A stretch of 29,449 bases of DNA, taken from positions 1 through 29,449 of the IMG/VR virus record IMGVR_UViG_3300047383_000519; one strand, given 5' to 3'. The stretch is from a virus. The position numbers and the translations under genes were made by a program. The notes beneath the pieces were generated by a model that was not told the DNA's origin, searched no databases, and saw only the letters and a program-made list of their open reading frames with translations. Positions within the stretch are counted from its first letter, which is position 1. Every line of letters begins with the position of its first letter. Positions 1 to 29,449 of this stretch are shown here, in pieces.

Positions 1-933
1 AGTACATATGCCTATTCAGCATCTAATGCTGGTCATCCGTCTTTCCCAGGTCATAATGCTGCTATCGATAAGTATGCATTTGCTGGTGGTAGTAATGCTA
101 CGGATGCTGGAGATCTAACCGTAGCAAGGACGATGTTTGCTGCACAAGCTAGTGCTTCAGACTATGGTTATGCCTTAGGGGGTTTCAATCCTAATGGGCC
201 ACAGGCTGACGCTAAAACACGTATCGACAGATTTCCTTTTGCTAGTGACGGTGATGCTACAGATGTGGGTACTCTTACAGTTCAAACATATGACGGCGTT
301 AACGGTAATGTTCAAACAGCTGATCATGGCTATATTGGAAAGACATATGATTTTCCAACATCACCTGGATCAGCATATTACAAATATTCTTTTAGCTCCT
401 CTATATCTCTATCGGGTGGTGGTACCTTTACAGCCAGTAATTATACAAATTATTTTGCATCGTCTGGTAATAGTAGTACTACTCACGGCTATATTAATGC
501 TGGTAGTGTATACCCTGTCAGCGGAGGTTTTCAACCAAGTAATATGATTGAAAAATTTCCGTTTGCATCAGAGGGGGACACCACTGATGTAGGAGATTTG
601 ACGGTAGGCCGGTATAGGCAAGTAGGAATAAATAGCACAACACACGGATATACTGCAGGAGGAAAAACTCCGAGCGCATCAAACGTTATTGATAAGTTTC
701 CGTTTGCGTCAGATGGTAATGCAACAGATGTCGGAGATCTTTTATCTGGGTGGCATAGAGGAGGAGGTGCAGCTGAAACAGCAGCAGGATACATATTAGG
801 CGGTTATGGTACACCTTACCACAATTATAAAACTGTTATTCAATCATTCCCATTTGCCAGTGATGCTAATTCAACTAATACCAATGACACTTTAATTACC
901 GGTGGTTTTTATACTAAAGGGTTTCAAGTTTAA
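1..933 (+). CDS. Kelch-like six-blade tail protein, 5' end outside window
   Basis: The reading frame is open from base 1 and ends at TAA 931-933, so the N-terminus lies outside the window. The 310 visible residues contain six copies of a unit of about 45-50 residues: a Gly/Tyr-rich turn (GY..GG), then a strand like IDKFPFASDGNATDVGDL, then a Ser/Thr-rich link often ending in THGY. This is the pattern of a kelch-type beta-propeller with one unit per blade. Three paralogs lie downstream at 946, 2103 and 6858. Such proteins in marine T4-like phages are usually annotated as virion or tail-fibre proteins. A receptor-binding or adhesin role is inference from the family and the late structural context. 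Because six blades are already visible, the missing part is probably only the N-terminal attachment domain. Confidence 0.8.
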   Translation, partial: STYAYSASNAGHPSFPGHNAAIDKYAFAGGSNATDAGDLTVARTMFAAQASASDYGYALGGFNPNGPQADAKTRIDRFPFASDGDATDVGTLTVQTYDGVNGNVQTADHGYIGKTYDFPTSPGSAYYKYSFSSSISLSGGGTFTASNYTNYFASSGNSSTTHGYINAGSVYPVSGGFQPSNMIEKFPFASEGDTTDVGDLTVGRYRQVGINSTTHGYTAGGKTPSASNVIDKFPFASDGNATDVGDLLSGWHRGGGAAETAAGYILGGYGTPYHNYKTVIQSFPFASDANSTNTNDTLITGGFYTKGFQV

Positions 934-945
934 GGATATAAAACA

Positions 946-2091
946 ATGGCAGCTACAGATATTAAAAGTGTATTAGAGCTTCTTAGAGCAAAAGTTCATA
1001 GTGCTGACAGTTCAACATCTTTAGATGACTTGAACAATATGGTCAAAGCGGCACAGTTAGCTCATACACCAATGGTTCGTCACTACGATAGTGATGGATT
1101 GTTACCTACTGCCACATCTTCAGAAGAACGACTTGCATTCATTACAAGTACTGGCTCTATTAAGATGAACAATGGTCGTAGATGGGAATCTACTACAAGC
1201 ACACCGTCTGGTGGTGGCAGTAGCTTCACGATGTTAGGTTCTTCTTATGGTTATGCTGCAGGCTCAATGCCGCCAAGTAATCGAATAGAAAGATATTCCT
1301 TTGTTTCAGATGGTAATGCTACTGATGTTGGAGATATGATATCCTCACGGAAACAGCCGGCTGGGTTATCTAGTTCAGATGCTGGATATAGAATTTCATC
1401 CGGCAATTCAACAGGTCAACTTACTTCTGAAAAAATGCTTTTTGCATCAGAAGCTTCTTCATCGACTTCTGCTGTAACAGCTAATCGCTCCGGCACGGCT
1501 TCACTACATTCAGCAGACTATGGCTGGTTAGCAGGTAACGGAACCGAGATTACAAAGTATGCATACACTGCAGACACCTTTTCAGCAGAGACTCCGACGC
1601 TAGCTGGAACCTCATATAATATGACTGGAGCATCTTCTGGCACAGCTGGATATGCAATGGGTGGATATCCATTTCCGGGTTCTTTAGGAGGAAATGCAAT
1701 ACAAAAGTTTCCATTTGCTAGCGAGGCCGTAACAGAGTCTGGTCATCTATTACAATCGGTTTTCAGAGGTGCCGGCACCTCTTCTGAAACAGATGGCTAT
1801 CATGCAGGCGGGCAAGTCGGGCCACCGTGGACATATATAAACGTAATTCAAAAATTTCCATTTTCGTCAGACGGAGATACAACGGATGTGGGTGATTTAG
1901 ATGCAGGTAGATATAAAAGTCATTCTTCGGGTAATCAAAGCGCCGCATCTGGTTACGATCACGGGGGCTTGCCGGCGCCGAGTGGGACATCGAACGTAAT
2001 TCAAAAATTTCCATTTTCATCGAATGGAAACGCTACAGATGTCGGCGACTTGGTTACAGCCAGCTATGGCCACGCGAACAATTTTGTGTAA
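946..2091 (+). CDS. Kelch-like six-blade tail protein
   Basis: A protein of 381 residues, started by ATG after an AAGGA ribosome site and 12 bases downstream of the previous paralog. Residues 1-85 form a separate N-terminal domain. It has a helical start with A.SSTS..L....KAA, then a YDSDG.LP segment, and closely resembles the start of the next gene product; it is probably the part held by the virion. Residues from about 95 onward hold six kelch-like blades (for example NVIQKFPFSSDGDTTDVGDL). Blades 2 and 3 are the most degenerate. Two blades near the C-terminus share an exact 26-base stretch. It is likely a tail fibre or adhesin with a six-bladed propeller head. No enzyme motif is seen. Confidence 0.8.
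   Translation: MAATDIKSVLELLRAKVHSADSSTSLDDLNNMVKAAQLAHTPMVRHYDSDGLLPTATSSEERLAFITSTGSIKMNNGRRWESTTSTPSGGGSSFTMLGSSYGYAAGSMPPSNRIERYSFVSDGNATDVGDMISSRKQPAGLSSSDAGYRISSGNSTGQLTSEKMLFASEASSSTSAVTANRSGTASLHSADYGWLAGNGTEITKYAYTADTFSAETPTLAGTSYNMTGASSGTAGYAMGGYPFPGSLGGNAIQKFPFASEAVTESGHLLQSVFRGAGTSSETDGYHAGGQVGPPWTYINVIQKFPFSSDGDTTDVGDLDAGRYKSHSSGNQSAASGYDHGGLPAPSGTSNVIQKFPFSSNGNATDVGDLVTASYGHANNFV
1840..2018 (+). repeat. In-frame 26-bp direct repeat inside propeller gene
   Basis: The 26 bases at 1840-1865 are repeated exactly at 1993-2018, 153 bp (51 codons) apart. Both copies encode the same blade strand, NVIQKFPF plus the following codon. The other blades of this gene use different codons for similar residues, so this pair looks like a recent blade duplication or gene conversion. 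Confidence 0.7.
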
Positions 2092-2102
2092 GGATATAGG
2101 AC

Positions 2103-3257
2103 ATGACAATTAGTTTAACAAATCTTATTGCAGACGTTGAAGCCAAGATTGCTGCTGCTAATAGTTCTACATCTACAGATGAACTATTAAAAATTATTAA
2201 AGCAGCCCGAGCAGCTAACACGATTGCAAACACTTACGATAGCTCAGGCGCAATGCCAGTTGATGCAGCGAATGTAGGTAATGTACTTATGTCTGCTAGT
2301 GATAACTTCTTGTATGTTCTCGATTCTGCTGGTGGTTCATGGTCTTCTATTACTGGATCTGGTGGCGGTGGTAGTAGTAGAACTGCTGGTCAAGGTGCTG
2401 CATTTGGATATGTAATGGGTGGGTACGATGGAGCTACAACAAATGAAATAGGAAAATTTTCACTTACAAGTGGTGCGAATGGCACTGACGCAGGTGATTT
2501 AACAGTCGCAAGATGGGGGATTGGTGGCGCATCATCTGCTACTCATGGTTATGCAGCTGGTGGCTCAGACGCAGGATATCCTATTGATAAATTTGATTTT
2601 GCAACTGATGGAAATGCGACTGACGTTGGTGATCTTACCTATTCAAATAAGCGGGGTGCCTCAACTATGTCATTAACAGATGGTTACACAATGGGAGGCG
2701 AGGATGCAAAGAATGAAATTAATAAGTTTTCATTTGCTTCGGACGGCAATGCAACTGATAGAGGTGATTTAAGCTCAGGAAGACAAGGTGCGGGCGGTTC
2801 ATCTTCTTCTATACACGGTTATACCTCAGGTGGTTCATCAGGGCCATCGCTCATAACGTCTAATAACATCGACAAATTTGCGTTTGCAACAGCAGCAAAT
2901 GCATCGGTTGTAGGTGATTTATCAGAAGCTACGCGTAGAACAGCCGGCGGTATTCAATCAACAACTGCTGGTTATACAGCTGGAGGAGAAAGCGGGCCCT
3001 CTTATATTAATAAAATACAAAAAATTTCATTTACATCTGATGGTAATGCATCAGATGTAGGAGATCTCTTAGCTACTATGGCTTTAGGTGCTGGCGTAAG
3101 CACTACAGCTGAAGGCTATATAGCGGGTGGATATCAACCGGGAGGTGGCGATTATAGTAATACAATTCAAAAGTTTCCCTTTGCTGCAGATGGTAATGCA
3201 ACTGATGTTGCTGATTTATATAATACACCGCAAAGTCATGCAACTGCTGTAGTCTAA
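2103..3257 (+). CDS. Kelch-like six-blade tail protein
   Basis: A protein of 384 residues starting 11 bases after the previous gene. The N-terminal domain (about residues 1-85) shares with its upstream paralog the AK...A.SSTS..L.KIIKAA and YDSSG.MP elements. It then reaches a Gly/Ser linker (GSGGGGSS) before the propeller. Six blades follow at spacings of roughly 46-51 residues, each with a strand such as INKFSFASDGNATDRGDL and a Y..GG turn. The domain order fits a virion-anchored stem followed by a six-bladed propeller head. It is the last gene of the first propeller group; the sulfotransferase follows after a short gap. Substrate or receptor cannot be deduced. Confidence 0.8.
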   Translation: MTISLTNLIADVEAKIAAANSSTSTDELLKIIKAARAANTIANTYDSSGAMPVDAANVGNVLMSASDNFLYVLDSAGGSWSSITGSGGGGSSRTAGQGAAFGYVMGGYDGATTNEIGKFSLTSGANGTDAGDLTVARWGIGGASSATHGYAAGGSDAGYPIDKFDFATDGNATDVGDLTYSNKRGASTMSLTDGYTMGGEDAKNEINKFSFASDGNATDRGDLSSGRQGAGGSSSSIHGYTSGGSSGPSLITSNNIDKFAFATAANASVVGDLSEATRRTAGGIQSTTAGYTAGGESGPSYINKIQKISFTSDGNASDVGDLLATMALGAGVSTTAEGYIAGGYQPGGGDYSNTIQKFPFAADGNATDVADLYNTPQSHATAVV

Positions 3258-3293
3258 TATATAATACTATACAATTACCTTTTGAGATTTATA

Positions 3294-4118
3294 ATGAAAC
3301 AATTGCATTTTTGTAGTGGACTTCCCAGAACTGGTTCTACAGTTTTGATGAATATACTTCAACAAAATCCTAATATCTTTACAACAACAACTGATCCGTT
3401 TCCAGAAATCCTAGACTCTAATATTTTGCAGAAGTCTAGGACTAAAGAAAAGTTTCAGGCTATGTCTGCTAAGCAAGCAGATGAAGCTGTTTACGGAATG
3501 GCAATGGGTGCTACTATTGGTTGGTACGCAGGTCTTACAAAAAAACCTATAGTTATTTCGAAGTCGCGTGAGTGGACACGAATACATCATCTTTTTCCAG
3601 ATTCCAAACATATTGTAATGATTAGAGATTTACGAGATATCGTAGAAAGTTTTGATCGAGTTAACTCAAAGCTAAAGGCTCTTCACACTATTGATAATGA
3701 AGGCAGGAACTATGCTACAATGTGTGAGGACGAAAAATATAATTATCATTTTACGACATTAAATTCCTTTTCTGATCCTTTACACAATTCACTTCCACGA
3801 TATATGGAAATGTTTAATTCAGAAAACGTTAAATTTGTACGATACGAAGATTTTCTTAAAGAGCCAATCTTTATGATTAATCGCATATACGAGGTTCTTG
3901 GTATAGATTCTTACTTCCACGATCTCGAAAATATTCAACAATCAGAAATGTATGAACACGACAATGCATACTTTTTTGAAAAAACAGATCACCGAGTCAA
4001 ACAGCAAATGGTTCCTTGGTCTGAACCTAAGCGTGTACTATCAAATGACTTTCATAACAGAGTTATAGATAACTACGAATGGTTTTATAAAGCATTTTAT
4101 CCAGAGGTTTTATCATGA
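3294..4118 (+). CDS. PAPS-dependent sulfotransferase
   Basis: A protein of 274 residues. I chose ATG 3294 because the protein then begins directly with the first strand of the fold; an in-frame TTG at 3282 would add only four residues. Residues 10-18 (LPRTGSTVL) match the 5'-phosphosulfate-binding loop of sulfotransferases. IRDLRDIVESF around residues 110-120 matches the 3'-phosphate-binding motif, with R111 and a following Ser. Family members move sulfate from PAPS to hydroxyls of sugars, peptides or small molecules; the acceptor here is unknown. The last bases overlap the start of the oxygenase gene (ATGA), so the two are probably translated together. Its place among tail-protein genes suggests, but does not prove, that the acceptor is a virion protein or a host surface glycan. 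Confidence 0.8.
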   Translation: MKQLHFCSGLPRTGSTVLMNILQQNPNIFTTTTDPFPEILDSNILQKSRTKEKFQAMSAKQADEAVYGMAMGATIGWYAGLTKKPIVISKSREWTRIHHLFPDSKHIVMIRDLRDIVESFDRVNSKLKALHTIDNEGRNYATMCEDEKYNYHFTTLNSFSDPLHNSLPRYMEMFNSENVKFVRYEDFLKEPIFMINRIYEVLGIDSYFHDLENIQQSEMYEHDNAYFFEKTDHRVKQQMVPWSEPKRVLSNDFHNRVIDNYEWFYKAFYPEVLS

Positions 4119-5407
4119 GCGCAGCAGAACACTTTAAAGAACAAAAATATATCTATCTTTCGAATGTAGTATCACGTGAGGATTGCAAAGCACTTACGAC
4201 CCATATGTATGGTTTACAAGATGCCGGCAAATTAACAAAAGATCCTCAATGTCCATTATCAGATAGTGTATACGGAGATCCAGTATTTGATACTCTATTG
4301 GAAACTCTGGCAGGTCCGCTATCTAAGCAATTAGGTATTGAGCTTCTACCAGCATACACATACGCTAGAATTTATGCACCAGGTGAAACACTAGTAAAGC
4401 ATAAAGACAGGCCATCGTGCGAAATCTCAGGTACAATGACTCTCGGATTCGATCCTGGTTCTGGTATTTGGCCTATTTACTTCGGCAAAGATGATGATGA
4501 CATCGTGGGTACACCAATTGATATTAATATTGGTGATCTTGTCATGTATCATGGCAATGAGTTAAATCATTGGAGACCTGAATATAAAGGTAAATGGCAA
4601 GTACAAGTATTCTTACATTACGTAGATGCTAATGGTCCACATGCAGATCATGCTTATGATGGGCGCACAAAACTTGGCGTAGACAAGAAAGAAAGCACAT
4701 TACGTAAGTTCGAAGATAAACCAGTAAAGGTAGATCAGCCTAAAAAGCAAGTTGCTACTATTAAACCAGAGATGACATCATCCGTTATTAATGACGGCGT
4801 TATGATTCGTACGTGTGACGATATTTTCCCAGGTGCTGCAACATATCATAGTGGATTTAAACCTGAGCACACATTTAGTCCAGCTGAATGTCAAAAGATT
4901 TTAGATCAAAATAAAAAGTTGTATCCAGTAAAGTCAACTGTAGGTACAGGCGAAGACGGTGGAACCTATGATCCTAAAGTTAGATCTGTTGATACTTACC
5001 ATATTGAGCTAACAGATGAAACGCGGTGGATCTTCGACAAGATTGCTACTGCTGTAGGTGTTGCTAATTCAGAATATTATAAATTTGATCTATTAGGTAT
5101 TACTCATTCTTTACAGCTCTTGCATTACAAGTCTACTGAGAATGGTCATTATGATTGGCATATTGATTGCGGTGAAGGCAATGCTGCTACAAGAAAGATT
5201 TCTCTATCAATTCCACTTACAGAACGTGATGTGTACGAGGGTGGAAATTTAGAGATTAATAATAATGGAAATGAAATGAAAGCTGTTGATGAACAAGGTT
5301 CTATTACCTTCTTCCCCAGTTATTTACTACATCGCGTTTCTCCAGTAACTAAAGGAGAAAGATGGGTTATTGTTGTTTGGGTTCATGGATCCAATCGGTT
5401 TAAATAA
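4115..5407 (+). CDS. Double-domain 2OG-Fe(II) oxygenase (hydroxylase-like)
   Basis: A protein of 430 residues with two predicted double-stranded beta-helix oxygenase domains. The C-terminal domain (about 230-430) is a clear prolyl-4-hydroxylase/PKHD-type 2-oxoglutarate and iron(II) dioxygenase: H349-x-D351 and H406 as iron ligands and R416 to bind 2-oxoglutarate, with GG.LEI and FFPS..LHRV context. The N-terminal domain (about 1-185) has H96-K-D98 and H152 in an NHWRP context, again an HxD...H set, and a GDLVMYHG strand. An acidic/basic linker (about 195-225) joins them. Start ATG overlaps the sulfotransferase stop. Such enzymes hydroxylate proteins or small molecules. The target is unknown. 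The second domain is certain in type; the first is likely. Confidence 0.85.
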   Translation: MSAAEHFKEQKYIYLSNVVSREDCKALTTHMYGLQDAGKLTKDPQCPLSDSVYGDPVFDTLLETLAGPLSKQLGIELLPAYTYARIYAPGETLVKHKDRPSCEISGTMTLGFDPGSGIWPIYFGKDDDDIVGTPIDINIGDLVMYHGNELNHWRPEYKGKWQVQVFLHYVDANGPHADHAYDGRTKLGVDKKESTLRKFEDKPVKVDQPKKQVATIKPEMTSSVINDGVMIRTCDDIFPGAATYHSGFKPEHTFSPAECQKILDQNKKLYPVKSTVGTGEDGGTYDPKVRSVDTYHIELTDETRWIFDKIATAVGVANSEYYKFDLLGITHSLQLLHYKSTENGHYDWHIDCGEGNAATRKISLSIPLTERDVYEGGNLEINNNGNEMKAVDEQGSITFFPSYLLHRVSPVTKGERWVIVVWVHGSNRFK

Positions 5408-5414
5408 TTTTTTA

Positions 5415-5422
5415 TATAAATA
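5415..5422 (+). promoter_or_regulatory. T4-type late promoter (TATAAATA)
   Basis: Exact match to the T4 late promoter box TATAAATA, read by gp55-bound RNA polymerase. With the T4 geometry (box at -13 to -6) transcription would start near 5428. AGGAG (5429-5433) then sits almost at the 5' end of the message and ATG 5439 follows. It probably drives the 5439-8326 genes. Confidence 0.75.
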
Positions 5423-5438
5423 AAGCATAGGAGATATT

Positions 5439-6383
5439 ATGTCGAAGAAAAGTGAAAAAGAAAAGAAATCGACAGAAGTCGCAGTGTTTGAACAGCTTCG
5501 TACTGATTTAGATATCACTCGCGATATTAGTGGCTTTAGTGTATCAATGAGTGATGTCTTTGGTAAGGGATCATTAGCTACTAAAGAAAGTTTTGGAGGT
5601 TTAACCTTTAAGGAAAATTCTGAGAAAGTCGATTTGGCTATTCAGAATACTAATGAATTACAATCTATTTGGAATCATAGTCATACACAATGGATGTGGA
5701 GACATTTGAATTTAAGTTGGTTGTCGCCTATGAAAAATATGAGACAGATCTCAGCTGAGATCTCTCGTAAGAAAGGCGCACTTAATGAAGCCAAATGGAA
5801 ACATGTACAAAATGAAATTAAGATTAAAAAGATTGAAGAAGAGTTATCAAAACCTGAACTCTTAGAATATTGGAGAGAAGTAGATCTAAAAGTAAAGCTG
5901 GCTCAACTTCAAGAAGGACTTGCAGAGAGTTCAACAGCTATTGAAGGTGCTATGAAAGATCTATTGGCACTTAATGAATTGTATGAACAGTTAAAAGAAA
6001 AAGTTTCTGACTTTAGTGAAGAGGATGTTGAAGCTGAAGAAACACAGTCACATATGAAGAGAAGTATTGTGCAGTGTATTCGTGATATTAGACAAAGTGG
6101 TTCTATTACTAAAGGAGAGCAAGAGTATCTTGAGCAGATTGGTATTAATCCAACAAAGATGCAAAACGTTTTGAGGAATTATGTAAAGAGCGAAGCTGAA
6201 CAAGATTCGTGGGATGTTTCAGGTCTTTATACTTTTGTTGATGAAATCGTAGAAGAGCTTGCTAATCGACACAAAGTTGATGAAGTAAGAATGGATCTTC
6301 AAGGATTTAAAAATGAGTATATTGGTTCAATTACGATGGACAAAAAAGTAGCGCTACTAGGTAATTCAACAGGAGAAGAATAA
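5439..6383 (+). CDS. Coiled-coil protein of the head-gene region, unknown function
   Basis: A protein of 314 residues that I do not recognise by function. It starts with a Lys/Glu-rich tail. Residues from about 105 to 200 are long charged helices with heptad-like spacing (AEISRKKGALNEAKWKHVQNEI), likely a coiled coil, followed by an acidic stretch (DFSEEDVEAEE). A tryptophan-rich patch (WNHSHTQWMWRHLNLSW) lies near residues 78-94. It has its own late promoter and an AGGAG site, so it is expressed with virion genes. In related phages the position is between portal gene 20 and gene 67. Structural or assembly role is inference. The stop overlaps the next start (TAATG). Confidence 0.75.
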   Translation: MSKKSEKEKKSTEVAVFEQLRTDLDITRDISGFSVSMSDVFGKGSLATKESFGGLTFKENSEKVDLAIQNTNELQSIWNHSHTQWMWRHLNLSWLSPMKNMRQISAEISRKKGALNEAKWKHVQNEIKIKKIEEELSKPELLEYWREVDLKVKLAQLQEGLAESSTAIEGAMKDLLALNELYEQLKEKVSDFSEEDVEAEETQSHMKRSIVQCIRDIRQSGSITKGEQEYLEQIGINPTKMQNVLRNYVKSEAEQDSWDVSGLYTFVDEIVEELANRHKVDEVRMDLQGFKNEYIGSITMDKKVALLGNSTGEE

Positions 6384-6715
6384 TGCCAGTAATCGAATAT
6401 AAGTTTCAGATTTCTGAAACAGGAAAAAATGTAATCCCAGGCTATGTAGAAGATCGTGGCCATTGGCATAATCCAGCCGATCACACATATGTGGGTTGGG
6501 TAAAGGCTGAAGCTGATCGTGAGTATTGGGTTCCAGATACAATTGAAGAGCTTACAAAAGCTGAAATGGTAACACGTGTACTTGGTATGCATGCTGCTGA
6601 GCCAATGAAAGTTATGGGTGATGATGGTGAGATTTCAGAGGACAACATGACAAATGATCAAGTTACAGCTATGGTTGAAGCTTGGTATGATGCATTTGTG
6701 GCGACTAATAGCTAA
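6383..6715 (+). CDS. Small acidic protein of late operon, unknown function
   Basis: A protein of 110 residues, not recognised. ATG overlaps the stop of the preceding gene (TAATG) and AGGAG lies at 6371-6375, so the start is well supported. The N-terminal half contains an aromatic segment (RGHWHNPADHTYVGWV) and resembles a small beta-rich fold. The C-terminal half is helical and acidic. No membrane segment or catalytic motif is seen. Its place in a late operon suggests a virion or assembly role. Confidence 0.7.
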   Translation: MPVIEYKFQISETGKNVIPGYVEDRGHWHNPADHTYVGWVKAEADREYWVPDTIEELTKAEMVTRVLGMHAAEPMKVMGDDGEISEDNMTNDQVTAMVEAWYDAFVATNS

Positions 6716-6846
6716 TGGAAGAAATGATTGCGAGCAAGCTCGAGGAAATGGAACGATACGAGCTTGTTGAGATTATGAGAAAGTTAATGATGGAAGACAG
6801 TGAGGCCTTTGAAACTCTGAAAGAAATCATAGAAGACCATATTTAA
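6715..6846 (+). CDS. 43-residue acidic helical peptide
   Basis: A short frame starting at ATG 6715, which overlaps the previous stop (TAATG), and ending at TAA 6844-6846, 11 bases before the next gene. The 43 residues are strongly Glu/Met-rich and helical (MEEMIASKLEEMERYELVEI begins it). Tight coupling on both sides and good packing support a real gene. No family is recognised. Confidence 0.6.
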   Translation: MEEMIASKLEEMERYELVEIMRKLMMEDSEAFETLKEIIEDHI

Positions 6847-6857
6847 GGGGATCATCA

Positions 6858-7997
6858 ATGTCTATTAATAGAGATTTAGCTAAAGCACTTGCTGCCGCAG
6901 TTGGCGGTGGTACTATCGATAGTAGTGGTGCACTAGATGCTCCGCCTGGTGTTACTGCTTACGATTATGATTCTTCTGGCGGATTACTTTTAGCAAGTAC
7001 TACTGATCATGGTGATGGATCTTTGCATTGGTTAGGCGAAGTTAACGAACTTTATGTTTGGGACAGTGCAGCTACTAAATATTACTTAGTTGAAAATACT
7101 AAAACCTTAGGTTTAGGTGAAATTGCTCCGACACAAGCTCAAGGATCTACATATGGTTTTGCTACAGGTGGCTTTGCTCCAGGCGGAAACTCAAATAACA
7201 GTATTGGTAGATTTTCATTTGCAAATGAATCAACAACATCATCTATTGGTAATTTAACAGTCGGAAGACAGCTAGGAGGTAGTAACTCCTCTTCTACACA
7301 TGGTTATTATATTGGCGGTTATGTTAGACCAGGATTTGCGACTAGAAATATAATTGATAAGTTTTCCATGGCTTCAACTGGAAATGCTACTGACGTGGGT
7401 GATGATACTGGTACATATTATTATCGTAAAGGCGGTCCATCGGATACTCATGGTTACCATGCTGGAGGTAATTCGCCGGCGCAATCAGACATTATAAGAT
7501 ATTCATTTTCAACTGATGAAAATGCTTCAGACGTCGGTGATCTTGCTCAGACCACAATCCCCCGCGGTTCATTTACAAGTACAACTCATGGTTATGTTTG
7601 TGGCCATGGTATGGATAATCAAGTAGAAAAATTTGCACATTCAACTAGTGTCACTGGAACTTCTGTAGGTGATCTAGACACCTCATCATATGGTGTGGCA
7701 ACAAATGATGCAACGGCTGGTTACTTTTCAACTATGTCTGCTGGCAGTAATATCAAAAAACATTTATTTGCAAGTGATGCGTCAGCTTCAACAGCAGGAA
7801 CTATTAACTCATCAGGTGGTGGCGTATCAGAAATTGCTGTTAGTAGTTCTACAACTGCTGGATATTACATAGGTGCACAGACTAGTAATTATAAAAGTAT
7901 AGAAAAATTTGTGTGGGCAAACGAAGGCTCTACATCAGATGTAGGAGATATGGGTGGTGTTACTGGCCTTAACGAAGGCGATGGGCAACAATATTAA
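6858..7997 (+). CDS. Kelch-like six-blade tail protein, fourth paralog
   Basis: A protein of 379 residues, with AGGGG (6846-6850) before ATG. Residues 1-85 form an N-terminal domain with a YDSSGGLL element and an LYVWDSAATKYYLVEN strand. The first part differs from the upstream paralogs but ends in a similar manner. Six kelch-like blades follow (for example NIIDKFSMASTGNATDVGDD). Two middle blades are degenerate. It is separated from the other three paralogs by the sulfotransferase, the oxygenase and three unknown genes, and lies just upstream of gene 67. It is probably a second type of fibre or a virion decoration. Confidence 0.8.
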   Translation: MSINRDLAKALAAAVGGGTIDSSGALDAPPGVTAYDYDSSGGLLLASTTDHGDGSLHWLGEVNELYVWDSAATKYYLVENTKTLGLGEIAPTQAQGSTYGFATGGFAPGGNSNNSIGRFSFANESTTSSIGNLTVGRQLGGSNSSSTHGYYIGGYVRPGFATRNIIDKFSMASTGNATDVGDDTGTYYYRKGGPSDTHGYHAGGNSPAQSDIIRYSFSTDENASDVGDLAQTTIPRGSFTSTTHGYVCGHGMDNQVEKFAHSTSVTGTSVGDLDTSSYGVATNDATAGYFSTMSAGSNIKKHLFASDASASTAGTINSSGGGVSEIAVSSSTTAGYYIGAQTSNYKSIEKFVWANEGSTSDVGDMGGVTGLNEGDGQQY

Positions 7998-8011
7998 AAA
8001 GGTAAAAAATT

Positions 8012-8326
8012 ATGAGTGAACTTACAAAAGACTTAATTCAGAATGCTCTTGATCAAGACTTCAATAAAGCTAATCAAGTGTTTGACACTATGATGAATGA
8101 CAAGATGGCTGATCTATTAGATCAGGCTAAAGTTGCATTAGCGGGGCAAATGTTCAATGGAGAAGAACCAGAAGACGAACAACTCGATCTCGACTTTGAG
8201 TCAGACGATGATGACAGAGCTGATGAAGAAGCCGATGCCGAAGATAGTGAAGAGTATGAATCTGACGATGAGGCAGAGGTCGGCGATGAAGCGGAAGAAG
8301 AATATGAAGAAGATGTTGACAGCTAA
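8012..8326 (+). CDS. 67: Prohead core protein, gp67-like
   Basis: A protein of 104 residues with the composition and layout of T4 gp67. An N-terminal helical half (residues 1-47) ends in QMFNGEEPEDEQ, followed by an almost purely acidic tail of about 55 residues. T4 gp67 is a scaffold core component that gp21 cuts into internal peptides. The position, two genes before the gp21 protease, is that of T4 gene 67. It is somewhat longer than T4 gp67 (about 80 residues). The start is ATG 8012 after AAAGG. Confidence 0.8.
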   Translation: MSELTKDLIQNALDQDFNKANQVFDTMMNDKMADLLDQAKVALAGQMFNGEEPEDEQLDLDFESDDDDRADEEADAEDSEEYESDDEAEVGDEAEEEYEEDVDS

Positions 8327-8355
8327 ATATTAATATGAGTAGAAAATAATAAAAT

Positions 8356-8363
8356 TATAAATA
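8356..8363 (+). promoter_or_regulatory. T4-type late promoter (TATAAATA)
   Basis: Exact TATAAATA in the 53-base gap after gene 67. Predicted start near 8369 leaves an 11-base leader with GAAGAG before ATG 8380. This is the same short-leader geometry as at 5415. It would drive 68-21-22-23. Confidence 0.75.
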
Positions 8364-8379
8364 ATAGCAAAGAAGAGTA

Positions 8380-8592
8380 ATGAAAACTTTTTTAGAAATA
8401 AGAGAGGCGCTACGAAAAGGCATGCCGCCTGGTGAGCATGTATTCGATACTAAAGTAAAAGGTATTGAAGTAATGGTGCATAAAGAAAAAGGTAAGTTTA
8501 CTACCTACATTGATAGGGAAAAACTTGACACATATCCTAATCTCAATATTGCTAAAAAAGCTGGTATGGAATACGTTAAACAGGTAAAGTAA
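8380..8592 (+). CDS. Small basic protein in gene 68 position
   Basis: A protein of 70 residues, Lys-rich and compact, lying between gene 67 and protease gene 21, exactly where T4 has prohead core gene 68. The opening MKTFLEIREAL is like the start of many T4-like gp68 proteins (MKT plus a helix), but the body is shorter and sequence similarity is weak. Assignment to gp68 rests mainly on position. One base separates it from gene 21, and the same late promoter serves both. Confidence 0.6.
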   Translation: MKTFLEIREALRKGMPPGEHVFDTKVKGIEVMVHKEKGKFTTYIDREKLDTYPNLNIAKKAGMEYVKQVK

Positions 8593-8593
8593 A

Positions 8594-9250
8594 ATGAAAC
8601 TGATTGCAGAATATACCGAAGATAATTTAGAGATTCTTACCGAAGAAAAAAATGGTAAGAAATCATATTCTATTGAAGGTATCTTTATGCAAGCAGAAAC
8701 AAAGAATCGTAACGGTCGGATATATCCGCGTGACGTAATGGAATCTGCTGTTGATAAGTACAACACAGAACAAGTCGTTAAAGGTCGTGCGGTTGGTGAA
8801 TTAAATCACCCTGAAGGACCGACTGTTAATTTAGATAAAGTTTCTCACAAGATTGAATCCCTCGATTGGAGAGGGAACGATGTTGTGGGCAAGGCACGCA
8901 TTTTGAATACTCCTATGGGTGAGATTGTAAAAGGTCTTCTCGAAGGCGGGGTCAATCTGGGTGTTTCGACTCGTGGTATGGGAAGTTTGCAGCAAAGTGG
9001 GGGAGCAATGGTTGTGAAACCAGATTTTCTCCTCAACGCCGTTGATATCGTACAAGATCCATCTGCACCTAGCGCTTTTGTTAATGGAATTATGGAAGGC
9101 GTAGAATGGGTTTGGAACAATGGCATTATCGAAGCTCAAACAATTGAAAAAATGGAGACTGAAATTATCAAAGCTCCACGCGCTGATCTCTATGAGACTC
9201 AGGTTCGTGAGTTTAAGAATTTCCTCTCGTTGGTCAAATCTAAAGTATAA
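8594..9250 (+). CDS. 21: Prohead maturation protease gp21 (peptidase U9/S77 type)
   Basis: A protein of 218 residues matching T4 gp21, the serine protease inside the prohead that cleaves scaffold and capsid proteins after Glu. Visible family features are the AETKNRNGRIYPRDV opening block (34-48), the GELNHPEG block with catalytic H72, the long beta region, and GVSTRGMG with the nucleophile S125, followed by VDIVQDPSAPSAFV. The length is close to T4 gp21 (212). It sits between the gp68-like gene and scaffold gene 22, as in T4. Confidence 0.95.
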   Translation: MKLIAEYTEDNLEILTEEKNGKKSYSIEGIFMQAETKNRNGRIYPRDVMESAVDKYNTEQVVKGRAVGELNHPEGPTVNLDKVSHKIESLDWRGNDVVGKARILNTPMGEIVKGLLEGGVNLGVSTRGMGSLQQSGGAMVVKPDFLLNAVDIVQDPSAPSAFVNGIMEGVEWVWNNGIIEAQTIEKMETEIIKAPRADLYETQVREFKNFLSLVKSKV

Positions 9251-9262
9251 GGAGTCAATTAG

Positions 9263-10315
9263 ATGACTGAAATCAATCAGGAAGTTGAACTCCACGATGA
9301 TGACAACGAAGTCGTGGAAGAAGCTCACGATCCGAAAAACGCTGAAGCACAGTCTATCGCTTCTGTTGATAAAGCAGAAGATGCCGGTAAGACTGCTCCA
9401 AAGCGTAAGGGTGATCAAACAAAACAAGATCCAATGCCTAAAATGCCTGGTACAAAAGCTGGTATGATTAATGTAGCTTATAATAAAATGGCTGGCATGA
9501 AAAAAGAGGATCTGGCTGTCGCACTTAAAAAGTTGATGGCTGAAAGCACAGAAGAAGAAGGTGAATTAGTAGATGCTCCTGAGCTCAACTATGAAGCAGA
9601 CTTCTCTGCAGACCTTAATGCATTAGTTAACGAAGAAGCTACTCTCTCAGAGGACTTCAAAGCTAAGGCAGAGGTAATTTTCGAAGCAGCTATCAAGTCA
9701 AAACTGGCCGAGGAAATTGATCGTCTTGAAGAAAAGTACAACGAAGAACTCGATGCAGAAATCAATTCTACAAAAGAGGACCTCGTAGAGAAAGTAGACA
9801 GCTATCTTAACTACGTAGTTGAAAACTGGATGGAAGACAACAAGTTAGCAATTCAAACTGGTCTCCGTACGGAAATCGCTGAAGGCTTCATGAACAATCT
9901 GAAAGATCTGTTCACAGAGTCATACATCGAAGTTCCTGAGTCCAAGATCGATCTTGTTGACGAACTCGCTGAAACAGTTGAAGAGCTTGAGGAAAAACTC
10001 AATAGCACAACTGGTAACGCAATCGCAATGGCAGAAGAGTTAGAGTCTTATAAGCGCGATGCAATTATTGCTGAGCATTCAAAAGACCTTGCAGACACTC
10101 AAATTGCAAAACTTAAGTCTTTAGTAGAAGATGTAGACTTCGACGATGAAGAGACTTTCTCTAAGAAAGTAGCTACTGTCAAAGAATCATACTTTACTAA
10201 AGAGTCAGTAAACGTTGAGACAGCTGATATTGATACAGATGAAAGCGATGATATCGTAGAATCCTCTGGCTCAATGGCACAGTATATCTCTGCTTTAAAA
10301 GCAACACAATCGTAA
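9263..10315 (+). CDS. 22: Prohead scaffold protein gp22
   Basis: A protein of 350 residues that is highly charged, helical and Glu-rich, between protease gene 21 and capsid gene 23. It starts after a strong AAGGAG site. Residues 1-65 are a disordered acidic/basic region; residues 95-260 are long helices; the C-terminal part ends in GSMAQYISALKATQS, like other scaffold tails. Several (L/I)xE sites (for example ATLSE before DF) are of the type cut by gp21. It should form the internal core on which gp23 assembles and then be degraded. It is longer than T4 gp22 (269), as in marine relatives. Confidence 0.9.
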   Translation: MTEINQEVELHDDDNEVVEEAHDPKNAEAQSIASVDKAEDAGKTAPKRKGDQTKQDPMPKMPGTKAGMINVAYNKMAGMKKEDLAVALKKLMAESTEEEGELVDAPELNYEADFSADLNALVNEEATLSEDFKAKAEVIFEAAIKSKLAEEIDRLEEKYNEELDAEINSTKEDLVEKVDSYLNYVVENWMEDNKLAIQTGLRTEIAEGFMNNLKDLFTESYIEVPESKIDLVDELAETVEELEEKLNSTTGNAIAMAEELESYKRDAIIAEHSKDLADTQIAKLKSLVEDVDFDDEETFSKKVATVKESYFTKESVNVETADIDTDESDDIVESSGSMAQYISALKATQS

Positions 10316-10329
10316 TTTAGGAGTCCAAA

Positions 10330-11661
10330 ATGCAATCTTACGATAAGTTAATGGAAAAATGGGCCCCAGTACTCAACGAAGAGTCTGCAGGCACTATCCA
10401 AGATAATCACAGAAAAGCAGTAACAGCTGCAATTCTGGAAAACCAAGAAGTTGCTCTTCGTGAAGAGCAAGTAATGAACGAAGCCGCACCAACAATGAAC
10501 ACAGGTTCGGGTGTTGCTAACTGGAACCCAGTCTTAATTGCTCTCGTACGTCGTGCTATGCCAAATCTTATGGCATATGACATCTGCGGTGTACAGCCAA
10601 TGTCTGGTCCAACAGGCTTAATCTTTGCGATGAAGTCTAAGTATCGTACAACTAAAGCTGGTGTTTCTGATGGTGATGAAGCACTGTTTAACGAAGCAGC
10701 AGTTGGTTTTTCTGGCGATTCAGCTACAACTGGAAACGGTACAGATGGTCCTTCAGGTCTTTCTGGTATCGATTCAGCTGCTCAAGACTCTAACCTTGAT
10801 GATCAGCGTACCGGTCCTTATGCAGGTGATGCATATACAACAGCTGAAGCTGAAGCTCTTGGCGATAATACCGAGGCTTTCGCAGAAATGGGCTTTACCA
10901 TTGAGAAAGCAACAGTCACTGCCAAGTCACGTGCACTGAAAGCTGAATATTCTCTGGAACTGGCACAGGATCTTAAAGCTATTCATGGCTTAGATGCTGA
11001 AACAGAGCTGGCTAATATTCTTTCAACAGAAATCATGGCTGAAATCAACCGTGAAGTTGTTCGCTCAATTAATGCACAAGCCAAGACTGGTGCATTAACA
11101 TCTAACACAGCTATCAACGGTATCTTCGACGTACAGACAGATGCAGATGGTCGTTGGTCAGTTGAGAAGTTCAAAGGTCTGATTCTTCAGATCGAGCGTG
11201 AGTGTAACACAATTGCTAAAGAGACACGTAGAGGTAAAGGTAACTTTATGGTCTGCTCGTCTGACGTAGCTTCTGCACTTTCAGCAGCTGGTATGCTGGA
11301 TTATACACCAGCACTTTCTACAAACCTTAACGTTGATGACACAGGCAGCACATTTGCTGGTGTACTTAACGGTCGTACACGAGTCTATATTGACCCGTAT
11401 GCAACAGCTAACTATGTAAACGTTGGCTATAAAGGTACTAACCCATATGACGCAGGTCTGTTCTATTGCCCATACGTTCCATTAACAATGGTACGTGCAG
11501 TCGGTGAAGAAACATTCCAGCCGAAAATTGGATTTAAGACTCGCTATGGTATGGTTGCTAACCCATTTGTTGGTGGCACCCCACAAGATAATCTGTCAGC
11601 TACTGTTAGAAATAACCAGTACTACAGAATTTTCCGTGTCGACAATATCCTCGGCGCTTAA
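10330..11661 (+). CDS. 23: Major capsid protein gp23
   Basis: A protein of 443 residues, the precursor of the T4-type HK97-fold capsid protein. Recognisable blocks include NWNPVLIALVRRAMPNLMAY, the CGVQPMSGPTGLIFAMKSKY segment, and the C-terminal VNPF-like VANPF and YYRIFRV ending. The prohead protease site is probably VMNE|AA after E51, removing an N-terminal delta region as in T4. AGGAG precedes ATG. It is shorter than T4 gp23 (521), as is usual in marine T4-like phages. No gene 24 (vertex protein) follows. Codon use is the most biased in the window, as expected for the most highly made protein. Transcription ends at a terminator 20 bases downstream. Confidence 0.97.
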   Translation: MQSYDKLMEKWAPVLNEESAGTIQDNHRKAVTAAILENQEVALREEQVMNEAAPTMNTGSGVANWNPVLIALVRRAMPNLMAYDICGVQPMSGPTGLIFAMKSKYRTTKAGVSDGDEALFNEAAVGFSGDSATTGNGTDGPSGLSGIDSAAQDSNLDDQRTGPYAGDAYTTAEAEALGDNTEAFAEMGFTIEKATVTAKSRALKAEYSLELAQDLKAIHGLDAETELANILSTEIMAEINREVVRSINAQAKTGALTSNTAINGIFDVQTDADGRWSVEKFKGLILQIERECNTIAKETRRGKGNFMVCSSDVASALSAAGMLDYTPALSTNLNVDDTGSTFAGVLNGRTRVYIDPYATANYVNVGYKGTNPYDAGLFYCPYVPLTMVRAVGEETFQPKIGFKTRYGMVANPFVGGTPQDNLSATVRNNQYYRIFRVDNILGA

Positions 11662-11680
11662 TTCTAAAAATAATAAACTT

Positions 11681-11707
11681 AAGAGCAGCTTCGGCTGCTC
11701 TTTTTTT
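11681..11707 (+). terminator. Intrinsic terminator after major capsid gene
   Basis: A perfect GAGCAGC/GCTGCTC stem (11683-11689 with 11694-11700) around a TTCG tetraloop is followed by seven T. Flanking A/T pairs extend the stem. It is a textbook rho-independent terminator closing the capsid operon. Confidence 0.95.
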
Positions 11708-11719
11708 ATGTGAAACTTA

Positions 11720-11727
11720 TATAAATA
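11720..11727 (+). promoter_or_regulatory. T4-type late promoter (TATAAATA)
   Basis: Exact TATAAATA just after the gene 23 terminator. T4 geometry puts the first transcribed base at 11733, which is the A of the next ATG, so the first gene would be leaderless from this promoter. It may mainly serve the tail gene at 11923. Confidence 0.7.
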
Positions 11728-11732
11728 GATGT

Positions 11733-11921
11733 ATGGAAACTTTATGGCATATATTACTTACCGCATGCTTAGGCTCAACTTGTGTAGAACAAGACGTTCA
11801 ATGGTTTGCAACTAAAGAACATTGTGATGAAATGCTAATAGAATATGTGAAGATACCTACTGATGGAGATTGGGATTCTATAGAATACATTTGTAAACCA
11901 ATTGGAAGTAGAGGTACATGA
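11733..11921 (+). CDS. Small Cys-containing protein, unknown function
   Basis: A protein of 62 residues that I cannot assign. It has a hydrophobic start (METLWHILLTACLGSTCV) and four Cys (12, 17, 31, 54). LTAC at residues 9-12 has the form of a lipobox, but the usual positive charges before the hydrophobic stretch are missing, so a lipoprotein is only possible. The body is acidic with Trp. No ribosome site is visible before ATG because the late promoter lies there. The frame ends one base before the next start. Small genes of this sort follow gene 23 in marine T4-like phages, from memory. Confidence 0.6.
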   Translation: METLWHILLTACLGSTCVEQDVQWFATKEHCDEMLIEYVKIPTDGDWDSIEYICKPIGSRGT

Positions 11922-11922
11922 C

Positions 11923-12486
11923 GTGGCAGAATTAACAGATAACTTTAACTATTTACAGCCTACATCATTCAAGATATCGCTTGATCGTAAAAATTATCCG
12001 AATTTAGAATTTTTCTGTCAAAGCTTTGTACATCCTGGTATGATGCTTAATGCTGTAGAAGTTCCCTATAAGAAATTACAAAATGTCCCGTTTGTTGGAG
12101 ATAAATTAACCTTTAATGAATTACAGGCTAATATTCTATTAGACGAGAATATGAAGTCATATGATGAAATGTATTCTTGGATGCGTAGAATATTAGATCA
12201 AGTAGAAGTACCATCATATCAAGCCGGCATCATGCCGCCAACTACAGCAGATATGACCTTAACTATATTGTCCAGTCATAATAATAAAACTAAACAAGTA
12301 AGATATATAGATTGTATTCCAACAGCTCTTACTGATATTCAGTTTGAATCAACTGCTGGTGGAGAAACATTTATTACTTTCGGAGCTTCATTTAGATTTT
12401 CTTATTTTGAATTGGTAGGAGCAACATACACGACTAACGTAGATGGTAGTCCATCTATCTCGGTAGTTAAGAATTTGGCAGGATAA
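11923..12486 (+). CDS. Tail tube-like virion protein in gene 3 position
   Basis: A protein of 187 residues from GTG 11923 (MAELTDNFNYL). An in-frame TTG at 11902 would overlap the upstream gene and is less likely. The layout resembles T4 gp19/gp48/gp54-type tube-fold proteins: an FKISLDRKNYPNLEFFCQSF strand pair, a VHPGM turn (like the LPG turn of tube proteins), VPFVGDKLTF, then LDENMKSYDEMYSWM, a helix-loop typical of tube monomers, and C-terminal strands ending FRFSYFEL. In marine T4-like phages the gene between 23 and uvsY is usually called gp3 (tail completion and sheath stabiliser). The tail structural role is likely; the exact gene number is less sure. Confidence 0.7.
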   Translation: MAELTDNFNYLQPTSFKISLDRKNYPNLEFFCQSFVHPGMMLNAVEVPYKKLQNVPFVGDKLTFNELQANILLDENMKSYDEMYSWMRRILDQVEVPSYQAGIMPPTTADMTLTILSSHNNKTKQVRYIDCIPTALTDIQFESTAGGETFITFGASFRFSYFELVGATYTTNVDGSPSISVVKNLAG

Positions 12487-12510
12487 ATAACATTATATTA
12501 TGGAGTAATT

Positions 12511-12957
12511 ATGATTGATTTGAAGAGCATCCACGAAATGTGGGCTAAAGACTGTATTATTGATAATAGTAAATTAGATGAATCTTCTCGGCTAGCACCT
12601 ATGTTGCATGCCAAATATCTAGAAATTTTATCAACCTATAAGCTTCAACTCAAAAAATCTGAGTTTGAGCAAAAGAAACTATTGAAACAAAAATGGCTTT
12701 ACTATAATGGTAAGATGGATCAAGAAACCGTTGAGGCCCTTGGTTGGGAGGCTGATCCTTTTGACGGTCTTAAAATACTTAAAGGTGAGCTGGATTATTA
12801 TTATGATTCAGATCCAGAAATTCAAGAATCAGAATTAAGAATACAATACTATAAAAATGTTATAGATACAGTAACAGAGATAATTAACAACGTTACTTGG
12901 CGACATCAGACAATTGGAAATATGATTAAGTGGAAACAATTCGAGTCAGGAAATTAA
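12511..12957 (+). CDS. uvsY: Recombination mediator UvsY
   Basis: A protein of 148 residues resembling T4 UvsY (137). It opens with DLKSIHEMWAKDCIIDNSKLD, has the helix KYLEILSTYKLQLKKSEFEQKKLLKQKWLYYNGK in its middle, and ends in RHQTIGNMIKWKQFESG, like the T4 C-terminus. UvsY loads UvsX recombinase on gp32-coated single strands. ATG follows TGGAG. The 3' end overlaps uvsW by 28 bases, keeping the two recombination genes together. UvsX itself is not in the window. Confidence 0.9.
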   Translation: MIDLKSIHEMWAKDCIIDNSKLDESSRLAPMLHAKYLEILSTYKLQLKKSEFEQKKLLKQKWLYYNGKMDQETVEALGWEADPFDGLKILKGELDYYYDSDPEIQESELRIQYYKNVIDTVTEIINNVTWRHQTIGNMIKWKQFESGN

Positions 12958-14402
12958 GTCACGCCAACTTATGGATTAATTGTGATAGCGGTACTGCTCA
13001 GGAAATAAACGAGTTTTTTTCGTTTTATGTTCCTGGTTATAAGTTTATGCCGGCATATCGCAATCGTTTATGGGATGGCAAAATACGACTTTTTAATATC
13101 ATGACTGGAGAATTACCTGCAGGTCTAATATATCACTTAAAAGAATTTGCAAGAGATAGACAGTATCTTATTGAGACTGAATCATCTTCTTATGGAGATC
13201 CATACGAAAGAAATGAAATCAGCCCTCAGGCACTGCTGGACTTCGTTGAGTGTATATCCTTACCCTTTCCGATGCGAGACTATCAGTTTGACTGTGTAGG
13301 TGAAGCTATCACCAGAAAAAGAGCAATTCTTTTATCTCCAACAGGATCAGGGAAAAGTCTTATCATATATGCTCTCCTGAGATGGTATTTAGAAAATTAT
13401 TCTAACAATATATTGATTATTGTTCCGACTACATCATTAGTAGAACAGATGTTTAATGATTTTAAAGAATATGGTTATGATTCAGATAATCTAGTACACA
13501 GAATATATTCAGGTAAAGATAAGAATACGGATAAAAGAATTATCATTAGTACTTGGCAATCTATATACAAGTTACCTAAAGTATGGTTTAAGCAATTTGG
13601 TGCTGTATTTGGTGATGAGTGTCATGGATTTAAATCAAAATCACTTATGTCTATCATGAATAAAGCCGAAGAAGCGGAGTATAGATATGGCACAACAGGA
13701 ACCCTTGATGGAGCTCAAACACATGAGTTGGTCTTACAAGGTTTGTTCGGTAGAACTTATAAGGTTACCACAACAAAAGCATTACAAGATAACAATACTC
13801 TCGCCAAGCTCAACATTAAACGTATCGTACTTAACTATGCAGAGAAAGTACGTAAAGAGTTTGGTAAGAGAACATATCAGGATGAAATCGAGCACATTGT
13901 ATCACATGTGGGCCGGAATAAATTCATTCGGAACTTAGCTCTTGATCAAAAGGGGAATACATTAGTCTTATATAACTATGTTGAAAAACATGGTAAACCT
14001 TTATTTAATTTAATAGAAGAAAAGGCACAAGAAAATCGTAAAGTGTTTTTCGTGTCCGGTGGTACAGATACCTCGGATCGCGAAGCTATTCGAGGTATCG
14101 TTGAAAAACAAAATGACGCCATTATTGTGGCTTCTCTTGGTACTTTTTCTACTGGCATTAATATTAGAAATTTACACAATATTATATTCGCCTCACCTTC
14201 GAAATCACAAATTCGAGTACTGCAAAGTATCGGTAGAGGATTGCGAAAAAGCGACAATAATAAAGAAACAAATCTATATGACATTATAGATAATATTAGT
14301 TGGAAGAACAGAATTAATTTCGCGCTTGTCCATTCAGAAGAACGCTTAAAAATATACAATACAGAAAAATTCATTCATAAAACCTATAGGGTAGAAATAT
14401 GA
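12930..14402 (+). CDS. uvsW: DNA/RNA helicase UvsW
   Basis: A protein of 490 residues from GTG 12930, inside the end of uvsY. This start keeps the conserved N-terminal domain (INCDSGTAQEINEFFSF, LWDGKIRLF) that T4 UvsW also has. Superfamily 2 motifs: SPTGSGKS (136-143, Walker A), IIVPTTSLVEQM (Ia), DECH (229-232, motif II), GTTGTL (motif III), FSTGINI (V) and QSIGRGLRK (VI). T4 UvsW (503 residues) unwinds branched DNA and R-loops and helps switch replication from origin to recombination mode. The neighbours uvsY, 46 and 47 belong to the same pathway. Confidence 0.95.
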   Translation: METIRVRKLSHANLWINCDSGTAQEINEFFSFYVPGYKFMPAYRNRLWDGKIRLFNIMTGELPAGLIYHLKEFARDRQYLIETESSSYGDPYERNEISPQALLDFVECISLPFPMRDYQFDCVGEAITRKRAILLSPTGSGKSLIIYALLRWYLENYSNNILIIVPTTSLVEQMFNDFKEYGYDSDNLVHRIYSGKDKNTDKRIIISTWQSIYKLPKVWFKQFGAVFGDECHGFKSKSLMSIMNKAEEAEYRYGTTGTLDGAQTHELVLQGLFGRTYKVTTTKALQDNNTLAKLNIKRIVLNYAEKVRKEFGKRTYQDEIEHIVSHVGRNKFIRNLALDQKGNTLVLYNYVEKHGKPLFNLIEEKAQENRKVFFVSGGTDTSDREAIRGIVEKQNDAIIVASLGTFSTGINIRNLHNIIFASPSKSQIRVLQSIGRGLRKSDNNKETNLYDIIDNISWKNRINFALVHSEERLKIYNTEKFIHKTYRVEI

Positions 14403-14875
14403 CCGGTGAAATAAAGCAGTTTAAACTTACGAATGACGATGAAATTATTTGTGAAGTTGTCGAATGGGATGACGAAGAATCGTCTAATATCATAGTGAGG
14501 CGCGCCTTAAAAATTATAAATGTAGAAGATTTTGCTAAAGGTGTTAGATTTTTTGCCTTTAGACCATGGATGTTATTTAATGATGATCCGGATGAATTGC
14601 AAACTATTAATTCAGGTCATATCATTGGTGAAATGAATCCTGCTGATAAAGTAATTCACAAATATATGACTAGTGTACTAGCATTGTCAAATGATATACA
14701 TAAAAAAGATTTTCCCTTAGATGAAGTTGCAAAGGCCGCAGAAGAATTAGATGAAGACGAATTTGATCAATATATGCATTCACTAAGTTTAGATGAAGAA
14801 ATTACATACGATGATTCTGACGGCCCTTTTTCTGATGGTGATAACATTGTTAAATTCAAGCCTAAGATGCATTAA
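14399..14875 (+). CDS. Possible Sm-like small protein, unknown function
   Basis: A protein of 158 residues whose ATG overlaps the uvsW stop (ATGA). Residues 1-55 look like an Sm/Lsm-type strand series (FKLTNDDEIICEVVEWDDEE then NIIVRRALKIINV, then FRPWMLF near 55-60), the layout seen in short phage proteins sometimes described as Hfq/Lsm-like. Residues 95-158 are an acidic helical tail with a basic end (KFKPKMH). No catalytic motif is seen. Function is unknown; nucleic-acid binding is an inference from the fold guess. No terminator follows. Confidence 0.7.
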   Translation: MTGEIKQFKLTNDDEIICEVVEWDDEESSNIIVRRALKIINVEDFAKGVRFFAFRPWMLFNDDPDELQTINSGHIIGEMNPADKVIHKYMTSVLALSNDIHKKDFPLDEVAKAAEELDEDEFDQYMHSLSLDEEITYDDSDGPFSDGDNIVKFKPKMH

Positions 14876-14913
14876 AAAATTTGTATACTACCCTCTTCAA
14901 AAAACCATAATTT

Positions 14914-14942
14914 ATTATATACTGTTTGGCAGAAAAGTACAC
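14914..14942 (-). promoter_or_regulatory. Candidate leftward TGTAC-type promoter
   Basis: Read on the - strand, GTGTAC (14942-14937) is followed after 17 bases by TATAAT (14919-14914), a spacing like that of the rightward promoters of this window. Transcription would start near 14907 and run antisense into the Sm-like gene and uvsW. No - strand gene lies there. Confidence 0.4.
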
Positions 14943-14987
14943 TGTTAATTTTTCCCCTTAGAGATTTTTAATTTAGTGTACTTTTCT
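14931..14987. repeat. 13-bp perfect inverted repeat between divergent promoters
   Basis: AGAAAAGTACACT (14931-14943) is the exact reverse complement of AGTGTACTTTTCT (14975-14987), with 31 bp between. Each arm carries the GTGTAC element of one of two back-to-back promoter-like sequences. It could be an operator, a paired promoter upstream element, or a long-loop RNA hairpin. Confidence 0.75.
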
Positions 14988-15005
14988 ACTAATTTGTTGT
15001 ATAAT
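14976..15005 (+). promoter_or_regulatory. TGTACA-type promoter for gene 55 operon
   Basis: GTGTAC at 14976-14981, then TATAAT at 15000-15005 followed by ATA. The TGTACT hexamer (14977-14982) is 17 bp from the -10 box. Predicted start is near 15012. It drives the late sigma factor and, by overlapping genes, 47 and 46. Confidence 0.75.
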
Positions 15006-15027
15006 ATACATAATGAAAGGAAGCGTT

Positions 15028-15621
15028 ATGGCTCGACAAAAAAAACAAAGTATACATTACGTAAACAACGCAGAGTTTTCTCAAGCCGTGGTTGACTATG
15101 TTACTGTTGTTAATGAATGCCAAAAAAACAACACAGAAATTCCTAAAGTACCAGATTATATAGCTCAGTGTTTTCTTCGGATCTCTGAAGGTTTGTCTCA
15201 CAAATCTAATTTTATTCGCTATACATACCGCGAAGAAATGGTAATGGATGCTGTAGAAAATTGTTTAAAGGCCATTCTCAACTATAATTTAGAAGCAGCA
15301 ACTCGAACAGGTAAACCAAACGCGTTTGCATATTTTACTCAAATTACATGGTATGCGTTTTTACGTAGAATCGCAAAAGAGAAAAAACAACAAGACATCA
15401 AAATGAAATACCTAACTAAATCTGGTATTGAAAACTTTGTTGACAATGAACATGGAGACGACATGACAAATCAAGTTGTCGGTGCTTTTGTTGATAATCT
15501 TCGTGATAGAATTGAAAAGGTAAAACTTCAAGATTTTGAAGTAAAAGAATATGTAAAAGAAGAGAAGAAAAAAAGAAAAGCTAGATCAGTAGATTCAGAC
15601 TTAGGTGAGTTTTTAAAATGA
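15028..15621 (+). CDS. 55: Late-transcription sigma factor gp55
   Basis: A protein of 197 residues. ATG 15028 is preferred over ATG 15013 because AAAGGA sits at the right distance before it and 15013 lies at the predicted transcription start. It resembles T4 gp55 (185 residues), a reduced sigma70-family factor: the region FIRYTYREEMVMDAVENCLKAILNYNLEAATRTGKPNAFAYFTQITW corresponds to region 2 (core binding and -10 melting). Together with the clamp gp45 it should read the TATAAATA promoters found at 5415, 8356 and 11720. The C-terminus is Lys-rich. The stop overlaps the next start (ATGA). Confidence 0.93.
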   Translation: MARQKKQSIHYVNNAEFSQAVVDYVTVVNECQKNNTEIPKVPDYIAQCFLRISEGLSHKSNFIRYTYREEMVMDAVENCLKAILNYNLEAATRTGKPNAFAYFTQITWYAFLRRIAKEKKQQDIKMKYLTKSGIENFVDNEHGDDMTNQVVGAFVDNLRDRIEKVKLQDFEVKEYVKEEKKKRKARSVDSDLGEFLK

Positions 15622-15803
15622 AAGTATATACAACAACATTAATGGAAGATGGTGAAGACGTAGTCTTTAATTTTCCGGATGAAATATTGTCCGACCTTAA
15701 ACTTAAAGTTGGTGACACCGTTGAATGGGTTATCCACGAAGATTATGTTATTATGAAAAAGGTGGAGCAAGGTTTAGATGCCCAAATTAGCGATTCTGAA
15801 TGA
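15618..15803 (+). CDS. AbrB/MazE-like swapped-hairpin DNA-binding protein
   Basis: A protein of 61 residues starting in the stop of gene 55 (ATGA). The sequence DVVFNFPDEILSDLKLKVGDTVEWVIHEDYVIMKK has the strand-helix-strand order of the SpoVT/AbrB fold (polar opening strand, P-x-x-h helix, LKVGDxV turn). Members are transition-state regulators or antitoxins that bind DNA as dimers. No toxin partner is adjacent: the 3' end overlaps gene 47 by 26 bases. A phage gene regulator is plausible; its target is unknown. Confidence 0.7.
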   Translation: MKVYTTTLMEDGEDVVFNFPDEILSDLKLKVGDTVEWVIHEDYVIMKKVEQGLDAQISDSE

Positions 15804-16842
15804 TACACATTGTGGTATTAGAAATTCTTCAGAAATATTTTTAAATAATTCACAAGACTTTTACGATAAAATTTTCTTTCCAGAATGTGAAAGACAAGGT
15901 ATCGAGCAGATAGTACACTTAGGTGATTATTATGATCATCGTAAGTTTGTAAATTTCAAAGCTCTAAACCACAATCGTAAACATTTCCTAAATGAATTAA
16001 GAAAACGTGGCATGAGAATGGATATTATTCCAGGTAACCATGATACGTACTTCAAAAATACTAATGAACTAAACTCTCTTAAAGAATGTTTAGGTCACTA
16101 TATGAACGAGATTCATATAGTGATGGAGCCTACTGTAATGGAATATGGTTCGCTTAAGCTAGCTTTACTTCCATGGATTTGTAATGACAATTATGAAAGA
16201 TCGATGAATTTTATTCGTGATTGTAAAGCTGATTGGTTAGGTGCACATTTAGAATTAAGCGGATTTGATATGATGAAAGGCGTACAAAGTCACGGTGGCA
16301 TGGATCATAAGCTTTTTAGTAAATTCGAATTAGTCATGACCGGTCATTTTCATGTTGGATCTCGTAAAGACAATATTTGGTATCTTGGCAGTCAAATGGA
16401 ATTTTTCTGGTCAGATGCTGGAGATAAAAAGTATTTTCATATCGTAGATACCGAAACACGCGAAGTACAAAAAATACATAATCCTTACACTTTATTTGAA
16501 AAAATTGTGTACAATGACGAGCAAATAGATTATAATAACTATGATGTTAGTAATTTAGATAAAAAATTTGTCAAAGTTGTCGTTGTAAATAAATCTGATA
16601 CCTTCTTATTTGATCGTTTTATTGATAGAATTCAGAATAGAGATATTCATGAATTAAAAATTGCCGAAAACTTTAATGAGTTTATAGGCGAAAACGTAGA
16701 AGATGAAGGACTAGCTTTTGATGATACCAGTCAATTAGTTGATGACTATATTGAAAGTGTAGATACTGATTTGGATAAAGATAGAATTAAAGTCCAAATG
16801 CGTGAACTTATGACAGAGGCTCAAGCTCTGGAAATTGCATGA
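15778..16842 (+). CDS. 47: Recombination endonuclease subunit gp47 (Mre11-like)
   Basis: A protein of 354 residues of the calcineurin-like metallophosphoesterase family, similar in length to T4 gp47 (339). Metal-binding motifs are visible: D9-x-H11 (LNDTHCG), D50 in HLGDYYDHR, N87-H88 in IPGNHDT, and GHFHVG near residue 200. Together with gp46 it forms the Mre11/Rad50-type complex that resects ends for recombination-dependent replication and takes part in host DNA breakdown. Its start lies within the AbrB-like gene; its stop overlaps gene 46 (ATGA). Confidence 0.95.
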   Translation: MPKLAILNDTHCGIRNSSEIFLNNSQDFYDKIFFPECERQGIEQIVHLGDYYDHRKFVNFKALNHNRKHFLNELRKRGMRMDIIPGNHDTYFKNTNELNSLKECLGHYMNEIHIVMEPTVMEYGSLKLALLPWICNDNYERSMNFIRDCKADWLGAHLELSGFDMMKGVQSHGGMDHKLFSKFELVMTGHFHVGSRKDNIWYLGSQMEFFWSDAGDKKYFHIVDTETREVQKIHNPYTLFEKIVYNDEQIDYNNYDVSNLDKKFVKVVVVNKSDTFLFDRFIDRIQNRDIHELKIAENFNEFIGENVEDEGLAFDDTSQLVDDYIESVDTDLDKDRIKVQMRELMTEAQALEIA

Positions 16843-18548
16843 TTCAATTTAAAAAAATTCGTTATAAAAATTTTCTGTCAACTGGTAATACGTTTACAGA
16901 AATTGATCTCAACAGCTCTAAGTCTACCTTAGTTGTAGGCCAAAACGGTGCTGGTAAATCCACTATGTTGGATGCCATTTCATTCGCTCTGTTTGGCAAG
17001 CCACATCGTAATATTAATAAGCCACAGTTGCTTAATAGTATTAATCAAAAAGCATGCGTTGTTGAGGTTGAATTTAGTATTGGGAAATCTGCTTTTAAAA
17101 TTGTACGTGGATTAAAACCAAATCTTTTTGAGATTTGGAAAAATGATACGATGATCAATCAGTCTTCTCATGCTAAAGAATACCAAAAGATCCTCGAACA
17201 AAACATTTTGAAACTTAATCATAAGTCATTTCATCAGGTTGTTGTATTAGGTTCCTCCTCTTTCATACCGTTTATGCAACTACCCACGGGTCACCGCCGT
17301 GATGTGATCGAGGATCTTTTGGATATTAATGTGTTTTCAAAGATGAATACGTTACTGAAAGAGAAGAATAGTACACTTAAAGATATAATTAAGGATATTA
17401 CATATAAGCTAGACCTATCTAAAAATGCAATTGAAACTCATAATAAATATATTAGAGATGTTAAGGAGTTAACAAATGCAAACATATCAAAAAACAAACA
17501 TGAAATACAATCAAGTAAAGAAGAGTCAGAAAAACTACAATCCGAAAACCAAGAACTCTCCTCCGCCATTGAAAAGTCGCAGGGTCCAATCGAGAAAGAA
17601 ATAAATTCTTTACACGATAAAAGACAATCTTTATTACATTATTCTGCACAATTTAAACAGCAGATGTCATCTGTAGTTAAAGATGCTAAATTTTATGAAG
17701 ACAATGAAAATTGTCCAACATGTTCACAATCTATTAGCGAGCAGCTAAGAGAAGAAAAGCTTTTTACTGCTAAAACTAAAGCAAAAGAACTTACTTCCGC
17801 TATGGAAAAAATTCAAGCGGAATCTATTTCTGTTGAAACTAATTTAGAAAACGCTAATGAATCACTAAATGATATAAGAGAAAAACAATCTGCAATTCAT
17901 CTAAATAACCAGCAAATTACTAGATTGCAGGAACGTATTCGTAAATTAGATGAAGAAAATACAGGATCTGCTGTAGCCGATTTAGATAAAGCAAAAGAAG
18001 AATTAGAAATACTGGTAACTGAAAAGGATAATTTACTAGAAGAAAAGCTTAAACTTTCTGATCAATATTCTTATAATAGTGTTATAACTGAAATGTTAAA
18101 AGACACTGGCATTAAGACAAAAATTATTAAACAATATTTACCTGTGATAAATAAACTCGTTAATCAATATTTACAAGTTCTTGACTTCTTTGTACACTTT
18201 GATTTAGACGAAAGCTTTCAAGAAACAATCAGATCTCGTCATCGCGATGAGTTTACGTATGATTCATTTTCTGAAGGAGAAAAGCAAAGAATTGATTTGG
18301 CTCTTCTGTTTACGTGGAGACAAATTGCTAAAATGAAAAATTCAGTAGCTACTAATCTATTGCTTCTTGATGAGACATTTGATTCTTCTCTAGATCATGA
18401 TGGTGTTGAAAATCTGTTAAAGATCTTAAATACTTTAGGTAGTGATACCAATATATTTGTTATCTCGCATAAAGGTGAAATCTTAGATGGAAAATTTAAT
18501 TCTAAGATTGAATTTATTAAAGAGAAAAACTTTAGTAAAATCAAATAA
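16839..18548 (+). CDS. 46: Recombination endonuclease subunit gp46 (Rad50-like)
   Basis: A protein of 569 residues (T4 gp46 is 560). Order of elements: Walker A GQNGAGKST (34-42), Q-loop region, long coiled-coil arms (about 175-430) interrupted by the zinc-hook CPTC at 292-295, then the ABC signature SEGEKQ (478-483), Walker B LLLLDET and a D-loop (SSLD), and the H-switch ISHKGE. It is the ATPase partner of gp47. ATGA coupling to gene 47 supports the start. No terminator follows; a new promoter for gene 45 begins five bases after the stop. Confidence 0.96.
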   Translation: MIQFKKIRYKNFLSTGNTFTEIDLNSSKSTLVVGQNGAGKSTMLDAISFALFGKPHRNINKPQLLNSINQKACVVEVEFSIGKSAFKIVRGLKPNLFEIWKNDTMINQSSHAKEYQKILEQNILKLNHKSFHQVVVLGSSSFIPFMQLPTGHRRDVIEDLLDINVFSKMNTLLKEKNSTLKDIIKDITYKLDLSKNAIETHNKYIRDVKELTNANISKNKHEIQSSKEESEKLQSENQELSSAIEKSQGPIEKEINSLHDKRQSLLHYSAQFKQQMSSVVKDAKFYEDNENCPTCSQSISEQLREEKLFTAKTKAKELTSAMEKIQAESISVETNLENANESLNDIREKQSAIHLNNQQITRLQERIRKLDEENTGSAVADLDKAKEELEILVTEKDNLLEEKLKLSDQYSYNSVITEMLKDTGIKTKIIKQYLPVINKLVNQYLQVLDFFVHFDLDESFQETIRSRHRDEFTYDSFSEGEKQRIDLALLFTWRQIAKMKNSVATNLLLLDETFDSSLDHDGVENLLKILNTLGSDTNIFVISHKGEILDGKFNSKIEFIKEKNFSKIK

Positions 18549-18552
18549 AACT

Positions 18553-18582
18553 GTGTACATTCCTATGGAACTGTATTATAAT
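18553..18582 (+). promoter_or_regulatory. TGTACA-type promoter for clamp gene 45
   Basis: GTGTACA from 18553, TGTACA at 18554-18559, 17 bp spacer, TATAAT at 18577-18582 followed by ATACTA. Predicted start near 18589, 23 bases before ATG 18612 with GGAG in between. Confidence 0.78.
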
Positions 18583-18611
18583 ATACTAATAATGAAACAT
18601 GGAGTTATATT

Positions 18612-19289
18612 ATGGAATTAAGTGACGGTACTCTTCAAGTCCTTAAGAATTTTTCTGGCATTAATCAGAACATTCTTATTAACCAAGGTCAAAGCTTGAA
18701 GACAATTAGTGAAGCTAGAAATGTATTAGCTCGAGCTAATATTACTGAAGAATTTACAAAGAAATTTGGGATCTACGATCTCAATGAATTTATCGGTGTA
18801 TTATCATTGGTAGATACTCCTCGTCTAAAATTTGATGATGAGCATGTTACTGTCGGTGATTCAACTGGTAGATCAAAAGTCAAATACTTCTTCTCTTCTG
18901 AAGATACTTTGACAACCCCACAAAAAGACATTACTATGCCTGAAGCAGATCTAAAGTTTGTGCTTGATAATGATACATTAAATAAGCTTAAGCGTGCAGC
19001 ATCTACTCTTGGTCATAGTGAACTATCTATTTCTGGCAAAGATGGTATCTTAAGTCTTTCTGTGGTTGATAGCCAGAACTACACCTCAAACTCGTATTCA
19101 ATCGATATTGATGGTGACTTTAAGGAGGATGCTGTTTTTAACTTTATCCTAAATATTGGAAATCTTAAGATCCTGCCTGGCGATTATGATGTTGAGATTT
19201 CTTCCAAACTAATCACGCAATTCAAAAACAAAGACATCGATGTCACATACTGGATTGCACTTGAAAAGACGTCTAAATTTGGAGTTTAA
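18612..19289 (+). CDS. 45: Sliding clamp gp45
   Basis: A protein of 225 residues (T4 gp45 is 228) with the features of the trimeric phage clamp. The N-terminus LQVLKNFSGINQNILINQGQ matches the T4 clamp start, followed by IYDLNEFIGVLSLVD (the interdomain region) and a C-terminal DYDVEISSKLITQFKN.DIDVTYWIALEKTS.F ending. It tethers gp43 to DNA and activates late transcription with gp55. GGAG at 18601-18604 fixes the start. It has its own promoter. The next small gene begins two bases after its stop. Confidence 0.96.
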   Translation: MELSDGTLQVLKNFSGINQNILINQGQSLKTISEARNVLARANITEEFTKKFGIYDLNEFIGVLSLVDTPRLKFDDEHVTVGDSTGRSKVKYFFSSEDTLTTPQKDITMPEADLKFVLDNDTLNKLKRAASTLGHSELSISGKDGILSLSVVDSQNYTSNSYSIDIDGDFKEDAVFNFILNIGNLKILPGDYDVEISSKLITQFKNKDIDVTYWIALEKTSKFGV

Positions 19290-19291
19290 AT

Positions 19292-19543
19292 ATGTCTGAA
19301 AATGTAGAACAATTGCAAGAACTTGCAAATCGTAGCAGCCGTTCAATGGTTGCAGTTATTGATGCTGTCACACAACGTGGTGGCTTTAAAGGTGAAGAGC
19401 TTTCGACTATCGGTCAACTTCGCGACCAATGTATTCAAGTCATCCAGCTTTGTGAGCAAATGACTCAAGATAATGCGATGGAAGTTGATGACGAAGAAGT
19501 TAATGTTGAAGTCGCGATGGATGAGGATGCAGCTACAGAATAG
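19292..19543 (+). CDS. Small acidic protein between clamp and clamp loader
   Basis: A protein of 83 residues, not recognised. Residues 1-60 are predicted helical (VEQLQELANRSSRSMVAVID, a GGFKGEELSTIGQLRDQ segment), and residues 60-83 are a run of Asp/Glu. Start ATG is two bases after gene 45, with TTTGGAG ahead. It is not the T4 RpbA protein, which lies elsewhere and is larger. A small accessory factor of the clamp or polymerase is conceivable from position only. Confidence 0.65.
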   Translation: MSENVEQLQELANRSSRSMVAVIDAVTQRGGFKGEELSTIGQLRDQCIQVIQLCEQMTQDNAMEVDDEEVNVEVAMDEDAATE

Positions 19544-19544
19544 G

Positions 19545-19573
19545 TTTACAAACTCGTGAATACGTGATATAAT
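19545..19573 (+). promoter_or_regulatory. Promoter for clamp-loader operon
   Basis: TTTACA (19545-19550), exactly 17 bp, then TATAAT (19568-19573) with TG one base ahead (extended -10). The -35 box differs from the GTGTACA form used elsewhere and is closer to the usual sigma70 TTGACA. Predicted start is near 19580. Confidence 0.7.
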
Positions 19574-19598
19574 TATTTTTTGTTATGGAGTTTGTAAA
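19545..19598 (+). repeat. 10-bp inverted repeat spanning promoter and gene 44 start
   Basis: TTTACAAACT (19545-19554) is the exact reverse complement of AGTTTGTAAA (19589-19598). The right arm covers the end of the GGAG ribosome site and the A of ATG 19598. The left arm lies upstream of the predicted start of the local promoter, so only read-through messages carry both arms. Confidence 0.6.
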
Positions 19599-20533
19599 TG
19601 AATGATTTTCTCTGGGTCGAGAAGTACCGTCCTCGTACAGTTGCTGAAACTATCCTACCGGATGGCCTTAAGCAAACATTCCAGAGTCTAGTTGATACCG
19701 GTGAATTGCCTAATATGCTTTTCACCGGTACGGCTGGTCTCGGGAAAACCACAGTAGCTAAAGCTCTGTGTAATGAACTAGACCTTGATTACATTGTAAT
19801 TAATGGTTCTGAAGAAGGCAATATTGACACCCTTCGTGGTAAGATTAAACAGTTTGCTTCTTCTGTTTCCCTGCAAGGTGGAGTCAAAGTAGTTATACTT
19901 GACGAAGCCGATTATCTAAACCCTCAATCAACACAGCCAGCTCTTCGCGGTTTTATCGAAGAGTTTGCAAACAATTGCCGGTTTATTTTAACTTGTAATT
20001 TTAAGAATCGTATTATTGAACCACTTCATTCTCGTTGTGGTGTTTATGAGTTCAATACAACTAAAAAAGATATGGTACAACTATGCGGTGAGTTTATGGA
20101 CCACGCCGCTAGTATTCTATACAAAGAAGAAGTATCTTTTGATAGTCACGCCCTTGCCGATCTCATAATGAAATATGCGCCTGATTGGAGAAGAGTACTT
20201 AATGAGCTTCAAAGGTTTTCTGTCACTGGTAAAATCGATGCTAATGTGGTTAACAATAATCGTAGCAGCAATTATTCTGATTTATTTAAGTATCTAAAGG
20301 ACAAAGAGTTTAAGAAGATGCGTTCATGGGTTGTCAATAATATTGATACCGATGCTTCAGCAATTTTTAGAGCTGTATATGATGATATGTCAGATAAGGT
20401 TCAACCACAATCTATTCCACAACTTGTTCTTATCCTTGCTGACTATCAATATAAGAATGCATTTGTTGCAGATCATGAACTAAATGTGGTTGCATGTATG
20501 ACGGAGATTATGGCTAATGTCGAATTCGCTTAA
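19598..20533 (+). CDS. 44: Clamp loader large subunit gp44
   Basis: A protein of 311 residues (T4 gp44 is 319), an AAA+ ATPase. WVEKYRPRT opens the protein as in all RFC-like loaders. Walker A is GTAGLGKTT (44-52), Walker B is VVILDEAD with D102-E103, and the SRC motif is at 145-147 (LHSRC). The C-terminal collar domain follows. Four gp44 with one gp62 open gp45 and place it on primer ends. GGAG and ATG 19598 support the start. The 3' end overlaps gene 62 by 17 bases. Confidence 0.97.
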   Translation: MNDFLWVEKYRPRTVAETILPDGLKQTFQSLVDTGELPNMLFTGTAGLGKTTVAKALCNELDLDYIVINGSEEGNIDTLRGKIKQFASSVSLQGGVKVVILDEADYLNPQSTQPALRGFIEEFANNCRFILTCNFKNRIIEPLHSRCGVYEFNTTKKDMVQLCGEFMDHAASILYKEEVSFDSHALADLIMKYAPDWRRVLNELQRFSVTGKIDANVVNNNRSSNYSDLFKYLKDKEFKKMRSWVVNNIDTDASAIFRAVYDDMSDKVQPQSIPQLVLILADYQYKNAFVADHELNVVACMTEIMANVEFA

Positions 20534-20906
20534 TCCGTTTGAATTTATTAACGCCATCAATACTACTAAAAAGGATATTATGGTAGATGACATCACCGAA
20601 AAGCAATATAACTCTTTTATGGTTAATCGTAGTCTATCTTACTTTAATGACACTGTACTTATGGCTAACGAAATGAATATCAACCACCATCTAGATAACC
20701 GTTTACAATTTGACTTTTTTATAAATATAGTTAGAAAGAAGAAACGGTTTTCCAAATGGATTAAACCTGAAACTTTCGGTGATGTGGAAGTAGTCAAAGC
20801 TTATTATGGTTACAGCAATGAAAAAGCTCGCCAAGCCTTGTCCCTTCTCACAAAAAAGCAACTAGACTTATTGAAGAAGAAGGTTTACAAAGGTGGAAGA
20901 AAATAA
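20517..20906 (+). CDS. 62: Clamp loader small subunit gp62
   Basis: A protein of 129 residues. NPFEFINAINTTKKDIMVDDI followed by YNSFMVNRSLSYFNDTV and FSKWIKP correspond to conserved parts of T4 gp62, which is longer (187), so this is the compact form. The start lies within the end of gene 44, and the order 44-62-regA is the T4 order. It completes the gp44/gp62 loader. Confidence 0.88.
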   Translation: MSNSLNPFEFINAINTTKKDIMVDDITEKQYNSFMVNRSLSYFNDTVLMANEMNINHHLDNRLQFDFFINIVRKKKRFSKWIKPETFGDVEVVKAYYGYSNEKARQALSLLTKKQLDLLKKKVYKGGRK

Positions 20907-20931
20907 TTTAATTGAGTGGATTCCAGGCGAT

Positions 20932-21306
20932 ATGCTGGAAGTAACTCTAAACGAGCCAGATGATTTCCTTAAAATTAAAGAAACTCTAACTCGCATCGGT
21001 GTAGCGTCAAGAAAAGACAACAAGCTATATCAGTCGTGTCATATCTTGCATAAACAAGGTAGATATTTTATTGTGCATTTTAAGGAATTGTTTTTACTTG
21101 ATGGTAAAAAGTCTAACTTAGAAGAAAATGATCTTGCACGCAGAAATACAATTGCAACTCTTATGAGTGATTGGGGTTTACTTTCAATTGTGAATAAAGA
21201 AAGTACACATCCATTGGCACCACTTAGACAGATTAAGATCATTCCTTACAAAGAAAAATCTAATTGGGAACTTTGTCCTAAATATAACATTGGTAATAAA
21301 TCGTGA
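20932..21306 (+). CDS. regA: Translational repressor RegA
   Basis: A protein of 124 residues from ATG 20932 (MLEVTLNEPDDFLK), the start that aligns with T4 RegA, and CCAGGCGAT gives a ribosome site. An in-frame GTG at 20893, inside gene 62, would add 13 residues. The block DDFLKIKETLTRIGVASRKDNKLYQSCHIL is nearly T4-identical, followed by GRYFIVHFKE and the PKYNIGNKS ending. RegA binds ribosome sites of early phage messages and limits their translation, including its own. It ends the 44-62-regA run; the stop overlaps a small membrane gene (GTGA). Confidence 0.95.
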   Translation: MLEVTLNEPDDFLKIKETLTRIGVASRKDNKLYQSCHILHKQGRYFIVHFKELFLLDGKKSNLEENDLARRNTIATLMSDWGLLSIVNKESTHPLAPLRQIKIIPYKEKSNWELCPKYNIGNKS

Positions 21307-21431
21307 AAAAAATTATAGAGTGGTGGCATAATACCGATAGTATTGAGATGTTTCTCTTTGCGACGCTTGCATTCTGTCTCGGATGGGGTCTATATCAAGT
21401 TATAGTAGCACTGATAGGAAGATTCTTTTAA
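21303..21431 (+). CDS. 42-residue single-pass membrane protein
   Basis: A short frame starting at GTG 21303, which overlaps the regA stop (GTGA), and ending at TAA 21429-21431, which overlaps the next ATG (TAATG). The N-terminus VKKIIEWWHNTDS is charged and the remainder (about residues 16-42, FLFATLAFCLGWGLYQVIVA then LIGRFF) is hydrophobic, a clear membrane segment. Coupling on both sides supports translation. No family is recognised. A role in lysis or membrane modification is only a guess. Confidence 0.6.
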   Translation: MKKIIEWWHNTDSIEMFLFATLAFCLGWGLYQVIVALIGRFF

Positions 21432-21931
21432 TGTATAAAGTAACAGCATACTTTAGAGATTATAAGATAACTCAAAAATTCTATGGCTTATATGATGCCA
21501 TAGAATTTAAAGATAATGTAGAAGCACATTATCCTACTAATTTAATATTTGAAAAAGGAGTATATTCAATGAGAGAAACTATTGTAAATACTTGGAATTC
21601 TGTAATGAACGCCAATGTTAATCCTCTGCGTCACATTCCAGATCTTAACGCCAGACATATGGTACTTCAGGTCCTGGCTTGGATGTGGTGCATTATATTT
21701 GGATTTATTGTTAGTAGCTGGACAGTATTTGGAATTAGCGCAATTGCACATGTTGCCTTACTAGCAGGCATATGCCTTACAGTAGGAACATTTGAAACAG
21801 CTAAACGTAATCCATCAGTTTTTAATTTGCGCACTGGTTATCACAGTGTAAGTCGCACGCGCCAATATATGTGGATTGATGGAAAAAAAATTACCCTTGA
21901 TTCACATGATCCTGGCGGAGAACATATTTAA
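21431..21931 (+). CDS. Two-pass membrane protein with internal start
   Basis: A protein of 166 residues from ATG 21431, which overlaps the previous stop and has AGGAAG nine bases ahead. Residues 1-46 are a soluble domain (MYKVTAYFRDYKITQKFYGL). Residues 78-96 and 99-119 form a hydrophobic hairpin (WMWCIIFGFIVSSW, then VALLAGICLTVGTF), followed by a basic/polar C-terminal tail. A second in-frame ATG at 21569 (residue 47) has a much stronger ribosome site (AAAAAGGAG, eight bases ahead). Similar proteins in marine T4-like phages begin about there, from memory. Both products may be made. Function is unknown. Confidence 0.75.
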   Translation: MYKVTAYFRDYKITQKFYGLYDAIEFKDNVEAHYPTNLIFEKGVYSMRETIVNTWNSVMNANVNPLRHIPDLNARHMVLQVLAWMWCIIFGFIVSSWTVFGISAIAHVALLAGICLTVGTFETAKRNPSVFNLRTGYHSVSRTRQYMWIDGKKITLDSHDPGGEHI

Positions 21932-21945
21932 TTTTAATATAACTA

Positions 21946-21977
21946 TGTACTTTTAAAAAAAAAGTACTATATATAAT
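21946..21977 (+). promoter_or_regulatory. Candidate TGTAC-type promoter for hsp20
   Basis: TGTACT at 21946-21951 and TATAAT at 21972-21977 followed by ATA. The spacer is 20 bp, longer than in the other copies, and contains a GTACTTTT/AAAAGTAC inverted repeat (21947-21967). Predicted start near 21984 would place the transcript at the base of the hsp20 leader hairpins. Confidence 0.55.
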
Positions 21978-21981
21978 ATAG

Positions 21982-22034
21982 GATGCCGCATTGTGCGGGT
22001 CCATCTACAACCTTGCTTATTGGAGGTCAATATG
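21982..22034 (+). promoter_or_regulatory. ROSE-like RNA thermometer in hsp20 leader
   Basis: Two hairpins can be drawn in the 50-base leader. The first pairs GATGCCGCA with TGCGG and CATC (21982-22005), loop TTG. The second pairs ACCTT (22010-22014) with GGAGGT (22022-22027) through CCTTGCTTATTGGAGG, so the GGAGG ribosome site is buried, with a G15-G22 type mismatch and C/U, U/U oppositions in the middle. TTGCT facing TTGGAGG is the hallmark U(U/C)GCU motif of ROSE thermometers found before small heat-shock genes in rhizobia and in enterobacterial ibpA. Predicted action is that heating melts the second hairpin and frees the site for translation. Confidence 0.72.
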
Positions 22035-22511
22035 ACTAATAACACACTTACTTTCCCGCGTGGTGCATTTGTAGGATTCGATCATATTTTTAATGATCTG
22101 GAGCGTATGGCTCAGTCCCACAAGAAAGACCATTATCCACCACATAACGTCGTACATTTAGCAGACGATCGATATTTGATTGAACTAGCAGTTGTTGGTT
22201 TCAAAGAATCTGATATTGATATTACTATGCATGATGGTATTCTTACTGTAAAAGGTAATCGCGATCAAAGACGTAATCAAGAAATGTATGTACATAAGGG
22301 AATCAGCGGTCGTAAATTCGAGAGATCATTTAGACTCTCTGAATTTGTAGAAGTTAAAGGAGCAGATCTTCAGGACGGTCTATTAGCAATTCGCCTAGAG
22401 CGAGTTATCCCTGATGAAAAGCGTCCCCGTAAAATCTTAATCACAAACGGGGTAGAAAACAATGACAACCTTAACACTACAAAGCCTGAGCTTCTCAACG
22501 AAGATTCTTGA
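22032..22511 (+). CDS. hsp20: Small heat-shock protein Hsp20 (IbpA-type)
   Basis: A protein of 159 residues from ATG 22032, five bases after GGAGG. An alpha-crystallin domain spans about residues 35-140: YPPHNVVHLADDRYLIELAV, GFKESDIDITMHDGILTVKG, YVHKGISGRKFERSFRLSEF, then GADLQDGLLAIRLERVIPDE and KPRKI-like RPRKI. It resembles proteobacterial IbpA/HspA class proteins. It should hold unfolding proteins during infection or virion assembly. Hsp20 genes are widespread in marine T4-like phages. Regulation looks double: a candidate TGTAC promoter and a ROSE-like leader. The last 50 bases are shared with the next gene. Confidence 0.94.
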   Translation: MTNNTLTFPRGAFVGFDHIFNDLERMAQSHKKDHYPPHNVVHLADDRYLIELAVVGFKESDIDITMHDGILTVKGNRDQRRNQEMYVHKGISGRKFERSFRLSEFVEVKGADLQDGLLAIRLERVIPDEKRPRKILITNGVENNDNLNTTKPELLNEDS

Positions 22512-22710
22512 GAAGGTATTAGGACTAGTTAAGAACACTTTCAAAGGTATGATGATCGGTTATATGATCGCTCGTCAAACACAAGCCAATAGACATATTG
22601 CCGAACAACTTTGCCGCTATGGCGAGTATAGGCACGATGAATATTGGAACCTGTTAAGTGATCTAAATCAGAAAACCATCCAAGATATTCAAGAGGAATT
22701 CGGCAGATGA
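22462..22710 (+). CDS. Small conserved-type protein, unknown function
   Basis: A protein of 82 residues whose first 50 bases lie in another frame over the end of hsp20. GGGG precedes ATG 22462. A later ATG (22549 or 22552) after AAAGG would remove the overlap and leave the most protein-like part. Residues 30-55 (MMIGYMIARQTQANRHIAEQL) are a helix with an ARxTQANR pattern that I associate with small proteins of marine T4-like phages. The rest is polar and helical. Function is unknown. The stop overlaps the next ATG. Confidence 0.65.
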   Translation: MTTLTLQSLSFSTKILEKVLGLVKNTFKGMMIGYMIARQTQANRHIAEQLCRYGEYRHDEYWNLLSDLNQKTIQDIQEEFGR

Positions 22711-22853
22711 TTAACTGGATTAGAGATCTATTTACTAGAACAAACATGTCCTATCAACAAAAACAAATTGAAAAGTATTTGGCTAACTCATCTGACCTAG
22801 TCGACTTAGAGCGGCGGCAAAGAGAACTTACACACGGAAGGTTTAAGCTGTAA
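22707..22853 (+). CDS. 48-residue protein resembling DUF3563 small proteins
   Basis: A short frame from ATG 22707 (overlapping the previous stop, ATGA) to TAA 22851-22853 (overlapping the pseudoazurin ATG, TAATG). The C-terminal half YLANSSDLVDLERRQRELTH has the pattern of the small DUF3563-type proteins of proteobacteria (YLA.S.DL.DLERR.REL). The function of that group is unknown. Coupling on both sides supports expression. Confidence 0.6.
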   Translation: MINWIRDLFTRTNMSYQQKQIEKYLANSSDLVDLERRQRELTHGRFKL

Positions 22854-23281
22854 TGAAAACACTAGCTTTTTATCTAACAGCATTTGCTGTTATGTTTACT
22901 GTAGGGGTTGCTAATGCAACTACTATTGAAATGCTTAACAAAGATGCTGATGGTAACAAGATGGTCTATAGCGAAGAGATTGCTCGTGTTTCTGTAGGCG
23001 ATACAGTTACGTGGGTACCCGCTTCGAAAGGTCACAATGTAGAAATGATTGCAGGACCTGATGGAGCAGCTCTTCCAAAGAAGTCTAAGAATAGTAAAGA
23101 AGTTTCTATGACTTTTGAAGTACCTGGTATTTACTATTATTGGTGTACACCGCACAAAGGCATGGGCATGATTGGCCTTGTTGTAGTCGGTGATGATGTG
23201 TCTAATAAAGATACAATTGCTAAAGCTAAAGCAATGGGTAAATCAAAAAAGAAACTAAAGGCTCTCTTAGGCCAATTGTGA
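22853..23281 (+). CDS. Pseudoazurin (type I blue copper protein)
   Basis: A protein of 142 residues with a signal peptide (about 1-22, hydrophobic core LAFYLTAFAVMFTVGV, cut after ANA) and a cupredoxin domain. The four copper ligands are present with pseudoazurin spacing: H61 (KGHNVE), C98, H101 (WCTPHKGMGM) and M106. The C-terminal two-helix tail (about 115-142, AKAKAMGKSKKKLKALLGQL) is also typical of pseudoazurin rather than plastocyanin. It should carry electrons in the periplasm; in bacteria pseudoazurin feeds nitrite and nitrous oxide reductases and peroxidases. In a phage it is a probable auxiliary metabolic gene. It is translationally coupled to the upstream small gene. Confidence 0.92.
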   Translation: MKTLAFYLTAFAVMFTVGVANATTIEMLNKDADGNKMVYSEEIARVSVGDTVTWVPASKGHNVEMIAGPDGAALPKKSKNSKEVSMTFEVPGIYYYWCTPHKGMGMIGLVVVGDDVSNKDTIAKAKAMGKSKKKLKALLGQL

Positions 23282-23282
23282 A

Positions 23283-23324
23283 ATGTGGCCATACGCTAAA
23301 GAAGAAAATGATTTTCTAGGATAA
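23283..23324 (+). CDS. Possible 13-residue peptide
   Basis: A frame MWPYAKEENDFLG starting one base after the pseudoazurin stop and ending before the terminator hairpin. It is too short to judge by composition. The Trp/Tyr-rich start and acidic middle look protein-like and the position is operonic, but no clear ribosome site is seen. Confidence 0.25.
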   Translation: MWPYAKEENDFLG

Positions 23325-23330
23325 ATATTA

Positions 23331-23360
23331 AAAGGAGCAAATCTCTTGCTCCTTTTTCCT
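23331..23360 (+). terminator. Intrinsic terminator after pseudoazurin
   Basis: AAAGGAGCAA (23331-23340) pairs perfectly with TTGCTCCTTT (23346-23355) around a five-base loop ATCTC, followed by a T-rich run (TTCCTTT). It ends the hsp20-pseudoazurin transcript. Confidence 0.88.
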
Positions 23361-23374
23361 TTAGGAGAAAAATA

Positions 23375-23554
23375 ATGGTAAAACCTAATGAGAAATTTAA
23401 TTTAGATATAAAAGATGTACATCTAATTGAAACGTCTTTAAGGTATTTGCACAGTTTAGATCCAGAAAAAGCGAAAGAAATACAACAACTATTAGGTAAA
23501 ATACATAATCAAAAGAATTGGTATAGACCTAAAAATAACTATGTAAGTGGATAG
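23375..23554 (+). CDS. 59-residue small protein before lysozyme
   Basis: A frame from ATG 23375, with TTAGGAG at 23361-23367, to TAG 23552-23554, five bases before the lysozyme start. The 59 residues are helical and basic (DVHLIETSLRYLHSLDPEKA, then LGKIHNQKNWYRP). The LxxLLGKIHNQK.WYRP ending is a pattern I recall from small proteins of marine T4-like phages. Function is unknown. It lies immediately after a terminator without an obvious promoter; a GATAAATA sequence at 23320 differs by one base from the late box. Confidence 0.65.
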   Translation: MVKPNEKFNLDIKDVHLIETSLRYLHSLDPEKAKEIQQLLGKIHNQKNWYRPKNNYVSG

Positions 23555-23559
23555 ATAAA

Positions 23560-24003
23560 ATGGATTTAGAACAATTACGAGAAGAATTAAAGGTTGACGA
23601 GGGAGTAAAGTATGAGATTTATCTCGATCATCTTGGGCTTCCTACTTTTGGCATCGGTCACTTGGTCTTGGATACAGATCCAGAACATGGCATGGCTGTT
23701 GGAACGCCAGTCAGTGAGGATAGAGTCAATGCGTGTTTCGATACAGATGTTGCAATCGTCATTGACGAATGTAGGAAACTGTACGAGGACTTCGACAATT
23801 TACCTGGAGAAGCCCAACTCATCATTGCAAATATGCTCTTTAACATGGGACGTCCAAGACTTTCTAAATTTGTTGGAATGAAACGTGGAGTAGATGCGGG
23901 TGATTGGAACGCTGCAGCTAATGAAATGGTAGACTCTCGTTGGTATAGACAGGTTACCAATAGAGCTGATCGCTTAGTAGAAAGAATGAGAAAGATCGTA
24001 TAA
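23560..24003 (+). CDS. T4-type lysozyme (glycoside hydrolase 24)
   Basis: A protein of 147 residues resembling T4 lysozyme (164). The catalytic triad positions are visible: E14 (VDEGVKYEIY), D23 (YLDHLG) and T29 (LPTFGIGHL). Later blocks ANMLFNMGRPRLSKF and SRWYRQVTNRADRL correspond to the T4 C-terminal lobe. It cleaves the glycan chains of peptidoglycan. No signal peptide is seen, so release to the periplasm should need a holin; candidate membrane proteins lie at 21303 and 21431. It is followed directly by the DNA polymerase promoter. Confidence 0.93.
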   Translation: MDLEQLREELKVDEGVKYEIYLDHLGLPTFGIGHLVLDTDPEHGMAVGTPVSEDRVNACFDTDVAIVIDECRKLYEDFDNLPGEAQLIIANMLFNMGRPRLSKFVGMKRGVDAGDWNAAANEMVDSRWYRQVTNRADRLVERMRKIV

Positions 24004-24007
24004 AGTA

Positions 24008-24037
24008 GTGTACATTTGCTTCAAAGTTTGATATAAT
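24008..24037 (+). promoter_or_regulatory. TGTACA-type promoter for DNA polymerase
   Basis: GTGTACA from 24008, TGTACA at 24009-24014, 17 bp spacer, TATAAT at 24032-24037 with TGA ahead (extended -10) and ATACTA after. Predicted start near 24044; TTGGAGG and ATG 24059 follow. Confidence 0.8.
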
Positions 24038-24058
24038 ATACTATGTTTTGGAGGTTAT

Positions 24059-26512
24059 ATGTCTTTTTACACTAATTACGATCGTTACGGTAACTCAGTA
24101 TTATATCGCGGTTATAACCATAACGGCGTACCAGTCATGACAAAGTATAAGCTTACTCCTACTTTGTACATGCCAACAGATAAAAAAACAAATTGGACAG
24201 CGCTTGACGGTACTCCTGTTGCACCTGTCCAATTTACTTCTGCACGCGAAATGCGAGACTTCGTTGATAGATACGAAGGTGTAAGTAATTTTAAATACTA
24301 TGGCCAAGACCGTGTTCTTTGGCAATTTATTCAGAGTAAGTTTCCAAAAGATATTGAATTTAATTCCGGATTAATTAATGTACTTAATCTAGATATTGAG
24401 GTTCACTCAGAAGAAGGATTTCCTGAGCCTGATCAAGCGGCTCATCCTATTACAGCTATTACCGTAAAATCCACAAAGTCATCATTTTATGAAGTATGGG
24501 GATGTGGTGAATACGATGTAAGTAAATCTCCTCATACACATTTACATATTAGATATCATCGATGTGAAGATGAATATGAACTTTTAGAAAAATTTATGAA
24601 ATACTGGATGAGTAGTTATCCAGAAGTTTTAACTGGTTGGAATATCCGTATGTTTGATATTCCATACATTGTTAATCGTATTACTAAATTATTTGGTGTA
24701 TCAGTTGTAAGTAAAATGTCACCATGGGGTATCTTACGACCTAAGACAGTTGCATTTAAAAATAAAACAATGACAACTCAACAAATTGCTGGCATTTCTC
24801 AATTAGATTACTTTGATTTATTCCAAAAGTTTGGATATTCATATGGTCCTCAAGAATCATATGCACTTAATCATATCTCGCATGTAGTACTCGGCGAAAA
24901 GAAACTTTCATATGCTGAGTATGGTTCCCTTAAAAATCTTTACAAAGAAAACCATCAGCTTTATATTGACTACAATATTAAAGACGTTGAACTAATTGAC
25001 CGTATGGATGAAAAACTAGATCTTATTGGTCTAGGCTTTACTCTAGCATACAAAGCTGGAGTTAATTTTACAGACATTTTTGGTACTACTGCTATATGGG
25101 ATTCAATTATTTATCGTGAACTGGCTAAACGTAATATTGTTATTCCAGGTCCTCCACCAAGAAGAGAGCGTGAAGCAATCAATGTTAAATTTGCTGGAGG
25201 TTACGTTAAAGAGCCACAAGTCGGTGCTCATGATTGGGTAGTTTCATTCGATTTGAATTCACTGTATCCTAATATTATTGCTCAGTGGAATATGTCACCC
25301 GAGACTTTAACTATGAATGGTACTAATATGTCAAAGGCTGCTAATGGTGTAGGTTTTGATAATAGTCGTGAAGGTGTATTTCCTACACTAGTTAAGCAAT
25401 ATTATGCTGAACGTAAAGAAGTCAAAAAGGAAATGATCGAATGGCAAAAGCAGCAGCAAAAGGGTAGTACTAAAGAAATAGAAAAACAAATCGCGTCACT
25501 GAATAACAAGCAAATGGCCGTTAAGATTCTGATGAATTCTTTGTTTGGTGCCATTGGTAATAAATGGTATCGATATTTTGATCTTCGCGTTGCTGAAGGT
25601 ATTACTCTTACAGGTCAATATGTAATTAAAACATGTGAAGCTGCTATTAACAGAGAACTAAATAAACTTCTAGAAACTGACAATGAAGATTATGTAATCG
25701 CAATTGATACAGATTCAATCTACGTTAACTTCAAAGCATTCGTAGAAAAATTTAATCCTAAAGACCCTATTAAGTTTCTCGATGATGCGTGCAATAATCA
25801 TTTCAATAAGGTCTTAGCTTCTGATCTAGAAAAAATATTTAAGGAAATGAATTGTTTCGAGAATCGCATGGTAATGGAACGAGAGGTGATTGCTGATAGA
25901 GGTATTTGGACAGCAAAGAAAAGATATATTCTTAATGTACATAATAGTGAAGGCGTGCAATACGAAGAGCCTAAGCTTAAGATCATGGGTATTGAAGCAA
26001 TTAAGTCTTCTACGCCAGAAATATGTCGTAGTAAATTCAAAGAAATATTTAAGATTATTATTTCAGGCACAGAGTCTGATACACAAGATTTTATTCAAAA
26101 ATTTAAAAATGAATTTAAGTCTTTACCTCCAGAAGAAGTAGCGTTTCCTCGAGGCGTGTCTAACATTACTGACTGGAGTGATAGAAAACTTATCTATAAA
26201 AAGGGTACTCCTATTCACGTGCGCGGATCACTTCTATACAACAAAGAAGCAAAGTCTAGAAAACTAACTGATCGCTATGAACTAATTAGTAATGGTGATA
26301 AGATTAAATTTGCGTATCTAAAACTTCCTAATCATATAAAAGAAAATGTTATCTCGTTTCCCATGCATCTTCCTAGTGAAATGCAACTTCACAAATATAT
26401 CGATTATGATAAACAGTTTGAAAAAACTTTCTTAGAGCCTCTTAATTTTATTCTTAATTCTGTTGGCTGGTCAGCTGAAGAGCAGGCAACCTTAGAAGAT
26501 TTCTTTTCGTAA
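24059..26512 (+). CDS. 43: Family B DNA polymerase gp43
   Basis: A protein of 817 residues (T4 gp43 is 898). The 3'-5' exonuclease domain has D112-x-E114 (LNLDIEVHS), the same positions as in T4, then [10 protein letters not shown] and [19 protein letters not shown]. Polymerase motif A is [11 protein letters not shown] with D398, motif B is [20 protein letters not shown], and motif C is IDTDSIY with D550 and D552. The C-terminal tip ([11 protein letters not shown]) is the usual clamp-binding peptide, for gp45. It has its own strong promoter. It is the replicative polymerase. Confidence 0.98.
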
Positions 26513-26518
26513 TAAACT

Positions 26519-26548
26519 GTGTACAAATCAATAAAAATAGTGTATAAT
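26519..26548 (+). promoter_or_regulatory. TGTACA-type promoter for MazG/primase-like operon
   Basis: GTGTACA from 26519, TGTACA at 26520-26525, 17 bp spacer, TATAAT at 26543-26548 followed by ATATTA. Predicted start near 26555, just before GGAG (26561-26564) and ATG 26571. Confidence 0.78.
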
Positions 26549-26570
26549 ATATTAAATGATGGAGAAAAAT

Positions 26571-26984
26571 ATGAGTAAAGATTGGGTAAAAGACATGCAT
26601 GATATGCACAATAAATACGGTGTGCATGATTGGATGAAGGCCAACAAAGATAATAAAGAACTTATGCGAAAATTTTTAGAGTTTAGGATTAAGTTTTTAG
26701 AAGAAGAATTGGGAGAAACTAGAGAGGCACTAGGAAATGACGATGCAGAAGAGTTGGTTGATGGCCTTATCGATTTATGTGTTATTGCTATTGGTACTTT
26801 AGACGCATTCGGTATTGACTCTCACAAAGCCTGGAATCAAGTATTTGATGCTAATATGAATAAAGAAGTTGGTGTAAAAGAAAGTAGACCTAATCCTCTT
26901 GGATTGCCAGATCTAATCAAACCTAATGGATGGGTTGGACCAGATCACGGAGATAATCATGGAAATCTCAGCGACGCTATTTAA
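26571..26984 (+). CDS. MazG-like nucleotide pyrophosphohydrolase
   Basis: A protein of 137 residues from ATG 26571 (GGAG six bases ahead; ATGs at 26556 and 26559 lie at the transcription start). All-alpha NTP-PPase pattern: EEELGE (44-49) forms the EExxE helix and EELVDGLIDL (60-69) the ExxD helix, both metal-binding. Residues 1-35 form an N-terminal extension with repeated DMHxM. Such enzymes hydrolyse (d)NTPs to monophosphates and pyrophosphate. In phages they may recycle nucleotides or alter alarmone levels. Its 3' end overlaps the primase-like gene by 26 bases. Confidence 0.85.
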   Translation: MSKDWVKDMHDMHNKYGVHDWMKANKDNKELMRKFLEFRIKFLEEELGETREALGNDDAEELVDGLIDLCVIAIGTLDAFGIDSHKAWNQVFDANMNKEVGVKESRPNPLGLPDLIKPNGWVGPDHGDNHGNLSDAI

Positions 26985-27891
26985 AAGCATCTTTGATAAT
27001 AAAACTAATAGATCTGTAAAACTTGAAAGCTTTGATGCTTTTGAGAAAGTTTTGTATGATCTTTCGAAAGTTGAACGTAAATCTAAAAAAGATGCTGAAC
27101 TTATATCACCTGCTACGTATTTGCCTAACACAACTAGAGCAAATAAAAACGTAGTTGAATGGGCTGGCTGGTGTGCAGTTGATGTTGATGACTTTGAGTT
27201 TGAAGGAGATTTACAAAATGAACTGGTTAAGCGTTTCGGTGATTATAGGTGGGTGTGCTATTCTACTGCTAGCAGTACGATCGATTCGCCAAAGTTTAGG
27301 ATCGTCTTTCCACTTACGGTATCGGTTGGAAACGACACCATTAAAAAATTCTGGTACGCTCTACAATCAGAACTCGACGAACTCGGAGACAAGCAGACTA
27401 AAGACTTATCTAGAATGTATTACATCCCTGCAAAGTACGATGGCGCTAATAACTTTATATTCAGTAATAGTAACGGTAATTTTATTAATCCATCTGAATT
27501 AATAAAAAAGCATCCAATGGCTGAGAAAAAAACCGGTAGTTCTTTCTTCGATCGTTTACCAGAAAATATGCAAGCCGAGATTATTGAACACCGTAAATCA
27601 AAAATGGATAACACTAATTTCCATTGGTCTTCATATAGAGATTGTCCGTTTTTTCCTCGTAGACTAGAATCAGAATATAGACTTATATCAAATACTGGTT
27701 GGTATCATAAAATGTATCAAATCATGATTGCTCTTGCGGGCAACGCTATAAGTAAAAGTTATCCAATTACTGCAAATGAAATTGCTGTTATGTGTAGAGA
27801 ACTAGACCAAGAAACTGGTAATTGGTATGAAAATCGACCACTAGATAAGGAAGCAGATCGTGCACTCGAATACGTATACAAAAATATCTGA
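26959..27891 (+). CDS. Primase-polymerase-like (AEP superfamily) protein, tentative
   Basis: A protein of 310 residues from ATG 26959 (ACGGAG ahead). The N-terminal half looks like an archaeo-eukaryotic primase-type catalytic domain. PATYLPNTTRANKNV is followed by WCAVDVDDF with D75-x-D77, then VCYSTASSTIDSPKFRIVFPL (the expected second-motif region, with Ser-rich turn but no obvious His), then DLSRMYYIPAKYDG (expected third acidic motif). Residues 190-310 are a helical C-terminal domain that could match primase C-terminal regions (FPRRLESEYRLISNTGWYHK). It lies next to gene 43. It could prime replication or be a degenerate initiator. The gp41/gp61 primosome genes are not in the window. Confidence 0.6.
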   Translation: MEISATLFKSIFDNKTNRSVKLESFDAFEKVLYDLSKVERKSKKDAELISPATYLPNTTRANKNVVEWAGWCAVDVDDFEFEGDLQNELVKRFGDYRWVCYSTASSTIDSPKFRIVFPLTVSVGNDTIKKFWYALQSELDELGDKQTKDLSRMYYIPAKYDGANNFIFSNSNGNFINPSELIKKHPMAEKKTGSSFFDRLPENMQAEIIEHRKSKMDNTNFHWSSYRDCPFFPRRLESEYRLISNTGWYHKMYQIMIALAGNAISKSYPITANEIAVMCRELDQETGNWYENRPLDKEADRALEYVYKNI

Positions 27892-27901
27892 CATATTTAA
27901 T

Positions 27902-28333
27902 ATGGATATGAGCTTTAATATAAAAGATTTGCAATCTACTTCTGAATGGCGAGATAGAGCTATGAAAGAAGCTAAAGCTATTCATAGTAAGTCATCTACT
28001 GCGAGAGGTAGAAGCTTGCAAACAATTTATGAAACATGTCTTTATGGTCATGCTCCTGAACAATATTTAATCGAAACTGGATGGGAAGACGACTTACGTC
28101 CATATAAAGATTTAATTGACCCTCAAGGTGATTCGGTTGAAGTTAAAGTTACTGAACATACAGGTAACGTGCCATACGTATTGGCTAGATGTGAATCAGC
28201 CAAATTAGAAACCTGGAGAAATTATCCGGATATTGTGTATATTTTTATTAATAATAGAAAAGAAACTGAATATAAGCATGAAGGAATCTATCATTGGAAT
28301 GGAAAAAAATTCAAAAAAATTCTAAGTAATTGA
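27902..28333 (+). CDS. Predicted PD-(D/E)XK-type nuclease
   Basis: A protein of 143 residues from ATG 27902, or 27908, 10 to 16 bases after the primase-like gene. The core has the restriction-endonuclease pattern: E53 in an early helix (GHAPEQYLIE), D70 in RPYKDLIDPQGDS, then E80-V-K82 (VEVKVTEH), with the classic D-x9-E-x-K spacing. It is followed by strands ARCESAKLE and PDIVYIFINN and a final IYHWNGKKFKKIL strand. A role in DNA repair, host DNA breakdown or recombination is possible. Assignment rests on motif spacing only. Confidence 0.65.
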   Translation: MDMSFNIKDLQSTSEWRDRAMKEAKAIHSKSSTARGRSLQTIYETCLYGHAPEQYLIETGWEDDLRPYKDLIDPQGDSVEVKVTEHTGNVPYVLARCESAKLETWRNYPDIVYIFINNRKETEYKHEGIYHWNGKKFKKILSN

Positions 28334-28362
28334 TTTCAAATGAAAACAAAATGCATTTTTTA

Positions 28363-28392
28363 GTGTACATTTACGCCAGAATAGTGTATAAT
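28363..28392 (+). promoter_or_regulatory. TGTACA-type promoter for small-gene operon
   Basis: GTGTACA from 28363, TGTACA at 28364-28369, 17 bp spacer, TATAAT at 28387-28392 followed by ATATCTA. Predicted start near 28399, upstream of AGGAAGAGGAG and ATG 28430. Confidence 0.78.
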
Positions 28393-28429
28393 ATATCTAT
28401 AAAATCAAAAAGGAAGAGGAGCCTTTACA

Positions 28430-28705
28430 ATGAAAAATCTTAAAGCACTTATCGAAAGCTATAAAAATCAAGCTAAAAGCGATTGGGCTATTAAAGAAGA
28501 TATGGCTGATATGTACGCACAGGATGCTAACGATGCTGAAGTTGTATATAACTTCATTACTGAAAGCAAGGGTGTTAATATCCCAACTGCTGCTAAGTAT
28601 CTCGACAATCTTGATACTATTGTTCGCGAAGCTATTTGTATAGCTATTGCTGAAGATAAAGGCAATGATTTCTTGGCAGACAACTTTGGATGGAGTGTAA
28701 ATTAA
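28430..28705 (+). CDS. Small acidic helical protein, unknown function
   Basis: A protein of 91 residues, first gene after a TGTACA promoter, with a strong AGGAAGAGGAG site. Helical and acidic: KALIESYKNQAKSDWAIKED, then a DANDAEVVYNF segment and a C-terminal GNDFLADNFGWSVN. No known domain is recognised. The next start overlaps its stop (TAATG). Confidence 0.7.
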   Translation: MKNLKALIESYKNQAKSDWAIKEDMADMYAQDANDAEVVYNFITESKGVNIPTAAKYLDNLDTIVREAICIAIAEDKGNDFLADNFGWSVN

Positions 28706-28863
28706 TGAAAATCGAAACCGCAAAAAAGATCTTTAAAGATCGTGCTGAAAACTTCTATGGTAGGACAGTGGCCTGGTTGGCTGATGAAATGCAAAGAGGC
28801 TTTCACGAAACTCAACGTGTAACTCAAGCCTATAATAAATTGAAAAATGCGGGGATTGTGTAA
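28705..28863 (+). CDS. 52-residue small protein, unknown function
   Basis: A short frame from ATG 28705 to TAA 28861-28863, overlapping its neighbours by TAATG on both sides. The 52 residues are basic and helical (AKKIFKDRAENFYGRTVAWL, then RVTQAYNKLKNAG). The pattern could be a small winged-helix-like unit (one helix, then VAWLADEM.....TQRVTQAYNKL) but this is uncertain. Confidence 0.6.
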   Translation: MKIETAKKIFKDRAENFYGRTVAWLADEMQRGFHETQRVTQAYNKLKNAGIV

Positions 28864-29078
28864 TGAAAAATACATTTCAAATCGGCGATTACGTCATGTC
28901 TAAATATGGTAAAACTAAAATTGAGCGCATCGAACTTTGTGAAAAAGCCGGTGAAAAATATGGCGTTGAAGTAGATAAAATGTTTACAAATCTACTAGAT
29001 CGTGTTATAATAGACTTAGAAAATGGCCATTGGTCATATGGTACAGAAGTGGAGTTAGTAGATGAAAGAGTCTCTTAA
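28863..29078 (+). CDS. Small beta-rich protein, unknown function
   Basis: A protein of 71 residues from ATG 28863 (TAATG with the previous gene). FQIGDYVMSKYGKTKIERIE resembles the opening of KOW/SH3-like small barrels (GDxVxxxYGxxKIxxI), followed by YGVEVDKM and LDNGHWSYG-like ENGHWSYGTEVEL. Similar small proteins occur in marine T4-like phages as I recall. Function is unknown. It overlaps the following gene by 17 bases. Confidence 0.65.
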   Translation: MKNTFQIGDYVMSKYGKTKIERIELCEKAGEKYGVEVDKMFTNLLDRVIIDLENGHWSYGTEVELVDERVS

Positions 29079-29430
29079 AATCCTGCAGAAAGCTGCAGAA
29101 GTTCAAACAAAGAAAGGTAATGATTATCAAAATCCTAATTCTAGAATTAGGCAAGCGATGTACTATCCGCGTGGGTGTGCATCTATTCTTGATACCATTT
29201 CTTCTAAAGTTCTTCGTATGCAATCTGTTCTTGAAGCAATGGAACAAGATCCTAATTACGATCCTAACTTTGAATCGCTTGAAGATTCTTGTGTCGATCT
29301 AATTAACTATGCATCTTTCTTTGCTGCATATATGAATAACGGTATTGATGGTCAAGATCCATCACGTGATTTTCTTAACAGACCAAAAAGGATAAGTAAT
29401 GAAAGTAGGGATAACGGCATCGACGTTTGA
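29062..29430 (+). CDS. Nmad1/DUF1599-like nucleotide-associated protein
   Basis: A protein of 122 residues. Pattern: KKGNDYQNP (19-27), YYPRGCASILDTISSKVLRMQSV, then FESLEDSCVDLINYASFFAAY. This is the layout of DUF1599, called nucleotide modification associated domain 1, an all-alpha fold related to MazG-type pyrophosphohydrolases with an ExxxD acidic helix. A link to deoxynucleotide metabolism or modification is a family-level inference. The start lies inside the previous gene and its end overlaps the start of the cytidylyltransferase by 32 bases. Confidence 0.65.
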   Translation: MKESLKILQKAAEVQTKKGNDYQNPNSRIRQAMYYPRGCASILDTISSKVLRMQSVLEAMEQDPNYDPNFESLEDSCVDLINYASFFAAYMNNGIDGQDPSRDFLNRPKRISNESRDNGIDV

Positions 29431-29449
29431 TCTTTTGCATGCAGGTCAT
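29399..29449 (+). CDS. Cytidylyltransferase-like enzyme, 3' end outside window
   Basis: ATG 29399 after AAAAAGGATA opens a frame that runs off the window after 17 codons: MKVGITASTFDLLHAGH. The TFDLLHAGH segment is the nucleotide-binding HxGH signature of cytidylyl/adenylyltransferases such as glycerol-3-phosphate cytidylyltransferase (TagD) and pantetheine or FAD adenylyltransferases. The GITASTFD opening is most like the TagD-type subgroup. The exact substrate cannot be told from this fragment. Confidence 0.7.
   Translation, partial: MKVGITASTFDLLHAGH

Follow-up and report, generated by a model that had tools for sequence, protein, structure and literature searches.

The window analyzed here, the whole 29,449-base viral record, represents part of the genome of a T4-like marine phage, with a T4-like gene order of gp23 (major head protein), a UvsW-type helicase, gp46/47, gp45, gp44, gp62, RegA and gp43. 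Its head protein is nearest to that of C48C1 (68.8%), followed by those of the Methylophilales phage Melnitz and the pelagiphages HTVC008M and Mosig (~61%) and of cyanophages (~60%). A gene for 159 amino acids on the forward strand (22032-22511), flanked by an ORF of no known function and gp43 and downstream of gp62-regA, had been read as hsp20 from its sequence, and profile matches agree (PF00011, E=3.8e-17; PHROG 432, E=6.8e-37). This is the gene that would be controlled in the model proposed below. The translational repressor gene regA lies at 20893-21306 on the same strand (PF01818, E=4.2e-44). The order gp62-regA-hsp20 is also found in S-PM2 and S-MbCM7, and hsp20 occupies the same place in the window as in S-PM2 and other cyanophages. 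Elsewhere in the window, positions 22853-23281 encode a copper protein of the plastocyanin/azurin family (PF00127, E=1.7e-16) that probably has a signal peptide and is possibly a phage-borne electron carrier, and four ORFs in the first 8 kb (133-933, 946-2091, 2103-3257 and 6858-7997) have the repeated motif KFPFASDGxATDVGDL..GY..GG in common, two of them matching PHROG 19111 (function not known).

Read from 5' to 3', the region before hsp20 consists of the box TATATATAATA (21968-21978), hairpin I, a spacer, hairpin II, UCAA and the AUG at 22032. The box resembles a T4 late promoter and sits just 5' of hairpin I, where nearly all related leaders have a TATA-type box; the exact TATAAATA recurs in the relatives L008, L012, Melnitz and others, and the frequency of TATAWATA in the window alone is not above chance. 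Hairpin I, GGATGCCGCATTGTGCGGGTCC at 21981-22002 (as RNA GGAUGCCGCA-UUG-UGCGGGUCC), pairs GGAU-G-CCGCA with UGCGGGUCC and contains a U.G wobble (21984-21999) and a bulged G (21985), so that the GC-rich upstream hairpin of the original prediction does exist. Hairpin II (22010-22027), the putative sensory hairpin, sets ACCUU-G-C against GGAGGU around the loop UUAUU; it contains CCTTGCTTATTGGAGG (22011-22026), with the ATG 5 nt downstream. Within it, an anti-Shine-Dalgarno arm UUGCU (22013-22017), which has the form of the ROSE motif U(U/C)GCU, is able to pair with the Shine-Dalgarno sequence GGAGG (22022-22026), just as had been claimed. The register obtained by comparison is A22010-U22027, C22011-G22026, C22012-G22025, U22013-A22024, U22014.G22023 and C22016-G22022, with G22015 unpaired. 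A G-G opposition and U/C mismatches had been proposed for this helix; the former survives as one G bulge (or G-G opposition), whereas the mismatches are absent from the supported register, which has one U.G wobble. Note here that start-codon calls can be a pitfall at such loci: the longest hsp20 ORF in the window starts at a GTG (21993) inside hairpin I, and the GenBank start of hsp20 in S-SRM01 (L292:481) is the ATG of GGATGCC within hairpin I, which hides the leader.

Folding of the single sequence is by itself unremarkable (z=-1.2); the evidence for the element is comparative. A search with the Hsp20 protein returned 55 IMG/VR loci, and every one containing the leader shows two hairpins by eye. 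Pairing was tested on a plain MAFFT alignment of 31 distinct leaders, with 15 pairs named from the window sequence. Standard pairs fill 97.0% of cells (97.2% in hairpin I, 96.7% in hairpin II) and seven of the 15 pairs change on both sides, six of them among the eight pairs of hairpin I, which bears out the expectation that the TTGCT pairing would be conserved and covary in related phages. In hairpin II, C-G becomes U-A at the lower pair in 8 of the 31 sequences; in hairpin I, the U.G pair is retained in 30 of 31 while neighboring pairs change. Cells changed on both sides number 45, compared with 11.9 in shuffles, and the covariation score is 0.302, compared with 0.126 for shuffled data and at most 0.10 with slid partners; kinship among sequences inflates such counts, yet the slid-partner controls retain this kinship and stay lower. 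RNAalifold, run with no structure supplied, recovers both hairpins.

The core motif was followed in a larger set, in which 149 of 152 distinct phage leaders fit U-Y-N-CU-loop-GGA and N is G in 147. The pair flanking this core is complementary in 80.5% of the 149 leaders (C-G 59, U-A 51, A-U 9, U-G 1), compared with 52% in shuffles and a maximum of 60% in 2000 of them; the next pair outward gave no covariation, nor did the outermost pair of hairpin II (A22010-U22027). Two relatives have UUACU instead of U(U/C)GCU. In a sub-lineage (L035, L036, L038, L041 and L050), CCTTACTT replaces CCTTGCTT, turning the signature bulged G into A with pairing retained, and nature thus offers in these loci a way to examine what the G does. 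The pattern [CT]T[TC]GCT N4-11 GGA[GC] followed by a start codon is present at the hsp20 leader in 211 of 220 phage loci, which is not an independent rate because most loci were chosen by a model containing the motif; elsewhere in these loci it occurs 10 times in 1.34 Mb (both strands).

From the 31-leader alignment a covariance model (R1) was built, which places the element directly before hsp20 in ~200 viral loci. This holds for 51 of 52 close relatives with the leader inside the contig, and, among more distant IMG/VR loci, the element was found in 73 of 80 of the Melnitz type and 76 of 80 of the Mosig type, always at the hsp20 start. Among isolates, which are independent of the alignment, R1 scores reach 49.8 bits in C48C1, 45.3 in Melnitz, 43.9 in S-RIM44, 43.6 in S-SM1, 37.4 in S-RIM2, 37.0 in P-SSM5, 33.2 in S-PM2, 28.9 in Mosig, 28.6 in P-SSM4, 27.2 in both ACG-2014f and P-TIM40, 27.0 in Callisto, S-H34 and S-SRM01, and 21.9 in HTVC115P, with a partial match only (13.0 bits) in ACG-2014h. 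The two-hairpin layout precedes hsp20 in all 18 isolate records examined, with R1 at E<0.001 in 14 and at E=0.015 in HTVC115P; R1 missed S-CAM4 and MED4-213, in which the motif is visible by eye, and the core of Callisto is UUGCG, not UUGCU. Isolates with this anatomy infect Synechococcus, Prochlorococcus, Pelagibacter and Methylophilales. A sequence-only model of the same alignment scored ~18-20 bits lower in the isolates compared (24.1 vs 43.9 bits in S-RIM44, 17.2 vs 37.4 in S-RIM2, 27.8 vs 45.3 in Melnitz) or lost the match, which indicates that the pairing itself is conserved outside the training set. When a pattern for hairpin I alone was searched, 31 of 35 full-length model matches preceded Hsp20 ORFs and four preceded another gene. 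The Hsp20 of S-PM2, used as an IMG/VR query, returned two loci only.

Comparison with Rfam gave a mixed outcome. A scan of the whole window at gathering threshold returned no match. At a loose threshold, ROSE_3 (RF02523) ranked top of 4227 models at the leader with an alignment spanning the full model, in which the block GGAUGCCG...CGGGUCC matches almost letter for letter, and the score of 22.4 bits is under the gathering score of 43 (E=0.026 for 601 bases and all families; E=3.1e-4 for ROSE_3 alone and the whole record). The families to which the original prediction had looked, ROSE (RF00435) and ROSE_2 (RF01832), matched nowhere in the window up to E=10, nor did the other phage leaders tested match either within the E-value limits used. 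ROSE_3 is the top match in isolates as well (Melnitz 34.1 bits, MED4-213 29.2, C48C1 26.8), and Melnitz is the best of the genuine phage leaders tested, none of which reaches an Rfam threshold. Because the ROSE_3 gathering score is not reached, we file the leader as a new variant of the ROSE-like class and not as a member of RF02523. The phage leaders illustrate that Rfam thresholds miss putative RNA thermometers of this kind. The records "Campylobacter phage A11a" and "Pseudomonas phage Y7", which score as true ROSE_2 and ROSE_3, were dropped as evidence, being unverified and unannotated and looking like bacterial DNA. In the unverified "phage" records MG065691.1 (L064) and OQ572409.1 (L063), hsp20 leaders score full ROSE_2 (100 bits) and ROSE_3 (69 bits), and these are probably bacterial DNA inside phage records.

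Bacterial relatives have leaders of the same build. Pelagibacteraceae (e.g. HIMB114, L261) and Burkholderiales MAGs carry a two-hairpin hsp20 leader with CUUGCUU..AAGGAG; a search of six host genomes with the phage model gave a genome-wide match in one only, since this model is too phage-specific. A tree of 73 Hsp20 proteins interleaves phage and bacterial rows, with six label changes, four of them forced by well supported branches; among the rows labeled "bacterial", some may stem from phage contigs binned into MAGs. The phage proteins do not form a single clade in this tree: 10 phage rows, that of the window included, make up a well supported clade (100/97), cyanophages group separately, and Mosig-type phages adjoin SAR11. 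This fits a history in which leader and hsp20 moved together between phages and hosts, a movement whose number and dates the tree does not give.

The leader has three features of the ROSE-like class (PMC3669281, PMC4166951), whose members contain two to four hairpins: it lies 5' of a small heat shock gene, its U(U/C)GCU is imperfectly paired with the Shine-Dalgarno sequence, and of its two hairpins the 5' one is stable. We consider it very probable that a homologous ROSE-like leader, pairing with the ribosome site, precedes hsp20. The original assignment to ROSE stands in this respect, upheld by covariation and spread, and needs correction as to type, which is the short two-hairpin one of Pseudomonas ibpA and ROSE_3, not the long rhizobial one. 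The nearest counterpart is the short ROSE-like thermometer of Pseudomonas ibpA (PMC3669281; ROSE_3 being the nearest Rfam model), which likewise places two hairpins before a small heat shock gene. Its GC-rich hairpin I has the block GAU-G-CCG..CGGGUC identical in letters, including wobble and bulge, and its hairpin II sets U(U/C)GCU with an unpaired G against the ribosome site. Unlike it, the present element is phage-borne, has a T4-late-type box in place of a sigma-32 promoter, and differs in loop and spacer. Rhizobial ROSE and enterobacterial ROSE_2 (ibpA/ibpB) elements share with it the U(U/C)GCU anti-Shine-Dalgarno motif, the labile 3' hairpin and the small heat shock gene, but rhizobial elements have three to four hairpins (PMC3669281) as against two. 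ROSE elements have been described in alpha- and gammaproteobacteria, with a ROSE-like one in a small heat shock gene of Anabaena (PMC4166951). The latter and the leader of Synechocystis hsp17 (PMC4166951) are cyanobacterial thermometers on the same type of gene as in cyanophages; Synechocystis hsp17, however, has a single short hairpin, whereas in cyanophages the leader has two hairpins and UCGCU and is similar to proteobacterial leaders.

RNA thermometers have also been reported in phage genomes, namely the fourU element of SP-beta prophage blyA (PMC10586365) and lambda cIII (PMC4166951), but these belong to other structural classes, act on other genes (lysis, lysogeny decision) and come from single phages. 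According to the blyA paper of 2023, a single phage RNA thermometer was on record until then (PMC10586365). The belief that no ROSE element had been described in a phage agrees with our literature search, which turned up none; most subscription journals lay outside the search, and an earlier mention is possible. The cyanophage-genome and Melnitz papers mention hsp20 and no thermometer, and the word thermometer is absent from a study of the Hsp20 of phage S-ShM2.

We regard it as probable that hsp20 of the window is preceded by a ROSE-like RNA thermometer of the short two-hairpin kind, placed behind a T4-late-type promoter, thermosensing included. The reading as a thermometer follows from homology with experimentally tested ROSE elements (PMC3669281), and a temperature response of the phage leader is inferred by that analogy. 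In Pseudomonas ibpA, the ribosome site is freed as hairpin II melts over the range of 25 to 42 C; hairpin I remains closed, and hairpin II is sufficient by itself (PMC3669281). In the model proposed here, transcription would start from the T4-late-type box, giving an mRNA that begins at or near hairpin I. Hairpin I would act as a stable clamp at the 5' end, and in hairpin II GGAGG would be weakly paired to the UUGCU arm, in a helix that the bulged G and the U.G wobble keep labile. In the cold this helix would hinder ribosome binding; upon warming, hairpin II would open while hairpin I stays closed, and more Hsp20 would be made.

Energy calculations agree with a stable 5' hairpin (hairpin I, -13.7 kcal/mol at 20 C and -7.3 at 50 C). 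Forced-structure energies of hairpin II reach dG=0 near 52 C in the window. On this rough scale, whose absolute values are not real melting points and whose energy model lacks the non-canonical pairs of ROSE, the window clade has a median of 56 C, with 57 for cyanophages, 49 for the Melnitz type, 44 for the Mosig type and 41 for SAR11 hosts, and single-sequence controls give 62 C for Pseudomonas and 68 C for an E. coli-like leader. Hairpin II of the window is thus predicted to be weaker than that of the one Pseudomonas leader compared. The modeled order across leaders would suit colder habitats, which we take as a hint only. The accessibility of the Shine-Dalgarno sequence in the window, calculated with nearest-neighbor energies, is 0.25 at 10 C and 0.33 at 37 C; an E. 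coli-like ROSE_2 control likewise showed no clear opening, and such calculations are uninformative for that reason. Nor is the accessibility at hsp20 unusual among window genes, several others being equally occluded in silico.

The ordinary folding energy of the single sequence and the equally occluded ribosome sites of other window genes would agree with a pyrimidine-rich stretch being complementary to the ribosome site by chance, but covariation and the spread across phages refute this, leaving it a negligible probability. In another reading, a translational repressor of the phage, such as RegA, uses the leader as its operator; regA lies two genes upstream in the window and adjoins hsp20 in many cyanophages. 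T4 RegA, by contrast, works close to the start codon of early messages and not by way of a ROSE-type two-hairpin leader. Moreover, the same leader precedes bacterial hsp20 in SAR11 and Burkholderiales, and is present in phages whose hsp20 does not adjoin regA (Mosig, Melnitz, P-SSM4), and we hold this reading to be very improbable. The leader could instead be a relic inherited along with the gene from bacteria, or simply a translation attenuator and mRNA stabilizer, setting a low, temperature-independent level of Hsp20. The mixture of phage and bacterial Hsp20 in the tree, with at least four label changes forced, would agree with this, as would the same leader type in bacterial relatives, the ability of a 5' hairpin to stabilize mRNA, and energy calculations without strong thermosensing. 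However, compensatory changes in both hairpins and a bulged G retained by 147 of the 149 leaders speak for a labile helix that is under selection at present, whereas a constant level alone would easily be reached by a stronger or weaker helix; a relic or attenuator thus appears unlikely to us.

A tentative alternative, to which we give more weight than to the preceding ones while still doubting it, is that the leader is a feedback site, where Hsp20 would attach to the ROSE-type leader of its own mRNA and keep translation down until misfolded protein titrates it away. What the phage senses would then be the aggregation of proteins and not temperature itself, a mechanism that may coexist with thermosensing. 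There is a precedent in E. coli, where IbpA represses its own mRNA via a ROSE-bearing leader. In addition, hairpin I keeps a U.G pair and a bulged purine, beyond what a plain clamp needs. A pure thermometer, however, predicts identical conservation, and in Pseudomonas hairpin II alone sufficed for thermoregulation (PMC3669281).

Our searches also brought up a second leader in at least 120 IMG/VR contigs (e.g. L316:2902-2974(-), L323:5411-5484(-), L346:5436-5507(+) and L371:4941-5012(+)). It has the same covarying hairpin I, with U.G pair and bulged G, followed by a constant TAGTCTA-CTTTGCAAAGGAGA, a part that the search pattern required. It precedes a small ORF of no known function that adjoins gp45 and is similar to the window ORF at 19292-19543. 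In 18 sequences hairpin I covaries, and both partners have changed in 12 of the 21 pairs predicted for the whole leader. Lacking the ROSE core, this leader could be another switch that hides the Shine-Dalgarno sequence.

The gene hsp20 is a core gene of T4-like cyanophages (PMC3037559), and its role in infection has only been guessed at. If the leader is a thermometer, the translation of a gene belonging to the core of very common ocean phages may follow temperature; the phage, and not the host alone, would adjust infection to water temperature, and warming oceans would be linked directly to virus production. RNA thermometers, of which two phage cases have been described, would become a regular component of phages that are very common. 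A wider proposal, which we consider speculative and rather doubtful, is that marine T4-like phages run their own temperature-gated translation program, with a ROSE-like leader wired to a late promoter in a core gene, helix strength varying by lineage with habitat or host, and a related leader (the same hairpin I with another stem hiding the Shine-Dalgarno sequence) controlling a second gene beside the sliding clamp.

A second R1 match in the window (23322-23380, 17.9 bits) is not ROSE, as it has no UUGCU; it consists of a late-promoter-like box, a strong stem-loop and a Shine-Dalgarno sequence before a small ORF. This arrangement, in which a TAAATA box overlaps the strong stem-loop (AAAAGGAGC..GCTCCTTTT) and the Shine-Dalgarno sequence and small ORF follow, is seen at 23290-23380 of the window and also at L039:4284-4340, L034:3834-3891 and L051:1045-1101.
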